Shown here: one piece after another, positions 1-64,000 of the stretch
How the letters are laid out: each line of letters opens with the position of its first letter
Numbering within the stretch: position 1 is the first letter of the stretch
Assembly: GCA_001899635.1 (NCBI GenBank)
Contig: MKVQ01000014.1
Coordinates: forward strand, 190,266-254,265
DNA from: Myxococcales bacterium 68-20
GTDB taxonomy: Bacteria; Myxococcota_A; Polyangia; Polyangiales; Polyangiaceae
DNA length: 64,000 bases
Reading direction: 5' to 3'
Position numbers and translations under genes: made by a program
Notes under the pieces: generated by a model
What the model was told of the DNA's origin: nothing
The model's input: only the letters and a program-made list of their open reading frames with translations
The model's database searches: none

Positions 1-531
1 GTCACGATCGGCTGCTTCTTGCTCGCTGGTCTACTCATCGTCGTGCTCGGCCTCCGCGATCGGAGGGGGGACATCCTCGCGCTAGGCGGGGCTCCCACGG
101 CGAGCGTGTCGCCTCCGGTGCCGTCGACGACGGAGATCGCGGCGTCTTCGCAGGACCTCCCGCCGCCGACGCCGACCACACCCGCGAGCGGCAGCGCGCT
201 CACGAGCGCGACGGCAGCTCCCACCGTGACGCCGCCCGTGAAGACGGCGCACACGGCGGTGACGCCGCGCGCGACGCCCAAGACGTCGGCTCCGCCTCCG
301 CCGCCTCCGCCCGAGGATCCCGGGTTCGTGACCGTCTCGGCCTATCCCTGGGCCAAGGTCACCGAGGGGGCGAAGGTCGTCTGCCCGGTCACGCCGTGCA
401 ACAAGGTCTCGATGAGCCCCGGCTCGCACACGCTCACCTTCGAGAACGGCGAGGCGCCCGGCCAGAAGCAGACGGTGACCGTGCTGGTGAAGTCGGGCGA
501 GACATCGACGAAGAACGTCGGCTTCAAGTGA
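1..531 (+). CDS. C-terminal part of a PEGA-domain membrane protein, probably a Ser/Thr kinase (5' truncated)
   Basis: The frame is open to the left edge, so the start lies outside the window. What remains is a membrane helix (first residues VTIGCFLLAGLLIVVLGL), then about 80 residues rich in Pro, Thr and Ala, then a PEGA-like beta domain (VTVSAYPWAKVTEGAKV through SPGSHTLTFENGE to VKSGETSTKNV). In myxobacteria this helix / Pro-Thr linker / PEGA order is the usual tail of eukaryote-like Ser/Thr protein kinases, with the kinase domain in the cytoplasm and PEGA outside. No kinase motif is visible here, so the kinase assignment is inference; it could also be another PEGA-anchored protein. It converges on the TPR gene ending at 605. 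Confidence 0.7.
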   Translation, partial: VTIGCFLLAGLLIVVLGLRDRRGDILALGGAPTASVSPPVPSTTEIAASSQDLPPPTPTTPASGSALTSATAAPTVTPPVKTAHTAVTPRATPKTSAPPPPPPPEDPGFVTVSAYPWAKVTEGAKVVCPVTPCNKVSMSPGSHTLTFENGEAPGQKQTVTVLVKSGETSTKNVGFK

Positions 532-604
532 CCGCGCGCGAGGACCGCGCGAACGTCCGTCAGGAGCTCATCGCCACGCCGAGAGACGCGACGAACGGTG
601 CGCG

Positions 605-1522
605 CTACTTGCAGAGCTCGGCGCCGCAACGGATCTGCGGTGCGAGCGAGGCCTTCGTCGCAGCTTCCTCCGGCCGGAACGCGAAGAACGCCGCGGTCCC
701 GCCGCCTGCGACGATGGCCCCCGCGATGACCCAGAAGACCGGGCTCGACAGGATCGAGCCGCCCGCCTTCTCGCCGCGCTTGTCGCCGTCGCCGCCGTAG
801 CCGTTGCCGTTGATCGGCCGCGAGCTCGCCTCGGCGAATGCGCTCTTCGGCACCTGCGGGCTGCCCGCCTCGAACACGGCGTTGTCGCGCTCGTCGAGCG
901 CCGTCGCGTAGAAGTCGAGGCGCGTCCGACCTTGCGTCGCCGGCGCGACCTCGACGGTCGCCTCGCCGACGGGGATGGTCGACACGGTGTATTCGCCCGA
1001 CGACGTCCAGCGGTAGCCGACGGTGACCTTCTTCGCGATCCGGGTCGGGTCGCGCGTCGTGATGCGGAGCTGGCCGCCGTCCGAGCGGACGTTCGCGACG
1101 ACCTCCATGCCGGGCTTCGACGGAAGGGACCGGAACTGGCCGCGCGCCTCGACGAACGGCGTGGAGACCTTCGGCCCGAGGTTCGTGTCGATCGTGTACT
1201 CGGGGTCGGACACGAGGAGGTGGAGGAACGCGTCGCGCGCTTGCTCTTCCTTGTCGAGGATGGCGTAGGTCACCGCGAGGATGCGGTAGGCGCGCACGAG
1301 CTGATCGTGCGAGAGACCCCTCTGCTTGATGACGCGCTCGGCGGTCTCGTTCGCCTTGTCGTAGTCGAGCTTCGCGTAGAGTTGCTCGGCGGTCTCGACG
1401 TCGACCGGCGCCTCGACGCGCGCCTTGTCCTTGCCCTTCGGCTCGGCGAAGGCCGCGCTTGTCGCGCTGGCGGCGGAAACACCGACCAGCACGCAGAGGA
1501 CGACACGGCGCAGCTTGCGCAT
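605..1522 (-). CDS. Exported TPR-like protein with C-terminal membrane helix
   Basis: 305 residues. The chosen ATG at 1522 gives a clear signal peptide (MRKLRRVVLCVLVG... with cleavage near AAFA); an upstream open frame to 2122 only shadows the deaminase gene on the other strand. Residues 40-120 look like TPR-type helices (ETAEQLYAKLDYDKANETAE; YAILDKEEQARDAFLHLL), followed by a beta-rich region with no family I recognise, and a C-terminal helix (SPVFWVIAGAIVAGGGTAAFFAF) near residue 270. The tail holds two Cys (RCGAELCK). Proteins of this layout are common beside kinases in Polyangia and are thought to be envelope proteins; no enzymatic motif is seen. Confidence 0.75.
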   Translation of the reverse strand: MRKLRRVVLCVLVGVSAASATSAAFAEPKGKDKARVEAPVDVETAEQLYAKLDYDKANETAERVIKQRGLSHDQLVRAYRILAVTYAILDKEEQARDAFLHLLVSDPEYTIDTNLGPKVSTPFVEARGQFRSLPSKPGMEVVANVRSDGGQLRITTRDPTRIAKKVTVGYRWTSSGEYTVSTIPVGEATVEVAPATQGRTRLDFYATALDERDNAVFEAGSPQVPKSAFAEASSRPINGNGYGGDGDKRGEKAGGSILSSPVFWVIAGAIVAGGGTAAFFAFRPEEAATKASLAPQIRCGAELCK

Positions 1523-1630
1523 GGCTCGAGGATACCCGTCGGAGCGCCGAGCGGCGAGGAAAGGATAAACGCTCCCTCGTGCGAGCAGGGCGTTGCGCTC
1601 CGGCCCGGCGAACCACCACAATCCCGGCCC

Positions 1631-2104
1631 ATGCCGAGAGAGCGCGCTTCCTGGGACGAGTACTTCATGAACATCGCTCGCGAGGTCGCGACCCGATCGA
1701 CCTGCGACCGCAAATTCGTCGGTGCAGTCGTCGTGCGCGATCGCTCGATCCTCGCGACCGGATACAACGGCTCGATCCGGGGGCTCGCGCATTGCGACGA
1801 AGAGGGCCATCTGATGGAGGACAACCACTGCGTGCGCACGGTGCACGCGGAGGCGAACGCGATCGTCCAGGCCGCCCGCAACGGCGTCCGGATCGAGGGG
1901 GCGTCGATCTACGTCACTGCCTCGCCTTGCTGGGGCTGCTTCCGCCTGATCGCGAATGCCGGGATCGCCCGGATCGTCTTCGGTGAGTTCTATCGCGACA
2001 AGAAGATCTTCGAGGTCTCGCAGAAGATCGGGATCGAGCTCGTCGACTTCTCCACGCATCACGCGAACAAGAGCGTCGCCACGCCGAGCCCGGAGATCGC
2101 ATGA
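1631..2104 (+). CDS. Deoxycytidylate deaminase family protein (dCMP deaminase)
   Basis: 157 residues, the normal size for zinc dCMP deaminases, which convert dCMP to dUMP for thymidylate synthesis. The zinc and catalytic signature is complete: HAE at residues 72-74 and PCWGC at 99-103; the N-terminal GAVVVRDRSILATGYNGS is also typical. The ATG at 1631 begins right before the conserved WDEYFMNIA segment. Its stop overlaps the start of the D-Ala-D-Ala ligase (ATGA at 2101-2104), so the two are translationally coupled. A ComE-type deaminase of the same superfamily is the alternative, but the fold and zinc chemistry are sure. Confidence 0.9.
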   Translation: MPRERASWDEYFMNIAREVATRSTCDRKFVGAVVVRDRSILATGYNGSIRGLAHCDEEGHLMEDNHCVRTVHAEANAIVQAARNGVRIEGASIYVTASPCWGCFRLIANAGIARIVFGEFYRDKKIFEVSQKIGIELVDFSTHHANKSVATPSPEIA

Positions 2105-3117
2105 CCTCCGCGGACACCCCATCGCGAGGGCAGCGCCGGTATTCGGTCGCGGTGGTGCAGGGGGGCCCTGCCTCCGAGGCCGAGGTGAGCCGCGCGTCGG
2201 CGGCGAGCGTCGCGCGTGGGCTCGAGGAGGCCGGGCATCGCGTCGTCCGCCTCGAGCTCGACGCCCACCTGGCCGACTCGCTCCGCACGGGCGGCTTCGA
2301 TGTCGTGTTTCCCGTCGCGCACGGCGCGGTGGGGGAGGACGGCTCGCTCCAGGGGCTGCTCGAGGTCCTCGATCTGCCGTACGTCGGCTCGGGCGTGCTC
2401 GCGAGCGCGCTCGCGATGGACAAGCGCACCGCCAAGGTCCTCTTCGCGGACGCCGGGCTCCCCATCGCGCGGTCGATCCACGCGCGGCGCGGCACGAGGA
2501 GCGCCGCGGTCGAAGCGGAGCGCGCGCTGCGAGAGCTCGGCGACGCGCTCGTCGTGAAGCCGTGCTCGAACGGCTCGGCCATCGGCGTCGCCCGCCTCAC
2601 CGGCGGGGCATCGGCTGCCGACGTCGCGAAGGCGATCTCCGCAGCGTGGGAGGTCGACGAGGTCGCCCTCGTCGAGGTCTTCGCGCCGGGGAGAGAGGTC
2701 ACGTGCGGCGTGATCGATATGCGTGATCCGGCCTGGCTCCCGCCGACCGAGATTCGTGCACCAAAGGATGCATTTTACACATATCAGGCGCGCTACGCAC
2801 CCGGACGAAGCGAGCATCTCTGCCCGGCCCCGCTCGGCGACGCCCTGACGCGGCGGGTGCAGGAGATCGCCGTTGCCGCCCATCGGGCGCTCGGGTGCCG
2901 CGACCTCTCGCGGGTGGACTTCGTCGTGCCCGCGGAAGGCGAGCCGACGCTCCTCGAGGTGAACACGATGCCCGGGTTCACCGAGACGAGCCTCTACCCC
3001 GAGGCCGCCGCGATCGCCGGGATCCCGATGCCCGAGCTCTGTAGCGGGTTCGTCCATGCCGCCGTCCTTCGCGGCTCGAGCCGCAGGAACATCCCGCTCC
3101 CGCTTCCGCGAGCCTGA
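2101..3117 (+). CDS. ddl: D-alanine--D-alanine ligase
   Basis: 338 residues. It joins two D-Ala with ATP for the peptidoglycan pentapeptide, in the cytoplasm. ATP-grasp signatures are present in order: VVQGGPASEAEVS at the N-terminus, HGAVGEDGSLQGLLE near residue 75, LVVKPCSNGSAIGV near 150, EVFAPGREVTCGV near 195, and LLEVNTMPGFTETSLYPE near 285, which carries the magnesium and phosphate ligands. The first signature reads GGPASEAEVS where HGGxSxEHxVS is usual, so that binding loop is slightly diverged. It overlaps the dCMP deaminase by four bases. Housekeeping assignment; a second ddl elsewhere in the genome cannot be excluded. Confidence 0.95.
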   Translation: MTSADTPSRGQRRYSVAVVQGGPASEAEVSRASAASVARGLEEAGHRVVRLELDAHLADSLRTGGFDVVFPVAHGAVGEDGSLQGLLEVLDLPYVGSGVLASALAMDKRTAKVLFADAGLPIARSIHARRGTRSAAVEAERALRELGDALVVKPCSNGSAIGVARLTGGASAADVAKAISAAWEVDEVALVEVFAPGREVTCGVIDMRDPAWLPPTEIRAPKDAFYTYQARYAPGRSEHLCPAPLGDALTRRVQEIAVAAHRALGCRDLSRVDFVVPAEGEPTLLEVNTMPGFTETSLYPEAAAIAGIPMPELCSGFVHAAVLRGSSRRNIPLPLPRA

Positions 3118-3338
3118 CGACCTACCTCGGCCTACGTCCGCCTCGCCGCAGGGAGGGATGGACAGGTCCGCGGTTCGGGCCCAAGCTGACGTGTGCAGCG
3201 AGTCCAGCGAAACGAAGGGATCTCGACGCTCTGGACCAGGTCGATGGCGTTGTTCTTGCTCGGTCTCGGAAGTGAGAAACGAGCGCTTTCGGTGCAAAGA
3301 GGAGCGCTCGTGGGTCGTCTTACAGAGAGTAGAAGGCG

Positions 3339-4457
3339 ATGAGGCGCGACTCGCTTTATGGAGAGGAGATCGTCTGGAGCGGCGGCCCGAAGGTCGCCTC
3401 GGTGCCGATCGCGTTCAAGCTCGCAGCCGTCGTCGCCGGCACGATGTCCGCGGTCACGGTCGCCTTCGCCGTCGTGGTCGCGACGGGGCTCCGCCAGCAC
3501 GTCGGCGACCTCGTGCTCTTCGCCGCGTGGTCGGCGTCGCTCGCCCTCGCCGCGTGGCGCTTGCCGCTCTGGTTCCGCTCCTCGGCGCGGTACGTCGTCA
3601 CCGAGAAGCAGGTGATCTGGGAGCGCGGTCGTCTCCGGCGATCCATCGAGCGCAGCGCGATCAGCTATGCGGTCATCCGGTGGAGCCCGAGCACACCCGG
3701 CGTCGGCGATCTGGTGCTCGAGCGTGCGGTGCCGACCGGCGCGCTGAGGCGGACGCTCAGCCTCACCCTTCCGGACGTCGAGGCGCCGGACCGTCTCTGG
3801 GCGATCGTGCGCGGGCTCACGCCGAGCGCACCCCTCGGTGATGGGAATCGCCCGCTGGCACAGCGGCTCGATGACGGCGAGCGTGTGCTCTGGACCGCAC
3901 GGCCGTGGGCCTCACGCTGGACGCCTCGCCGGATCGCGACCGCGGCCGGCGGGGCGCTTCTCGCGCTGGCCGCGGTGTACGTGTTCGCGCGCATGACTCC
4001 GCCGATCACGCGCGTCCTCCGCGCTCACGCGCTGCCGCCGGCCACCGAGGCCGTGCTCATCGGCGGCGCGGCGCTCGTCGTCCTCCTCATCGCCGGGGTC
4101 GCGGGCTTCGTCGGCTATTCCGCGGTCCTGCGTCCGTGGCTTCTCGCGCGTGCCACGCGCTACTTCGTCACCGATCGCCGCGTGCTCATCCGGCGCGGTA
4201 CCGAGGAGCTCCATCTCGATCGCCAGCGCATCGCGTACGTCATCACCGCGCCGTGGCGTGAGGGAAGCGCGTGGCGCGACGTGTACCTCGTGCTCGACGG
4301 TCCGCAGGCACGCGCCTTCTCGCCGAGCGGCGCGTTCGGTGGGGCCGACGAGCAGCGCCTCGTCCCGATGTTCGCCGCCGTCGAGGACGCCGACACCGCG
4401 ACCGAGGTCCTTCACGTGAGTCGCATCTCGCTCACGGACGCGCGCGAGGCGGCTTAG
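3339..4457 (+). CDS. Membrane protein with two bacterial PH (bPH2-type) units
   Basis: 372 residues, built from an internal duplication. Each half has a GE(E/R)(I/V)(V/L)W motif, then a pair of membrane helices, then a small beta domain beginning ARYVVTEKQVIWERGRL in the first half and TRYFVTDRRVLIRRG in the second, each followed by an Ile/Tyr strand (ISYAVI, IAYVIT). This is the layout of YdbS/YdbT-type bacterial PH proteins. Members sit in the inner membrane; their function is poorly known and envelope stress or export roles have been proposed. The ATG at 3339 is preceded by AGAAGG, a reasonable ribosome site. It stands alone, 221 bases after ddl. Confidence 0.75.
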   Translation: MRRDSLYGEEIVWSGGPKVASVPIAFKLAAVVAGTMSAVTVAFAVVVATGLRQHVGDLVLFAAWSASLALAAWRLPLWFRSSARYVVTEKQVIWERGRLRRSIERSAISYAVIRWSPSTPGVGDLVLERAVPTGALRRTLSLTLPDVEAPDRLWAIVRGLTPSAPLGDGNRPLAQRLDDGERVLWTARPWASRWTPRRIATAAGGALLALAAVYVFARMTPPITRVLRAHALPPATEAVLIGGAALVVLLIAGVAGFVGYSAVLRPWLLARATRYFVTDRRVLIRRGTEELHLDRQRIAYVITAPWREGSAWRDVYLVLDGPQARAFSPSGAFGGADEQRLVPMFAAVEDADTATEVLHVSRISLTDAREAA

Positions 4458-4706
4458 CTCGACCGACCCGCCGTCCACGCATCAGGTCCGGTCGTGAACC
4501 AGTCGTGAACCAGGCGCTGCGGCCCCGCTGTGCTTCGCGACGGACGTGGGCTCGTGGAGGCGGAGACGCGAGGATCAGAGTTCTTTACGGAAACGGCCGA
4601 GAACAATCCGGAGGCGTCGTGCGTCGGATCGACCATGGGCGCGCTGGACTCTGCTGAACGTCCTGTCCGTGGGTCTTCGTCTGGATATGGTAGAAGCCGG
4701 AGCGCG

Positions 4707-6350
4707 GTGGAGATCGGCCAGGTCGTCAGCGACAAGTACAAGCTTCTCCGGTTGCTCGGAGATGGGGGGATGGGTTCGGTCTACGAGGCCGAGCACGTCC
4801 GGCTCGGCACGCACGTTGCGATCAAGGTGCTTCACACCGATCTCGCGCGTCGTGCCGGCATCGCCGAGCGTTTTCTGCAGGAGGCGCGCGTCTCCGCGCA
4901 GATCCGGAGCCCGCACGTCGTCCAGGTGACCGACGTCGATCGCACGCCCGACGGCGTCGCGTACCTCGTGATGGAGCTGCTCCAGGGCGAGCCGCTCGCC
5001 GGCTTGATGAAGCGGGAACGCAAGCTGGCGGTCCCGACCGCGTGCGAATACGTCACGCAGATCCTCCAGGCGCTCGAGGCGGCTCACGCGCTCGGCGTGA
5101 TCCACCGCGATCTCAAGCCCGACAACGTCTTCGTCACGTTCCAGGGCGGGAAGCCGGTCCTGAAGCTGATCGACTTCGGGATCGCGAAGCTCAAGACCGC
5201 ACAGGCGGGGCAGACGAAGAACCTGACGGTCGCCGGGATGCTCATGGGCACGCCCGAGTACATGGCGCCGGAGCAGGCCTACTCGGCCGACAAGGTCGAC
5301 GTCCGCGCGGACCTCTATGCGGTCGGCGTGATGCTCTACGAGATGCTCTCCGGGCAGCCGCCGGCCGAGGCGGACGATCCGCGTGTCCTCATCCTGAAGG
5401 TGGAGCGCGGGGAGGTGACGCCGCTCGTGCAGGCGGCTCCCGGGATCGAGCCGCAGCTCGCGGGCTTCGTGCATCGCGCGATGGCGCCGCGGCCCGAGCT
5501 CCGCTTCGCGAACGCGACGGAGATGCGCCTCGCGCTCGAAGACGTCCTCCGCGGCAGGCGTCCGGGGACCGCGAAGCTCGCGGTGGCGGGCGGCGGCGGC
5601 ACCGCTCCGATCGCGGCGCCTATCGCGGCGCCGGCGGCGCTCGCCGACACCGCCGAGGCTCGGGCGGACATCGGAACCGGGACGGTCATGGGCGCGCCGG
5701 TCGATGCCGCGTTGGCGAACCCGGCAGCCGCGCCGGCGCCCCCGATGGCACACGCCAGCGGCGGGACGATCGGCGCTCCGCCCTTGGCTCCGCCGGCGAT
5801 GGCGCCGCTCGCGATGACGCCCCCGCCTCCGCATCACGCACCGGCGTACTACGAGGCGTCCGCACGCCCCCCGGAGAAGCGATCGGGAGGAGGTCTCGTC
5901 GTCGTGCTCGCGGTCGTCGCGCTCCTGCTCGGTGCGGGAGCCGTCGTGGCGTACGTCGTCGGCATGCAGGAGTCCGCGCCCGTGCCGCTTCCGCCGCCGA
6001 CGTTCGCCACGGCGACGCCGCCTGCGACCTCGACGGTGACGACGCCGGCGACGACGACGATCACGCCGGTCACGCCGCTCACGACCTCGACGGTGCTTCC
6101 GCCCGCGCCGAACCCGAACCCGAATCCGAACCCGGTCACGAAGAAGGACGCAGGCGGCGGCGGTCAAGCTCAGCAGGATGCGGGCGGCGGCGGCGCACAG
6201 CCTGCCGCAGATGCCGGGGCGTCGTCGGGGCAGACGACGATCGTGACGCCGTTCGGGACTTTCCAGTTCCCCGGTCCGCGGCCGCCGTTCTACCCGCCGG
6301 ATCAGCCCTGGCCGCCGCCCGGAATTGGCCCGTTGCCATCGCCCCCGTAG
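4707..6350 (+). CDS. Eukaryote-like Ser/Thr protein kinase with membrane helix
   Basis: About 547 residues from GTG 4707. Kinase motifs: glycine loop LGDGGMGSVYEA (18-29), Lys40 in AIKVL, HRDLKPDN (133-140), DFG (156-158), GTPEYMAPEQ, and DVRADLYAVGVMLYEMLSG. So this is a complete, probably active, Hanks-type kinase (residues 1-280). It is followed by an Ala/Pro-rich linker, one membrane helix (GGLVVVLAVVALLLGAG) and a Thr/Pro-rich outer tail with Asn-Pro repeats. Starts further up, ATG 4635 and GTG 4530, stay in frame; 4707 is chosen because it gives the usual kinase N-terminus with GGAG close by. It leads a co-directional set with the DUF4175-like and peptidase genes. Confidence 0.92.
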   Translation: MEIGQVVSDKYKLLRLLGDGGMGSVYEAEHVRLGTHVAIKVLHTDLARRAGIAERFLQEARVSAQIRSPHVVQVTDVDRTPDGVAYLVMELLQGEPLAGLMKRERKLAVPTACEYVTQILQALEAAHALGVIHRDLKPDNVFVTFQGGKPVLKLIDFGIAKLKTAQAGQTKNLTVAGMLMGTPEYMAPEQAYSADKVDVRADLYAVGVMLYEMLSGQPPAEADDPRVLILKVERGEVTPLVQAAPGIEPQLAGFVHRAMAPRPELRFANATEMRLALEDVLRGRRPGTAKLAVAGGGGTAPIAAPIAAPAALADTAEARADIGTGTVMGAPVDAALANPAAAPAPPMAHASGGTIGAPPLAPPAMAPLAMTPPPPHHAPAYYEASARPPEKRSGGGLVVVLAVVALLLGAGAVVAYVVGMQESAPVPLPPPTFATATPPATSTVTTPATTTITPVTPLTTSTVLPPAPNPNPNPNPVTKKDAGGGGQAQQDAGGGGAQPAADAGASSGQTTIVTPFGTFQFPGPRPPFYPPDQPWPPPGIGPLPSPP

Positions 6351-6426
6351 TGAGCGTGAGCTAGGCTCGAACGGCCGAAACGTCGTGGTGGATCACGGCC
6401 GGAGGCACAGCAAACGAAACGCAGCG

Positions 6427-9400
6427 ATGGCGACGGCGGACTCGAAGACGACCCAGCAGCCGGAGCGCGCGCAAGAAGGTGAGGTGGACCTCACGGAGCG
6501 CGCTCGCCGGACGTCGCGGCGCAATCGACCGCCGCGCGGGAAGAAGACACCGGACGCTCCGCTGCATGGCGAGGCGCTGCGCGCGCTCGCCGATGCGTGG
6601 CTTTTCGCTGTTCGGGGTCCACGCCGGCATGCCGTCGCCGCAGCGGCCGTGCTCCTCGCGACGATCGCGATGCTCGTCGCGCGTGGCGGCACCGCGCAGG
6701 CGAGGCTGAGCGGTGCGCTCATCCTTGCAGTGACCGTCCTCGGGGTCGTCGTCGTGCGTCTCCTCGAGCGGCGCGTCTTCGCGAGCCCGGCTCGTACGAT
6801 CGAGCATGTCGCTGGACGCATGGAGCCGGAGGCGGCCGCGCGGGCGATCCGGGCGCTGTCGCTCCTCGAGCCCGTCGCGACGCGCGGTGCCTCGCGCGAT
6901 CTCGCGGAGCTCCACGTCGCTCGCTCGCTCGCAGCGCTTCCACTCGACGGCGTGCGTCGAGGCGCGCAGCGTGTCGCGTTCGTGCTCGGCGTCGTCGCGC
7001 TCGGGCTCGCGGCGGTCAACGTCGCTGCGTGCGCGATGAACCCGTGGGCCGCTGCCGAGGGCGCCGACGTGCTCGTCGCTCGCGGGGGCGTCGCGCCTGT
7101 CGGGATGACGTGGTTGAGCGAGCCGCAGATCCGCGCGCGCCCGCCGGACTACCTCCACCTGGAGGAGCGGCGCGTGATGCCGTACGACGACGTCGCGCTC
7201 CCGCGCGGCACGCTCCTCACCGTTCGAGGAGCTCCGATCCATGCCGGTCGGCGCCTCCTCCTGACCGACGGCTCCGCCGAGGTGCCGTTCGTCGACGACG
7301 GCTCCGGTCACGTCGTCGCGCGCTGGCCGCTCGCGGACTCGGTCAACCTGAGGGTGGTGGCGCGCTTCGGCAACGTCGTCATCCCCGAGCCGGAGGCCAC
7401 GCCGGTCGAGTCGATCCCCGACCTGCCGCCGCTCGTCAGGCTCGAGGGCGCTCCGAAGCAGATCCGCCTCGCGAGTGAAGAGGACACCTCGGAGATCCCG
7501 ATCCACTACGACGCGATGGACGATCACGGACTCCGCGAGGTGCACCTCGTCCTCCGTGCCGGTCCGAGAGAAGAGAGGCGCGTCCTCGCTCGTCTCGACG
7601 GGGAGACGAAGACCGATCGGGGCGGCTACAACCTCCGCGCGAGCGACGCCTTCATCAAGAAGAGCCACGCGCCGATCGAGGTCCGCGTCGAGGCGAAGGA
7701 CAACGATCCGATCACCGGGCCGAAGTGGGGCGCGAGCGACGCGATCACGATCGTGCCGCCCGACGTGGGAGAGCCGCAGTCGCGGCGCCTCGCTGGCCTC
7801 GTGCGGGTGCGTGACGAGCTCGTCGATGCGCTTGCGTGGCGGCTCCGGACGCCGCTCCCCGCGGAGCCGAAGGAGCGACGGGCGATGCTCGAGCGCGACG
7901 TGAAGCTCGCCGACGAGGGGAGCGAGGCGCTCGAGACGGCGCTCACGACGTCGTATGCGGGCGTCCGCGTTTCGAGCCGCCTCGGCGCGATGCTCCGCGG
8001 ACGCATGCGCAAGGTGAAGGACGCGGCGAACAACCAGCTCCGCTCTCCGAGCACATCGGCGCGCGCGAACGTGGTGAAGGCGACCGAGCGAATGGTGCTC
8101 GTGATCGACGCGGCCATCCAGGGCCTCGGCCTGCGTGACACCCGTGGGGTCGCGCGCGAGCTCGCGGAGGTCGCGGAGGAGCTCGCGGCGGCGGCGGCGC
8201 TCGCTCACAAGCCTGCCGAGAAGGTCCGCGGCGAGCAGCGAATGGACGCAGCGGTGATCGTCCTCGACGGCGGAGGCAAGGCGATGCGCCGCCTCGGCGC
8301 GCTCGGTCGTGACATCGGCGAGATCGTCGAGATGGACCTGCTTCGGGTCGCGCGTGCGCGCGGCGCGAGCGATCTGACGCATGCAGTGCTCGCTGCGCAG
8401 GATCTCGCTGCGCGCCTTCGCCAGCCCGATCCTTCGTTCGGTGCGCGCGGTGGTCGGCCGTCCCAGGCAGGCGGCGAGTCGGGCGGTGGTCGTGGCGCGC
8501 CCGGTGCGGAGGACGACGGCGAGGCGAGCGACGTCGAGGAGGCCTTCAACGAGGCGGCGAGGGAGCTCGACAAGCTCGCAGCCGAGCACGCCGGCCACGT
8601 CGGTCGAGTCGAGCAAGCGCTTGCCGCGGGCTCGACGAAAGAAGACGTCGATGCGCTCTCCGAAGAGGCGAAGAAGCACGCGCAGAAGATCCGCGAAGCG
8701 GTCCGCCCGCTGCCGAACGTCGGCGGCGGAAGCGACTCGTGGACCAGCAAGGGCGCCGCCGCGCGCGAGCACGCCGAGCAGATGGCCAAGTCGATGGAGC
8801 AGGGCAACGCCGCCGACGCGGTGCAGAGCGGCCGCAACGCGCTCGGCGCGCTCGACGAGGCCAAGCGCGCGGCGTCGCGTGAGCGCTTCGGGCGGTTCGG
8901 GGACCCGAACGCCGAGCGCACGGTCGACGATGCGCGGCGGCAGATGGAGGCCGAGGTGAAGTGGGCCGAGGACAAGCTCGAGGAGCTTCGCCGGCGCGCC
9001 GCGCAGCGCGCCGCTCCGGAGCTGCGCGAGCATGCTGACACCGAAGGCAAGCTCGGCGAGCGCGCACGGGAGCTCGCGAACAAGGGGCGCGACCAGGAGG
9101 CGCTCCCGGCGCCAGCGCTCGATGCTCTCCGTGACGCCGAGGAGGCCGCGCAGGAAGCGGCGAAGGCGCTCCGTGGAGGGGATGCGGATCGCGGGCTCGC
9201 CAAGCAGCGCGAGGCGCAGCAGAAGCTCGAGATGGCGCGCGACGCGCTGGGCGAGGGCGAGGGCGAGCGCGACGGCGAAAGTGGCGACGGCGATCGAGCC
9301 GCGCGCGATCACGCCGACATTCCGAAGGCCGACGCGCACAAGGGGCCGGAGGAGTTCCGCAAGCGCGTCATCAAAGGGCTCGGCCAGCCCTCGAGCGGGA

Positions 9401-9447
9401 AATACAAGGACGCCGTGAAACGCTATGCGGAGGGGCTCCTCCGATGA
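6427..9447 (+). CDS. DUF4175-like membrane protein with long coiled-coil C-terminus
   Basis: About 1006 residues from ATG 6427. Three hydrophobic segments lie in the first 215 residues (HAVAAAAVLLATIAMLVA; LSGALILAVTVLGVVVV; VAFVLGVVALGLAAVNVAA), as in DUF4175 / TIGR02302 proteins. Next comes a periplasmic beta region holding the DDHGLREVHLVLR motif typical of that family, then about 500 residues of charged helix and coiled coil rich in Glu, Arg and Ala. Family function is unknown; such genes often sit near MoxR-BatA type loci, which are not seen here. It starts 76 bases after the kinase and overlaps the peptidase by four bases (ATGA), so the three are likely one operon. The family call is from memory of the motif pattern. 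Confidence 0.72.
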   Translation: MATADSKTTQQPERAQEGEVDLTERARRTSRRNRPPRGKKTPDAPLHGEALRALADAWLFAVRGPRRHAVAAAAVLLATIAMLVARGGTAQARLSGALILAVTVLGVVVVRLLERRVFASPARTIEHVAGRMEPEAAARAIRALSLLEPVATRGASRDLAELHVARSLAALPLDGVRRGAQRVAFVLGVVALGLAAVNVAACAMNPWAAAEGADVLVARGGVAPVGMTWLSEPQIRARPPDYLHLEERRVMPYDDVALPRGTLLTVRGAPIHAGRRLLLTDGSAEVPFVDDGSGHVVARWPLADSVNLRVVARFGNVVIPEPEATPVESIPDLPPLVRLEGAPKQIRLASEEDTSEIPIHYDAMDDHGLREVHLVLRAGPREERRVLARLDGETKTDRGGYNLRASDAFIKKSHAPIEVRVEAKDNDPITGPKWGASDAITIVPPDVGEPQSRRLAGLVRVRDELVDALAWRLRTPLPAEPKERRAMLERDVKLADEGSEALETALTTSYAGVRVSSRLGAMLRGRMRKVKDAANNQLRSPSTSARANVVKATERMVLVIDAAIQGLGLRDTRGVARELAEVAEELAAAAALAHKPAEKVRGEQRMDAAVIVLDGGGKAMRRLGALGRDIGEIVEMDLLRVARARGASDLTHAVLAAQDLAARLRQPDPSFGARGGRPSQAGGESGGGRGAPGAEDDGEASDVEEAFNEAARELDKLAAEHAGHVGRVEQALAAGSTKEDVDALSEEAKKHAQKIREAVRPLPNVGGGSDSWTSKGAAAREHAEQMAKSMEQGNAADAVQSGRNALGALDEAKRAASRERFGRFGDPNAERTVDDARRQMEAEVKWAEDKLEELRRRAAQRAAPELREHADTEGKLGERARELANKGRDQEALPAPALDALRDAEEAAQEAAKALRGGDADRGLAKQREAQQKLEMARDALGEGEGERDGESGDGDRAARDHADIPKADAHKGPEEFRKRVIKGLGQPSSGKYKDAVKRYAEGLLR

Positions 9448-11051
9448 TCCGCGCGGCGCATCTGGGAAAGAGCGGGAAGAGAGGAAAGCGAGGGACGAGC
9501 ATCGCCATTCTGGCGCTCGGCGCAGGTCTCGTCGCGGTCTGCGGTCCGGGCCGAGCCGTCGCGCAGATCGATCTCGCGGAGGGCATCGCCGCGCGCGCCA
9601 ACGAGCTCGTCATCGCGATGGAGTACGACAAGGCGCGGGCCGACCTCGCGAAGGCCGATCCGAACAGCCCGTCGGTCGTCATGGCGAAGGCGCGCCTCGC
9701 GCTCTACGAGGAGGACTGCGATCTCGCCGCTGCGCTGATGAGCCGGAACGACGTCGCGCAGAGCGAAGAGGGCCGCGTCCTCGCCGACGTGGCGCGCGGA
9801 TGCGCGCGCGTCACGGCGGCGACGCTCGTCGACAAGGACGAGGCCGCGGGCGTCATCGTCCGCTGGCACGACGAGGCCGATCGCGCGCTCATGCCGATGA
9901 TGGTCGACACGGTGAACAAGGCGCGCGTGGCGCTCACCCGCGACCTCGGCGTCGAGTGGAAGGCCCCGACGCGCATCACCGTCGTCCGCGATTTGCTCTC
10001 GCTCTCCGCGATGACGGGGCTGCCGTATAAGGCCGCGCAGACGACCGGCACGGTGGCGGTCGCGAAATGGGGGCGCGTCACGATCCTCTCGCCTCGCGCG
10101 AGCAAGCATGGCTATCCGTGGCGCGACACCCTCACGCACGAGCTCACGCATCTCGCGATCTCGATGCAATCGCGTGAGCGCGCGCCGCTCTGGCTTCACG
10201 AGGGCGTCGCCCGGCGGCAAGAGGTGCGCTGGCGGGAGCCCGGGCCGTTCGACGATCGGCCGAGCGTCGAGAGCGTCGTCCAGCGGGGCATGGAGCTGAA
10301 GCTCGATCTACCGCTCGACAAGCTCGGCCCGTCGATCGCGATGCTCCCGAGCGCGGACGCGGCGATGGTCGCGTTCGCCGAGGTCACGAGCTTCGTCCGC
10401 TTCTTCGTCGAGACCCAGCCCGAAGGCGCGCTCGCGAAGCTCCTCGTCGCGCTCCGGGCGGCGAAGAGCGTCGATGAAGCGCTCGTCCAGGTGAGCGGTG
10501 AGGCGCTCCCGCAGTGGGACACGAAGTGGCGGGCCCACCTCGCGCGAAGGCCGAAGGAGCCGCTCTCGCCGCTCTACGGCCTCGGCGGCACGCTCCCGAA
10601 CGCGGCGGACTCCCGCGAGCGAGCCCGCCTGGCCGAGCTCCTGTTCGGGAGAGGACATCCGGACGAGGCGCTCATCCAGCTCGACAAGATCTCGGAGACG
10701 CTCCTCGGAGACCCCAGCCTTCGTTACGTGAGGGGCCGCGTCCTCGAGGCGAAGGGGGAGCTCCGGGCGGCGGAAGAGCTGGTCGACGACCCGAAGGCCT
10801 GGATCGCCGCCTACGGACCGTGCTGGGCCTTGAGCGCCCGGCTCGCCCGGGGTCGGGACGACCACCCCGCGGCCGAGCGCGCGGCTGCCGAGGCTCGAGC
10901 GCACGATCCCTTCACGATCGAGGCAGCTTGCGAGGGAACGGTGGGGGCGCTCGACCCTGGCGCCACGCCCGCTGGTCAGAAACAGGACTCGGGTGGGCCT
11001 CTGTGCGACGCTGCGCGGATGCGAGGCGAGCCCGATCTGGGTAAAGACTAG
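9444..11051 (+). CDS. Exported MA-type (gluzincin-like) metallopeptidase with TPR-like flanks
   Basis: 535 residues. An N-terminal basic stretch and hydrophobic segment (SIAILALGAGLVAVCG) look like a signal peptide with cleavage near AVAQ. The zinc motif HELTH is at residues 232-236, followed by LWLHEG at 249-254, the pattern of the peptidase MA superfamily. Short TPR-like helices lie before (residues 45-120) and after (about 380-480) the protease domain. The substrate is unknown. The start codon overlaps the stop of the DUF4175-like gene, so translation is coupled. Together with the upstream kinase it suggests an envelope module under phosphorylation control, which is inference from order only. 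Confidence 0.8.
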   Translation: MIRAAHLGKSGKRGKRGTSIAILALGAGLVAVCGPGRAVAQIDLAEGIAARANELVIAMEYDKARADLAKADPNSPSVVMAKARLALYEEDCDLAAALMSRNDVAQSEEGRVLADVARGCARVTAATLVDKDEAAGVIVRWHDEADRALMPMMVDTVNKARVALTRDLGVEWKAPTRITVVRDLLSLSAMTGLPYKAAQTTGTVAVAKWGRVTILSPRASKHGYPWRDTLTHELTHLAISMQSRERAPLWLHEGVARRQEVRWREPGPFDDRPSVESVVQRGMELKLDLPLDKLGPSIAMLPSADAAMVAFAEVTSFVRFFVETQPEGALAKLLVALRAAKSVDEALVQVSGEALPQWDTKWRAHLARRPKEPLSPLYGLGGTLPNAADSRERARLAELLFGRGHPDEALIQLDKISETLLGDPSLRYVRGRVLEAKGELRAAEELVDDPKAWIAAYGPCWALSARLARGRDDHPAAERAAAEARAHDPFTIEAACEGTVGALDPGATPAGQKQDSGGPLCDAARMRGEPDLGKD

Positions 11052-11184
11052 ACCTCCGCTCCAGAGGGCCGGCATAATCCGTAACGGCAGAATCTGCCGA
11101 AAGAAACAGGTCGGTGATCCCCACGCATGACGTTGTGCGGGGGGCGGCCCGTCTGTCGAGCCGGCTCCTTCACACAGACGTCCG

Positions 11185-12081
11185 ATGAACGCGATCACGT
11201 ACGCCACCGCCCAGATTCTGCGAGTGTTGCCGAGGACCCAGATCACACGCGTGATGGGGCACCTGGCCGATTACGCTTGGCCCGAGCCCGTCGGTCGAGC
11301 CGTCGTCGATCTCTATTGCCGCGCTTACGACGTCGACCTCGACGAATGTCGGAAGGCGAGCGGCTTTCGATCGTTCGACGAGTTCTTCACGCGTGAGCTC
11401 CGCGACGGCGCGCGCCCGCTGCCGGAAGATCCTGGCGTCGTCATCAGTCCGGCGGACGGACGCGTCGACTCGATCGGTCCTGTCGATGGCCGTGCTTTCC
11501 GCGTGAAGGGTCGGCCCTATCAGGTCGACGAGCTCCTCGGCGACGAGGCCGAGGCTCGGCGCTACGAGGGAGGACAGGGCTGCGTCGTCTATCTCTCTCC
11601 GCGCGACTATCACCGGGTGCATGCGCCGGTCGCGGGAGAGATCGCGGTCGTCCGCTCCATGCCCGGCGACTACTACCCGGTCAACGCGATCGGCGTTCGC
11701 CACGTGCACAACCTCTTCGTGCGCAACCGCCGGGTCGCGATCGCGATCGACACGCCGCCCGAGTCCGGTCTCGGGCGCGTCACGGTGGTGATGGTGGCGG
11801 CGATGGTCGTCGGTCGAATCACCGTGAGCGGGATCGACGAACGCGACGTCCCGATCGGGACGCACGAGCTCTCGCCGCGCCGAAAGGTCGAGCGCGGTGA
11901 GGAGATCGGGATCTTCCGCCTGGGCTCGACCGCGGTCGTGTTCTTCGAGCCGGGGGTGGTCTCACGCTGGCTTGCCGGGGAGGGGGCGGTGCGGTTCGGT
12001 CAGCCGTTCGCGCTCCACGCGCGCGAGAAGGAAGCGGGGAAGGAAGCTACGAACGGCAGCACGGTGCGGGGGGCTGGATGA
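11185..12081 (+). CDS. psd: Phosphatidylserine decarboxylase
   Basis: 298 residues. It makes phosphatidylethanolamine from phosphatidylserine at the inner membrane, using a pyruvoyl group formed by self-cleavage. The cleavage site LGST is at residues 246-249 (Ser248 becomes the pyruvoyl), the charge-relay Asp lies in SPADGRVDSIG (Asp91) and His in DYHRVHAP (143-146). SFDEFFTRELRDGARP near residue 63 is the usual N-terminal motif. Length fits the short Psd class. Its stop overlaps the methyltransferase start by four bases. No strong ribosome site is seen before ATG 11185, but the motif spacing supports this start. Confidence 0.95.
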   Translation: MNAITYATAQILRVLPRTQITRVMGHLADYAWPEPVGRAVVDLYCRAYDVDLDECRKASGFRSFDEFFTRELRDGARPLPEDPGVVISPADGRVDSIGPVDGRAFRVKGRPYQVDELLGDEAEARRYEGGQGCVVYLSPRDYHRVHAPVAGEIAVVRSMPGDYYPVNAIGVRHVHNLFVRNRRVAIAIDTPPESGLGRVTVVMVAAMVVGRITVSGIDERDVPIGTHELSPRRKVERGEEIGIFRLGSTAVVFFEPGVVSRWLAGEGAVRFGQPFALHAREKEAGKEATNGSTVRGAG

Positions 12082-14210
12082 GCGGAGACGGACCCACCAA
12101 GGCAGCGCCTGGTCTGTCCGTCCCTCACGCGGACGCGGCGCCCCACGCCGAGCCGCTCGACGACATCATCCTCGGCGACGACGACGGCGTCGACGCACCG
12201 CCGCCCATGGCGCTGAAGCCGTCGTCACCGCCTCCACTTCGTGCGAAGGCCCCCGAGCGTCCGTCGACGCCGCCGGGGGCCGCGTCCTTACCGCGTCCGT
12301 CGACGCCGCCGGGGGCGGCGTCGATACCGCCCCCGCCGATGACGGCAGACCCGAGCTCGAGTCGTCTCGCGGCTGCCGCGGACGCAGGGCGGGACGCGCG
12401 GAAGCGCGCGAAGCTGACGCTCCGTATCCCCGACGACGAGATCTCGCGTCCGAACCTTCCGACGACCACCCCCATCGGAGGTGTCGCTTCGATCACCTCG
12501 CCGAGCCGGCCGCCGTCGGCGCCGGAGCCGGCCGCGATGGCCGAGCTCGGGACCGACAGCTTCTCGTCGGTCGGGCGCGTGCGTCCGATGACCGGACCGC
12601 CGCCGCCGGCGTTCGGAGCCGACGACACGATCGAGCTCCCGAGCGATGTGCTGCGCGCGCGGCTCGCGGCGCTGACCGGAGATCCGGCCCTGGCGCCGGC
12701 GGTCGGCATCGACGCGACCGACGATCCGGGTTGGACACCGTTCCAGCCGGAGGTCGCGCGCGAGGTCATGATCCCGATCAAGCCGACGCCGATCGTCGAG
12801 CTCCGGGACGAGCCGCCGAAGGCCGTCGGAGACGTTCGTGTGGAAGACCGTGCGGCCGATCCGCGCGGGGTCTTGCTCGACGAGCACGAGGTCCACAACT
12901 CGACCCCTCCGATCTCGGAGGACATCCCGGTCGACATGGACCTCTCGAGCATCGTGAGCATCCCGGACCCCTCGAGCGACGAGCTCGCGACGCACCCGCG
13001 CCTCCCGATCTCCCTCGACTCGGAGGAGATCCGGATCGACGACGCCGAGCGCATCAGCGAGACCGGCGAGGTCGAGGTGGCGCCCGAGGACCTCGTCAGC
13101 GTCGAATCGCTCCCTTCGCCGCCTCAGCATCCGCATCAGCCGCCGCCCGTGAAGGTCGTGGGGAAGTACCCCGCCTTCAAGTCCGAGCCCGCCCCGCCGC
13201 CTTCCGTGGCGACCCAGAGCCGCCCGCAGGTGACGATGGCGAACACGCCCTCGCAGCCTCCGCCGCCGCTCTCGGCTCCCATGCCTCCCATGGCGCCCGC
13301 CGCGCACGTGCCGCCGGTCGCCCCCGTGGTGGTGCAGCCCTCGCCGATCATCTCGACGCCGGGCGTCGCGGCGGCGCGCCGTCCGTCGAACCCGCTCGCC
13401 GTCGTTCCGCCGGTGGGGGCGCTCGCGCCGCCGCCGATGACCGACACGGCAGCGACGCGGAAGAAGACGCGCCCGTGGTGGGAAGAGCTCTTCAACGACG
13501 ACTACATCCGCACCATGGCGAAGGTGACGGACGCGCAGATCGGCAAGGAGGTGAACTTCATCGAGGAGAGCCTCGGCTGCGAGGCCGGTGCGATGATCCT
13601 CGACCTCGCCTGCGGGACCGGTCGCCATGCGGTGGAGCTCGCCGCGCGCGGGTACCAGGTCGTCGGCTTCGATCTCAGTCTCGCGATGCTCGCGCGTGCC
13701 TCCGACGAGGCGCAGGACCGCAAGCAGAAGATCAATTTCGTGCAGGGCGACATGCGCGAGATGACGTTCGAAGAGACCTTCGATGGCGTCTACTCGTGGA
13801 ACACCAGCTTCGGCTTCTTCGACGAGGAGAAGAATGGCGCCGTCATCGCTCGTGTGCACAAGGCGCTCAAGAAGGGAGGCCAGTTCCTCCTCGACGTCGT
13901 GAACCGCGACTACATCGTCCGGCAGGCGCCGTCCCTCGCATGGTTCGAGGGCGACGGCTGCATCTGCATGGACGAGATGACGATCGACTTCATCACGAGC
14001 CGCATGAAGGTGAAGCGGACGCTGATGATGGACGACGGGCGGACGAAGGAGATCGAGTACTCGGTCCGCATCTACGCGCTCCACGAGCTCGGCAAGATGC
14101 TGCACGACAACGGCTTCCGCGTCGCCGAAGTGAGCGGTCGCACCGGAACGCCGGGCGTCTTCTTCGGCTGCGAGTCTCCGCGCACGCTCATTCTCGCCGA
14201 GAAGCGCTGA
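12078..14210 (+). CDS. SAM-dependent methyltransferase with about 460-residue disordered N-terminal extension
   Basis: 710 residues. Residues 1 to about 460 are low-complexity, rich in Pro, Ala and Ser with acidic patches (VDMDLSSIVSIPDPSSDELA), including a tandem repeat of RPSTPPGAAS. The class I methyltransferase domain follows: motif I LDLACGTGRHAVELAA (near residue 510), VVGFDLSLAMLARA, INFVQGDMREMTF, and FDGVYSWNTSFGFF. The enzyme part resembles small-molecule methyltransferases of the Methyltransf_11/25 type; the substrate is unknown. The start is fixed by the four-base overlap with psd, so both are likely co-translated. A role tied to phosphatidylethanolamine, for example N-methylation, is only a guess from position; no membrane helix is seen. 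Confidence 0.85.
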   Translation: MSGDGPTKAAPGLSVPHADAAPHAEPLDDIILGDDDGVDAPPPMALKPSSPPPLRAKAPERPSTPPGAASLPRPSTPPGAASIPPPPMTADPSSSRLAAAADAGRDARKRAKLTLRIPDDEISRPNLPTTTPIGGVASITSPSRPPSAPEPAAMAELGTDSFSSVGRVRPMTGPPPPAFGADDTIELPSDVLRARLAALTGDPALAPAVGIDATDDPGWTPFQPEVAREVMIPIKPTPIVELRDEPPKAVGDVRVEDRAADPRGVLLDEHEVHNSTPPISEDIPVDMDLSSIVSIPDPSSDELATHPRLPISLDSEEIRIDDAERISETGEVEVAPEDLVSVESLPSPPQHPHQPPPVKVVGKYPAFKSEPAPPPSVATQSRPQVTMANTPSQPPPPLSAPMPPMAPAAHVPPVAPVVVQPSPIISTPGVAAARRPSNPLAVVPPVGALAPPPMTDTAATRKKTRPWWEELFNDDYIRTMAKVTDAQIGKEVNFIEESLGCEAGAMILDLACGTGRHAVELAARGYQVVGFDLSLAMLARASDEAQDRKQKINFVQGDMREMTFEETFDGVYSWNTSFGFFDEEKNGAVIARVHKALKKGGQFLLDVVNRDYIVRQAPSLAWFEGDGCICMDEMTIDFITSRMKVKRTLMMDDGRTKEIEYSVRIYALHELGKMLHDNGFRVAEVSGRTGTPGVFFGCESPRTLILAEKR
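12258..12322 (+). repeat. Tandem duplication inside the methyltransferase N-terminus
   Basis: A 29-base segment at 12258-12286 recurs at 12294-12322 with one mismatch; the period is 36 bases, exactly 12 codons, so the frame is kept and the protein gains a second RPSTPPGAAS. It looks like a recent slippage duplication in a disordered linker. Confidence 0.85.
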
Positions 14211-14316
14211 CGGCGCGCCGCCGGCCCGCGCGACGGGTTCCAGAGGCCCGCACGGCCCCCCGGGCAGGGGAGAAGTTCGGGCGTGGCCCGCTCGTTCCGA
14301 GCTGTATCCTTCGTCC

Positions 14317-15402
14317 GTGAGCAACGCCGCGAAGGATCTGGACGAGGGGCGACGGGCGGAGGGGCTCTCGCTCGAGCGGCGTGTGAGAGGCGAAGACGTC
14401 GCCTCGATGTCAGGGTTGAAGGCGCTGATCCTCGAAGGGGACCGCGCCGTGAGCACGACCGACTACGAGACGATCGCGGCGGCGCACCGGGACGGCAAGC
14501 GCTTCTGGGTGGAGCTCGACGAACGAGTCGAGCAGGCCGACAAGCTCCTGCTCGAGGTGCTCCACATCCATCCGCTGGCGGTGGAGGACATCTGGAACGA
14601 CATCGGCATCCCGAAGATCGAGGACTTCGGCGACTACGTCCAGCTCGTGATGCATGGCGTGCGCGCGGAGGACATCGACGGAAACGACATCCCGCTCACG
14701 CTGACCGAGCTCGACGTCGTCATCGGACCGAACTTCCTCGTCACCCACGCGAACGACGAGCGGGTCTGCGCGATCGCGCCGGTGCTCGCGGAGATCGGGC
14801 GGAACGCGAGGCTGCTGAAGAAGGGGCCGGCCTGGGTCGCCCACGCGGTTCTCGATCGAATGGTCGACGAGTACCTTCCGGTCGTGAACCGGTTCGAAGA
14901 GGAGATCGAGGAGGTCGAGACGAAGATCCTCGAGGGGCGTTCGAAGGACGAGGACCACGCGATCATGCGCCGGATTCTCCGCATCAAGCGGAGCCTGCAG
15001 ATGCTGCGGCGGACGACGATCTCCCAGCGCGAGATCCTCTCGCGCCTCGCCCGCGCCGAGTTCGACGAGATCCCACGCGAGGCGATGCCGTTCTACCGCG
15101 ACGTCTACGATCACTTTGCGCGGGTCACGGAGCTCGTCGACAGCTATCGGGAGCTCGCGACGGGCATCCTCGAGGCTCACTTCGCGATCCAGTCGCATCA
15201 GATGAACGAGATCATGAAGCGGCTCACGCTGATCTCGACGATCATGCTGCCGTTGTCGCTCGTCGCCGGCATCTACGGGATGAACTTCAAGAAGGTCTTC
15301 CCGGAGCTCGACTGGGAGTACGGGTACTTCTACGCCCTCGGCTTGATGGCCACGATCGCCGCGGGGATCGTCCTCTACTTCAAGAAGAAGCGCTGGCTCT
15401 GA
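14317..15402 (+). CDS. corA: CorA-type magnesium/cobalt transporter
   Basis: 361 residues from GTG 14317. Inner-membrane channel for magnesium and related ions. The C-terminus has the family signature: first helix MKRLTLISTIMLPLSLVAGIYG, GMN motif at residues 321-323, then the second helix ALGLMATIAAGIVLYF and a basic end KKKRW. The cytoplasmic part has the usual long helices (EEIEEVETKILEG; RIKRSLQMLRRTTISQRE). The loop after GMN reads FKKVFPELDWEYGY, with acidic residues near the pore mouth as expected. It is monocistronic, 106 bases after the methyltransferase, and converges with the SUMF1-like gene. Confidence 0.95.
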   Translation: MSNAAKDLDEGRRAEGLSLERRVRGEDVASMSGLKALILEGDRAVSTTDYETIAAAHRDGKRFWVELDERVEQADKLLLEVLHIHPLAVEDIWNDIGIPKIEDFGDYVQLVMHGVRAEDIDGNDIPLTLTELDVVIGPNFLVTHANDERVCAIAPVLAEIGRNARLLKKGPAWVAHAVLDRMVDEYLPVVNRFEEEIEEVETKILEGRSKDEDHAIMRRILRIKRSLQMLRRTTISQREILSRLARAEFDEIPREAMPFYRDVYDHFARVTELVDSYRELATGILEAHFAIQSHQMNEIMKRLTLISTIMLPLSLVAGIYGMNFKKVFPELDWEYGYFYALGLMATIAAGIVLYFKKKRWL

Positions 15403-15464
15403 CGAGCCAGTCGCTCTTTGCGAACGACCGCAGGCTGTCGCCGGACGTCGTTCTCCTCGAGTGA

Positions 15465-16451
15465 TCAGCGCGCGGCGACTTCGCGAGGAGGCGCGTCCTT
15501 GCAGCAGCGCGTGCCGGTCTCCGCGCCGCTGTAGACGTCGTTGTGGCCGACCTGGAACTGGCGGCATGCGTGGCGGCTCGGGATCCACCACGAGCCCTTG
15601 AGGACCTCTTTCCACCCCATCTTGCTGCCCAGGCCGCGGCCGTCCGCTTGGACCCACTCCTCGACGTTGCCGGCCATGTCTTGCACGCCGAACGGGCTCG
15701 CGCACTTCTCGTGCGAGCCGACGACGGAGCGATGATCGACGAGGCGTCCGGGCTTGCCGATGTTCTCGCTCAGGTCGACGTTGCACGCGGCGGAGTTGCG
15801 CTCCCAGCCGTACGGGTAGGGACGCATCTCTTCACCCTCACAGGCGAACTGCCACTCGCTCTCCCGGCAGAGGCGACCGCCTTCGGCCTCGCAGAGCTTC
15901 TTCGAGCTCGTCCACGACATGAAGTGCCTGGGCAGGTCCGTGCCCGGCTCCGCGCGCTCGGTCGCGTCGATGCAATAGCGCATGTGGACACGCTCCTTCG
16001 ACTTGCAGACGGACTTCGCATAACGCGCGCAGCGGAACTGGTGATAGCGGCTCGTCGGCGGATCCATCCACTCGAGGCACTTCTGCTCCACGTCCGGGCA
16101 GTACTCGCCCTCGACGAGGACCATGCCCTCGGGGCACACGTTCGCCTCGGCCTTCTTCCCGGCCGGTGCGCTGCTCTTCGCCTCCGGAGGTGCAGGCGTC
16201 ACCGTCGCGACCGCGATCGTCGCCGTGCCGACCTGTGCGGGGGGCTCCGCCGCTTCCTGCTGGCTACGCGCACACGCGGGCGCGAGCGTCGCGACGAGGA
16301 CCACCCCGAGCGCGAGGGCTCGCGCGTGCCGAGTGGCTTCTCCGGTTCCTCCCCACGAAGACGTGGGTTCATCGTTTCCACTCCACGTGGGGGCATCGGT
16401 CCCCCCCCACGAAGACGTGGGGCCCCTCGTACAGGCAGGCGAAGACTTCAT
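15465..16451 (-). CDS. SUMF1/formylglycine-generating-enzyme-like lipoprotein
   Basis: 328 residues. A hydrophobic segment with lipobox (LALGVVLVATLAPAC, Cys near residue 60) predicts a lipoprotein, but it sits behind an unusual 41-residue N-terminus with two copies of PTSSWGGT. The rest is a FGE-sulfatase fold: RYCIDATERAEPGTDLPRHF, SWTSSKKLCEAEGGRLCRES, EWQFACEG, FGVQDMAGNVEEWV, VLKGSWW, ETGTRCC. These are the sugar-binding-like SUMF1 core motifs shared with kinase-linked and secreted members; whether it makes formylglycine is not known. No in-frame Met lies between ATG 16451 and the hydrophobic part, so the long N-terminus seems real, unless a rare start is used. Confidence 0.85.
   Translation of the reverse strand: MKSSPACTRGPTSSWGGTDAPTWSGNDEPTSSWGGTGEATRHARALALGVVLVATLAPACARSQQEAAEPPAQVGTATIAVATVTPAPPEAKSSAPAGKKAEANVCPEGMVLVEGEYCPDVEQKCLEWMDPPTSRYHQFRCARYAKSVCKSKERVHMRYCIDATERAEPGTDLPRHFMSWTSSKKLCEAEGGRLCRESEWQFACEGEEMRPYPYGWERNSAACNVDLSENIGKPGRLVDHRSVVGSHEKCASPFGVQDMAGNVEEWVQADGRGLGSKMGWKEVLKGSWWIPSRHACRQFQVGHNDVYSGAETGTRCCKDAPPREVAAR
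16351..16422. repeat. Two copies of a palindromic element within the 5' end of the SUMF1-like gene
   Basis: The 17-base core CCCCACGAAGACGTGGG occurs at 16351-16367 and 16405-16421. Each folds as a CCCACG/CGTGGG stem with an AAGA loop; the second copy has a 7-bp stem ending at 16422. A third palindrome, CCACGTGG, lies between them at 16383-16390. The copies are 54 bases apart (18 codons) and encode PTSSWGGT twice on the minus strand. Confidence 0.85.
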
Positions 16452-16641
16452 GAGGAGCGCGTGCCGTAAACCCAGCTCGGGGAGGGGGCAACGAAATAGA
16501 CCTCGCGCCGAACGATTCGCAGACGTGTCGCAGCGTTGGTGTGCGCGTTTGCTGTTCCGATGATCAGTGCAGCCGCCGCGTGCTCACGGCGATTGCCGGC
16601 AAGTCTCCGGAACACGCGTGCACGTTACAAAGACCGCGCCG

Positions 16642-17901
16642 TCACTCGCCGAACTCGATGCCGTCCGGGTACACCCCGACATTCCAGCGCTTCTTCGTCG
16701 CGAGCGAGTCCTTGTCGATCTCGAGGACGCTCCCCGGCTGCGTGTGGCTGCCCTCACAGACGAGGTACGCGCGACCGTCCTTCGCGACCTTGACCACGTG
16801 CGGCAGGGTGCATTCCGTCTTCGTCAGCGGGCGACGCGCCGTCACGCGTGCGCCCTCGATGTCGACCCGCGCGAGCCCGTCGGGGGCCTGCGTCGGGACG
16901 AGGAGCGTCCTGGCGTCGACGAACGCCGGCATGAAGGCCTTCGCCGCGAGCGGCACCGTGCGGTCCGCGACGAAGCGCTTGCTCGCGCGATCGAAGATGC
17001 GAATGTCCTGCCCCTCGAGGTCGGCGACGACGACGAGCTTCTCGTCGGGCGAGAGCGTCGCCGAATACGGTCCGTAACGGGGCACACCCGGTACGCCCGG
17101 CGCCGAGCCGAGCGGGATGCGCGAGACGGGGAAGCCATCCGTCGCGAGGTCGACGATCGCGAGCTCGTCGGAGCCGTAGCAGGCGACGAACGCCGTCCGG
17201 TCGTCGCGCGTCGTCACGACGCCGTGCGGAGCAGTGCACACCGCGCGGGATGCCACACGCTTCATCGTGCGCGCGTCGATGACGACGAGGTGCGCGAACA
17301 TCGTCGCAGGGCTCGCCGCGCCTCGTGCCGCGACGTCCATCGCGCGCTTCATGTCGAAGTGCGTGACGAGCACGCGCGACCGATCGTGCGTGAGGATGAC
17401 GTCACCCGGGTTCTCGTCCACGTCTACGGCTGCCGTCGCCGACAGGCTGTCGAGATCGAGTCGCACGAGTCGCCCGACCTCACTCGCTCCGCCGTGCGAT
17501 GCGTGCGGATCCTTCTTCTTCCCGGGCTCGGGCGGGAATGCGAGGGCGACGAAGACGGCCTTCTGCGCCACGTCGATGGCAAGGTGATGAGGCGCCTCGC
17601 GCGCGTCGGGATCGAGGTCGATCGGGACCGTCATGACGGTGTCGCCGTCTCGATCGATCACGCTGATCGAGTCCGAGCCGTTGTTCGTCACGTAGGCCGC
17701 ACGCTGTGGCGGCGTCGGGATCGTCGCGCCGGGCGTGAGCGGGCCGGTCTGGACGGTCTCGGACGGCGACTTCTTGCAGCTCGAGCATCCAGCGAACGCC
17801 GACAGCACACCGAGCATGACGAAAACGCAGTACAAGCGAAGGGTGAAGCCTCGGTCGCTCCACTCCGTTCGGCGGCGCCGTCGATGCGTAGGGCTCCTCA
17901 T
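16642..17901 (-). CDS. Lipoprotein with YVTN/YncE-like beta-propeller
   Basis: About 419 residues from ATG 17901. The N-terminus is very basic (MRSPTHRRRRR), then hydrophobic (LYCVFVMLGVLSAFAGC), with a lipobox Cys at residue 39. The rest is repeated beta-strand units of the YVTN/YncE propeller type: AAYVTNNGSDSISVIDRDG, HHLAIDVAQKAVFVA, GVVTTRDDRTAFVACYG, PYSATLSPDEKLVVVADLEG. Such proteins are surface or periplasmic; ligand unknown. ATG 17817 is an alternative start but would remove the basic region. GAGG and AAGG stand just before 17901. Its 5' end overlaps the divergent gene starting at 17816. Confidence 0.82.
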   Translation of the reverse strand: MRSPTHRRRRRTEWSDRGFTLRLYCVFVMLGVLSAFAGCSSCKKSPSETVQTGPLTPGATIPTPPQRAAYVTNNGSDSISVIDRDGDTVMTVPIDLDPDAREAPHHLAIDVAQKAVFVALAFPPEPGKKKDPHASHGGASEVGRLVRLDLDSLSATAAVDVDENPGDVILTHDRSRVLVTHFDMKRAMDVAARGAASPATMFAHLVVIDARTMKRVASRAVCTAPHGVVTTRDDRTAFVACYGSDELAIVDLATDGFPVSRIPLGSAPGVPGVPRYGPYSATLSPDEKLVVVADLEGQDIRIFDRASKRFVADRTVPLAAKAFMPAFVDARTLLVPTQAPDGLARVDIEGARVTARRPLTKTECTLPHVVKVAKDGRAYLVCEGSHTQPGSVLEIDKDSLATKKRWNVGVYPDGIEFGE

Positions 17902-19261
17902 CGCCTCGGCCTTGATCTGTACCATCGCGCCCGCGCGCGCGAACGGTCGTTTCCCCGAAGCGCAGCTGATCGAGTCCGTGCCTGGCGATCCCAGCACGGT
18001 CTTCCTGCGTGCGACCTTCGGAGTGCTCGTGTCCCGTGACGCCGGCAAGACCTGGCGCTGGATCTGCGAGCGCGCGCTCGGCTACGACGGCCAGTGGGAT
18101 CCACCCGTCACGGCGACGCGCGACGGCCGCCTCTGGGTCGGCCTCGAGGATGGGCTCGTGTCGACGCGCGACGGCTGTGAGCTCGAGCCCGCGTCCGAGC
18201 TGGACGGCCAGACGGTGAAGGATCTCACGACCGATCCGCGCGGCGAAACGATCTGGGCGATCACGGGTGCGCCTGGAAAGACGAGCTACGTGTGGCGGCG
18301 ATCTCCCGGCAAGCGGTTCGAGCGGCTCGCCGGGATGGACGACACGAACCTCATGACGATCGAGGTCGCGCCCTCGAACCCCTCGCGCGTCTACCTGAGC
18401 GGGCAGCCCTATTCGACGATCCGCGGCCAGACCTTCCGCTCGAACGACGGCGGGGCAACATTCACGACCGAGAAGAACGACCTCGAGGCGGAGGGGCCCT
18501 TCTTCATCGGAGCGGTCGACCCTCGCGATCCCAACCGCCTTCTGATCCGACACCTCCACGGCAAGGGCAGCGACCTCCTCCTCACGCGCGACGGCGGCAA
18601 GACGTTCAAGAACGTGCTCACGATGACGAGCGCGATGTTCGGCTTCGCGAAGAGCAGAGACGGCTCGACCTACTGGGCGGGCTCGGGTCTCGCCGATCAC
18701 GGCCTCTTTCGATCCACCGACCGCGGCGAGCATTTCGAGAGCGTGTCGAAGAACGGCGTCCTCTGTCTGCACTCCGCCGCTCCCGACGCGCTCTTCGTCT
18801 GCGAGAACGCGCTCTCCGTCGGCGCTCCGGCGATCGCCGTGTCCCGTGATCGAGGCGCGACGATCACTCCTCTCGCGCGATTCGCGGACATCGAAGGCCC
18901 CGTCGCATGCGCGACGCCGGACGCGCGCGCGAGCCTCTGCTCGGGCTCGTGGCCCGAGATGAAGTCGCTGCTCGCGCCAGTCGCGCCGGTGCTCGACGCC
19001 GGCTTGGCCGGAGCGGGCGACGATGACGGAGCGCAGCGCTCCCATCGCCAGCGCCACCGCGACGGCGGCGCTGGCGATGGCGGGGCCGGAGGCGCCGAGC
19101 CGTCGCCGGCACGCCGCTCCACCTGCGGCTGCGAGGTCGTCGGTCAGCCCGTCGCCGGCCCGGATCTTCGATGGCTCATCGCGGGGGGACTCGCCCTCAT
19201 CCTGCGGTTTCGATCCTCCATCCTGCATGGATCCAGGCTCACCCAACGTCGCGAGCGTTGA
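17816..19261 (+). CDS. Secreted Asp-box (BNR) beta-propeller protein with MYXO-CTERM-like tail
   Basis: About 481 residues from ATG 17816. The signal peptide has a long basic n-region and a core CVGLLIASALICTIAPARA. At least five Asp-box repeats are visible: VSRDAGKTW, RSNDGGATF, LTRDGGKTF, RSTDRGEHF, VSRDRGATI, as in sialidase-like / Ycf48-like propellers. The C-terminus has an Asp/Gly/Ala-rich linker, then STCGCEVVG, then a hydrophobic stretch WLIAGGLALILRF and arginines, which resembles the MYXO-CTERM sorting signal (Cys motif, helix, basic end), though the basic tail is longer than usual. GTG 17843 is another possible start. The start region overlaps the lipoprotein gene on the opposite strand by 86 bases. 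Confidence 0.82.
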   Translation: MTKTQYKRRVKPRSLHSVRRRRRCVGLLIASALICTIAPARANGRFPEAQLIESVPGDPSTVFLRATFGVLVSRDAGKTWRWICERALGYDGQWDPPVTATRDGRLWVGLEDGLVSTRDGCELEPASELDGQTVKDLTTDPRGETIWAITGAPGKTSYVWRRSPGKRFERLAGMDDTNLMTIEVAPSNPSRVYLSGQPYSTIRGQTFRSNDGGATFTTEKNDLEAEGPFFIGAVDPRDPNRLLIRHLHGKGSDLLLTRDGGKTFKNVLTMTSAMFGFAKSRDGSTYWAGSGLADHGLFRSTDRGEHFESVSKNGVLCLHSAAPDALFVCENALSVGAPAIAVSRDRGATITPLARFADIEGPVACATPDARASLCSGSWPEMKSLLAPVAPVLDAGLAGAGDDDGAQRSHRQRHRDGGAGDGGAGGAEPSPARRSTCGCEVVGQPVAGPDLRWLIAGGLALILRFRSSILHGSRLTQRRER

Positions 19262-19451
19262 GGACCAGATTTGCGCAATCGGCGGCTCGACCGCCGCCAC
19301 CGGGAGCGGATCCGGCGCTTGGCAGCGGTGAATGGCGTTCGAGACCGCGTCCTCGCGCGATGCGGACCTTCGGCCCGCATCGCATAAATCGCCCGCTACC
19401 GAACAGCGAACCGAAGGATCGGGTGGCTTCGCGTTTGCAGGCACAACCGCC

Positions 19452-20378
19452 ATGCGAAAGTCCCTGCTCGTCGCGCTCGCTTCGATCATCACCGTGACCA
19501 CGTTTGGTTGCGCTGACGTCAACGACGGGACGGGCCTCTCGTCGCGCCGGGCGCGCCGGAGCTCGCCGCCTGCGGTCGGCACCGCAGACGATCACGACGA
19601 GAGCGACACGGAGGGTGCGAACGACGTCGACGTCGGCAACCCGAACGCGGACACGAAGCCGAATGAGCCGACCACGCCGGGGACGAGCGCTCCCCAGTTC
19701 GCGCTCACGCTCGCGCAGACCACGCCGACCGTCGACCTGGGTGAGTCGGTCGATCTCGACGTCTCCGTCCAGCCGTCGAACGGCTTCTCGGGCATGGTCG
19801 ACCTCAGCGTGACCGGTCTCCCGGACGGCGTCACTGCCAGCACCGTCCAGGCGGCGATCCCGCCGTCGTCCAGCACGCCGGCGACGGTCAAGATCAAGCT
19901 CACCGCCGCCGTAGACGCGATCGCCACCGCCCCGAACACCAGCTCGGCGCTCGTCATCACCGGCCGCTCGGGCAGCGTCAGCGCGACGGCGAACGCGAAC
20001 TTCAAGGTCGCGCCGAAGCTGAAGCTCACCATCCCGGTCAACGTCGACGCGCTCCGCGCGGCGGCCGTCAACTACCGCGACGAGTGGGGGACGGCGTTCG
20101 GTGCGAACCAGAAGGCGCTCCGCACGCAGCAGGGCAACGGTATCGTCGTCACCGTCTTCAATGCCGACTCGAAGCAGCACATCATCCACGGCGCGTCGGG
20201 CTTCGCCCACGGCAGCACGACCGCCGGCGCCGAGATCAAGCCGAACTCGTTCGAGATGACCAACGGCCAGGTGCGCACGCGCACGCTGAACGTCGGCGCG
20301 AACGCGAACGGTTATCCGCACGACGGCGCGCAGGGGGTCGGCGCGTCGTTCCGGATCAAGGTCGAAGCGGCGCCCTGA
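19452..20378 (+). CDS. Lipoprotein with Ig-like and cupredoxin-like regions
   Basis: 308 residues from ATG 19452, giving signal peptide MRKSLLVALASIITVTTFGC with lipobox Cys20. Residues 25-90 are an acidic linker. Residues 95-200 look like an immunoglobulin-like beta-sandwich of secreted myxobacterial proteins (FALTLAQTTPTVDLGESVDLDVSV, SGMVDLSVTGLPDGV). The C-terminal 100 residues have a cupredoxin flavour: IVVTVFNADSKQHIIHG, then NANGYPHDGAQGVGASFRIKV, where blue copper proteins carry a Cys-x-x-His loop. The Cys is absent here, so copper binding as a type 1 site is doubtful. An upstream open frame from 19332 is not needed. Confidence 0.75.
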   Translation: MRKSLLVALASIITVTTFGCADVNDGTGLSSRRARRSSPPAVGTADDHDESDTEGANDVDVGNPNADTKPNEPTTPGTSAPQFALTLAQTTPTVDLGESVDLDVSVQPSNGFSGMVDLSVTGLPDGVTASTVQAAIPPSSSTPATVKIKLTAAVDAIATAPNTSSALVITGRSGSVSATANANFKVAPKLKLTIPVNVDALRAAAVNYRDEWGTAFGANQKALRTQQGNGIVVTVFNADSKQHIIHGASGFAHGSTTAGAEIKPNSFEMTNGQVRTRTLNVGANANGYPHDGAQGVGASFRIKVEAAP

Positions 20379-20476
20379 TCGGCGTCTCCACCGCCTCGTC
20401 CGAACGGTCGCGGCTCACGAGAGCGCGCGAGTACGGCCACGCGTCATGATCGAGCAGCGCTTGCGAGGGACGGCGT

Positions 20477-20962
20477 TCAGTCCGTCTCGTAGCGGATGCT
20501 CAGGATCGTCAGCTCCACCTCGCCCGCGGGCTTCCTGAACGTGAACGAGTCGCCCTCGCGTCGCTTCAACAGCGTACGCGCGAGCGGCGACTTGTAGCTG
20601 ATGCGGCCGCGCACGGTGTCGATCTCGTCCTGACCCACGATCGTGTAGGTCGAGAGCTTCCCGTCCTCGTCTTCGATCTCGACGGTGGCGCCGAAGAAGA
20701 CACGCTCGATGTCGGGGCGATCGGTCGGCTCGACGACGCGCGCGCTCTCGAGGCGCTTCGTGAGGAAGTGGATCCGGCGATCGATCTCGCGGAGCTTCTT
20801 CTTGCCGTAAATGTACTCGGCGTTCTCGCTTCGATCGCCCTGTGCGGCCGCGTCGGCCACGTCCTGCACGACCTTCGGGCGCTGCTTCGTCCGGAGCTCG
20901 ACGAGCTCTTCCTGGAGGCGGCGCGCACCCTGCCTCGTGATGTAGTTCGGCTCGCCGTTCAC
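20477..20962 (-). CDS. greB: Transcription elongation factor GreB
   Basis: 161 residues from GTG 20962, close to the usual 158. It binds RNA polymerase through the secondary channel and stimulates cleavage of backtracked RNA. Signatures: NYITRQGARRLQEEL at the N-terminus, GDRSENAEYIYGKKKLREID (tip of the coiled coil with its acidic residues), RIHFLTKRLESARVV, and in the C-terminal FKBP-like domain VGQDEIDTVRGRISYKSPLA. The YIYGKK form is GreB rather than GreA. The start overlaps the stop of the upstream 122-residue gene (GTGA at 20959-20962), which fixes it. Confidence 0.93.
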   Translation of the reverse strand: MNGEPNYITRQGARRLQEELVELRTKQRPKVVQDVADAAAQGDRSENAEYIYGKKKLREIDRRIHFLTKRLESARVVEPTDRPDIERVFFGATVEIEDEDGKLSTYTIVGQDEIDTVRGRISYKSPLARTLLKRREGDSFTFRKPAGEVELTILSIRYETD

Positions 20963-21327
20963 GCTGCCCCGGGCATGCGAGCGGGGGACGACGGGCGCAG
21001 CCCACCAGCGAGGGACGACATGAGGACATCGAGCGCCCACGCTCGCGAGGTGCCGTTGTGAAGGCCGAGCACCGCGGCCGCGATCGCTCGCCGGGAGGCG
21101 TCGAGCGGAACGCTCACGACCGCCCAGCGCGCGTCTGGCTCCTTGCCCCACTGCCTGCCGGAGACGACCTTCACCTGCCGGGCTCCCTCACAGATCGCCA
21201 CTGTCGTGCGCGGAGGACGCACGAGCTCGAGCGCACGCTCGGCGAACGCGATCCGGTCGAAGCTCTCGGTCGAGCTCTCCGCCAGATCCTCCGCTTGCTC
21301 GATCCGCTCGATCTCGATGCGCGGCAT
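20959..21327 (-). CDS. Small protein of unknown function upstream of and coupled to greB
   Basis: About 122 residues from ATG 21327 (an upstream in-frame Met-like codon at 21345 is possible). I do not recognise a family. It is soluble, begins with charged helix (MPRIEIERIEQAEDLAESSTES), has a beta-type middle (TTVAICEGARQVKVVSGRQWG; RWAVVSVPLD) and ends in a Ser/Ala-rich helix. Its last codon overlaps the greB start by four bases, so it is very likely translated together with GreB. Codon use is like the neighbours, so it is probably a real gene. Confidence 0.65.
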   Translation of the reverse strand: MPRIEIERIEQAEDLAESSTESFDRIAFAERALELVRPPRTTVAICEGARQVKVVSGRQWGKEPDARWAVVSVPLDASRRAIAAAVLGLHNGTSRAWALDVLMSSLAGGLRPSSPARMPGAA

Positions 21328-21372
21328 GGCGGACGACTCTAGCACCGTCTCGTCGCTTGCTCGACGGGCCGA

Positions 21373-24132
21373 TCAGCGACCGCGGGCCCGGGCCGAGAGC
21401 TCGAGGAAATAGCTGACGAGATCGCGCTCTTTGTGGCCCATCGCGATGAGCCGCGCGATCCGCCCGAACGGCCAGACCCGCGTGTCGGGAGGGACGATCA
21501 TGACCCAGTAGCCGAGCTCGTTCGGCGAGATGTCGAGCCACTCGGCGTCGAGCCGGCGCGAGAGGATCTCGCTGAGGAGCGCGCCGTGGCGCCGGAGCTC
21601 GTAGGCCTCGTCGTTCGTCCTGACGACGTGATCGGGGAACGACTCGAGGAGCACCGACTGCATCGCCTCGATCCCGCTCACGTCTGCGCGGAGCTCGATC
21701 CCGCGCTTGAGCCGGTAGTCGAGCCCGAGCTCGCGTGCGAGGAGGGTGAACTGCACGCGTGCCTCGAGCACCGACGTGGGCAACACGTCGAGCGAGCGCT
21801 GCTCGCCGCCGAGGCCCGGCGGCAGCGGGAGGTGCTCGGCGAGCTCGTCGACGCCGCCTCCGAGCCGTGGAAGGAGCGGTGCCTTCGGGAGCAGCGGCGC
21901 CGGGCTCTCGTGCCGGTAGGGCGGGAGCGATGCGCCGTGCATGTACGATCGCGCAGGGGGCGTCGACCCGGTCGTCGACGGTGCACGCGGCGTGGCTGCG
22001 CCGAAGTCGAGATCCGCGGGGAGCGGCGCCTCGCTCGGCAGCTTCGGCGGCGCATCGAGCGGCGGGACCTCCACGGCAGGGATGCGCCCGGAGGGCGGTC
22101 GCAGCGGTGTCGGGCGGTCGTGCTTCGATCGATCGACCGACGCCTCCGGCGCGATCGGCGCGCGCCGCGCGGGGGCAGGGCCGGAGCGAGGCTCCGGGAT
22201 CGGTATGGACACGCGCCGGCCCTCGGGCGCCGAGCTCGTCCGCGGAACGATCGGCGAGTCGGGCTCGGCGCGCGGATCGAACGAGGCCGGCGGCCGGGTC
22301 TCCATCATCACGCCGCTCAAGCGCGGACGCCGCGACGAACGCGCTCCCTCTCCAGGGGGCGCCGAGCTCGGCGCCTTCGGGAGCACGTCCGGACCAGGCA
22401 GATCGAGCGTGAACGACGCGGCCGGATCGGCGGCAGGCAGCTCGAGCTCGAGGGGAGGGGGCGGCGCGTGTGGGAGCACCTCGGCCGCGCCGGGCCGCTG
22501 CGAGCGACCGAGCGGCGGGACCGACGGCGCTCGGTCGAAGGGCAGCGGCTCGTTCGCGGGCGGCAGCGGCGCCGGCGATGGGAGCTTCCTACTCGGCGGC
22601 TCGAGCGGCGGGACCGACAGGGGCGCTGCGCGTGACGAGCGGGCGGCTACCGGCGGAGGTGCGCCGCGCGAGGGGCGCGACGGAGGGGGTGGCGGCACCG
22701 GGCTCGAGGCACTCTGGCGCGGAGGCGGAGGAGGGCTTGGGAGAACCGGTGCGAGGTCCTCGGGCTCGAGGCTCCGAGGCAGCGGATCGAGCGCCGGCAC
22801 GGGCGCAGGAGTGGGCTCACGGGCCTCGCGCAGCGATGCCGGCGTGGCGCCGGTGTGCTCGGACGAGTCGATGACGGGCGGCATGACGGCGGCGATGTCC
22901 GCTGCGAGCGCTGCCGGCGGTCGACTCGGCTGGGGGCTCGCCTGGAGGCTGTCGACCAGCGTCTGCTTCTTGGCAGGGGCGGCGCCGACCGCGCGCGCGA
23001 GCAGGCGCTGCGCGCGCAGGAGCAGCCCTTCATCGACTCCCGGCGAGTCGACGAGGTCACGCGCGTAGGGCATCGCGCGACGAGGATCGCCTGCGTCGAG
23101 CCATGACTCCGCTGCGAGCAGCGCGAGCTCACGGAACGACGTCATCGAGAGCGCGAGCGCCGAGATGCGCTCGGCGATCAGCTTCGGGGGCTCCTGGCGC
23201 AGCGTGAGCGAGATCCGTGCGCGGAGGTACGTCGTCCCCGGCGTACGGCCGTGGTGACGCTCGGCCTCGTCGATCGCGGCGTCGACCCCATCGAGATCGC
23301 CGCTCTCGATGCGCGTCTCGATCGCCCAGAGGTCGGGCGACGCGAGGGGACCCTTCTCGGGCATGTCGCGGATCGAGACGGTTCCTTCGAGCGACTTGTA
23401 GAGCGCGCGCGCGTCCTCGTCGGGCGCGGCGTCGGCGCGGCTCCGGAGGAACGCGATCACGTCGGCGCGGGGGAGCGCCTCCTGGATGTCGGGAGTGGGT
23501 GCCTTGTGTGCCAGCCCGCCGAGCGCGTTGAAGAGGCGCTTCGGATCGGTGAACGAAGGCCGCTTGTATGTCCGCGCGCCCGGCATGCTGCCCTTCGTGC
23601 AGGCGTCGGTCGAGAGGAGCACCGTCGTATCGTCCGGCTCGTTCTCGAGGATCGTCGCGAGGTAGAGCGCGTGGAGCGTCGCGCTCGCGTGATCCATGTC
23701 GATGTCGCGCGCGAGCGCGGCCAGATCGAGGAAGACGCCGCGGTAGCAACGAGCGCTCCCGTCGTATCCGTCCGACTGGAACATCTCGGCGGGGCCGAGG
23801 TAGCGCGCAACGCGGCGAACGGCGACGCCGCGCGCATACGCGTCCGTCAGGACGGGCTGCATCGCGTCGGCCAGCTCGAGCGCGACCGCTGGCGTGAGCC
23901 CGAGGTTGGCGAGCCGCGCTCGAGCGAGGCCCGCGGTCGTCTGGTAGCCGTGCTCGCGGACTCGACCAGGTTCGCTCGCGCGAAGCTCGATCTCGCCGAT
24001 CTCGAACATCGCGTACTCCGCCTCGGGCGGAGCCGTCCCGCGCAAGACGACGCGGTCGCCGACGAGGAGCAGGCACGTCGCCGTTGCCCCGGACGGTCTG
24101 GATGCGCCGTCGCTCAAGCTCTCACCCCCCAC
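21373..24132 (-). CDS. Large Pro-rich protein of unknown function with conserved ends
   Basis: About 919 residues. Three parts are visible. Residues 1-400 are folded and helical with TPR-like stretches (PDLWAIETRIESGDLDGVDAAIDEAE; LALLAAESWLDAGDPRRAMPYA). Residues 400-770 are disordered, dominated by Pro, Ser and Ala (LPSPPPPPRQ and similar). Residues 780-919 are a second folded domain (VQFTLLARELGLDYRLKRGI; WLDISPNELGYWVMIVPPD). No signal peptide or membrane helix is seen, so it is probably cytoplasmic. I do not recognise the family. Start GTG 24132 is uncertain; TTG 24117 is also in frame with a G-rich stretch upstream. Several long open frames on the other strand are its shadow. Confidence 0.75.
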   Translation of the reverse strand: MGGESLSDGASRPSGATATCLLLVGDRVVLRGTAPPEAEYAMFEIGEIELRASEPGRVREHGYQTTAGLARARLANLGLTPAVALELADAMQPVLTDAYARGVAVRRVARYLGPAEMFQSDGYDGSARCYRGVFLDLAALARDIDMDHASATLHALYLATILENEPDDTTVLLSTDACTKGSMPGARTYKRPSFTDPKRLFNALGGLAHKAPTPDIQEALPRADVIAFLRSRADAAPDEDARALYKSLEGTVSIRDMPEKGPLASPDLWAIETRIESGDLDGVDAAIDEAERHHGRTPGTTYLRARISLTLRQEPPKLIAERISALALSMTSFRELALLAAESWLDAGDPRRAMPYARDLVDSPGVDEGLLLRAQRLLARAVGAAPAKKQTLVDSLQASPQPSRPPAALAADIAAVMPPVIDSSEHTGATPASLREAREPTPAPVPALDPLPRSLEPEDLAPVLPSPPPPPRQSASSPVPPPPPSRPSRGAPPPVAARSSRAAPLSVPPLEPPSRKLPSPAPLPPANEPLPFDRAPSVPPLGRSQRPGAAEVLPHAPPPPLELELPAADPAASFTLDLPGPDVLPKAPSSAPPGEGARSSRRPRLSGVMMETRPPASFDPRAEPDSPIVPRTSSAPEGRRVSIPIPEPRSGPAPARRAPIAPEASVDRSKHDRPTPLRPPSGRIPAVEVPPLDAPPKLPSEAPLPADLDFGAATPRAPSTTGSTPPARSYMHGASLPPYRHESPAPLLPKAPLLPRLGGGVDELAEHLPLPPGLGGEQRSLDVLPTSVLEARVQFTLLARELGLDYRLKRGIELRADVSGIEAMQSVLLESFPDHVVRTNDEAYELRRHGALLSEILSRRLDAEWLDISPNELGYWVMIVPPDTRVWPFGRIARLIAMGHKERDLVSYFLELSARARGR

Positions 24133-24436
24133 CTTTCATCGAGCCCAACGACTCCGTCGAGCCCCTCGCCTCGATGGTCCGCGCGAACGCCTCGACCTCA
24201 CGCTCTCGCCGTAACGGCATCGAGGCTCTTGCGCGTCGGCAGGATCGCATGTTTCCGGGGAGTGCGAAGGAGGGACTTCGAGGACGTGCGGGGCAGACGC
24301 GACGTAGTTCGAAACTACCCGCATCCCCAGGTTTTACAGCGGATTTCGCGCGAATTGCCACTATTGCCAGCGGTCTTTTTCCTTTGCTCAGCCGCAGCGG
24401 CCCGCTCTAATCTGGCGGCCTTCTGTGGGAGCCCTC
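24133..24436. other. Intergenic region between divergent genes, no gene seen
   Basis: About 300 bases between the 5' ends of the Pro-rich protein and the globin-like lipoprotein. It includes a patch less GC-rich than the surroundings at about 24310-24400 (with TTTTACAGC and TTGCCACTATTGCCA, the latter a direct TTGCCA repeat), where promoters for both directions would be expected. I could not find a convincing -35/-10 pair. Confidence 0.5.
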
Positions 24437-24982
24437 ATGAACGCCCGAACTGCCTACGCTGCTCTGCTCATCGCCGCTGGAATCGTCTCTGCCGCTTGTG
24501 CTGCCAAGAAGCCGCCGCCGAAGGAGCCGGAACACACCGAGATCGTCGCCGACGCCGGTGCGGAGGAGCCCGAGCCCGAGCCGCCGGCGCCCAAGTCGCT
24601 GTTCGAGCGCCTCGGCAAGCAGGAGGGCATTGCGCAGTTCGTCGACACGTTCGTGAAGAACCTCCAGGCGGACACGAAGTTCAACAAGCGCCTCGCGACC
24701 GTCAAAGGCGCGAAGCTCGAGAAGCTCAAGAAGGACCTCGTCGACCAGATCTGCGTCGAGTCCGGCGGCCCCGAGGAGGGCGCGGAGTGCAAGTACGAGG
24801 GGCGCTTCATGAGGGAAGCGCTCGGCGCCAAGAACAAGCTGAAGGAAGAGGAGTGGACGGCGATGCTGCTCGACCTTCGCACCGCGCTCGAGGAGCACAA
24901 GATCGGCGACAACGAGCAGCAGGACCTCGCGTCGGCGCTCGGTAAGTTCCGCGACGACGCCGTGGCGGCGAAGAAGCAGTAA
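24437..24982 (+). CDS. Truncated-haemoglobin-like lipoprotein lacking the proximal His
   Basis: 181 residues from ATG 24437, with GGGAG five bases upstream; GTG 24425 is also in frame. The lipobox gives Cys21 (GIVSAAC) and an acidic Pro-rich linker follows. Residues 54-175 match group 1 truncated globins: SLFERLGKQEGIAQFVDTF, then VDQICVESGGP, KYEGRFMREA, EEEWTAMLLDLRTALEEH. In true globins the motif reads Y-x-G-x-x-M-x-x-A-H, the His being the haem ligand; here it is Leu129. So haem binding is doubtful and the protein may use the fold for something else. Cys106 and Cys118 could form a disulfide, fitting an exported protein. Confidence 0.78.
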   Translation: MNARTAYAALLIAAGIVSAACAAKKPPPKEPEHTEIVADAGAEEPEPEPPAPKSLFERLGKQEGIAQFVDTFVKNLQADTKFNKRLATVKGAKLEKLKKDLVDQICVESGGPEEGAECKYEGRFMREALGAKNKLKEEEWTAMLLDLRTALEEHKIGDNEQQDLASALGKFRDDAVAAKKQ

Positions 24983-25050
24983 GCTGCCATTCGTGTCCCG
25001 AGTCCGAGCGGTGTCTCGGGCTCGGGCGCGGAGAGCCCCGGGAGGACAAC

Positions 25051-25704
25051 GTGAAAGACGCGGCCGACGCCATCCTTCGTCCCGAACAGGCCGCGTACCT
25101 CGACGGCATCGAGCCCACGCGCGATCCGCTCCTTGTCGAGATGGAGGCGTACGCGAAGGCCAACCGCCAGCCGATCAGCGATCCCGAGGTCGCGTCGTTC
25201 CTCGCGGTGACGGCGCGCCTCTCGGGGGCGCGTAAGATCGTCGAGGTCGGGACGAACATCGGCTACGGCGCGATCGTCCTCGCCCGGGCCGCGGGCCCCG
25301 ACGCTCGCGTCATCACGATCGAGCATGACGCCGCGACGGCCGCCGTGGCGCGCAGCTTCATCGAGCGCGCCGGTCTGTCCTCGCAGGTCGAGGTCCGCGA
25401 GGCCGACGCGCTCGCAGCGCTCGCGCTGCTGACCGACGAGATCGACCTCGTCTACATCGACTGTGTGAAGGAGCACTACCCGGCGTACCTCGACCTGGTG
25501 CTCCCGAAGCTCTCCGCCCGCGGCGTGATCATCGCGGACAACGTCCTCTGGAAGGGCCTCGTGGCCGCCGCGGACGTCCCGCCCCACGAGCTTGGCCGCG
25601 TGCAGGCGCTCCGCACGTTCAACCACGCGATCGTCTCGGATTCGCGTCTGCGCGGCGTCGTCCTCCCGCTCGGCGACGGCGTGGCCTACGCCGCCCGGGT
25701 CTGA
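25051..25704 (+). CDS. Class I SAM-dependent O-methyltransferase (Methyltransf_3 / COMT-like)
   Basis: 217 residues from GTG 25051, with a strong GGGAGG ribosome site five bases upstream. Motifs of the catechol/caffeoyl-CoA type: IVEVGTNIGYGAIVLARA (SAM-binding loop, near residue 65), VITIEHDAATAAVA, EVREADALAAL, IDLVYIDCVKEHYPAYL (metal-binding Asp region) and GVIIADNVLWKG (second metal site, Asp-Asn). Length fits. Substrate unknown; family members methylate catechols or similar small molecules with magnesium. It may be transcribed with the following TetR gene (76-base gap). Confidence 0.88.
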   Translation: MKDAADAILRPEQAAYLDGIEPTRDPLLVEMEAYAKANRQPISDPEVASFLAVTARLSGARKIVEVGTNIGYGAIVLARAAGPDARVITIEHDAATAAVARSFIERAGLSSQVEVREADALAALALLTDEIDLVYIDCVKEHYPAYLDLVLPKLSARGVIIADNVLWKGLVAAADVPPHELGRVQALRTFNHAIVSDSRLRGVVLPLGDGVAYAARV

Positions 25705-25780
25705 GAGCGAGCCGCCCGAACCCCCGCGTCGCGCGAGCTTTCCGCTTCGAGAATCCGGGAGCGACGGCTACCGTCGGCCT

Positions 25781-26488
25781 GTGAGTCAGGACACGCGCGG
25801 GCGGATCGTCGACGCGGCCATCCAGCTCTTCAACGAGCGTGGCGTCGCTGCCGTGACGACGAATCACGTCGCCGGGCATCTGAAGATCAGCCCCGGGAAC
25901 CTCTACTATCACTTCCGGAACAAGGAAGAGATCGTCCGTGAGGCGTTCGATCGGATGAACGCCGAGGCCGACGAGGTCTGGAGGCTCGAGTCGACCGAAA
26001 CGTCGGCCGACACGGCGAAGCCTCCCGCGGTGGACCCGATGGCGCTCCAGCGGATGCTCGTCGGCAATCTGAAGCTCTACGCGCGCTACCTCTTCTTCGC
26101 GCGCGAGCTGCCGTCACTCCTGCGAAGCGATCCGGTCCTTCACCAGCGTTACGCCGCCGTCTCCGCGAAGCGCGTCGACCAGCTCGAGTCGGTGATGCGT
26201 CCGCTCGTCTCTGCCGGCCTCATTCACAGCGTCGGTGACAACGAGGACCTTCGCACTCTCGTCGAGAGCGCGTGGATGGTCGGCCTCTTCTGCATCCCCT
26301 ACGCCGAGACGCTCGACCCGACGCCCGCCGCGACCAGCGCGAAGGCACGTGCCAAGCGCACCCACGCTGCGATCGAGCGCGGGGCGCTCCTCGTCCTTCA
26401 CATGTTCAAGCCGTACATGGACGCGCTCGCGTACACGGCCCTCGTCGTGATCGTGCGCACCGAGCTCGAGAAGCTGACGCTGGCTTGA
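25781..26488 (+). CDS. TetR-family transcriptional regulator
   Basis: About 235 residues from GTG 25781. The N-terminal helix-turn-helix is clear: RGRIVDAAIQLFNERGVAAVTTNHVAGHLKISPGNLYYHFRNKEEIV, with the LYYHFRNKE signature. The C-terminal ligand domain is longer than average and unclassified (FCIPYAETLDPTP; HMFKPYMDALAYTALVVI). It stops three bases before the topA stop on the other strand. The neighbour just upstream is an O-methyltransferase, a possible target gene, but no operator could be identified. Confidence 0.88.
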   Translation: MSQDTRGRIVDAAIQLFNERGVAAVTTNHVAGHLKISPGNLYYHFRNKEEIVREAFDRMNAEADEVWRLESTETSADTAKPPAVDPMALQRMLVGNLKLYARYLFFARELPSLLRSDPVLHQRYAAVSAKRVDQLESVMRPLVSAGLIHSVGDNEDLRTLVESAWMVGLFCIPYAETLDPTPAATSAKARAKRTHAAIERGALLVLHMFKPYMDALAYTALVVIVRTELEKLTLA

Positions 26489-26491
26489 GCG

Positions 26492-28927
26492 TCAGGCGGG
26501 GGCGACTGCGGCTTCGCCGGCGGCGTGCGTGGCCGAAGGCTCCGTCTCCGGAGTGTCCGCGGACCGCTTGTAACCGCACTCCTTGTCGGCGCACGCGATC
26601 ATCGGCTTGGCCTTGGTGCCGCCGAGGACGACGTAGCTCGCACCGCAGGCGGGGCACGGCTCCGGAAGCGGCTTCTGCCAGAGCTTGAAGTCGCACTTCA
26701 CAGTCTCGTCGTTGTAGCGGCTGCAGCCGTAGAACGTCTTGCCGCCCTTCTTCTTCGGCCGGACCTCGATGATGTCGCCGCCACACTTGGGGCAGGGGAC
26801 ACCGAGCGGCACGGGGCGAGCGTTCTTGCACGCGGGGTAGCCGGTGCACGAGAGGAACTCGCCGTAGCGACCGCTGCGGATCGCCATCTTCTTTCCACAC
26901 TTCTCGCAGTCGATGTCCGTCTCCTTCGGAGGCGGCGCACCGTTGCCGTCGGGCCCCATGTCCTTGGTGGCCTTGCACTTCGGATAGTTGGAGCAGCCGG
27001 CGAACCAGCCGTTCTTCGACCAGCGCTTCGAGAGTGAGCCCTGCGGCAGCGCGCGGAGCTTCTCGTCCTCGGCGTTCGGCCCGCAGCTGTCACAGAGCTC
27101 GTCGAGCGGAACCGGATCCGGGTTCCAGCGCTTGCCCTTCTTGCTCTTGTCGAGCTGGTTCTTGAACTTCTTATAGAAGCGCGAAAGCAGCGTGACGCGC
27201 TCCTCGTTGCCGGCCTCGACCTCGTCGAGCTCCTCCTCCATGCCCGACGTGAACGCCGGGTCCATGAACTCGAGCTGACTCTCGAGGAGGCCGTTCACGA
27301 CCATCCGTCCGAGCTGCGTTGGGCGGAAGCTGCGGCCGTCGACCTTCTCGACGTAGTCGCGCGCCTGCACCTTGCTGATGATCTCGGCGTACGTGCTCGG
27401 GCGGCCGATGCCGCGCTCCTCGAGCTCGCGCACGAGCGAGCCTTCGTTGTAGCGCGCGGGCGGCTGCGTGAACTTCTGCTCGGCGAGCACGCCGGGCGGC
27501 GCGACGAGCTCGAGGACTTCGCCTTCGGAGAGCTCGGGGAGGGAGGCCTCGCCTTCGGGCTCTTCCGCGCGCGCGGAGGCCTCTTCGTTGCTGTCTTCGG
27601 CGCCGGCCTGCTGCTCGTCCGAAGCCGCGCCGTACACCTCGAGCCAGCCGGCGAACTTGAGGACGCGCCCGCTCGACCGGAGCATGTACGTCGAGGAGGC
27701 TCCCGCGGCCTTCGCCTCGGTCTCGACCGACGTCTGGTCGTAGACGGCTTCCTTCATCTGGCTCGCGACGAAGCGATCCCAGATCAGCTTGTAGAGCTTG
27801 AACTGGTCGTCCTTGAGGTGCTTTTTGACCTTGTCGGGCGTGTACTCGAGCGACGTCGGGCGGATCGCCTCGTGGGCGTCCTGCGAGTTCTTCTTCGACT
27901 TGAAGACGTTCGGATCCGCCGGGAGGTTCGTCTTGCCGTACTTCGTCTCGATGAACTCGCGCACCGCGTTGAGCGCGTCGGGCGAGACGCGCGTCGAGTC
28001 GGTACGCATGTACGTGATGAGACCGACGGTGCCGAGGTCCTTGCCGAGCTCGACGCCCTCGTAGAGCCCCTGCGCGATCTGCATCGTGCGCTTGGCGCCG
28101 AAGCCGAGGCGGTTGACGGCGTCCTGCTGGAGCTTGCTCGTCGTGTACGGCGCGTACGTCTTCCGCTTGCGCTCCGCCTTCGTGATCTTCGCGATCGTGT
28201 ACTTCGCGCTCTCGAGGTCCTTCTTCACGCGGGCGGCGGTCTCGCCGTCCTTGACCTCGAGCTTCTTGCCGTTCTCCTGCGCGAGGCGCGCGGCGAACGT
28301 CTGGCGCTTTGCCTTGTCGCCCTTCGCGGCCGACTTCGCGAGCGTCGTTCCGATGTTCCAGTACTCTTCCGGAACGAACGCCTCGATCTCGAGCTCCTTG
28401 TCGACGATGAGGCGGAGGGCGACGCTCTGGACGCGGCCGGCCGAGAGGCCGAACGCGAGCTTCGACCAGACGAGCGCCGACACGTCGTAGCCGACGATGC
28501 GGTCGAGGACGCGGCGTGCACGCTGCGCGTCGTAGAGGTGCTTGTTGAGCTGGCGCGGGGAGGCGACCCCCTTCTGAACGCCGCCCTTCGTGATCTCGTG
28601 GAACTCGACGCGCTTCGCCTTGTCGGGCTTGCCCGTCAGCTCTTCGGCGAGGTGCCAGGCGATGGCCTCGCCTTCACGGTCGGGGTCGGTCGCGAGGAGG
28701 ATGTCGTCGGCCTGCTTCGCCGCGGCCTTGAGCTCCTGGAGGACCTTCTCCTTCCCGGGGACGATCTCGTACGTCTCCTGGAACCCCTTCTCCACGTCGA
28801 TGCCCATCTTCTTGGGCAGATCTTTGACGTGACCCTTCGAGGCGAGGACTTCGTAGCCCGTGCCGAGGTACTTCTTGATCGTCTTCGCCTTCGCCGGCGA
28901 CTCGACGACTACGAGTGTCTTGCCCAT
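26492..28927 (-). CDS. topA: DNA topoisomerase I (type IA)
   Basis: 811 residues from ATG 28927 (an in-frame start at 28963 adds 12 residues of no family character). It relaxes negative supercoils. Toprim domain: Glu9 in VVESPAKAKTI and the acidic triad DPDREGEA at 81-88. The catalytic Tyr306 is in GLITYMRTDSTRVS. The C-terminus has four Cys4 zinc ribbons: CDSCG...CSNYPKC, CEKCGKK...CTGYPAC, CPKCGGD...CSRYNDETVKC and CPACGAS...CADKEC. A Glu/Ala-rich insertion (about residues 440-480, EDSNEEASARAEEPEGEAS) interrupts the body. It lies downstream of dprA, a common bacterial order. Confidence 0.97.
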   Translation of the reverse strand: MGKTLVVVESPAKAKTIKKYLGTGYEVLASKGHVKDLPKKMGIDVEKGFQETYEIVPGKEKVLQELKAAAKQADDILLATDPDREGEAIAWHLAEELTGKPDKAKRVEFHEITKGGVQKGVASPRQLNKHLYDAQRARRVLDRIVGYDVSALVWSKLAFGLSAGRVQSVALRLIVDKELEIEAFVPEEYWNIGTTLAKSAAKGDKAKRQTFAARLAQENGKKLEVKDGETAARVKKDLESAKYTIAKITKAERKRKTYAPYTTSKLQQDAVNRLGFGAKRTMQIAQGLYEGVELGKDLGTVGLITYMRTDSTRVSPDALNAVREFIETKYGKTNLPADPNVFKSKKNSQDAHEAIRPTSLEYTPDKVKKHLKDDQFKLYKLIWDRFVASQMKEAVYDQTSVETEAKAAGASSTYMLRSSGRVLKFAGWLEVYGAASDEQQAGAEDSNEEASARAEEPEGEASLPELSEGEVLELVAPPGVLAEQKFTQPPARYNEGSLVRELEERGIGRPSTYAEIISKVQARDYVEKVDGRSFRPTQLGRMVVNGLLESQLEFMDPAFTSGMEEELDEVEAGNEERVTLLSRFYKKFKNQLDKSKKGKRWNPDPVPLDELCDSCGPNAEDEKLRALPQGSLSKRWSKNGWFAGCSNYPKCKATKDMGPDGNGAPPPKETDIDCEKCGKKMAIRSGRYGEFLSCTGYPACKNARPVPLGVPCPKCGGDIIEVRPKKKGGKTFYGCSRYNDETVKCDFKLWQKPLPEPCPACGASYVVLGGTKAKPMIACADKECGYKRSADTPETEPSATHAAGEAAVAPA

Positions 28928-29043
28928 GCGCACGAACCCCGAGTCTCTGCTGCTGTCGGTCACGTCTTCTTGGATGCTCGAGGGTTGTAGGGAAACCCCC
29001 TATCTGCCCCCGACAAGCCAAGAAGTTGAGTAGTCCTGACGGC

Positions 29044-30045
29044 TTATATCGCAATTCTGCGGCGAAAGAACCCGTCAGGGCCCTCTACTACTACGTCCTT
29101 CAAAGATAGCGTCAAGAGTGCCGTGAGGGTCGAGCTCGTGGGGAGGCCGGCCAGGTCGACGATGGTGTCCTGCTGGATGGGAGCCATCGAAAGGCATGAA
29201 AATACTGACTTTTCGTCCTCCGACCAGGTGCTCGGATCGACCGCGAAAAGGGGGCCGTCCGAATAGGTCTGCCGTTGGGTTGGAGGCTTCCGAAGGGGGC
29301 GCTTCAGCGGCTTGATGCCGCTCCAGGCCGCTGCCGGGTCGCTCATGTCGGGTGGGGGGAGGCGGAGGTCACGAAAGAGCTGCTCCGTCGACCACACCGC
29401 TTCAGCGCCGCCGCGGGCGCCTTCGATCAACGTCCCTTCGTAGAGCTGATCCCATGGCGTGCTCGGGACGAGGAAGAGTCGCCGGCCGAGGTGCCTCGCC
29501 CACGTGATGGCGTTTCGTGAGCCGGACTTCACCCCAGCCTGGACGACGATCACGCACTCGGCGAGCCCGACGAGCACACCGTTGCGGCGGCGCGGGGTGA
29601 GCTTGTCCTTCGGCGTGCCGTCGGGGAACGGCCAGATCATCCGCGATGAGCTCGACTGTTCGAGGTGCTCGAAGAGCGCGTGGTTTTCCTCCGGGAAGAG
29701 CTCGCCGCGACCGGTGCAGGCCACGCACCACGTCATTCCCCCGGCCGCGATCGCCCCATGATGGGCCGCAGAATCGATGCCGACCGCTCCTCCCGACACG
29801 ACGACCACGCCCGCCTTCGCGAGGTGGTACGCGAGCGCGTGGGTGAACCCGCACGCCTCCCTCGGTGCGGATCGCGATCCGACGATCGCGACGGCGCGGC
29901 GCCCGGGTTCGAGCGGACCGGAGAGAGTCAGCGCCGGCGGCTGATCGAGGTGACAGAGAGCGCGCGGGTAGTCGGCGTCGAGTGGAACGAGCTTCACGCT
30001 TCGACGTCGGCCGCGATCTCGGCGCGGTTGTGCGCTTTCGGCCAC
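29044..30045 (-). CDS. dprA: DNA processing protein DprA (Smf)
   Basis: 333 residues from GTG 30045; GTG 29997 (VKLVPLDADYP) is an equally plausible shorter start. DprA protects incoming single-stranded DNA and loads RecA in transformation. The Rossmann-type domain shows VAIVGSRSAPREAC, VVVVSGGAVGIDSAAHHGA, GRGELFPEENH and LTPRRRNGVLVGLAECVIVVQAG, GSRNAITWARHLGR. A C-terminal winged helix follows (TIVDLAGLPTSSTLTALLTL, VVEGPDGFFRR). The N-terminal SAM-like domain of longer DprAs is absent. It precedes topA by 116 bases in the same direction. Confidence 0.93.
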   Translation of the reverse strand: MAESAQPRRDRGRRRSVKLVPLDADYPRALCHLDQPPALTLSGPLEPGRRAVAIVGSRSAPREACGFTHALAYHLAKAGVVVVSGGAVGIDSAAHHGAIAAGGMTWCVACTGRGELFPEENHALFEHLEQSSSSRMIWPFPDGTPKDKLTPRRRNGVLVGLAECVIVVQAGVKSGSRNAITWARHLGRRLFLVPSTPWDQLYEGTLIEGARGGAEAVWSTEQLFRDLRLPPPDMSDPAAAWSGIKPLKRPLRKPPTQRQTYSDGPLFAVDPSTWSEDEKSVFSCLSMAPIQQDTIVDLAGLPTSSTLTALLTLSLKDVVVEGPDGFFRRRIAI

Positions 30046-30119
30046 GCGATGCGTCTTCGACGCGAAGCGGTCTCGAGTCGAACGGCGGGCTCGTCACTTC
30101 GCTCGCCGTCTCGACGCGA

Positions 30120-30815
30120 TCACTTCGGCTTCGAGTAGAGCTGGGCGGCGACCGCGCCGCCGCCCTTCTTCGCGTGGAGGTCCACCTTGTACGGCACCGT
30201 CATCGGGATGATCGGGCACATCGGCTTCGGCGATGCTCCGATGACCGCGGTCGGCCCGGTCATTCCGTCCTGGCCCGCGAGGAAGTTGTAGAGCGGTGGA
30301 GCGAGCAGGTTCACATCGAGGTCGGTGACGCCGGCTCCGTACGCGACGATCGTGTAGCACTTGCTCGGATCCATGTTGACGATGAAGCCGACGTGGCCGC
30401 CCTCGCTGAGGTTCCCCTTGGCGACCTGGCCGTCGGGGCTCATCCCCGGCGCGTACTTCAGCGCGGCCGCGCGGAGGCCGGCTTCGGCGGGATCCGCAAT
30501 GGCGGCGGCCGGACCGAGCCAGGCCGAGCCCGCAGCAGCGGCAGCGGCGAGGAGCGACGCGAGCGCGTTCGGATCGCTCGTCGGCACCGCCGCGCCTTGC
30601 GGCGCGGGACAGATCTGCCCGGGCGGGCAGGTCTGCGCGGGACAGGGCTGACCGGCCTGGCAAGGCTGCTGCATCGGCGCGGGCGCCCCGCCGGCGTCGT
30701 TGTCGCCGAGGGCGAAGCTCGCCTTCGCGTCTTGTTTGTTGCCGCCGCACGCGAGCGGCACCGCGACCGAGACCACCAGCAGAGCAGCGACGCCGAAGGA
30801 TCGACCGTGGTGCAT
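30120..30815 (-). CDS. Lipoprotein of unknown function
   Basis: 231 residues from ATG 30815. Lipobox: VAALLVVSVAVPLACGG, Cys23. A Cys/Pro/Gln-rich linker follows (MQQPCQAGQPCPAQTCPPG), then Ala-rich helix and a C-terminal beta-type domain (GGHVGFIVNMDPSKCYTIVA, GVTDLDVNLLAPP) with two more Cys. The last part resembles the small secreted domains of myxobacteria in which a jelly-roll-like sandwich handles a Cys pair, but I cannot name a family. Likely periplasmic or outer-membrane attached. Confidence 0.72.
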   Translation of the reverse strand: MHHGRSFGVAALLVVSVAVPLACGGNKQDAKASFALGDNDAGGAPAPMQQPCQAGQPCPAQTCPPGQICPAPQGAAVPTSDPNALASLLAAAAAAGSAWLGPAAAIADPAEAGLRAAALKYAPGMSPDGQVAKGNLSEGGHVGFIVNMDPSKCYTIVAYGAGVTDLDVNLLAPPLYNFLAGQDGMTGPTAVIGASPKPMCPIIPMTVPYKVDLHAKKGGGAVAAQLYSKPK

Positions 30816-30884
30816 GTGACCGACGTTACGCCTTTTGCGGCCGCCGGCCCAGTCCACGTCCCGCTCCCTCCGGGGGAGGCCGCC

Positions 30885-31736
30885 TCAGTCGCTCTCGCTC
30901 CTCCGGGCCTCGATCGCGCGCTTCAGGTTGGCAAGGCGGAGCGACGCCGATGGATGATGCACGAGGTACGGCGGTGAGAAGCGTCCGAGCGCGATCCGGC
31001 TCTCGATCTCGAACTGCGTGAAGAAGCGGAGGACGGCGAGCGCGCCCCGCACCGATCGCCCGCTCTCGAGCACGCGATCGATCGCCTCCTCGTCGCGCCC
31101 CATCTGGCGCGCAGGGTAGACGTGCTCGGCGCTCTCGGCCGCCTTCCGCTGCTCGGCGCTCGTCCAGACGTCGTCGCCGCTCTCCTTCGTGGCGGTGGGC
31201 TTCGAACACACGAGATCGCCCGCACGGAGACGCGTGAGCTCGTGCGCCACGACGAACGAGAGCGCGTCGGCGAGGCGATCTTCGTACGTCGAAGCGGGCT
31301 TCGTGGCGATGTAGAAGCCGGGCGATGGCGGGAGGAGGCGTCGGCCGGGCGTCTGGGACCGCACGAGGAAGGCGGCGTACTCCTCGACCTTGGACGAGGC
31401 GTTCGCCTCGTCGTAGCTCTCCGCGCGAGCGATGTGACCGAGGAGGCGAAGCATCGCGTCGGACACGAGGACGACGTAGTCGCCATCGTCGTCGCATGCG
31501 ACCTGCGCGAGCGGATCGCTCGTGCTCGTGTCGAACGCCATGTAGACGCCGACGAGCCGTCGCTGATCGTTCGACGGCATCGCCGACAGGAGACGCTTCA
31601 GCTCGGCCTGCGCCTTCACGCGAAGGTCCGAGCCCTCGAGATCCGGGGCGACCTCGTCTGCGCGTGCGGAGGGCGTCCGCACCAGCCCGCAGAGTGCGAT
31701 CAGCAGGGCAACGACGAGGGCTGGGGCCGCGCGCAT
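30885..31736 (-). CDS. Exported M48-like protein lacking the second zinc His
   Basis: 283 residues from ATG 31736, with signal peptide MRAAPALVVALLIALCGLVRTPSARA. The middle carries VVAHELTRLRAGD, where M48 peptidases have HExxH; residue 169 is Arg instead of His. Other M48 marks are kept: QMGRDEEAIDRVLESG (third-ligand helix) and a C-terminal HPSASLRLANLKRAIE, which matches the HPxxxxRxxxL ending of the family. So the fold is M48-like but zinc peptidase activity is doubtful. It follows the GltJ-like gene in the same direction, 65 bases downstream. Confidence 0.75.
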   Translation of the reverse strand: MRAAPALVVALLIALCGLVRTPSARADEVAPDLEGSDLRVKAQAELKRLLSAMPSNDQRRLVGVYMAFDTSTSDPLAQVACDDDGDYVVLVSDAMLRLLGHIARAESYDEANASSKVEEYAAFLVRSQTPGRRLLPPSPGFYIATKPASTYEDRLADALSFVVAHELTRLRAGDLVCSKPTATKESGDDVWTSAEQRKAAESAEHVYPARQMGRDEEAIDRVLESGRSVRGALAVLRFFTQFEIESRIALGRFSPPYLVHHPSASLRLANLKRAIEARRSESD

Positions 31737-31801
31737 GTTTCTCACGTAGCACCACGTCGGCCGCCCTGCTCCGCGGTTGCGGGCTTTTGCGGGGGGGCGG
31801 C

Positions 31802-33490
31802 TTACTGACGGACGAACTTGAAGGGGATGTTGATCGTGGTGTTCGAGCCCGGGGCCGGGAACTGCCACGTCCTCACCTGGCTCTCGATGCACTTCGCGAC
31901 CACGGGGTCGTCGCCGCTGGACGACGTGCTCGAGACGCTGCCGTTCGGGGCGACGTTCGCCGTGACGGTGACGTTGACGCTCGACTTCTGGTCGGCGCCG
32001 CCGCGCTCCCAGCACGTGCGCTTCACGCCGGTGCGGTGCACGGCGACGACGCGCTCGACGCCGGCCTGATCGAGGCCGCCGCCCGAGTTGCTGCCGGGCG
32101 ACGAGTTCGGTCCGACGTTGGGGCCGCCGCTTCCCGTGACGAGGTTGCCGAGATCGAGGCCCTTCTTCTCCGGCGTCTCGGGAGCCTTCGCGGCCACCGT
32201 CTTCGCCGCTACGGCGCCGGTGCCGCCGGTCTTGCCCTTTGGCTCCGCGCTCGTCGCTGCTGCGGGCTCGGCGGAGGGCGTCGGCGAGGGGACGTCGTTG
32301 GTGGCGGCCGGCGTCGCCGGTGCCGTCGTTGCTGCCGGTGGAGGCGGCATCTGGATGACGACGGGGGCGGGGGGGACCTGGGGCCGGAACGCGATGAATG
32401 CGATTCCTCCGCCGAAGCCGAGCGCGAGGACGAGGATCGGCCAGAACCAGAGCGGCACGCCCTTCTTCTGGTAGGGCGGCTGTGCGGCGATCATCGACGA
32501 GGCGGCGGAGCCGTCGGTGAGCGCGGCGATCGGAGCAGGCGGCGCGGGCGCGGCGGGCGGGACCGCGAACGGGTCGACCGCCGGTGACGCGAACGGGTCC
32601 GGCGTCGGTGTCACGAGCGGCGACGAGGAGAGCACCGGAGCGGGTGCTGGCGAGAGCGACGGCGCGAACGCGGCGGCCGAGCCCGCTCCTCCGCCCACGG
32701 GCGCGATCGGCGCGAGCGGGATCTCGTCGATCGACGAGGAGCTCGCGGCCGGACGAAGTGGGACGACGTTGCTCCGCGAGACCGAGGGCGCGGGCGGAGC
32801 CATCGGTCGGGTCGGCGCCGGCGGCGGCGTGTTTCGTGGCGCGGCGGGAGCGGCCGGCGCGGCGGCGGGCTGGCGCGGCGCCGAGGGGACGGAGGGCGAG
32901 CGCGGCGCGACGGGAGGCTCGGGCGGCGCGCCGATGAGCGAAGGACGGTTGCCCTGCGCGGCCTCCTGGATGAGCGCCGCGAGGTCCGGGATGCTCCGGA
33001 TCGGGCGCCACTCCTCGAGGCCTTCTTGCCAGCACAGCGATTCTTCCGTGACGGCGCCGGTGGCGGCCTTGCGACGGAGCTCGGAGATGCGCACGGGGCC
33101 GACGGGGACGCCGTTGATCGCGACGTACCACTCGTCGGTGACACTCAGCTCGATCTGGGACGGACGATCGCCCGACGCGCTCGAGGTCGCGTCCTCGACG
33201 TTGCTCTTGAATGCTCCCGCGAGCGCGCCGCCCGGCGCGACCGAGGCGGCCGGAGCGCGCGGCTTGGCCGCGGAGAGGCTCGTCGCCAGACCGCTCTTCT
33301 GCGGAGGCCGCGGCGCCATGCTGGCCGTCGGCGGGCGAGGAGGGGCGGTCGAGACGCTCGTCTCGGTGACCGCGGCGCGCACCTCGATCTGGTGCCCGCA
33401 CTTGCGGCACTTCATCCGGACGGTCTTGCCCGCCACCTTCTCGTCGGCGATCTGGTACTTCGCCTTGCAGTTGTCACAGAGGAACTTCAC
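31802..33490 (-). CDS. AgmX/GltJ-like protein: zinc ribbon, GYF domain, membrane helix, TonB-like end
   Basis: 562 residues. An N-terminal zinc ribbon has Cys5, Cys8, Cys28 and Cys31 (MKFLCDNCKAKYQIADEKVA, MKCRKCGHQI). A GYF_2 domain follows at about 120-170 (WYVAINGVPVGPVRISELR, LCWQEGLEEWRPI). Next is a long Pro/Ala-rich cytoplasmic linker, one membrane helix (VPLWFWPILVLALGFGGGIA) and an outer Pro-rich stretch. The end is an AgmX/PglI TonB-like domain (VERVVAVHRTGVKRTCWERG, VVAKCIESQVRTWQFP). This order is that of Myxococcus GltJ (AgmX), an inner-membrane part of the gliding machinery whose zinc ribbon and GYF domains bind MglA and its partners. No other glt gene is here, so it may be a paralogue in another envelope-energy system. 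Confidence 0.87.
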   Translation of the reverse strand: MKFLCDNCKAKYQIADEKVAGKTVRMKCRKCGHQIEVRAAVTETSVSTAPPRPPTASMAPRPPQKSGLATSLSAAKPRAPAASVAPGGALAGAFKSNVEDATSSASGDRPSQIELSVTDEWYVAINGVPVGPVRISELRRKAATGAVTEESLCWQEGLEEWRPIRSIPDLAALIQEAAQGNRPSLIGAPPEPPVAPRSPSVPSAPRQPAAAPAAPAAPRNTPPPAPTRPMAPPAPSVSRSNVVPLRPAASSSSIDEIPLAPIAPVGGGAGSAAAFAPSLSPAPAPVLSSSPLVTPTPDPFASPAVDPFAVPPAAPAPPAPIAALTDGSAASSMIAAQPPYQKKGVPLWFWPILVLALGFGGGIAFIAFRPQVPPAPVVIQMPPPPAATTAPATPAATNDVPSPTPSAEPAAATSAEPKGKTGGTGAVAAKTVAAKAPETPEKKGLDLGNLVTGSGGPNVGPNSSPGSNSGGGLDQAGVERVVAVHRTGVKRTCWERGGADQKSSVNVTVTANVAPNGSVSSTSSSGDDPVVAKCIESQVRTWQFPAPGSNTTINIPFKFVRQ

Positions 33491-33592
33491 GGGTTTTCTG
33501 CTCGTGACCGGGACGGTTGACCTTCCTCGGAAGCGTAGCTGCTTTGTGAGGATACGCGCGACAAAGAGAGAAGCGCTATGCGCTCGCGGGGG

Positions 33593-35116
33593 TCAGAGGA
33601 GCCGCATCATGTGAGCCTTGATCGACTCACGCGTCTCGTTGTCCGGGGAGGTGTGAACGCACCGCTCCCACATCTCGACGGCCTTGTTCTTGAACCCGGC
33701 CTTTTCGTAGAGGACGGCGAGGTTCTTCAGCGCGGGGAAATGGCGCGGATTCAGGTCGACCGCGCGTTCGAGCTCGGTGATCCCGTCGTAGAACTGCCCG
33801 CGTTTTCCGTAGATCAGCGCGAGGTGGTAACGCAGCCGGTAGGCGAGCGGGTCGATCGAGATGCCCTTCTTGAGCAGCCCGATCGCGAGGTCGACCTCGC
33901 CGTTCTTGTACGCGGCGATCCCCTCTTCGAGGTAGCGCGCCGCGGTCTTGTTGATCAGCTCCGGATCGTGGGGCGGTACGGTGCCCGGCTTGTTCTCGAG
34001 GAGCCGGTCGACTCTAGAGATGAGGTCCGCGATGCGGAACGGCTTCTCGATGTAGTCCTCGATGCCGTAGTTCGTCTTGAGGTCCTCGGCGATGCGCCAG
34101 CCGCGGTACACGGCGCTCATCATCAGGATGGGGATCGCGCCGTACTTCGCGCTCCCCTTGATGCGGCGTGCGATGTCGAAGCCGTGGACCTCCGGGAGCA
34201 TCGCGTCGAGCAGGATGAGGTCGGGCGTCTCTTCCTTCACCAGCCGGAGCGCGATGAGACCGCGGTCGGCCTCCATGACGGCGTGCCCGCGGTCGGTGAG
34301 GAGACGGCGCACGAGCTTGCGGATGTCATCCTCGTCGTCGACCACCAGGATGCGCTTGCCCGACTTGCCGAGTCTGACCGACGCGTTCGGATCGAGCCCG
34401 GCGGCGTTGCGGAGCTCGTCGGTGAGCATCTCGACGCGCGAGACCTCGTCGCCCATCTCGCCGAACTCGGTCGTCGAGAGTGCGGCCTCCGCGGCCGACT
34501 CCTGCATCTGCTGATCGACGACGACCGACGGCGCGCCACCGGGCTGGACGCTCTCGCGTTCGCGACGGTCCTGCAGATGCTCGGGCTCGGGTGCGGGCGA
34601 GCCCACGGCGGGTGCGCGGCTGGCCGAGGGGCGGGGCGCGGTCGGCCCGGCGTAGTGCTTGAGGCCCTGCTCCTTCGCGTCGTAGGCCTCGCGGATCGTC
34701 TTCTCGAGCGTCGTCGAGATCGCGACGTAGGGGTAGATGCGCCGGCCGGTGACGAACTCCAGCTCGTCGATCACCCGCTTGTCCTGCGGGTTGCCCATTG
34801 CGAGGAACAAGCGATCGTCGCGGACCAGGACGGGCAGCACGCGGCTCGACTCCGCGACCTCGCGGGGCACCATGTCGAGGTGCTCGAGCGCGAGTGAGAG
34901 TTGGTTCAGGTCGATGCCGGGAACGCCGAACTGCTCCGACAGCGCTCGCAGCACCTCGGTCTCCGGCACGACGCCGCTGGAGGCGATGCGCGATGCGAGC
35001 GGGACCCCGTCGCGAGCCGTCTTCTGCGTGGCGAGCTGCTTGTCGAGCTCCTCTTGCGAGATGAGTCGGCGCTTCAGGAGGATGCGGCCGATCGGTTTCT
35101 TCTCGTCGGACGACAT
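33593..35116 (-). CDS. Response regulator: MshEN-type domain, receiver, TPR
   Basis: 507 residues. Residues 5-150 are an MshEN/GSPII-E N-terminal-like domain (IGRILLKRRLISQEELDKQL, FGVPGIDLNQLSL, AMGNPQDKRVIDELEFVTGR), a fold known in type IV pilus and secretion ATPases to bind c-di-GMP. A linker follows, then a receiver (RILVVDDEDDIRKL; phospho-acceptor Asp304 in LILLDAMLPE; Lys358 in IEKPF). Residues 385-500 are TPR units (AIAAYKNGEVDLAIGLLKKG; GQFYDGITELERAVDLNP). No DNA-binding or enzymatic output is present. It begins 10 bases after the tgt stop, so it is likely the third gene of queA-tgt. The output is probably protein binding through the TPRs. Confidence 0.88.
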   Translation of the reverse strand: MSSDEKKPIGRILLKRRLISQEELDKQLATQKTARDGVPLASRIASSGVVPETEVLRALSEQFGVPGIDLNQLSLALEHLDMVPREVAESSRVLPVLVRDDRLFLAMGNPQDKRVIDELEFVTGRRIYPYVAISTTLEKTIREAYDAKEQGLKHYAGPTAPRPSASRAPAVGSPAPEPEHLQDRRERESVQPGGAPSVVVDQQMQESAAEAALSTTEFGEMGDEVSRVEMLTDELRNAAGLDPNASVRLGKSGKRILVVDDEDDIRKLVRRLLTDRGHAVMEADRGLIALRLVKEETPDLILLDAMLPEVHGFDIARRIKGSAKYGAIPILMMSAVYRGWRIAEDLKTNYGIEDYIEKPFRIADLISRVDRLLENKPGTVPPHDPELINKTAARYLEEGIAAYKNGEVDLAIGLLKKGISIDPLAYRLRYHLALIYGKRGQFYDGITELERAVDLNPRHFPALKNLAVLYEKAGFKNKAVEMWERCVHTSPDNETRESIKAHMMRLL

Positions 35117-35126
35117 CGTTCCTACT

Positions 35127-36362
35127 TCAGGAGGCTACCTTATTTTCTCTGTTGAGGTCGGCTAGCGTGCGCGCCTTGTACGCGGGCCAGGTTCCGGCCC
35201 GGATCGCCGCTCGCGCGCCTCGGACCAGCTCCCCGTACCAGTGCAGGTTGTGCAGGCTGAGTAGCCTTAGAACGGTCATCTCGCCGGCAAGATAAAGGTG
35301 CCGGAGGTAGCCGCGCGCGTACCCGCCGGCGCAGCAGGGGCAGGTGCACTCCGGATCGATTGGCTGGCGGTCGTCCTTGTAGCGAGCCTGCTTGATGATG
35401 ACGCGCCCGAAGCGCGTCAGGGCCTGTCCGTTCCGCGCGTTGCGCGTCGGCAGCACGCAGTCGAACATGTCGACCCCGGCGTCGATCGCCTCGAGGAGGT
35501 CCTGGGGCGTGCCGACGCCCATGAGGTACCTTGGCCGTTCGGGGTCGAGCGCGTGGGCGACCTCGTGGAGCGTCTCGTACATCTTGGGGATCGGCTCGCC
35601 GACCGAGAAGCCTCCGAGCGCGAGCCCGTCGAAGCTCGGATCGAGGCCGGCGAGCTCCTCCGCGTGGGCGCGCCGGAGATCGGAGAAACAGGCGCCCTGG
35701 ACGATCCCGAAGAGCGCCTGGCCTTCGGGACGTTCGGTCGCGAGCGCGCGCCTGGCCCAGCGGGTCGTCCGCGAGACGGCAGCCTCGACCGCAGCTCGCG
35801 GCGATTCGCCGGGCGGGCAGACGTCGAGCTGCATCTGGATGTCCGCTCCGATCTTGCCCTGCACGCGCACGGCGACCTCGGGGGAGAGGTGATGGCGGGT
35901 GCCGTCGAGGTGGGAGCGGAACGTGAAGCCCTCCTCGTCGAGCGTGACGAGCGATTTCCGAGGGAGCGCAGCGACCGAGGAACGAGACTGCGGAACGGCG
36001 AGGCCGCCGGTGGGCGCAGGGCGGGGGAGATTGCCGCCGAGCGAGAAGGCCTGGAACCCTCCCGAGTCGGTGAGCATCGCGCGCGGCCACCGCGTGAAGC
36101 CGTGGAGCCCGCCGAGCGACGACACGATGTCGGGCCCGGGCCGCAGCCACAGGTGGTACGTGTTGCCGAGCATGATCTGGGCGCCCGTCGACGCGACGTC
36201 CTCGGCGGTGAGGCCCTTCACGCTTCCTTGCGTGCCCACGGGCATGAAGGTCGGCGTCTCGACCTCGGCGTGAGGTGTGGTCAGGATCGCGGCGCGCGCG
36301 TGCCCGCTCTCGGACGATGCGAGGACGCGAAACGCGAAGCCCTTGGCGCGAGGGGCCGTCAT
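35127..36362 (-). CDS. tgt: Queuine tRNA-ribosyltransferase (Tgt)
   Basis: 411 residues. It exchanges guanine-34 for preQ1 in tRNAs with GUN anticodons. Active-site Asp99 is in AMLTDSGGFQAFSL; GGFSVGEP, LPTRNARNGQALT and the zinc site CTCPCC with its following His are present. Unlike standard Tgt, about 28 extra residues (roughly 110-138, NLPRPAPTGGLAVPQSRSS...) stand between FSLG and the conserved EEGFTFRSHLDG. The reading frame stays open, so this is an in-frame insertion, not a frameshift. The start overlaps the queA stop by four bases (36359-36362). Confidence 0.95.
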   Translation of the reverse strand: MTAPRAKGFAFRVLASSESGHARAAILTTPHAEVETPTFMPVGTQGSVKGLTAEDVASTGAQIMLGNTYHLWLRPGPDIVSSLGGLHGFTRWPRAMLTDSGGFQAFSLGGNLPRPAPTGGLAVPQSRSSVAALPRKSLVTLDEEGFTFRSHLDGTRHHLSPEVAVRVQGKIGADIQMQLDVCPPGESPRAAVEAAVSRTTRWARRALATERPEGQALFGIVQGACFSDLRRAHAEELAGLDPSFDGLALGGFSVGEPIPKMYETLHEVAHALDPERPRYLMGVGTPQDLLEAIDAGVDMFDCVLPTRNARNGQALTRFGRVIIKQARYKDDRQPIDPECTCPCCAGGYARGYLRHLYLAGEMTVLRLLSLHNLHWYGELVRGARAAIRAGTWPAYKARTLADLNRENKVAS

Positions 36363-37459
36363 GCCATTGCCTCCACGTGGTGCTCGTCCGTGCGCGCCAG
36401 CAGCATCGCGTCGCCGTACGAGAAGAAGCGGTAGCGATCCTTCACCGCGGCCCGGTAGGCAGCGAGGACCCGTTCGGTCCCCGCGAATGCCGACACCAGC
36501 GCGAGGAGCGTCGACTTCGGGAGGTGGAAGTTCGTGAGCAGTCGATCGACGACGCGAAAGCGATGTCCCGGCTGGATCAGGATGCGCGTCTCCTCTGCAC
36601 AGGGCCGCACGTAGCCGTCACGGGACGGATCGGCGGCCGACTCGAGCGCCCGCACGACGGTCGTCCCCACGGCTACGACGGGCGCGCCTCGCTCGCGCGC
36701 TCGCGCGATGGCGGCAGCGAGCGTCCGGGGTACCTCGAAATACTCGGCATGCATCACGTGATCGTCGAGGTCCTCTGCGGTCACGGGCTGGAAGGTCCCG
36801 AGGCCGACGTGAAGCGTACACGATGCGATCTCGCATCCGCGTTCTTCCAGGCGGTGAAGGAGTGGTTGCGTGAGGTGGAGGCCGGCCGTGGGCGCGGCGA
36901 CAGCGCCGGGAGCGCGCGCGAACACGGTCTGGTAGCGCTCCTCGTCGTCGGTCGAGACCTCGCGCTTGATGTACGGCGGAAGCGGGACCCGGGCTGCCGC
37001 TTGGAGGGCGTCGTCGAGCGTGAGCGCGTCGTCCCGGGACGAGAGCCGCACGAGGAAGAGCCCATCGGGGGCCTTGCCGTCGACCTCGACCAGCAGCGGG
37101 CCGGCCACGATGCGGGTGCCGGCGCGGAGCGCCTTCGAAGCACGGGCCATCGCACGCCAGCGCTCGCGAGGCGGCCTCGCTTCGTCGTCGGACGCGCCGT
37201 CGGGATCCTTGCGAACGAGGAAGACCTCCGCCTTACCGCCGCTGCCCTCCTTCGTTCCGAGGATGCGGGCACGGATCACCTTCGTGTCGTTGACGACCAC
37301 GAGGCTCTCGTCGGGGATGTAGTCGGCGAGCTCCTTGATCCGGGAGTGGACGAGCTCGCCGTCCTGCACGACCATCAGGCGTGCCAGCTCCCGCTCGGTC
37401 GCGGGCTCCTGCGCAATCAGCTCGGGCGGTAGGTGAAAAGAGAAGCGCTCGACGCGCAT
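36359..37459 (-). CDS. queA: S-adenosylmethionine:tRNA ribosyltransferase-isomerase (QueA)
   Basis: 366 residues, normal size. It turns preQ1-tRNA into epoxyqueuosine-tRNA by adding a ribosyl part from SAM. Family motifs: FHLPPELIAQEPATERELARLMV, YIPDESLVVVNDTKVIRARILG, YIKREVSTDDEERYQTVFA (Pro-Tyr-Ile motif), GAVAAPTAGLH(L), LHVGLGTFQPV, VGTTVVRALESAA and TNFHLPKSTLLALVSAFAG. It heads the operon queA-tgt-response regulator and is coupled to tgt. The upstream 200 bases hold a strong inverted repeat, listed separately. Confidence 0.96.
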   Translation of the reverse strand: MRVERFSFHLPPELIAQEPATERELARLMVVQDGELVHSRIKELADYIPDESLVVVNDTKVIRARILGTKEGSGGKAEVFLVRKDPDGASDDEARPPRERWRAMARASKALRAGTRIVAGPLLVEVDGKAPDGLFLVRLSSRDDALTLDDALQAAARVPLPPYIKREVSTDDEERYQTVFARAPGAVAAPTAGLHLTQPLLHRLEERGCEIASCTLHVGLGTFQPVTAEDLDDHVMHAEYFEVPRTLAAAIARARERGAPVVAVGTTVVRALESAADPSRDGYVRPCAEETRILIQPGHRFRVVDRLLTNFHLPKSTLLALVSAFAGTERVLAAYRAAVKDRYRFFSYGDAMLLARTDEHHVEAMA

Positions 37460-37598
37460 CGGGCCTCAATACCACGACGCTTCGCGGTGTGTGCCAGAGA
37501 GCGAGCAACCGCGTGTCGCGTGGCGCGCGGCGAGTGACGCCCGGAGGGATCTCGGGCTCGGTCACGAGAAGCGCGCCGCGGCGAGCCCGAGCTCGACA

Positions 37599-37653
37599 TC
37601 GCCATTGAATCACGCGGCCCTCCCTCATGGTGGGCCGCGTGATTCAACGGCGA
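37599..37653. terminator. Strong inverted repeat between the receiver-protein gene and queA
   Basis: A 16-bp perfect stem: TTGAATCACGCGGCCC at 37605-37620 pairs with GGGCCGCGTGATTCAA at 37632-37647, with an 11-base loop. After one A/C mismatch the pairing continues 5 bp outward (37599-37603 with 37649-37653). It lies 18 bases past the stop of the minus-strand receiver gene, so a terminator is the simplest reading, but no T-tract follows in that direction. Confidence 0.6.
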
Positions 37654-37670
37654 GACATCGACTCGGGACG

Positions 37671-38162
37671 CTAACGGCGCTGGGCGACGGCGGCGCTTTC
37701 GGCGACCGTCCGTGAGTCGTCCTCGAGCAGCGCCGGCTGCCGAGGAGCAATGCCCGACGGGCGCTCGACGCACCAGAGTCGGCGGCTGCTCGGCGGGGAG
37801 GAGGCCTTCGCCGAGACGAAGTCGACGACCTCGCGCAGGTCGTACGGCTTGGGGATGAAGCCGCTCACGCCGCAATCGGCGCGCTCGAGTTGGCGCTCGC
37901 TCAAGTGGTACGAGCTCGTGAGGAGCACGCGCATCGCCGGGTACGCGTCGCGGAGCTCTCGAGCGAGCTCGAGCCCGTTCGCACCTCCCTCGGACCGGAT
38001 CATCAGGTCGATGATCGTCAGCGCGACCGGCCGTGAGGCCAGCACCTCCCGAGCGCCGTTTGCGTCCCTCGTGACGACGACGTCGAACCCTTCGACGCGC
38101 AGTGCACTCGCAAGGATGGCTGCATCGGCAACAACCATATCGACGAGCAAGATGGTCATCAT
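37671..38162 (-). CDS. Stand-alone receiver-domain protein with altered acidic pocket
   Basis: 163 residues. The receiver fold is clear: TILLVDMVVADAAILASALR, phospho-acceptor Asp52 in LTIIDLMIRSEGG, VLLTSSYHLSE and Lys105 in GFIPKPYD. Normally two acidic residues follow strand 1 (VDDE); here Asp8 is followed by Met9, with the next acid at Asp13, so magnesium binding may be weak. After residue 120 comes a Pro/Ser/Arg tail without a known domain. No partner kinase is adjacent; the NtrC-type gene upstream is on the same strand but 216 bases away. Confidence 0.78.
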   Translation of the reverse strand: MMTILLVDMVVADAAILASALRVEGFDVVVTRDANGAREVLASRPVALTIIDLMIRSEGGANGLELARELRDAYPAMRVLLTSSYHLSERQLERADCGVSGFIPKPYDLREVVDFVSAKASSPPSSRRLWCVERPSGIAPRQPALLEDDSRTVAESAAVAQRR

Positions 38163-38378
38163 GGCGGTAGCTCCGGCCCGCGACCAGCAAGGCGAGTGCC
38201 AGTGCGCTCGCCCTATGAAACCAAGGACCTACGAAACGCCGGCGTTTCGATTCTGAACGGGATGGTGCAAGAGTGAATCTCGTGCGCTCGGTGCGAGCGT
38301 CCACAGGACGCGCGGACGACGGTCGGTAGCGCCCCCGAGGCAGCTCGGACTGGGATAACGACGGCTGGTCCGCAGACG

Positions 38379-39737
38379 TCAGCTGCGGCTGTCGTACGTG
38401 ATGCCGAGACGGGTCATCTTCCGCCAGAGCGTCGTCGCGGAGATCCCGAGCACCTCGGCGGCCTTCTCGCGGCTGCCGTCGGAGTCTCGAAGGGCGCCCT
38501 CGATCGCCTGGCGCTCTGCCGCGTCGACGACGTTCGCGAGCGTGCGGCCCGCGTACGGAGCCGAGGGATCGTCGGGGCGTCTCGCCGGAAGGACGTCGTC
38601 CTTGGTGATGACGCCGTTCTGAACGAGCGCGACGGCCTGCTCGATCATGTGCTCGAGCTCGCGGATGTTGCCCGGGAAGTCGTAGTTCTGAAGGGCCTCG
38701 AGGACGTTCTCGTCGAGTCGCGCCTTCGTCCCCATCTTCTTGTTGTACTTGTCCATGAAGAACGCGAGGAGGTCGGGCAGGTCCTCGCGGCGCTCGCGCA
38801 GCGCGGGCAGTTGGAAGCGCGCAACGTTGAGCCGGTAGTAGAGATCCTGGCGGAAACGCTTCTCGGCGATCGCGCTGAGCAGGTCCTGGTTCGTCGCGGC
38901 GATGATGCGGACGTTGACCTGGATCGGCTTGTTCTCGCCGACGCGCCGGACCTCGTTCTCCTGGATGGCGCGGAGGAGCTTTGCCTGGAAGGCGAGGGAC
39001 GTCTCGGCGATCTCGTCGAAGAAGAACGTGCCGCCGTCGGCCTCTTCGAAGAGGCCTTTGCGCGCGTTCACGGCGCCGGTGAAGGACCCCTTCGCGTGCC
39101 CGAAGAGCTCGCTCTCGAGGAGGGTGTCCGTGATCGCCGCGCAGTTGATCGGCACGAACATGCGGTCGGCGCGGCGGCTGTTGGCGTGGATGGCCTTCGC
39201 CACCAGCTCCTTACCCGTCCCGCTGTCACCGGTGATGAGGACGATGGCGTCCGTTGGAGCGATGCGGACGATCCGACCGAGCACCTCGCGCACGCTCCGC
39301 GACTGGCCGACGATGTTCTCGAACTTGTAGCGGTCCTTGAACTCGCTCGCGAGGAACGCGACCTCGCCGGCGAGGCGCCGGTTGTCGAGCGCCTTGCCGA
39401 CCTTCACGAGCAGCTCCTGCTCGGTGAACGGCTTCTGGATGTAGTCGAACGCGCCGTAGCGCATCGCTTCGACGGCGCTCTCGATCGTGCCGTACGCCGT
39501 CATCACGATGATCTCGGTCATCGGCTGCGCGCCCTTCACGGCGCGGAGGACGTCGATGCCGTCCTTCGATCCCATGCGGAGGTCGGTGACGAGCACGTCG
39601 TAGGCGCCGGACGATCCGCGCTCGCAGCCCTCTTCACCGCTCTGCGCTTCGTCGACTTCGAAGCCCGCTCCACGGAGCATCATCGCCAAGGTCGTGCGCA
39701 TGTTGCGCTGGTCATCGACGATGAGGAGCTTCGCCAT
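38379..39737 (-). CDS. NtrC-family sigma-54-dependent response regulator
   Basis: 452 residues. Receiver: LLIVDDQRNMRTTLAMML, phospho-acceptor Asp52 in LVTDLRM, Lys102 in IQKPF. AAA+ domain: Walker A GDSGTGKE at 170-177, the sigma-54 contact loop GSFTGA at 217-222, GGTFFFDEIAE (Walker B), then LRERREDLPDLL. A C-terminal Fis-type helix-turn-helix (IEGALRDSDGSREKAAEVLGISATTLWRK) binds DNA. It activates sigma-54 promoters on phosphorylation. No cognate histidine kinase is nearby. A 13-bp tandem repeat lies about 120 bases upstream of its start. Confidence 0.95.
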   Translation of the reverse strand: MAKLLIVDDQRNMRTTLAMMLRGAGFEVDEAQSGEEGCERGSSGAYDVLVTDLRMGSKDGIDVLRAVKGAQPMTEIIVMTAYGTIESAVEAMRYGAFDYIQKPFTEQELLVKVGKALDNRRLAGEVAFLASEFKDRYKFENIVGQSRSVREVLGRIVRIAPTDAIVLITGDSGTGKELVAKAIHANSRRADRMFVPINCAAITDTLLESELFGHAKGSFTGAVNARKGLFEEADGGTFFFDEIAETSLAFQAKLLRAIQENEVRRVGENKPIQVNVRIIAATNQDLLSAIAEKRFRQDLYYRLNVARFQLPALRERREDLPDLLAFFMDKYNKKMGTKARLDENVLEALQNYDFPGNIRELEHMIEQAVALVQNGVITKDDVLPARRPDDPSAPYAGRTLANVVDAAERQAIEGALRDSDGSREKAAEVLGISATTLWRKMTRLGITYDSRS

Positions 39738-39856
39738 GGAGGACGCTACCTATACCCCGCTACTCCGTGCTCCGAAAGCTCTGCTTCGTGCCTGGGCTTC
39801 CTCGCTGTCCGGCCACGCGGCGGCCCATCACGAAGCGAGCGCTCGTTCTCATCTGC

Positions 39857-39932
39857 GCATCGACTCTGGGCATCGACTCTGGGCATCGACTCTGGGCATC
39901 GATTCTGGGCATCGATTCCGGCATCGCATGCG
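39857..39932. repeat. 13-bp tandem repeat upstream of the NtrC-type gene
   Basis: Unit GCATCGACTCTGG: three perfect copies at 39857-39895, a fourth with one change (GCATCGATTCTGG, 39896-39908), and a decayed fifth and sixth (GCATCGATTCCG, GCATCGCATGCG). As 13 is not a multiple of 3, it is non-coding; it sits between the minus-strand lipoprotein stop and the NtrC gene start. Confidence 0.9.
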
Positions 39933-39972
39933 CGTGCGCGGGTCGAGCGATCTCGGCCGTGGGAGACGACGC

Positions 39973-40506
39973 TCAGTCGTCCTTGGCGCCGTCGCGGATC
40001 CACGTCTTGATCCGTTCGACGCAAGTATCCGAAAAGACATAGTCTGCCGGGATCTCCGGCATCGTGCCGGCGACGGTCCCCTCCGGGGTGCGGATGCGGA
40101 GGACGCCGAACAGCGCGGCCTTCTCCGGGGCGGCGGAGTCGGAAGCGGCAACGAGCCCCTTGTCGAAGAAGGACTGGCGGCAGCCCTTCTCGTCGAAGCA
40201 CCGGACGCCTCCGCCGACCTTCGCGCCCGCGCCATCGGGCGTCCCGTGGCAGCTCGCGGCGAAAGCGCAGCTCCCCGGCCGGTCGGTGGGGCCGAAGATG
40301 TCGTTGTAGAGGTCGCTCCACTTGGTCCCCGTGCCGCTGCACGCCCCATCGGCGGGGGATGCGCCGGTGTCGGGCGTGTAGCGAGGGGGATTCGTTGCGG
40401 TGAGCCCGGCGTCCGTCAGCGCGCCGCCCTTGGGCTCGCCGCCCGCCTCGGCGCACGCCGCGAGCACGGCGAGGACGGCGACGGCGACGGGCGGTAGGGG
40501 CCTCAC
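39973..40506 (-). CDS. Cytochrome-c-like lipoprotein (degenerate haem motif)
   Basis: 177 residues with lipobox VAVLAVLAACAE (Cys18). After a Pro/Thr linker, the region SDLYNDIFGPTDRPGSCAF, ASCHGTPDGAGAKVGG, then EIPADYVFSDTCVERIKTWIRDGAK resembles the cytochrome-type domains of secreted planctomycete and myxobacterial proteins, in which CxxCH binds haem and the end reads IxxWIxxGA. Here the spacing is C-x5-CH, so a standard haem c attachment is absent; extra Cys pairs (Cys at DGACSG, VRCFDEKGC) suggest disulfides. Function unknown. Confidence 0.72.
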   Translation of the reverse strand: MRPLPPVAVAVLAVLAACAEAGGEPKGGALTDAGLTATNPPRYTPDTGASPADGACSGTGTKWSDLYNDIFGPTDRPGSCAFAASCHGTPDGAGAKVGGGVRCFDEKGCRQSFFDKGLVAASDSAAPEKAALFGVLRIRTPEGTVAGTMPEIPADYVFSDTCVERIKTWIRDGAKDD

Positions 40507-40597
40507 GCGACGTAGGCTAGTGCATCGAGCTCATCGAAACGAGCGCCGAAGTCATCCCGGCGTGGGGGGCGGGGCGCGAAGCCGCGAGTCTCGATGC

Positions 40598-42652
40598 TCA
40601 GAAGAGGACGCCGAGGATGAGCCTCACGGTCTGCGCCGTCGAGAGGCTCCAGTCCGAGACGGCGTTGGTCTGCTCGCCCTTGAGGTAGTCGAGGCCGCCG
40701 AGCGGGAAGAAGACGCCGTACTGGAGGGCCGTGTAGAAGCCGCCCATCTTGTTCGGGTCGTCGTTCAGGCTCCCGTCCTTCGACTGGTAGTAGAGCTGGA
40801 GGTCGAGCTCGACGCCGAGGTCGCGCTTGTTGCCGGGCGTCTGGATGAACTCGCTCGCGCGGCTCCAGATGATCGCCGCACCGCCGCCGAACTTCTGACC
40901 GTTCGGGTTCCGGACGAAGTCGTACTCGACGCTCGGGCGGAAGTAGTACGCGCCCTGGATGCGCGACATGATCCGGCGGAAGAAGATGTAGTCGACGTAG
41001 TAGGCGGGGTGGAAGCGGAAGGTCGAGATCGCGCCGTCGCTCCTCCGCGCCTGAAGGCCGTTGCTCCCGGGATTGAGGCCCTCGACGTTCGGGTCACCGC
41101 TCGCCCAGCCGTGGCCGAACTGGATCCGGAGCTTGTCCTCGACCGCACGGAACTCCGCCTGCGTGGCGAGACCCCACATCCGGATCTTGATCGGATCGGT
41201 GACCTTCGCGCTCGCCGGCGAGTTCTCGAGCGAGCCGTAGATGGCGGCGAACTCAGCCTCGAACCGGAGCTTGTTGTAGAGGAGCTGCACCCACGCGTCC
41301 GGGATGAACGCCTCCGCGCCGCGGCGCTCGAGGCCGTTGTTCGCTAGCAGGCGATCGGAGGTGATCGGGTTCTGCCCGGCGGCGACGTCGAGGAGCTGCT
41401 TGCGGTACGTGGTGTAGAGGCCGCCGTTGATGACGACGTCGCCGCGCGAGAGCTTGAGGCGCTGCAACTCGGGGTTCGTACGGCGCGCCGCGAAGAGCAC
41501 CCACTGGCCGACGTTGGTGAGGTTCGCCGTGTTGTACGGCTGGCCGCCGTAGACGTCGTAGGGCGACGAGTTCGTCGGGCCCGTCGAGACGAAGTCCCAC
41601 GCGCCGCCGAAGTAGAGATCGAGCGGCTTGAGCCCGGTGACGAACATGATGCGGTCATTGTTCGTCTGGTAGTCGCAGTCGATGCAGTCGCCCGCGTTCG
41701 CGACCATGCCGAGACCCCAGTGGGTAGGCATGCGGCCGAAGCGGAGCTGGCCGACCGGCGTGAGGTACTCGGCCCACGCGCGCTGCACGTCGATCGAGTT
41801 CCTGTAGCCGTTGACTCCGGCAGTTGGCGGGCCCTGCGTCGTCGTGAACGCGCCGAGGGGCGCATACCCGTTGTAGCCGTTGACCGCGGGGCTGTAGCCC
41901 GTTGTCCCAACGCCGCTCGGGCGGAGCGCGTAGGCGTCGGGGGTCGATCCGAGCACGAGGTTATCGAGCAGATCGATCTGGGTCATGATCCGGAGATTGT
42001 CCGAGATGTGGATCTCCGGATTGAGGCGCAGGCGGAGGTTCGCGGTCGCCTGCGACTTGTCGTAGCACTCGCTGAACTGACCCGCCGCGTTCGGCTCCTG
42101 GCAGAGGAGGACCTGCTCGCGCTTGCCCCGTTGGTTGGTGAAGGTGTTGTCCCGCGGCTGCGCCCAGAGGTTCTGCCCGTCCCCATCGAGGCCGGGGTGG
42201 CGGCCGAGCGCGAAGTTGTGGAAGAGCTCGCCGCGCGTGCGGAAGTAGCCGTGGACCTCGACGATCGGACGCGTGTGCGCCCACCAGTCTTCGCTGTAGA
42301 CCTCGGAGGGGCGCGCGCCGACCGAACCGTCTGCCGTCGGCCGCTCGCGTCCCTGCTGAACCAGCTTCTGCTGATCCGTCGACGGATCGACGTGGGGCGT
42401 GCCGTCGTTCGGTCCGGCTCCCTGAGGGATCAGATCGTCGTGCGCCGCTTCGCCCGATTCGGGCTCCGGCGCCGCCGAAGTGGCTCCGGTCGCCGGTCGT
42501 GGCTGTCCGCCGGCCGCCGGTTCGGTGGGCTGCTGCGCCTGTGCACCAGCGGTGACGAGCATCGCGGTACACGCCGCGAGCGTCGCCGAGGTACGAGAAA
42601 GGAGGGAGCGAAAGCCGAAGGATCTCGGGCCCACTGATGACCGGGGGACCAT
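40598..42652 (-). CDS. Outer-membrane beta-barrel protein of the TIGR04551-like family
   Basis: About 684 residues from ATG 42652, giving a signal peptide ending in MLVTAGAQAQQ; GTG 42700 adds 16 residues of no clear use. After a Pro/Ala/Gln-rich linker (residues 40-110), alternating strands typical of a barrel fill the rest: VEVHGYFRTRGELFHNFALG, NLRLRLNPEIHISDNLRIMT, QLRFGRMPTHWGLGM, LDLYFGGAWDF, FRFHPAYYVDYIFFRRI, and a terminal strand ending in GVLF, the usual C-terminal Phe. I recall this pattern as TIGR04551, restricted to myxobacteria and relatives; function unknown, perhaps a porin. Confidence 0.82.
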   Translation of the reverse strand: MVPRSSVGPRSFGFRSLLSRTSATLAACTAMLVTAGAQAQQPTEPAAGGQPRPATGATSAAPEPESGEAAHDDLIPQGAGPNDGTPHVDPSTDQQKLVQQGRERPTADGSVGARPSEVYSEDWWAHTRPIVEVHGYFRTRGELFHNFALGRHPGLDGDGQNLWAQPRDNTFTNQRGKREQVLLCQEPNAAGQFSECYDKSQATANLRLRLNPEIHISDNLRIMTQIDLLDNLVLGSTPDAYALRPSGVGTTGYSPAVNGYNGYAPLGAFTTTQGPPTAGVNGYRNSIDVQRAWAEYLTPVGQLRFGRMPTHWGLGMVANAGDCIDCDYQTNNDRIMFVTGLKPLDLYFGGAWDFVSTGPTNSSPYDVYGGQPYNTANLTNVGQWVLFAARRTNPELQRLKLSRGDVVINGGLYTTYRKQLLDVAAGQNPITSDRLLANNGLERRGAEAFIPDAWVQLLYNKLRFEAEFAAIYGSLENSPASAKVTDPIKIRMWGLATQAEFRAVEDKLRIQFGHGWASGDPNVEGLNPGSNGLQARRSDGAISTFRFHPAYYVDYIFFRRIMSRIQGAYYFRPSVEYDFVRNPNGQKFGGGAAIIWSRASEFIQTPGNKRDLGVELDLQLYYQSKDGSLNDDPNKMGGFYTALQYGVFFPLGGLDYLKGEQTNAVSDWSLSTAQTVRLILGVLF

Positions 42653-42730
42653 GCCGGGCGACCTTCTAACACACTGACGCGGGCGTGTGGGGGCGAGCAC
42701 GAAGGACTGCGGTGAACGAGAGCGGCTCCG

Positions 42731-42795
42731 GGTTCATTCTGGATTCATTCCGCATTCATCCCGCGTTCATCCCGCGTTCATCCCGCCTTCATTCC
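42731..42795. repeat. 11-bp tandem repeat upstream of the outer-membrane barrel gene
   Basis: About six copies of an 11-bp unit with consensus GCGTTCATCCC: GGATTCATTCC, GCATTCATCCC, GCGTTCATCCC twice, GCCTTCATTCC, preceded by a 10-base variant. The core TTCAT is invariant. It lies about 80 bases upstream of the barrel start, in non-coding sequence. Confidence 0.9.
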
Positions 42796-42858
42796 GCGCG
42801 CCTCGATGGGCGCCGAGCCCGTGGGGCCGCGGAATCGCCCTTCGTTTCGAGGTCATCG

Positions 42859-43506
42859 TCACGTGCCCGGGCGCAGCGGGCTCGGTCGCCCGCCGATCTG
42901 CGAGCGAGGCCGGCGTCGCGCGGTCACGGCAATGACACCGAGGAGCACCACGAGCCCGAACGCGCCGAGCGCCGTCGGACGAGGATGGTGAACCGCCCAG
43001 GTGGCGCCGCGAAGCGCGAGCCCGGGCGCCGGCGGCGAAAGTGAGCCTTCGAGCCGTGCCTCGATGACGGACCGGTCGCACTCTTCGCGGGGCCCGGGCC
43101 CGGCCGTCGACGCACACGTCGCGAAGCATGTGAACACACGCCCCTCGTCGAAGCCTACAAAGGTCCGTGCATGCCCGATCACCGGCCCCACGAGATCGCT
43201 CGTCGCGCGGAGCGCGAAGACGCCTGCCTCTCCGGAGCGCGCGTCGACCGGAGCGCCGGTGATCTTCGACGCCGACGCGCCCGCGAGGGCGATCGTGCGG
43301 CCCTCGACGGCGGGGCGCATGTCCTCGACCCACCCGGGGATCGGTGTCGCGACGCACCCGCTGACGATGGCGGCGTCTCCAGCCGCGCTGCGATGCGCGG
43401 CCCACGTCGTGAGCAGAGCCCCGGTGCTGCCCGCGATCGTCGGCTTCTCGATCTCGGTCGCGACCCAGCCTGCCGGCGGATCGACCGCGACGCGCGGACC
43501 GGACAC
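42859..43506 (-). CDS. Small membrane-anchored protein of unknown function, downstream of the MerR gene
   Basis: 215 residues from GTG 43506, four bases past the MerR stop, with GAGGG just before it. There is no N-terminal signal. Residues 10-170 are beta-rich (VAVDPPAGWVATEIEKP, AIVSGCVATPIPGWVEDM, GEAGVFALRATSDLVGPVIG, VFTCFATC), with three Cys. A single C-terminal helix ALGAFGLVVLLGVIAVTA precedes a basic end (RRRPRSQ), a tail-anchor layout. I do not recognise the family. Co-transcription with the MerR and IHF genes is likely. Confidence 0.65.
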   Translation of the reverse strand: MSGPRVAVDPPAGWVATEIEKPTIAGSTGALLTTWAAHRSAAGDAAIVSGCVATPIPGWVEDMRPAVEGRTIALAGASASKITGAPVDARSGEAGVFALRATSDLVGPVIGHARTFVGFDEGRVFTCFATCASTAGPGPREECDRSVIEARLEGSLSPPAPGLALRGATWAVHHPRPTALGAFGLVVLLGVIAVTARRRPRSQIGGRPSPLRPGT

Positions 43507-43510
43507 GCGG

Positions 43511-44161
43511 TCAGCGCCCTCGGTCGAGCCGAGCTTGGTCTGCGGCGCCCTGCGAACGGGCCGCCGGGCTCGTCGCTCGAGCGGCGCCGCCCGCTCGCAC
43601 CGTGCTGGACGATGGGCTCGTCGTTCGGACCGCCGGTCCGCTCGCGGAGAGCTCCGCGAGGAAGGCCTCGACCTCGTTCCGGAGCTCCATGAGCTTCTCG
43701 CGCACCTGCGGCTGCGTGAGCCGGGCGGAGCTCGCGGCTGGCGGGCTCGCGACCTCGATCGCAGTGGCGAGGTGAGGGGAGAGGAGGGAGAGGGAGGGCT
43801 CGGTCGCAGCCTCCGTCTCCGCGCCCTCGTCGTCCGCGATCCTCTGCGCCGACGTCCCCTCGACCGCGCCGAGGCTTGCATCCGCGGCGTCGACGGGCGC
43901 GTGGTCAGCCACGTGCGCGTCACCACGCTGGAGCTTCTTCTTCGCCCCGGCGATGGTGAACCCGTCGCGATAGAGCAGATCGCGGACGCGGAGGAGGTTC
44001 TCGACGTCCTTGCGCGAGTAGACGCGCTGGCCCTTCGCGCTCTTGGTGGGGCGAATGCTGCGGAACTCGCGCTCCCAGTAGCGGAGCACGTGCGGCTCGA
44101 CACCGACGAGCCCCGCCACCTCACCGATGCGGAAGAAAAGCTTCGGCGGGAGCTCGCCCAT
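43511..44161 (-). CDS. MerR-family transcriptional regulator
   Basis: 216 residues. The N-terminal winged helix is clear: [56 protein letters not shown] (about residues 8-65). After residue 90 comes a low-complexity acidic and then Arg/Ser/Ala-rich tail with one helix ([19 protein letters not shown]) that could mediate dimer contacts. It has no Cys metal-binding loop, so it is not a metal sensor of the usual kind. It lies 13 bases after the IHF gene, an arrangement seen with ihfA in many proteobacteria. Confidence 0.9.
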
Positions 44162-44174
44162 TCGCTAGACCGAC

Positions 44175-44639
44175 TTACTCCTTCGGCGCTTCGTTGGAAA
44201 CAGCCGCCGCTGTCACCGGAGTCGGTGCAGCCATCGGCGAGCTTCCCGTCGTCGAGGCAACCGAGACGGTCGTCGCGGCCGCCGCCGCGTCCGACGAATC
44301 GTTGTCGTCGTCGTCCTCGTCCGGCTCGTCCTCGATCAGGTCATCAGCTCCGTTCCCGGTTCGGGGATTGAGCGCCTGCTTCAGGATCTGGCTCGCCTTG
44401 AACGTGAGGACGCGCCGCTCGCTGATCTTGATCGGATCACCGGTCTGCGGATTGCGGCCGGGACGCTGGCGCTTGTCGCGCAGCACAAAGTTCCCGAAGC
44501 CGCTGATCTTGATTTTTTCGCCGCGCCCGAGGGTCTCTTTCATCATCTCGAAGACCATGTCGACGATGTCCGCCGACTCCTTCTTCGAGAAACCACCGAC
44601 CCTCGTGTACAGCGCCTGGACGATCTCTGCCTTGGTCAT
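44175..44639 (-). CDS. ihfA: IHF/HU-family nucleoid protein, IHF-alpha type, with acidic tail
   Basis: 154 residues, against about 100 for usual IHF alpha. Residues 1-92 are the full fold: MTKAEIVQALYTRVGGFSKKES, KIKISGFGNFVLRDKRQRPGRNPQTGDPIKI (the DNA-intercalating arm with Pro) and RRVLTFKASQILK. The remaining 60 residues are a tail that is acidic first (DDLIEDEPDEDDDDND) and then Ala/Thr/Ser-rich. GGGAG seven bases before the ATG makes a good ribosome site. IHF bends DNA and helps sigma-54 promoters. Alpha versus beta identity rests on arm sequence and the merR neighbour. Confidence 0.9.
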   Translation of the reverse strand: MTKAEIVQALYTRVGGFSKKESADIVDMVFEMMKETLGRGEKIKISGFGNFVLRDKRQRPGRNPQTGDPIKISERRVLTFKASQILKQALNPRTGNGADDLIEDEPDEDDDDNDSSDAAAAATTVSVASTTGSSPMAAPTPVTAAAVSNEAPKE

Positions 44640-44872
44640 GATCGTCTCCCACCCCCGACGGTGAATGCCTCATCCCTTGGCTGCGTTGCGTCCTCGGGAG
44701 TTGGCGTGGTGGAGCACCGAAAAATCTCCGTGCCCCTCGCAGGTACCGGATAGTAAACGGCTAATGGGGAGGCGGCCAGTGGAAAAACGAAGGGTCTCGC
44801 GCACCGTTTCCGCCCATGCAGCCCGTGGTCGCGGTCACTTCAATAACCGAACGATACCAATGACTTGAGTGC

Positions 44873-46456
44873 TCAGGCGGCCAGCTCCTCGGAGGCAGCC
44901 GGGACCGGCGGGGCGAGGCTCTCGGTCGCCGGCGCGAGGCCGAGGCGGGCGGCGCGGCGGCGGGCCACCTGCTCGCTCGCGACGAGGGAGGCCACGTAGC
45001 CGTAGCCGAACGTGAAGAGCATCGCGAAGGGCGTCGCGAACCAGTGTCCGGTCTCGATCGAGGCGACGACGCTGGCGAAGGAGATCAGGCAGAGCGCGAT
45101 CTCGATCGTGGGGAGGTCGGCGCGTGCACGGTAGCGGTTGCTGTGATTGGCGCCGTGCTTCGGCGTGCGAACGAACTCGCCTGACATCGACCGGAGCCCG
45201 TCGAGGACGGCCTTCGTCAGGTGGGGCGCGAGGCCGGCGCCGAGCGCGAGGAGGGTCGGCAACGTCTTGATTGCGTCGATGCGGCGACGTCCCTGCGCAG
45301 CCTCGGCCATCGAGTAGAAGGCCGCGAGCGAGCCCGTCGTCCCGATGCAGAGCGGCAGGTCGATGAGCAGCATCGTCGTCGGGTCGGTCGCGGGCATCAG
45401 GATGAGCGCCGGGAGGAGGAGCACGCTCAGCAGGACCATCAGCGGGTAGGCGAAGTGCGGCGTCATGTGGAAGAACGCCTCGAGCCGCTGGGAGAGCGTG
45501 AGATCGGACCTCATCACGCGGCCCATCAGCTTGCGCGCCGTCTGGACGGTGCCCTTCGCCCAGCGGAACTGCTGCGCGCGGAGGGCGCTGACGTCCTCCG
45601 GGAGCTCTGCGGGCGTCACGACGTCGTCGCGATAGACGAACTTCCAGCCCGCCATCTGCGCGCGGTACGAGAGATCCAGGTCCTCGGTCAGCGTGTCGTG
45701 CTGCCAGCCGCCGCTTCCGTCGATCGCCTCCTTGCGCCACATGCCGCCGGTGCCGGAGAAGTTGAAGAGCCAGCCGGCTGCCGCACGCGCGCGGTTCTCG
45801 ACGAGGTGGTGGCCGTCGAGCATGAGCGCTTGCACGCGCGTGAGGATGGAGAGGTCGCGGTTCATGTGACCCCAGCGCGCCTGCACCATGCCGGTCTTCG
45901 GATCGTCGATGAAGTGCGGGACGAGGTCACGGAGGAAGCGGCTGCCGGGGACGAAGTCCGCGTCGAAGATCGCGATGAGCTCGCCCTTGGCGACCTTGAG
46001 CCCGGCGTCGAGGGCGCCTGCCTTGTAGCCGGTCCGGTCGACGCGATGGATGTAGACCATGTCGAGCGGGCCGTTCCAGTCGGCGCGCGTGCCTTCGGGG
46101 AGCGCCGGCGGATTCTTCCGGAGGCTCTCGACCTTCACCCGCGCCATCTGTCGCGACTCGTCCGTCGAGTCGTCGAGCACCTGGATCTCGAGCTTGTTGC
46201 GCGGGTACGCCATCTTCGCCGTCTCCTCGAGGAGGCGCCCGAGCACCGTCGCCTCGTTGTAGAGCGGCAGCTGGATCGTCACGTGCGGGAGCGAATCGGG
46301 ATCCGCGTCCTCCGCAAGCACGCGCGTCCCTTCCTTCATCTTCGCCAGCGTCTTGCGATGGCGGAGGAGGGTCAGGACGAGATGCGACCGGTGAAGCCCA
46401 TACATCGCCAGGAGCGAGAGCACCGCGAAGTACGCGAAACACAAGGCAACGTGCAT
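44873..46456 (-). CDS. Membrane glycosyltransferase, family 2 (processive, cellulose-synthase-like)
   Basis: 527 residues from ATG 46456. An N-terminal helix (VALCFAYFAVLSLLAMYGL) is followed by the GT2 domain: PHVTIQLPLYNEATVLGRLLE, DDSTDES, IAIFDADFVPGSRFL (metal-binding DxD), TGGMWRKEAI, EDLDLSYRAQMAGW (catalytic TED-like) and QQFRWAKG (QxxRW). Four C-terminal membrane segments follow. QxxRW marks processive enzymes that make and export polysaccharides from nucleotide sugars. The product is not identifiable; no bcs-type partners are adjacent, so a CslA-type or mannan/glucan synthase is an alternative. Monocistronic by spacing. Confidence 0.92.
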   Translation of the reverse strand: MHVALCFAYFAVLSLLAMYGLHRSHLVLTLLRHRKTLAKMKEGTRVLAEDADPDSLPHVTIQLPLYNEATVLGRLLEETAKMAYPRNKLEIQVLDDSTDESRQMARVKVESLRKNPPALPEGTRADWNGPLDMVYIHRVDRTGYKAGALDAGLKVAKGELIAIFDADFVPGSRFLRDLVPHFIDDPKTGMVQARWGHMNRDLSILTRVQALMLDGHHLVENRARAAAGWLFNFSGTGGMWRKEAIDGSGGWQHDTLTEDLDLSYRAQMAGWKFVYRDDVVTPAELPEDVSALRAQQFRWAKGTVQTARKLMGRVMRSDLTLSQRLEAFFHMTPHFAYPLMVLLSVLLLPALILMPATDPTTMLLIDLPLCIGTTGSLAAFYSMAEAAQGRRRIDAIKTLPTLLALGAGLAPHLTKAVLDGLRSMSGEFVRTPKHGANHSNRYRARADLPTIEIALCLISFASVVASIETGHWFATPFAMLFTFGYGYVASLVASEQVARRRAARLGLAPATESLAPPVPAASEELAA

Positions 46457-46600
46457 GCGGCGAGCTTGACACCCACCTGCGCGCGCATTGTCATCAACTT
46501 GTAAATCCTTGTAGTTGGTTGCCACGCGACGACCGCAGCGGCGGCGAGTCGGGCGCCAGGCAGGTTCGAGACGGCGCAACCGCCCCGCGCGTCCGGTCCG

Positions 46601-47974
46601 TCAGAGCGCCGAGGCGGTCGTGAAGAATCGCGATGCGCTCGCCGACCCGGCCTTCTTCGAGAAGTCGACGTGGTAGTAGAGGCCGACGACGAGGTTCACG
46701 ATCGTGTGCGAGGCGGAGGCGATCTTGGTGGTGTCGCCGGCGCAGCCGGTGAGCGTCGTGCTGGAGGTCGCGTCTCGCACGCAGTCTCGATCCGTGAACT
46801 GACCGAACGCGAGGCCCGCCTTGGGGACGATGCGGATCGGACCGGCAGGGATCGAGAGGCCTGCGCTGATGGCGAGCTCGAGGCCGTTGTACTTCTCGTC
46901 CGTCTTCGTCGATGAACCATCCGGCGTGCTGAGCGTGAGGGTGCGGGACAGGTAGCGCAGGCCCACGCCCGCGTCGGCCACGAACGTCACCCGGTCGACG
47001 TTCGGCATGATGCCGGCGAGGACGCCCGCGTAGATCGTGTGCGTCGAGACCTCGGCTAGCGTATCGCGCTTGAACGCGCTCGGGGCTCCGAGCGTCGTCA
47101 GCTCGAGGGTGCCGCCGAGCAGGAAGAGACGCGCGAGCCGTCCGACCACGTCCAGCCCGACGCCGGGGCCCGCCGTTCCGAACTCGTCGAAGCTCCTGTT
47201 CTTCGTCACCTCTCCGAAGGGGATGAAGACTCCCGGGCGGATACCGAGCAGGAGACCGGCCGGCGACGGGCTTCCCGGAGCCGGTTTCGGCTTCGGCTGC
47301 TCGTACGGCGGCGGCGTCCCCGCGCTGCCCGCGTTCCCCGCGGTCGCCGGGCCGACGACGACCACGCCTCCGGTCGCGCCCTGCTCGAGCACGAGCTCGA
47401 CGTTCTTCGGCTCCCTCTCCTTCACCTCGACGTCGACGGGGGCGGAGGTCCCCCATCCCGTCGCCGCGGCCGTGATCTTGTAGCCACCCGGATTCACCGG
47501 GCGTGCGATCCCGACGAGCTCGACGGGCATCTGCTTGTCGTTGACGGTGATCTGAAGGTTCTGGAGGGCCTCGGGCTCCGGCCTCACCGTGACGCGCATC
47601 GTCGGGATGCGCTGCCGGAGCTGTGCGAGCTCGGCTTTCCCTTGTTCCTGCGCCTGGACGAACGCGTCGGGCGCGTCCTTCCCGAGCGGCTTGCGGATCA
47701 AGGTCTCGTAGGTCTCGGACGCCTCGACGAGCTTGCCGGTGAGCGCCTGGCACTCGGCGATGTGGAGGAGGTGCGTCGGCGCGTCGAACAGCTTCTGGGC
47801 TGCCTCGAACCGGCCGAGCGCCTCCGCCGGGCTGCCCTTGTCCTGGAGGGCGATGCCTTCCATGTATGCCGCGCGTGCCGCGGCCTTCTTCTCGCCCTCG
47901 CTCATCTGCGCGCTGGCCGAGAGCGTGGTGAACGTGACGAAAGCGAAGAGGGCGAGGCCCACCCGAAGCTTCAT
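46601..47974 (-). CDS. Exported TPR/PEGA protein with beta-barrel-like C-terminus
   Basis: 457 residues. Signal peptide MKLRVGLALFAFVTFTTLSASA. Residues 25-110 are TPR-like (AAYMEGIALQDKGSPAEALGRFEAAQKLF; HIAECQALTGKLVEASETYETL). Residues 125-200 are PEGA-like (MRVTVRPEPEALQNLQITVND, VNPGGYKITAAATGWG). A Pro/Gly linker precedes strands suggesting an outer-membrane barrel (GLLLGIRPGVFIPFGEV, LFLLGGTLELTTLG, IVNLVVGLYYHVDF). Family members are common in Polyangia, function unknown. It lies 74 bases downstream of a Ser/Thr kinase on the same strand and is probably co-transcribed with it. Confidence 0.8.
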   Translation of the reverse strand: MKLRVGLALFAFVTFTTLSASAQMSEGEKKAAARAAYMEGIALQDKGSPAEALGRFEAAQKLFDAPTHLLHIAECQALTGKLVEASETYETLIRKPLGKDAPDAFVQAQEQGKAELAQLRQRIPTMRVTVRPEPEALQNLQITVNDKQMPVELVGIARPVNPGGYKITAAATGWGTSAPVDVEVKEREPKNVELVLEQGATGGVVVVGPATAGNAGSAGTPPPYEQPKPKPAPGSPSPAGLLLGIRPGVFIPFGEVTKNRSFDEFGTAGPGVGLDVVGRLARLFLLGGTLELTTLGAPSAFKRDTLAEVSTHTIYAGVLAGIMPNVDRVTFVADAGVGLRYLSRTLTLSTPDGSSTKTDEKYNGLELAISAGLSIPAGPIRIVPKAGLAFGQFTDRDCVRDATSSTTLTGCAGDTTKIASASHTIVNLVVGLYYHVDFSKKAGSASASRFFTTASAL

Positions 47975-48048
47975 GTGTAAGCCCTATCAGAGCACGATCG
48001 CCGGCCGCGGGGACGACGATCTCGCGCTCACGGACCACACCCGCTGGG

Positions 48049-49632
48049 TCAGTAGCCGGGATCGGTTCGGTCGCGCGGCTTCTTCGCGGTCGACGTCGGG
48101 ACCGGCGGCGCGGTCGTCGTCGCCGCCGTCGCCGTCGTCGGCGGCGGCAACGTCGGGATGGCGGGCTTGGTCGTGGTCGTCGTCTTCGTCGTCGCGGGCG
48201 CCTTCGCCGGCTTCGTTGCGGCGAGCGTCGCGCTCGTGCCCGCAGCGCTGGTCTCCGCGGTGGCAGGCGGCGCAGGCGACGTCGACGTCGACGGCGGAGC
48301 AGCCTTCTCTTTGTCGTCGTCCTTGTCGTCGTCCTTGTCGTCCGTCTTCGCCTCCGGCGCGGACGGCACGGCGACGGCGCTCACCGGCGGAGACGCGACG
48401 ACACCGTTCGTTGCGTCGTGCTGCGTCGCGGCGGAGCTCTTCAGGAAGAAGACCGCACCGACCGTCGCGGCGATCGCCAGGACGCCGGCGAAGAGGCCGC
48501 CGATGACCAGCTTGCCCCTGCCCGACGAGGCGTGCGCGCTCGACTCCGACGTGAAGGGAGCGTTGGTCATCGCGCCCGGGGGAGGTGTCCCCGACGACTG
48601 CATCTGCGCCGGCGTGTGACCTGCGTATGCGCTCGGCGTCGGAGCGCCGTAGCCATGCGGTGCCATGGGACCATGGCCGTGCGGTGCGCTCCCGCTCTGC
48701 GCAGCGCCGACCGTGGCGAGCTGCGAGATCGGCGCGCCCTGCTGCGAGCGCGTCGCGATGCCGGCGGCGAAGCAGAGCGCATCCGAGAGCTCGGTCACGT
48801 TCGCAAATCGTCGCTCCGGCTCGCGCTCGAGCGCGCGCATGAACCACGCGTCGAAGTTCGGCGGGATCCCGGGCATCACATGGGAGGGCACCGGGACGGG
48901 CGAGGTGCAGATCTTCACGAGGAGGTCGCCGACGGACTCGCCGTCGAACGGGAGCTTGCCCGTGAGGCACTTGAACGCGATGACGCCGAGCGACCACACG
49001 TCCGTGCGGTGATCGACGTTACGGAGGCCGCGCGCCTGCTCCGGCGACATGTAGAAGGGCGTGCCGAGGACCGCGCCGGTCTTCGTGCTCGACGTCAGCC
49101 CGGAGCTTCCGGGGCCGTTCGACATCTTGGCGATCCCGAAGTCGAGCACCTTCGCGACCTCGTCGTCGTCGTCGGGGTTCCTGACGATGAAGATGTTCTC
49201 CGGCTTCAGGTCGCGGTGGATGATCCCGCGCTCGTGGGCGCGCACGAGGCCGCGGCACACCTGCTGGAGGATCCTCGCCGTGTCCTGGAGGCTCAAGCGA
49301 CCGAGGCGCTCGATGCGCTTGTCGAGCGGCTCGCCTTGGAGGAGCTCCATCACGATGTACGGCTTGCCGTCGTCGGTCACGCCGTGGTCGTAGATCTGGA
49401 TCGCGTGCTTCGATTGGATGGTCGCGGCCGCCTTCGCTTCCTTGTCGAAGCGGCTCCGCGCCTCCTGGCTGTCCGCGTACTCCGCCTCGATGAACTTGAT
49501 CGCGCTCGGCGTACCGAGAGAGGCGTGGCGCGCCTCCCAGACGGAGCCCATGCCGCCTCGGCCGATCATCCGCACCAGCTGATACTTACCGGCGACGAGA
49601 CCCTGCGATGGCGGAGCTTCGGAGTTCATCAT
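48049..49632 (-). CDS. Eukaryote-like Ser/Thr protein kinase with membrane helix
   Basis: 527 residues. Kinase domain: glycine loop MIGRGGMGSVWEA (near residue 22), AIKF Lys, HRDLKPENIF, LDFGIAKMS (DFG), GTPFYMSPEQARGL, DVWSLGVIAFKCLTGKLPF. All catalytic motifs are intact. The linker is Gly/Pro/Ala-rich, followed by a membrane helix (LVIGGLFAGVLAIAATVGAVFF) and a charged outer tail (DDKDDDKDDDKEKA) that ends in Thr/Pro repeats without a PEGA or PASTA domain. Start ATG 49632 (or the next Met). Likely in an operon with the TPR/PEGA barrel gene after it; no phosphatase is nearby. Confidence 0.94.
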   Translation of the reverse strand: MMNSEAPPSQGLVAGKYQLVRMIGRGGMGSVWEARHASLGTPSAIKFIEAEYADSQEARSRFDKEAKAAATIQSKHAIQIYDHGVTDDGKPYIVMELLQGEPLDKRIERLGRLSLQDTARILQQVCRGLVRAHERGIIHRDLKPENIFIVRNPDDDDEVAKVLDFGIAKMSNGPGSSGLTSSTKTGAVLGTPFYMSPEQARGLRNVDHRTDVWSLGVIAFKCLTGKLPFDGESVGDLLVKICTSPVPVPSHVMPGIPPNFDAWFMRALEREPERRFANVTELSDALCFAAGIATRSQQGAPISQLATVGAAQSGSAPHGHGPMAPHGYGAPTPSAYAGHTPAQMQSSGTPPPGAMTNAPFTSESSAHASSGRGKLVIGGLFAGVLAIAATVGAVFFLKSSAATQHDATNGVVASPPVSAVAVPSAPEAKTDDKDDDKDDDKEKAAPPSTSTSPAPPATAETSAAGTSATLAATKPAKAPATTKTTTTTKPAIPTLPPPTTATAATTTAPPVPTSTAKKPRDRTDPGY

Positions 49633-49894
49633 TGGCGCTTCGACTTCAAGGTGGAGGAGGAAGGCAAGGGCTCACGACCGCGGCGAGAGCTTTGGACGCA
49701 GATGAGCAGAGAAGGGTTCAAACCTCACGCTCCGAGCACGAAAAAGATAGCGCGACCGCACTTCGGAGGGAAACGCCCTGACGCGGCGCGAGAGTGTCCT
49801 CGTCGCGGCTGCCGTCGAGGTTGTGACTCGACCGTGTGGACGGGAGCCTCGACCGTGGGTTGCGACCGGCTGGCGCCCCTCCTACGGTGTGCGC

Positions 49895-52702
49895 GTGCCC
49901 CCGCCCCCTGCGAGCTTGCCGCCCCCCGGAAGTGACGACGTCCTCTACCTCGTCGACCTCTCCGGCTACGTGTATCGCGCGTACCACGCAATCGCGCCCC
50001 TCTCGTCGTCGAAGGGTGAGACGACCCACGCCGTGCTCGGCACGGTCAACATGCTGCAGAAGATCGTCAACGAGCGGCTTCCTGCGATGTTCGCCGTTGC
50101 GATGGACTGCAAGGGTCCGAGCTTCCGGAAGGAGCTCGACGCCCGCTACAAGGCGACCCGGCAGGCGATGCCCGCCGACCTCGGGCCGCAGATGGCGCGC
50201 TGCGAGACGATCGTCCGCGCCTACAACATCCCGATCTTCCGGGCCGAGTCGATCGAGGCCGACGACCTCATCGCGGCAGTCGTCGCGAAGGCGATCGCAG
50301 CCGGGCTCCGGGTCGTCATCGTGAGCGCGGACAAGGACCTCATGCAGCTCGTCCGCGACGACGACAACCGGGTGATGCTCTGGGACTCGATGCGTGAGCG
50401 CACCTACGGGCCGGCGGAGGTCGAGGCGAAGTTCGGCGTGCCTCCGAGCAAGCTCCGCGATCTGCTCGCTCTCACGGGGGACACGTCGGACAACATCCCC
50501 GGCGTTCCCTCGGTCGGACCGAAGACGGCCGCGGACCTGCTCAAGGAGTACGGGACGATCGAGAACGTCTACGCCAACATCGACAAGATCAAGCGGCCGA
50601 AGCTCCGCGAGAACCTCGTGAACCACGAGGCTGACGCGCGGATCTCGCAGACGCTCGTCACGCTGAAGGCCGACGTCCCGGTCGACTTCGACAAGGACCG
50701 GATGCGCTACGGTGGCGCTGACCTCGAGGTGCTCCGCCAGCTGTTCATCGAGCTCGAGTTCACGCGCCTGCTCGATCAGATCAACGCCGCCGAGCAGCGC
50801 GTGCGCGACGGCCGGCACACCGCCGTCGGTGACAAGGGCGCTGGTCGTGCGGTCGCGATGGTCTCGGCCGCGTCGCGCGAGGCGGCGCCGCCGCCGGTCA
50901 TCACGCGGACGTATCGCCACGTCGTCGACGCTCGAGAGCTCGAGGCCGTCGCTGCGAAGGCGAAGGATAAGGGAGTGCTCGGCCTCGGCGTCGCGATGAC
51001 CACGCCCGATCCGATGCGCGCGCAGATCCTCGGGGTCGCGCTCGCCGCGGCGCCTGGTGAAGGGATCTACGTCCCGATCGCGCACCGCTACCTCGGCGCC
51101 CCGAAGCAGCTCTCCTTCGACGAGGTCCGCGCGGTGATCGCGCCCCTGCTCGAGGACCCGAAGGTCCGGAAGGTCGCGTACGATCTCAAGCGGCTCGAGG
51201 ACGTCTTGGCGCGTCACGGCGTCCGCATCGAGGGCGCGATCTCCGATCCGATGCTCGCCGCGTACCTCCTCGACCCCGAGGCTCCGCATGCGCTGAAGGA
51301 CCTCGTGCGGCGCGAGTTCGGCACCGAGCTCCCAATCTTCGAAGAGGCGTCGACCGGCCGCCGCGCCGACCGAGTCATGTTCGATCAGCTCGATCTCGAA
51401 CGCGCGACGACCTACGCGGCGCCGCAGGCGGAGCTCGCGCTCGCGCTCGCCGAGCGGCTCGATCCGCGCGTCGCCCAGGACGGGCTCGGCGAGCTCTACG
51501 AGAACGTGGAGCTGCCTCTCACCCGCGTGCTCGCTGCGATGGAGCAGAAGGGGGTCCTCGTCGACACGTCACGTCTCGCCGGCATCGCGGCGAAGGTCGA
51601 GGCCGAGTGCCAGATCCTCGAGGCGAAGGCCCACGAGGTCGCCGGGCGCCGCTTCGCGATTCGATCGCGCGATCAGCTCGAGGCGATCCTCTTCGACGAG
51701 CTGAAGCTCCCCGTCGTCAAGCGCACGATGAAGGGCGGGCGCTCCACCGACGCGGCCGTCCTCGAGGAGCTCACGGACAAACACCCGCTCCCGTCCGTCA
51801 TCCTCGAGTACCGGGAGCTCGACAAGCTGAAGGGCACCTACCTCGAGGGGCTGCCCCGCGCGGTGAACCCGGAGACGGGCCGCATCCACACGCGCTTCGA
51901 GCAAGCGGTCGCGGCGACAGGACGCCTCTCGTCGACCGAGCCGAACCTCCAGAACATCCCGATCCGCCGCGAGGTCGGGCGGCTTGTCCGCTCGGCGTTC
52001 ATCGCGCCCGAGGGGTATCGCATCGTGAGCGCGGACTACTCGCAGATCGAGCTTCGCGTCCTCGCGCACCTCGCGAAGGACGAGGCGCTCGGCGTGGCGT
52101 TCCGCGAGCGCGTCGACGTCCACACGCACACCGCGTCGCTCGTGTTCAACGTGCCGCGCTCCGAGGTGACGCCGGAGATGCGCCGCCGCGCGAAGGCCGT
52201 CAACTTCGGCCTCATGTACGGCATGGGCGAGCCGCGCCTCGCGCGCGACCTCGGGATCTCGCGCCAGGAGGCGGCCGGCTTCATCGCGACCTACTTCGAG
52301 CGCTTCGACGGCGTCCGCCGCTTCATGGAGCAGTCGATCGACGCCGCGCGCCAAGGCGAGGCGGTGCGCACGATCCTCGGGCGACGACGCTTCCTGCCGA
52401 ACCTCCACTCGTCCAACCGCGGTCTCCGCTTCGAGGCCGAGCGCGTCGCGAAGAACACGCCGATCCAGGGCACCGCGGCGGACATCCTCAAGCTCGCCAT
52501 GATCAAGCTCGGGATCGGTGACGTCGTCCCCGGCGCTCGCATGATCCTCACCGTCCACGACGAGCTCGTGTTCGAGGTCCCCGAGGCGCACGTCGAGGAG
52601 GCCAAGGGGCGCATCAAGGAGGCGATGGAGAGCGCGATGGCGCTCGACGTCCCGCTCGAGGTCGACGTCGGCAGCGGCGCGCACTGGGGCGAAGCCCACT
52701 GA
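49895..52702 (+). CDS. polA: DNA polymerase I, proofreading site apparently lost
   Basis: About 935 residues from GTG 49895; GTG 49889 and GTG 49823 are also in frame. The 5'-3' exonuclease domain has LYLVDLSGYVYRAYHA, EADDLIAAV, DKDLMQLV and GDTSDNIPGVPSVGPKTA. The polymerase domain has DYSQIELRVLAHLAKDE (motif A), RRRAKAVNFGLMYGMG (motif B) and VHDELVFE (motif C). In the 3'-5' exonuclease-like region the metal-binding acids of the E. coli enzyme are missing: LGLGVAMTT replaces the DxE motif, DLKRLE replaces NLKYD, and YAAPQ replaces YAAED. It works in Okazaki-fragment and repair synthesis. Confidence 0.96.
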   Translation: MPPPPASLPPPGSDDVLYLVDLSGYVYRAYHAIAPLSSSKGETTHAVLGTVNMLQKIVNERLPAMFAVAMDCKGPSFRKELDARYKATRQAMPADLGPQMARCETIVRAYNIPIFRAESIEADDLIAAVVAKAIAAGLRVVIVSADKDLMQLVRDDDNRVMLWDSMRERTYGPAEVEAKFGVPPSKLRDLLALTGDTSDNIPGVPSVGPKTAADLLKEYGTIENVYANIDKIKRPKLRENLVNHEADARISQTLVTLKADVPVDFDKDRMRYGGADLEVLRQLFIELEFTRLLDQINAAEQRVRDGRHTAVGDKGAGRAVAMVSAASREAAPPPVITRTYRHVVDARELEAVAAKAKDKGVLGLGVAMTTPDPMRAQILGVALAAAPGEGIYVPIAHRYLGAPKQLSFDEVRAVIAPLLEDPKVRKVAYDLKRLEDVLARHGVRIEGAISDPMLAAYLLDPEAPHALKDLVRREFGTELPIFEEASTGRRADRVMFDQLDLERATTYAAPQAELALALAERLDPRVAQDGLGELYENVELPLTRVLAAMEQKGVLVDTSRLAGIAAKVEAECQILEAKAHEVAGRRFAIRSRDQLEAILFDELKLPVVKRTMKGGRSTDAAVLEELTDKHPLPSVILEYRELDKLKGTYLEGLPRAVNPETGRIHTRFEQAVAATGRLSSTEPNLQNIPIRREVGRLVRSAFIAPEGYRIVSADYSQIELRVLAHLAKDEALGVAFRERVDVHTHTASLVFNVPRSEVTPEMRRRAKAVNFGLMYGMGEPRLARDLGISRQEAAGFIATYFERFDGVRRFMEQSIDAARQGEAVRTILGRRRFLPNLHSSNRGLRFEAERVAKNTPIQGTAADILKLAMIKLGIGDVVPGARMILTVHDELVFEVPEAHVEEAKGRIKEAMESAMALDVPLEVDVGSGAHWGEAH

Positions 52703-52708
52703 TCGGTT

Positions 52709-52739
52709 CGGGGATCGATCGGCGAACTATCGATCCCCG
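52709..52739. terminator. Hairpin between the convergent polA and ATPase genes
   Basis: An 11-bp perfect stem, CGGGGATCGAT (52709-52719) with ATCGATCCCCG (52729-52739), and a 9-base loop. It fills the 43-base gap between two convergent genes, so a bidirectional terminator is likely, although no clear T-tract follows. Confidence 0.7.
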
Positions 52740-52745
52740 CAACGC

Positions 52746-53882
52746 TCAGTGAAGCACGCCCTCGCCGAGCTCGACGCGGCTCGCCTCGGTGCGCCGGAGG
52801 GCGACGACCGACGTCGCGTCGCACGCGAGCGCGAGCTGTGTCGAGGCCGTCGTGAGCAACCACTGGACGTTCGGGAGCGCACGCCGGAGGAGGGGGACGA
52901 GCGCGCGCAGGAGCGCCGGGTCTTGCTGCGCCTCGACGTCGTCGATCGCGACCACTCCCTCGCGCTCGCGTGGCGTGTCCGAGCCGGGGTACGAGGCGAA
53001 GAGCGCGCGTAGCGGCAACGTCACGAACGAGACGAGGTGGCGCGCGGCGCGAGGCATCGCGTCGAAGGGAAGGACCCCGCCGCGCGGGGTGCGGACCTGA
53101 GGCTCGAGGCTGGTCGGGCTGACACCGGCGTGAACCAGATCGAACGGCTCGAGCACCACGTCGATGACCTCGCGGAGCGCGGCCTCGAAGCGTCCGAGGT
53201 GATCGTGCTCCGCGCTGCCCGCGCCGAGCGCCGCGCCCACGGCGGCGTACGAGATGATCTGCTTCGTCTCGCGAGTGAGGTCGGCGCGCGTGGGATCGTC
53301 GAACGAGCCGTTCGGCTGGCGAACGTCGTAGCGGAGGATCGAGCGCTCCGGGACGCTCAGCATGTTCGGTACACGCGAGAACCAGCGCGCGCCGGAGAAG
53401 GATACGAAGACGAAGCCTCCCTCCTGCTGCGCCCGGCGGTCGAAGAGCGCTTGCTCGCGTCGCCGGACAGCCGCGCCCTCGGGGCTCTCTCCGGAGAGGA
53501 CGGCCGACGGGCTCGTGACGAGGAGTGGGTGAGGCCGTTCCGGATCGTCCTCGCCGAGGAGCCATTCCGTCGCGACGTATGGAGGCGTGCTGCCGTCGCG
53601 GCCGCGCGCTGGAGCGCCACCGGGAGGCAGAGGCAGGGGAGGGAGCGCGTGCCCCGGTCGGGTGAGCGAGAGAGCGGAGAGGAGCGACGTTTTTCCGGTG
53701 CCGTCGCCTCCGAAGAGCACCGTCACCGGATGCGGGGCCGACGGCGGATCGATCGTCGGTTCCTTCTCGTCGCTCTCCTTCGTGGAGGCGGCGACGTCCT
53801 TCGCGGGCTCGGACGCGTCGAGTCGAAGCTCGACGTCATCGAACGGGCCGACGTTGTGGAGCGATACGCGCAGGAGCCGCAT
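52746..53882 (-). CDS. AAA ATPase of the RecF/SMC-like class
   Basis: 378 residues. N-terminal MRLLRVSLHNVGPFDDVELRLDA is the usual start of AAA_15/AAA_21 / RecF-like ATPases. Walker A GGDGTGKTS is at residues 58-66; the Walker B region reads REGVVAIDDVEAQQDP, where IDDVE carries the acidic pair. Between them is no long coiled coil, so it is not an SMC or OLD-nuclease type; a nuclease (Toprim) domain is not seen either. Function unknown. Neighbourhood gives little: it converges with polA. Confidence 0.78.
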   Translation of the reverse strand: MRLLRVSLHNVGPFDDVELRLDASEPAKDVAASTKESDEKEPTIDPPSAPHPVTVLFGGDGTGKTSLLSALSLTRPGHALPPLPLPPGGAPARGRDGSTPPYVATEWLLGEDDPERPHPLLVTSPSAVLSGESPEGAAVRRREQALFDRRAQQEGGFVFVSFSGARWFSRVPNMLSVPERSILRYDVRQPNGSFDDPTRADLTRETKQIISYAAVGAALGAGSAEHDHLGRFEAALREVIDVVLEPFDLVHAGVSPTSLEPQVRTPRGGVLPFDAMPRAARHLVSFVTLPLRALFASYPGSDTPREREGVVAIDDVEAQQDPALLRALVPLLRRALPNVQWLLTTASTQLALACDATSVVALRRTEASRVELGEGVLH

Positions 53883-54497
53883 TCAATCGAACAGCCTACT
53901 GCCGCTCGCCGGGATTCCGGGCAGGATCTTGAGCGCTGGGCCGCCGGATCGCCCTGGCGGATGGATCGGCCGAGCTCGTGCGGTCCGAGCCCGGTCTTGC
54001 TCTCGGAGCCCCCGCTGCCCATCGCGAGGACCGAGCCACCCGCCTTCCGGTCAGCGCCAGCCCAAGGGCCGGTGACCGGAGGATCCACCAGGGCAGGCCA
54101 CGGCCCAGCGCAGTGTGCGCTCCGGTGGGAGGCTGTGTGGTCGTGCCGGCTGCAACGCGGACGAGAGCAGCTAGAGGCGGCGCATGAGAGGCCGGCGCGT
54201 CGCGTTGTGTGACCATGTCCGGAAAACGAGGGTGAGGCCTCACCTCGAAGATGGCCGCGCAGCACCGGTAGCGAAAACCTCAACCTTTACGCGGGCGCCG
54301 GTTCTGAGCGGGGCAACACATGATCCTGCTGTCATAGCGGGGGCTCAACTGTGCCTGGTGGACACCCCCCATGGCTCGGGTTAGGCTCCGACGCCCGGGT
54401 TTTTCAGGGCTTTGACGATGGTTCGCGTCTTGCTTATCCCGACAATTCTTCGCCCCTCCCGTTGAGGGAGTCGGCGTAGCCCAACTCGACTTCGCTC
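53883..54497. other. 615-base intergenic region without a recognisable gene
   Basis: Only short open frames are present, none with gene-like content. It holds a perfect 14-bp palindrome, GGTGAGGCCTCACC, at 54231-54244. Sequence about 53930-54180 looks structured and GC-rich, and could hide a small RNA; I tested RNase P, tmRNA and 6S RNA signatures by eye and found no match. Promoters for the genes on both sides must lie here. Confidence 0.5.
54231..54244. promoter_or_regulatory. Perfect 14-bp palindrome, possible operator
   Basis: GGTGAGGCCTCACC is its own reverse complement. It lies 254 bases upstream of the membrane protein at 54498 and about 350 bases from the ATPase start, in otherwise gene-free DNA. 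Such a site could bind a dimeric regulator, but chance occurrence in GC-rich DNA cannot be excluded. Confidence 0.35.
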
Positions 54498-56246
54498 ATG
54501 CTCAACTCCGACGCCGTGACCAGGGAGCTGCTTCGCAGCCCGCCCGATGGAGTGAGCCTCGAGGACTCCTCTCCAATACCCGGGTCGTCGGGGGTCCGGT
54601 CGTCCGTCCGACTGCCGCGTGCCCTCCCGGCGTGGCTCGACAAGCTGAACAGCATCAGGCTGACCGACAACCAGCTCTCGCTCGTCGTCGGCGCCGTCCT
54701 CTTCGTCGTCGGGGCATGGCCTCTCGCGCTCACCGAGATTCCGCCCTACCAGGACCTGCCGAACCACCTCGCGACGCTCACGGTCATCGAGAACCGTGCG
54801 GCGTACCCCGAGTACGTCTTCAACGGCTTCTTCAAGACGAACGCCGCGCTCTTCACGTGGCTCCATCTCGTCGGAAAGCTCGGTGGGGTGATGCTCGCGG
54901 CGCGCCTGTTCGCGCTGCTCACCCTCGCGCTCACCGGCTTCATCCTTCCCCGCTTCGTGCTGCGCGTCTCGGGCAGCCGCAGGCGGATGCTCATGGCGAG
55001 CCTGTTCGCGTGGCCGATGGTCCACAACTGGTTCGTCTCGATGGGCATGCTCGACTTCGCGATCGCGGTGCCGCTGTCGCTCGCGCTGCTCCTCGCCATC
55101 AATCGCCAGCGCACGGCGCCGACGATCGGCAATGGCCTCGCGATCGTCGGTCTGGGCGTCGCGACCTGGTATGCGCACGTCTTCCCGCTCCTCGTCGTCC
55201 ACCTGCTGGTGCTCGTCGAGACGCTCGTCCAGCGGACATGGCGCCAGCGCTTCGACGCTGCACGCGCGATGGTGATCCCTCTGATGCCGGTCACGCTGCT
55301 CGCGCTCGCGTCGGTCGGCCAGCACGTGAAGGACACCGTGGGCCCGATGACGGGGTTCATGGACTTCAAGAAGCTCCTCGCGCCGTGGGAGCTCGCCTAC
55401 AACCTCTGGGCGGAGTGGTTCTGGGGCTACTCGAACCTCTCGCTCTCGAGCCTCGTCCCGTGCATCGCGCTGGCGATCGTCGGCGTCTGGGGCCTGCGCC
55501 GCCGGACCGGGCCGGCGCCGGTGTTCTTCTCCCCCTACGCGCTGCTCGTGATCGTCCTCCTGTACTGCTTCATCCCGTACAAGATGACGAACTGGTTCCA
55601 CGTCAACTCGCGGCTCATCCCGTATTTCTGGGTCGGCCTCCTGCTCTTCGTGCCGGAGCGGCTGCCGAAGGGGCTCATCGCTGCGCTCGGCCTCTCCGGC
55701 GTGCTCTACACCGCCGGGATGGGGATCGACCACGTGCGGCTCGACGAGGAGCGTCGCGAGTTCTCGGCCGGCATGGACGCGGTGCCCGAAGGCGCGCGGC
55801 TTCTTCCGCTCCTCTTCAAACACAAGGGCGCTTCGGACAACACGCGCAACCTGCTCCACATGTGGGGCTACTACGTCGTCGAGCGCAAGACGTCGGCGCC
55901 GCTGCTCTTCGCTCACTCGCGATCCTTCCCGGTCACGTACAGCGAGCCGCCGCCGGTACGCTTCAACCACCTCGTCCTCGAGTCCTTCGCGCCGGAGGTG
56001 AGCACGCCGGCGGTGTTGTGCAAGGCGTCCTCGCATCTCGATGACTGCGAGGCGCTCTTCAAGTCGACGTGGCAGAAGTTCTTCGTCGAGGCGACGCCGC
56101 GCTACGATCACCTGCTGTTGTGGGAGCCCACGCCCGAGGCGTTGGCGATGATCCCGAACGACTATGAGCGGACCTTCTCGGGCGGCCGCCTGATGATCTA
56201 CGCGCGTCGCGATGTGGCTGCCGCCAAGCAGGCGATCTCGTACTGA
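54498..56246 (+). CDS. Polytopic membrane protein, GT-C glycosyltransferase-like
   Basis: 582 residues. After about 60 residues of cytoplasmic N-terminus there are around ten membrane helices (LSLVVGAVLFVVGAWPLAL; LFALLTLALTGFILPRFVL; AIVGLGVATWYAHVFPLLVVHLLVLV; SSLVPCIALAIVGVWGL). The first outer loop reads EIPPYQDLPNHLATL; an acidic residue at this position is typical of GT-C enzymes that use lipid-linked sugars. The last 140 residues are soluble (RYDHLLLWEPTPEALAMI). No named family is certain. The next gene, same strand and 21 bases on, is of a similar type. Confidence 0.72.
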   Translation: MLNSDAVTRELLRSPPDGVSLEDSSPIPGSSGVRSSVRLPRALPAWLDKLNSIRLTDNQLSLVVGAVLFVVGAWPLALTEIPPYQDLPNHLATLTVIENRAAYPEYVFNGFFKTNAALFTWLHLVGKLGGVMLAARLFALLTLALTGFILPRFVLRVSGSRRRMLMASLFAWPMVHNWFVSMGMLDFAIAVPLSLALLLAINRQRTAPTIGNGLAIVGLGVATWYAHVFPLLVVHLLVLVETLVQRTWRQRFDAARAMVIPLMPVTLLALASVGQHVKDTVGPMTGFMDFKKLLAPWELAYNLWAEWFWGYSNLSLSSLVPCIALAIVGVWGLRRRTGPAPVFFSPYALLVIVLLYCFIPYKMTNWFHVNSRLIPYFWVGLLLFVPERLPKGLIAALGLSGVLYTAGMGIDHVRLDEERREFSAGMDAVPEGARLLPLLFKHKGASDNTRNLLHMWGYYVVERKTSAPLLFAHSRSFPVTYSEPPPVRFNHLVLESFAPEVSTPAVLCKASSHLDDCEALFKSTWQKFFVEATPRYDHLLLWEPTPEALAMIPNDYERTFSGGRLMIYARRDVAAAKQAISY

Positions 56247-56267
56247 TCGCCGTCGCGTGTCCGGCGT

Positions 56268-57674
56268 GTGAAGGCCATGCTCGCGCGCGTCGCCTGGATT
56301 CTCGTCCTTGCCAGCGTGGGCGCCGCGCTCCTGGCGACGCTCTGGTTCGTCGTCGCCACGCTGCCCGTCCGCGTCCCGTACTGGGGCGAGGTCGAGGTTC
56401 TCTTCGAGGCATCGCGCCTCCGCCATCACCTGCCGCTCTGGGTCGACCCGCTCGTCGGCGCGTACGATTACGGCGAGCCTCCCTCGCGCTTCTACGTCAC
56501 GTATCCGCCGCTCTGGACCTGGGTGGTGTCGCTCGTACCCGCGGGGGTCGCGAAGTCGTTTGCGCGCGTCGCGAGCACGCTCGCCTGGTTCGGGACGCTG
56601 GCGTGGCTCGCATGGACCGCGCGTCGCGAGGCTCGCCGGGAGGCCGCCCTCGCTGCGGCATTCGTCGCGGGCATCTGGGTGCTCGCGAACTTTGCGACGA
56701 TCGGACGACCCGACGCGATCGCCTGCGCGATCGCTGCGCTCGGGCTCACGCGTGCGATGCGCCGGGGGAGGCTCGACCTCCTGTGCGTAGCGCTCCTCGT
56801 CCTCGTGCCGTGGGTGAAGCCGACGATCATCGGCTTGCCCGCGGGGGCGATCGCGGGCGCATGCCTCGTCGATCGCAAGAACGCGCCGCGGATGGTCGGC
56901 GCGGCGGTCCTGCTCGCCGCGGGGAGCGCTCTCGTCGCGCACGTCGCGTCGGGCGGCGCGCTGTTCGCGCATGTCGTTCGCTCCAACGCGCAGCCGATGA
57001 CGCTGGCGGTGTGGCTCGAGCAAGTGCCCGCACGGCTCCCGTTCTTCTTGCCGCTCGTCGCGTGGGCGGCCTGGGCGGGATGGCGAGATCGCGCGAGCGC
57101 GGGCGCACGGATCGGCCTCTTTGCGCTCGGGTCGGCCGTGCTGTGGACGTTGTTCGCGCTCGCGAAGACGGGCAGCGCATCGAACTACTGGATGGAGCCG
57201 TCGATCGCCGCCGTCGCGCTTCTCGCGCGGTCGCCGGCTGGACCCGTGCGCGTCCTCGGTGGGAACACGGTCCATGCGCTCGCCGCGCTCGGCTGCGTAG
57301 CGTGGGCCGACGTCGCCTCCGTGCGCGGAGCGATCGAGCACGTGTCCACGATGCGCGCCGACGCTGCCTTCGTCGCGTCGGTGCGCGATCGCGCCGGCCT
57401 CGGCCCCGATGATGTCATCGCCGCGGACGAGGCCGGGATCGAGCTCGCCCTGAACGGGCGCATCCTGACGCCCACGTACCAGATGGTCCATCTCGTCCGT
57501 CGTGGCGCCCATCCGGTGGCGGTGTGGATCGCCGACCTCACGTCATCCCGGACGCGCGCCTTCGTCGAGCACACCGGCCAGCTACGGCTCGCACCCGAGC
57601 TCGAGCATGCGCTCGAGCAGCACTACGACCTCGTCGTCGAGGAGCGCGGCTTCCGGATCTGGAAGCGGCGCTGA
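56268..57674 (+). CDS. Second GT-C-like polytopic membrane protein
   Basis: 468 residues from GTG 56268 (ATG 56277 also possible). About nine helices: VAWILVLASVGAALLATLWF, GVAKSFARVASTLAWFGTLAWLAW, LLCVALLVLVPWVKPTIIGL, and so on. The first outer loop contains PYWGEVEVLFEASRLRHHLPL, again with acidic residues, and DPLVGAYDYGEPPSRFYVTYPPLWTW, as in ArnT/Dol-P-Man-type transferases. A short soluble end follows (HYDLVVEERGFRIWKRR). Together with the previous gene it likely forms an operon for envelope glycosylation or polysaccharide assembly; substrates unknown. Confidence 0.72.
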   Translation: MKAMLARVAWILVLASVGAALLATLWFVVATLPVRVPYWGEVEVLFEASRLRHHLPLWVDPLVGAYDYGEPPSRFYVTYPPLWTWVVSLVPAGVAKSFARVASTLAWFGTLAWLAWTARREARREAALAAAFVAGIWVLANFATIGRPDAIACAIAALGLTRAMRRGRLDLLCVALLVLVPWVKPTIIGLPAGAIAGACLVDRKNAPRMVGAAVLLAAGSALVAHVASGGALFAHVVRSNAQPMTLAVWLEQVPARLPFFLPLVAWAAWAGWRDRASAGARIGLFALGSAVLWTLFALAKTGSASNYWMEPSIAAVALLARSPAGPVRVLGGNTVHALAALGCVAWADVASVRGAIEHVSTMRADAAFVASVRDRAGLGPDDVIAADEAGIELALNGRILTPTYQMVHLVRRGAHPVAVWIADLTSSRTRAFVEHTGQLRLAPELEHALEQHYDLVVEERGFRIWKRR

Positions 57675-58469
57675 CTATCGCGCGCGGACGCGGACGTCGA
57701 TCCTCCGGCCGATCGCGAGTGCGAAGAACGCGTTGCCCTCGTCGCCGGCGAAGCTCCCGCCGATCGCGAAGACATCGCCGTGGAGACCGTCCTGGACCGC
57801 ATCCGCGCTCACGCTCGCGACGAGGTGGAGCTTTGTGACCTTGCCCTTCGCGACGAACGCGCGGCCTTTGATCAGCGCGAGGGTGCGTCGGACCGCGCTC
57901 ACGAGCGCCGGGCTCGGTGACCCGAGCACCTGCGTGTCCGTGATGTGTCCCGACTCGTCGAGTGTGAGCACGACGTCGGCCTGCCCGGCGGAGCCGAGGG
58001 GCGCCGTTCGCCACACCGGGTCGGCGCTCGCTGCCTGGGGGAAGCCGCGCGTGAAGGCTGTTGCGAGGTCGGCGGCGGAGCGCTCTCCGACAGCGCCGTA
58101 GAGCGCTGGCGGTCCGGCCGAGCCGAGCGCACCGTCGGCTTGACCGGGCTCCGCGCGTCCACCGGACGGCCGGCCTGCGTTCGACGGGCGTGGTGCGGGC
58201 TTTCCGCGCACCGGCGGCGGGGGGCGAGCGGGTGCGTCGCCATCGTCGGGCGCCGGCGTGCCTACGTTCTCGGGGGACGGGGAAGCGTTCGCGAGGGGCA
58301 GATCCGTCGTATCCGGCGCTGGGAGCTCGAACGTCTCACCGGCGAGCTGAGGAGCTGGCTCGTCCGGCGGCGATGCAGGCGCAGGAACGCGGGGGGCAAA
58401 CAGCACGGCCGCCACCAAGACATGGGCTCCGAGCGAGATCCCGAGGCTGAGAGCGAGCGCGCCACGCAC
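57675..58469 (-). CDS. TonB-like energy-transducer protein
   Basis: 264 residues from GTG 58469; no better start lies upstream. An N-terminal helix (GALALSLGISLGAHVLVAAVLF) anchors it in the inner membrane, then a Pro-rich periplasmic stretch (PPPPVRGKPAPRPSN) and a C-terminal domain with ADVVLTLDESGHITDTQVLGSPSPALVSAVRRTLALIKGRAF, which matches the TonB C-terminal pattern (xVxLxxDGxVxxxxVxxS). The last 60 residues (VSADAVQDGLHGDVFAIGG, FFALAIGRRIDVRVRAR) go beyond it. No ExoB/ExbD pair is nearby. Could also act in an AgmX/GltJ-like system. Confidence 0.75.
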   Translation of the reverse strand: MRGALALSLGISLGAHVLVAAVLFAPRVPAPASPPDEPAPQLAGETFELPAPDTTDLPLANASPSPENVGTPAPDDGDAPARPPPPVRGKPAPRPSNAGRPSGGRAEPGQADGALGSAGPPALYGAVGERSAADLATAFTRGFPQAASADPVWRTAPLGSAGQADVVLTLDESGHITDTQVLGSPSPALVSAVRRTLALIKGRAFVAKGKVTKLHLVASVSADAVQDGLHGDVFAIGGSFAGDEGNAFFALAIGRRIDVRVRAR

Positions 58470-58604
58470 GACCAGATAGTGTCTAGCAGCTCGGTCGAAG
58501 TTCCCGGACTCCTGCCATCGGCCGAGCCAAAATGGAAAGATCAGCGGAGCGCGCCAACGTGCCTCTGGCCTGAGTGACGGAGTGCTTGCACAGGGAGGCC
58601 GCGT

Positions 58605-60200
58605 GTGCGAAGAGCCAGCGTGGCGATGGCCAGGCTCTCCGGAGTGACGATTCCGCTCTTCTCGGTGCGTACGCGCGCAGATTGGGGCATTGGGCAGATC
58701 ACCGATCTTCCGGCGGCGGCGAGGCTCTTCCTCCGCGCAGGGCAGAGGCTCGTCCAGGTGCTTCCCGCGCACGAGCTCGCGGAGGGGGAGACCAGCCCGT
58801 ACGGCGCGCTCTCGGCCTTCGCGCTCGACCCGATCTACATCACGGTCGAGGCGGTGTCCGAGGCGGACGCCGATCTCGTGGCGCGGGAGCTCGGGAACGA
58901 AGGGCGCGCCGAGCTCGAGCGCCTGCGTCGCTCGCCGGCCGTCGACTATTCCGCGGTCCGCCGGCTGAAGCGGCGCGTGCTCCGCGCGGCGTTCGCGCGT
59001 TTCCGTGAGCGCGAGCTCGCGAACGATACGCCGCGGGCGAAAGAGCTCCTCGCGTTCGTCGAGCGCGAGGGCGCATGGCTCCGAGACCACGCGCTCTATG
59101 CCGCCCTCCGTGCGTCGCACTCCGGGTACGGCTGGTCGACCTGGCCGGCGCACGAGCGCGACCGCGCTCCGGAGGTCCTCGCGTTCGCGACCTCGCCGCG
59201 TGACGACGGCGGGCTCGGTACCCAGGTCCTCGAGGAGATGTACCTCCAGTGGCTCGCTCACGAGCAGTGGCGCGTCGCTCGCGCCGCTCTGAAGGGCGAG
59301 GGCGTCTCGCTCATGGGCGACATGCCGTTCATCGTCGGCGGCGAGAGCGCCGACGTATGGGCTCACCGCGATCAGTTCCAGACCGACGTCTCGCTCGGCG
59401 CACCGCCCGACGACTTCTCCGCCGACGGTCAGAGCTGGGGCCTCCCCGCGTACCGCTGGTCGACGATGGATCAGGACGACCTCGGCTTCCTTCGCGCGCG
59501 CGCGGCGCACTCCGCGGAGCTGTTCGATCGCTTCCGCATCGATCACGTCGTCGGCTTCTTCCGCCAGTGGGTGAAGGGGCACTCGCCGGACGCGCGCGGT
59601 TGTTTCGATCCGCAGGCGGAGCGCGACCAGTGCGCTCGCGGCGAGAAGGTCCTCCGCGCGATGATCGAAGCTGCGGGACGTGGATCGGTCATCGCCGAGG
59701 ATCTCGGGGTGATCCCGCCCTTCGTCCGCGAGACGATGACCCGCCTCGAGCTCCCCGGCTACAAGGTCCTGCCCTGGGAGCGGGACGAGCATTTCATCCC
59801 GCGTGATCCGCGCGCGTTCCCCGAGCTCTCCGTCGCGACGTGGAGCACCCACGACACGCTCCCGATCACGCAGTGGTGGTACGAGCTCGCGGACTGGGAG
59901 CGCGAGCGGCTTGCGAAGCTCGACGGCATCCCGCTCGACCTCCCGGAGGGTGAGCGTGAGCTCGCGCTCGTGCGCCTTCTCTTCTCGTCCCGTTCCGATC
60001 TGACGCTCCTCCTCGCGCAGGAGGTCATCGGCGACAAGACGCGGATCAACCTGCCCGGGACCGTCACATCGCAGAACTGGACCTGGCGCCTCGATCGGCC
60101 GATCGAAGACCTGCTCGAGGATCCCGCGATGACCGCTCGCCTCGACGCGATCCGGCGGCTCGCCGTCGCGACGAACCGCTTCGAGGAGCCCGCCGTCTGA
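58605..60200 (+). CDS. malQ: 4-alpha-glucanotransferase (amylomaltase, GH77)
   Basis: 531 residues from GTG 58605; ATG 58626 is equally plausible. It moves alpha-1,4-glucan segments between chains, in maltodextrin and glycogen metabolism. GH77 motifs: SGVTIPLFSVRTRADWGIGQ at the start, QVLPAHE, MGDMPFIVGGESADVWAH, RWSTMDQDDLGFLRAR, FRIDHVVGFFRQW (catalytic Asp), IAEDLGVIPP (acid/base Glu), and WSTHDTLPITQW (transition-state Asp). Near-standard length. Immediately followed by glgX on the same strand, making a glycogen-degradation pair. Confidence 0.95.
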   Translation: MRRASVAMARLSGVTIPLFSVRTRADWGIGQITDLPAAARLFLRAGQRLVQVLPAHELAEGETSPYGALSAFALDPIYITVEAVSEADADLVARELGNEGRAELERLRRSPAVDYSAVRRLKRRVLRAAFARFRERELANDTPRAKELLAFVEREGAWLRDHALYAALRASHSGYGWSTWPAHERDRAPEVLAFATSPRDDGGLGTQVLEEMYLQWLAHEQWRVARAALKGEGVSLMGDMPFIVGGESADVWAHRDQFQTDVSLGAPPDDFSADGQSWGLPAYRWSTMDQDDLGFLRARAAHSAELFDRFRIDHVVGFFRQWVKGHSPDARGCFDPQAERDQCARGEKVLRAMIEAAGRGSVIAEDLGVIPPFVRETMTRLELPGYKVLPWERDEHFIPRDPRAFPELSVATWSTHDTLPITQWWYELADWERERLAKLDGIPLDLPEGERELALVRLLFSSRSDLTLLLAQEVIGDKTRINLPGTVTSQNWTWRLDRPIEDLLEDPAMTARLDAIRRLAVATNRFEEPAV

Positions 60201-60378
60201 GCGGCTCGGAGCGCTGACGGCGCCACGCGCCACGCGATTCCGAGCGAGCGAGCGCTCGCGCCTGGAACGCGGATGCCGGCGCGCGTCGTCGCTGTCGCTG
60301 GGACCCGACGTCTCGGTGTTCGTTCCGCGCGTGACGCTCGACGAGGCGTGCTTCAGCTACCGTACAACCCGCACAAGA

Positions 60379-62592
60379 ATGGCGCTAACGTGGCTCGCTC
60401 CCATGGAACGAACCGTGCGGCCCGGCCGCCACACGCCCCTCGGCGCGACCTTCGACGGACAGGGCGTGAACTTCGCCGTCTACTCCGAGAACGCCGCGGG
60501 CATGGATCTCTGCCTCTTCGACGAGCATGGCGAGACGCGGATCCCGCTGCGCGAGCAGACGATGCACGTCTGGCACTGCTACGTCGACGGGCTCCGTCCC
60601 GGACAGCGCTACGGCTTCCGTGCGCGGGGCGCCTACGAGCCGTCGCGCGGCCTCGTCTTCAATCCGCACAAGCTGCTCGTCGATCCGTACGCGTGCGCCA
60701 TCGAGGGCAAGATCGACTACCGCGAGCCCGTCTTCGCGTACGCGGGATCGCCGGTGCCCGGCTACGCCGGAACGAAGGACAGGCCGAACGAGCTCATCGC
60801 CGACCAGCGTGACAGCGCGCGCGGCGTGCCGAAGGGGGTCGTCGTCGACGGCCGCTTCGACTGGGAAGACGACAAGGCTCCGCGCGTGCCGTGGGCGGAC
60901 ACGGTCCTCTACGAGGCGCACGTGAAGGGGATGAGCGCGACCCATCCGGACGTGCCCGCCTCGCTCCGCGGGACGTATCTCGGCCTGGCGAGCGATCCGA
61001 TCATCGAGCACCTCCAGCGCCTTGGTGTGACGACCCTCGAGCTCTTGCCGATCCACGAGTCGATGAACGAGTGGTCCGTCGCTTCACGCGGCAAGGAGAA
61101 CTACTGGGGCTACTCCACGCTCGGCTTCTTTGCACCGGATCAGCGCTTCGCGGCCGAGCGGGGCGACCAGGTGAACGAGTTCAAGCGGATGGTGAAGAAG
61201 CTCCATCGCGCTGGCATCGAGGTCGTGCTCGACGTCGTCTACAACCACACCGGCGAGGGCGATCACGTCGGCCCCTCGGTCTCGCTCCGCGGGCTCGACA
61301 ACCGCACCTATTACCGTCTGCGGCCGGAGAACCCGGCGCGCTACGAGGACTACACGGGCTGCGGCAACAGCCTCAACATGCTCCACCCCCAGACGCTGAA
61401 GCTCGTCATGGACAGCCTCCGCTACTGGGTGACGGAGATGCACGTCGACGGCTTCCGCTTCGATCTCGCGTCGACGCTCGCACGCGAGCACGGCACCGGC
61501 GTCGACAAGCAGAGCGCGTTCTTCGACATCATCCACCAGGACCCGATCCTCTCGAACGTGAAGCTCATCGCCGAGCCGTGGGATCTCGGTCAAGGCGGCT
61601 ATCAGGTCGGCAACTTCCCCGTCCTCTGGACGGAGTGGAACGGCCGGTACCGTGATTCCGTCCGTCAGTTCTGGACCGGCGCGAAGCACACCGTCGGGGA
61701 GATGGGCTATCGCCTCACCGGCTCGAGCGATCTCTACGAGGACGGCGGCCGTCGCCCGCACGCGAGCATCAACTTCGTCACCGCTCACGACGGCTTCACG
61801 CTCCGCGATCTCGTCAGCTACCAGAAGAAGCGGAACCTCGATAACGGCGAGGACAACCGCGACGGCTGGGACGACAATCTCTCGTGGAACTGCGGCGTCG
61901 AAGGGCCGACGAGCGATCCCAAGATCGCGAAGCTCCGCGCGCGGCAGCAGCGGAACTTCCTCGTCACGCTGATGGTGTCGCAGGGCGTGCCGATGATCAC
62001 CGCCGGCGACGAGATGGGGAAGACGCAGGGCGGCAACAACAACGCCTTCGTCCAAGACAACCGGATCTCGTGGCTCGACTGGGAGCTCGATCCCGAGCGC
62101 GAGAAGCTCCTCGCGTTCAGCCGCGAGGTCGTCGCGTTCCGCCGCCGTCACCCCGTCTTTCGCCGACCGCGGTTCCTTCGCGGCGAGCGCGTCGCTGGGA
62201 GCGAGCTACCCGACATCGCCTGGTTCCGCCCGGACGGCCGCGAGATGGTGCCGTCGGACTGGCTGCACCCGCACCGCGCGGCGCTGGCGCTCTTCCTCGC
62301 AGGTGACGCGCTCGACTGGCGCAACTCGGCCGGAGACGCGCTCGTGGACGACACGTTCCTCGTGCTCCTGAACGGATCCCACGACGACATCCCGTTCACG
62401 CTCCCGGGCTCGGAGTGGGGGAGCCGTTGGGCGCTACGGATCGACACGGCTCAGGATGCGATGAGCTCCGGCGACTCCGTCGACGCCGCTGCGCGTGTCC
62501 CCGTCCTCGCCCACAGCGTTCTCATCTACAAGCGCGTCACCCCCGGCCGCGGCTCGTGGCGCCTGACGCGGTCGACGCGCGGCGGGTTCTAA
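60379..62592 (+). CDS. glgX: Glycogen debranching enzyme GlgX (GH13)
   Basis: About 737 residues from ATG 60379; ATG 60403 fits the family N-terminus as well (TVRPGRHTPLGATFDGQGVNFAVYS). It removes alpha-1,6 branches from limit dextrins. The N-terminal CBM48 is followed by the GH13 barrel: YNHTGEGDHVGP, DGFRFDLASTLAREHG (nucleophile Asp), IAEPWDLGQGGYQVG (acid/base Glu), FVTAHDGFTLRDLVSYQKK (third carboxylate), TAGDEMGKTQGGNNNAF. The LPIHES and WGYSTLGFFAPD motifs are GlgX/isoamylase marks. Lies about 180 bases after malQ, with which it is probably functionally linked. Confidence 0.95.
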   Translation: MALTWLAPMERTVRPGRHTPLGATFDGQGVNFAVYSENAAGMDLCLFDEHGETRIPLREQTMHVWHCYVDGLRPGQRYGFRARGAYEPSRGLVFNPHKLLVDPYACAIEGKIDYREPVFAYAGSPVPGYAGTKDRPNELIADQRDSARGVPKGVVVDGRFDWEDDKAPRVPWADTVLYEAHVKGMSATHPDVPASLRGTYLGLASDPIIEHLQRLGVTTLELLPIHESMNEWSVASRGKENYWGYSTLGFFAPDQRFAAERGDQVNEFKRMVKKLHRAGIEVVLDVVYNHTGEGDHVGPSVSLRGLDNRTYYRLRPENPARYEDYTGCGNSLNMLHPQTLKLVMDSLRYWVTEMHVDGFRFDLASTLAREHGTGVDKQSAFFDIIHQDPILSNVKLIAEPWDLGQGGYQVGNFPVLWTEWNGRYRDSVRQFWTGAKHTVGEMGYRLTGSSDLYEDGGRRPHASINFVTAHDGFTLRDLVSYQKKRNLDNGEDNRDGWDDNLSWNCGVEGPTSDPKIAKLRARQQRNFLVTLMVSQGVPMITAGDEMGKTQGGNNNAFVQDNRISWLDWELDPEREKLLAFSREVVAFRRRHPVFRRPRFLRGERVAGSELPDIAWFRPDGREMVPSDWLHPHRAALALFLAGDALDWRNSAGDALVDDTFLVLLNGSHDDIPFTLPGSEWGSRWALRIDTAQDAMSSGDSVDAAARVPVLAHSVLIYKRVTPGRGSWRLTRSTRGGF

Positions 62593-62641
62593 AGGCTGTC
62601 GCGTCGATCGACGCAAGCCCGCCGCGCGCCTCCGTCGTACG

Positions 62642-62920
62642 TCACTTCTTCGGACACGCCGCGAGGCACTCTGCCTTGCGCGCCGCGCAGGCCGCCTCGG
62701 TCGTGGTCTTCGCCTCGGCGAGATCGTGGCACTCCTTCGCGAGCCCGCCCGCGTCCTCGTGCGGATCGCAGGCCTCGTCGATCGCGTCGCACGAGGGGCG
62801 CCCCTCCTGAGCGGTCACGGTCTCGGTCGACGCGGGCGTGTTCGACGCCGGAGGCGGCGATCCCGCGCACGCAGCGGCGAGGAACGCGAGGGAAGAGGCA
62901 GCGAGGAGGAGGTGTTTCAT
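62642..62920 (-). CDS. Small Cys-containing lipoprotein
   Basis: 92 residues from ATG 62920, giving signal MKHLLLAASSLAFLAAAC with lipobox Cys18. The mature part is 75 residues with five more Cys, three near the end (ACAARKAECLAACPKK) and two before (SCDAIDEAC). No family recognised; the Cys pattern suggests disulfides in the periplasm. ORF is short but signal and lipobox make it real. Confidence 0.72.
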   Translation of the reverse strand: MKHLLLAASSLAFLAAACAGSPPPASNTPASTETVTAQEGRPSCDAIDEACDPHEDAGGLAKECHDLAEAKTTTEAACAARKAECLAACPKK

Positions 62921-63076
62921 CGGGCGGACAGTAATGAAGGTGATTGTCATCTTCAATGGGCGAAACAATTCGAAGCGTGACGTCGGCGGCTCGACCGAGG
63001 GCCGCAAGGCGTCATGTTCGTGCGCGAGCTGCTCTCGGCTCGACCGGCGTCGTGAAGACCCGTCGATGCTGCCGGG

Positions 63077-64000
63077 TCACTCGGCGGCGCGCGTGAGGAC
63101 GCGGATGCCGACGTCGGCGTTGTCCACGGTGACGCGGCCCGCGAGCGGCTTCGTCATCGGACCGAGCGCGTTCGGGAGGTTCGCGAAGGAGACGTCGACC
63201 TCGTCGCCGCTGGCCGGGGCGTAGTACCCGCCGACTTCCTGGGTGATGTTCCCGACGGTACCGCCCCACGTCGTTCCGTGGCTCGCCTTCGGGCAGCTCG
63301 CGGCGCGGCAGGTCGTGGTCGCGAGCTTGTAGGTCGTCTTGAAGAGGCCGTTCTCGACCGCCGTCGAGGTGCTGAGCACCTTCGCGCGCGCGTGGCCGAG
63401 CGCGCGCATCGCGTTCGTCGTGGTCGGCTGAGCGGCGCGAGCGGACGAGAGGTTCGGGACGAATGCGATCGTCGCGGCGGCCGCGGCGAGGACGAAGCCG
63501 AGCCGGGCTCGGCGATCGCTCCGTGCGCGGAGCACGAGGAAGAGGAGGAGGCCGAACGTCGCGACCATCGCCGCGTGCGAGGCAGTGCTCGAGGGCTTCT
63601 TCGGCGCGACCGTGGCGCTGCCGCAGCCGTTGCCGCGAGCCTCCAGCTTGGCGCTGTAGAGCTCCGCGAGCCCCGCGATGTCGTCCGAGCCCGGCGTGCG
63701 GATCGACGCGTCGTTCGGCGCCGAGAAGCGATACATGAGCGCGTCCTTGCGGCCCATCTCGTCGTTCATGCCGAGCGAATGACCAAGCTCGTGCGCGATG
63801 ACGTGGTGAAGGTCGTAGATGTGCTCGCGCGACCGATCGCCGTCGACCTCGCCGTCGTGCGTGATGGTGTCGGTGTTCGACGGGTGCGTCGCGGTCGGGC
63901 TCTCCACCCGAGCGAGGTCGACGGAGCTCGCGGTCTCGAGCACCTTGAACGCGTAGTTGCCGTTGAAGACGACGTCGGCGTCGAGGATCGCGCCGGAGAG
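63077..64000 (-). CDS. Matrixin-family metalloprotease (M10-like) with internal membrane region, 5' truncated
   Basis: The open frame runs off the right edge; about 307 residues are visible. The protease part has GAILDADVVFNG, then HHVIAHELGHSLGMNDEMG (zinc motif HExxHxxGxxD) and a Met-turn-like DALMYRFSA. A MYXO-CTERM-like segment follows: GNGCGSATVAPKKPSS, a helix (AAMVATFGLLLFLVLRA) and basic residues RSDRRAR. Unlike normal MYXO-CTERM proteins it does not stop: a second hydrophobic stretch (LGFVLAAAAATIAFVPNLSSARA), signal-peptide-like, leads into 115 more residues with a beta-rich domain and a Cys pair (TTCRAASC). A GTG at 63535 could start a separate protein. Confidence 0.85.
   Translation of the reverse strand, partial: LSGAILDADVVFNGNYAFKVLETASSVDLARVESPTATHPSNTDTITHDGEVDGDRSREHIYDLHHVIAHELGHSLGMNDEMGRKDALMYRFSAPNDASIRTPGSDDIAGLAELYSAKLEARGNGCGSATVAPKKPSSTASHAAMVATFGLLLFLVLRARSDRRARLGFVLAAAAATIAFVPNLSSARAAQPTTTNAMRALGHARAKVLSTSTAVENGLFKTTYKLATTTCRAASCPKASHGTTWGGTVGNITQEVGGYYAPASGDEVDVSFANLPNALGPMTKPLAGRVTVDNADVGIRVLTRAAE

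Follow-up and report, generated by a model that had tools for sequence, protein, structure and literature searches.

The window analysed here, a stretch of 64,000 nucleotides on one contig (C14) of the 11.9 Mb, 52-contig assembly of Myxococcales bacterium 68-20, carries on its minus strand, from upstream to downstream, queA, tgt, P0003, P0001, an M48-like gene, a putative lipoprotein gene, dprA and topA (Table 1). The P0001 gene runs from a GTG start at 33490 to a stop at 31802 with a third-position GC of 0.90, and a forward-strand reading of the same interval was ruled out as it contains a stop. A stand-alone receiver-like ORF of 163 aa (37671-38162) lies between queA and an NtrC-type regulator (38379-39737).

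Table 1. Genes and domains around P0001, with positions counted from the first nucleotide of the window.
Feature	Position	Strand	Details
topA	26492-28963	minus	profile match
dprA	29044-30045	minus	profile match
Putative lipoprotein	30120-30815	minus	by eye; flanked by the M48-like gene and dprA
Secreted protein, degenerate M48-like	30885-31736	minus	HELTR replaces HExxH
P0001, GltJ-like, 562 aa	31802-33490	minus	zinc ribbon / GYF_2 / Pro-rich / TM / TonB-like tail
P0001 TonB/TolA-like C-terminal domain (myxo_SS_tail)	31814-32074	minus	residues 473-559; Cys493 and Cys534
P0001 predicted membrane helix	32387-32443	minus	residues 350-368; hydropathy peak 2.04
P0001 GYF_2 domain	32981-33130	minus	residues 121-170; Pfam 5.5e-17
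P0001 zinc ribbon	33386-33478	minus	residues 5-35; Zn_ribbon_4 3.2e-10; Cys5, 8, 28, 31
P0003, MshEN - receiver - TPR, 507 aa	33593-35116	minus	Pfam; 102 bases upstream of P0001
P0003 receiver	34010-34351	minus	residues 256-369; Response_reg 6.2e-23; Asp260, Asp304, Ser334, Lys358
P0003 MshEN match	34670-34930	minus	residues 63-149; Pfam 4.3e-19
tgt	35127-36362	minus	profile match
queA	36359-37459	minus	profile match

The GltJ-like domain order that a sequence-only reading had proposed for P0001 was borne out from the zinc ribbon to the TonB/TolA-like C-terminus, as were the four claimed cysteines (5, 8, 28 and 31) and the GYF-type WYVAINGVPVGPV, which begins at residue 121. Both the Zn_ribbon_4 and the GYF_2 matches lie above their Pfam cut-offs and give P0001 the N-terminal combination of a four-Cys zinc ribbon and GYF found in GltJ. 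The linker (residues 178-342) consists of 27% Pro and 23% Ala, and the predicted membrane helix ahead of the TonB-like tail is the single strong hydrophobic stretch of the protein. The top two PDB matches in a phmmer search were both AgmX/GltJ domains from M. xanthus, 7zok (zinc ribbon, 5.5e-10) and 7z3c (GYF, 1.3e-8). With the GltJ equivalog model NF033761 (NCBIfam), P0001 reaches 66.2 bits against a curated cut-off of 450, and annotation by that model would therefore overlook it. By analogy with GltJ, the N-terminus would be cytoplasmic and the tail periplasmic.

The tail matches the NCBIfam model myxo_SS_tail, which describes the AgmX/PglI tail, at 6e-12 (45.5 bits, cut-off 40), and with the GYF_2 match the profile likeness on which the sequence-only reading had staked its proposal is present; the Pfam TonB model gave no match on P0001 at E up to 0.1. 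From 28 aligned tails, AlphaFold2 (mean pLDDT 82.6) predicts a helix-strand-strand-helix-strand fold, for which the best 22 rows of a VIA-align search were all TonB/TolA C-terminal domains with Z scores from 9.2 to 5.6 (9.2 and 9.0 for the two over 8, 7.5 to 5.6 for the next 20). Foldseek likewise placed a TonB domain first, at E 5.3e-3, and returned no match under E 0.001. As modelled, the P0001 tail resembles the TonB/TolA C-terminal fold, with a Cys493/Cys534 pair that is invariant in all 28 aligned tails, three of which are from GltJ. At E up to 0.01, myxo_SS_tail matches 30 places in the host genome, 22 of them above its cut-off; such tails therefore probably have roles in many processes.

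The gene downstream of P0001 had been taken for an M48-like protein and not a glt gene, of which the distant likeness and the absence of a glt gene hold, but the protein has no Pfam match and its HExxH site is degenerate. Near relatives carry RELTH or RELAH at this site (L216, L221, L235), and HELAH is found in L096, a homologue with 24% identity. Judging by these residues, it appears to be a protease in decay or put to a new use. An overlapping ORF at 30826-31755 was rejected as the downstream gene, its frame being wrong by codon-position GC. The adjoining lipoprotein candidate had no Pfam match over the cut-off, and no glt genes were found among the scanned neighbours of P0001.

GYF_2 matches were found at five places in the host genome, four of them over the cut-off, and a zinc ribbon precedes the GYF domain in the same frame only in P0001 and in a protein on contig C3; it is absent ahead of GYF at the places on C16, C22 and C49. 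The count of paralogues suggested by the sequence-only reading thus comes down to one other zinc-ribbon/GYF protein in this genome, with none over the GltJ cut-off, and the C3 protein belongs to a third family, whose members are found in Myxococcaceae too, alongside GltJ. Across the order, a 71-aa piece of P0001 spanning GYF found a match at 2e-11 or better in 52 of 57 genomes, weaker matches only in G022 and G028, and none in G018, G026 and G055. G026 and G055, both near-complete and of the same genus, lack a GYF match yet carry GltI-like and MglA genes, which means that the complex may exist without a P0001-type protein. A scan of M. xanthus strain AM003 for GYF (E up to 0.001) gave GltJ, one gene with GYF but without a zinc ribbon and one of the third type, three matches in all. 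Over the phylum, the GltJ model exceeded its cut-off in none of 235 genomes among the four candidates scored per genome, which is weak evidence. Haloferula rosea (L199, 9467-10537) encodes two adjacent small GYF proteins in a genome with six GYF matches.

A first tree, built on the zinc ribbon and GYF only (99 rows, 111 columns, with identical zinc-ribbon plus GYF letters taken once), separated a GltJ clade of 29 rows (support 100/99), a clade of 54 rows containing P0001 (98/83) and the third family with 15 rows (99/86), leaving the long row L212 unplaced. The second tree added the tail, left blank in 8 of its 104 rows where it was weak or cut at a contig end, and paralogues from five Myxococcaceae genomes and others (218 columns). 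It recovered the P0001 clade (clade A, 51 rows, 98/88), a GltJ group of 32 rows that includes three Myxococcaceae paralogues without zinc ribbon (100/99), and the third family (B) with 21 rows from Polyangia-type and Myxococcaceae genomes (97/84). The rows nearest to P0001 belong to two Labilithrix MAGs and one Myxococcales MAG, which makes a Labilithrix-like member of the Polyangiales the probable host. Six long-branch rows (L212, L118, L215, L120, L210, L104) were left out of the later trees, and L332, from the same genome as L215, was added. L219 had first been classed by a GYF-score rule as an orphan of the P0001 clade and was moved to the third family after both trees had placed it there. 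Under its old label the third family is not one side of a branch, and a tree holding the 20 rows together is not rejected (p-AU 0.369); under the new label and without tail columns, the third family would stand at 95/69 and the P0001 clade at 97/78.

In the tree comparison with GltJ proposed by the sequence-only reading, the GltJ clade excludes P0001, and the third-family branch (97/84) leaves clade A with GltJ. The third family is present in both classes, and if it is old, clade A and GltJ would be class-level descendants of one gene. A rival split that joins the GltJ group with the Myxococcaceae members of the third family (37 rows) is not rejected (p-AU 0.386), and for this reason orthology between P0001 and M. 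xanthus GltJ, as far as sequences speak to it, is favoured only. Both trees rule out the C3 protein as the nearer relative of GltJ.

Several observations on individual loci accompany the trees. The paralogues with GYF and tail but without a zinc ribbon that sit in the GltJ group come from Myxococcaceae-type genomes (L323, 5516-7495; L326, 9026-10705; L328, 8747-10771). The record behind L162 (BNCN01000006.1) bears the title Comamonas sp. KCTC 72670, and its GltJ locus, 97% identical in GYF to the M. xanthus query, clusters with Pyxidicoccus and Myxococcus; the genome is probably mislabelled or contaminated. The third family has a second conserved neighbourhood, with a secreted protein beside it (L080, 7856-11716; L114, L116, L121, L125) and, by eye, etfBA-like genes adjoining in several genomes.

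In 46 of 54 clade-A loci the next gene upstream, in the same orientation, is of the P0003 type, at gaps of -79 to 187 bases; the sequence-only reading had made no mention of this conserved neighbour. Adjacency was called at phmmer scores over 100 bits with gene starts from a simple ORF caller, and the 54 loci count L215, L120, L210 and L104 in and L332 out; L218 becomes a 47th partner locus once a 60-codon ORF, probably spurious, is disregarded. Seven members have no partner beside them, namely L100, L102, L103 and L236, which form one clade, and L095, L215 and L120. A small lipoprotein-like gene abuts in the first four and in L095. In L093 a similar-looking gene (by eye) stands on the near upstream side of the partner, so that these lineages have probably lost the partner from between the two genes. 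In L215, a Sorangium MAG, tgt occupies the partner position, and L120 comes from a genome with two copies, of which L119 has the partner. No partner was detected within 1.5 kb of any of the 32 GltJ-group rows or the 21 third-family rows, and five Myxococcia genomes, with 150 of about 290-440 candidates scored in each, returned only receiver or MshEN matches (best 68.4 bits).

The two signalling domains of the partner differ in their conservation. Asp260, Asp304, Ser/Thr334 and Lys358 are each present in all 48 partners, and from its residues P0003 would be a phosphorylatable receiver, with the acidic pocket, Asp, Ser/Thr and Lys in place. The c-di-GMP motif of MshEN, given as RLGxx in the accessible part of PMC5013675, is largely lost, with the motif-I Arg kept in 1, the motif-II Arg in 27 and the motif-II Gly in 3 of the 48 partners (positions taken from one MAFFT alignment), and several members are without most of the motif. 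P0003 itself does not have the two RLGxx motifs with Arg and Gly of an MshEN receptor, as both Arg positions (8 and 39), which lie N-terminal of the Pfam MshEN match, are Pro; PilB structures match its residues 8-147. With the receiver residues intact and the MshEN motif mostly lost, the partner looks like a phosphorylatable adaptor without most of the nucleotide site.

Gliding-core genes were found on other contigs of the host genome. MglA on C16 shares 84% identity with M. xanthus MglA and is directly preceded by an MglB-like gene (101 bits), and C6 encodes a GltC-like protein (302 bits, model positions 58-619 of 622), a GltG-like protein (311 bits, 3-647 of 650), a weak GltE-like match (56 bits) and a GltI-like giant TPR protein of 3,811 aa, which is 26% identical over 3,127 alignment positions to the 3,139 aa of M. 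xanthus GltI that L160 contains. The host GltC-, GltE- and GltG-like proteins and MglB stay below the curated equivalog cut-offs. The sequence-only reading had placed P0001 outside a gliding cluster and pointed to glt and mglAB loci as a check; the position is confirmed, and gltC-, gltG- and gltI-like genes, the weak gltE match and mglBA all turned up elsewhere.

In M. xanthus, gltI and gltJ are MXAN_4863 and MXAN_4862, as listed in the available portion of PMC3169522. GYF plus zinc ribbon follows right after gltI in five of five Myxococcia control loci examined here. No GYF gene was found beside the host gltI-like gene, which is followed by an unrelated gene on the opposite strand, and a scan of the order's 57 GltI-like loci, limited to the 30 best, gave no GYF match within about 1.5 kb of gltI (two of the 30, L277 and L288, are shorter than the others). 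The controls, chosen from 32, had 10-kb flanks as against 1.5 kb for the order loci, but GltJ starts 63 to 178 bases after gltI in all five, so that the comparison holds despite the flank difference. A zinc-ribbon pattern search of the 30 order loci gave one match, in L297, whose sequence is unlike the GltJ ribbon. Of 32 GltJ loci, 31 have a long ORF immediately ahead of GltJ and in the same orientation, with at least about 970 aa and in most cases truncated by the locus edge. GltI-like matches occur in all 57 genomes of the order, but as there are several copies per genome they are no proof of a complete gliding system.

We read P0001 as the Polyangia counterpart of GltJ, working with the glt core and MglA/MglB and controlled by the phosphorylated receiver-TPR adaptor, a reading that in our judgement stands evenly between right and wrong. 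The cytoplasmic zinc ribbon and GYF domain of this inner-membrane protein would read cytosolic signals, and its periplasmic TonB-like tail might couple to envelope-spanning Glt parts in the periplasm or outer membrane, the glt core and MglA/MglB being those encoded on the other contigs. P0003 would be a cytosolic adaptor that binds the N-terminal part of P0001, and the phosphorylation state of its Asp304 might then decide on assembly or disassembly of the complex. The GltJ switch reportedly involves MglA-GTP, AglZ and MglB. In M. xanthus, AglZ and FrzS consist of a receiver plus coiled coil and carry pseudo-receivers, and a phosphorylated partner may gate the switch of P0001 much as such receiver-coiled-coil proteins do. 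A function shared with GltJ, the contact between P0001 and P0003, MglA binding and the direction of control are what we infer here. A bolder version, which we consider rather unlikely, holds that the focal-adhesion switch of Polyangia is wired directly to two-component signalling by a phosphorylatable receiver-TPR adaptor with a decayed MshEN scaffold that docks on the zinc ribbon/GYF. That this adaptor replaces the receiver/coiled-coil adaptor of Myxococcia, with the GltJ counterpart encoded outside the gliding cluster, is part of the same version and equally doubtful.

The sequence-only reading had instead regarded P0001 as a paralogue wired to another energised process. As proposed there, this is unsupported, given the glt-like genes and mglBA in the genome and the third-family placement of the C3 protein; with that family also alongside GltJ in Myxococcaceae, the simpler view is that P0001 is the GltJ counterpart of Polyangia, encoded away from the cluster. 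In a sharper form, the idea of a paralogue still has perhaps a third of our belief: P0001 and P0003 would couple a two-component signal to another envelope process via a TolQR/ExbBD-type motor, and the Polyangia gliding complex would do without GltJ or use the third-family protein. The conserved pairing with a receiver protein, the lack of glt neighbours, the GltI-like and MglA genes kept without a GYF match in G026 and G055, the AU test that leaves the rival tree standing and the 30 myxo_SS_tail matches would all fit. However, the closest solved relatives of P0001 are GltJ domains, the two-class third family lies on one side of the 97/84 branch and leaves clade A with GltJ, and no match in the genome exceeds the GltJ cut-off, the C3 protein being the only other with zinc ribbon and GYF.

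The pairing itself could also be accidental, with P0001 a GltJ counterpart and P0003 merely a neighbour kept by gene order and not by joint function. We consider this improbable, since one-strand adjacency at short gaps recurs in 46 of 54 loci, and loci of other families without a tgt, queA, dprA or topA match nearby keep the pair in most cases, even though other genes are conserved in the loci of the window's own family too (tgt and queA, joined in one locus by dprA and topA) and the partner is absent, with another gene abutting, in L095 and the clade of L100, L102, L103 and L236. Far less probable still is that the pair senses c-di-GMP via MshEN and relays it to a GltJ-like switch. The Pfam match of MshEN would agree with this, as would Bd2402, an MshEN-containing response regulator that, in the accessible text of PMC5013675, binds c-di-GMP tightly; the same text allows that binding may not need perfect motif conservation. 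Motif loss across the 48 partners and the two Pro in P0003 speak against it, and c-di-GMP sensing by P0003 as an established reading was set aside on that loss.

What is understood of Agl-Glt gliding comes mainly from M. xanthus. Should Polyangia retain the Glt core and MglA while encoding the GltJ counterpart at another place, next to the gene of an intact receiver protein, the control layer of bacterial focal adhesions would have been rewired around a core that was kept. The P0001/P0003 pair offers a defined two-gene target for the control of a GltJ-type switch and a starting point for asking how these bacteria might control their movement on surfaces. Homologues of gltJ in Myxococcales are already known; a 2011 report, in its available part, notes them and sometimes several copies of this gene group per genome (PMC3169522). 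Neither the receiver-TPR pair nor a GltJ counterpart away from the gliding cluster was described in the accessible portions of the literature searched, and no paper there linked GYF to gliding and myxobacteria or to GltJ and MglA. What appears to be new here, at the level of sequence, is the pairing with a receiver-TPR gene and a GltJ-like gene outside the gliding cluster.

Among known systems, AglZ and FrzS of M. xanthus are possible functional analogues of P0003, which differs from them in having MshEN and TPR and the full receiver residue set (48 of 48 partners). AglZ is described in the accessible part of PMC4488436 as a cytoplasmic part of the gliding complex, and the available passages of PMC12288465 name GltJ among the MglA gliding effectors, with MreB, AglZ and AglR. 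Regulators of the Bd2402 type place MshEN inside a response regulator, as P0003 does (PMC5013675, accessible part), but compared with these and with the MshEN of PilB/MshE, the P0003 family is mostly without the c-di-GMP-motif Arg and has TPR added. TonB/TolA C-terminal domains, represented by the 22 structural rows, have the same fold as that predicted for the P0001 tail, which differs in giving no Pfam TonB match and in its invariant Cys pair. GltJ/AgmX of M. xanthus (MXAN_4862) has zinc ribbon, GYF_2 and TonB-like tail in the order seen in P0001, whereas P0001 scores below the equivalog cut-off, does not lie beside gltI and is paired with a receiver-TPR gene.
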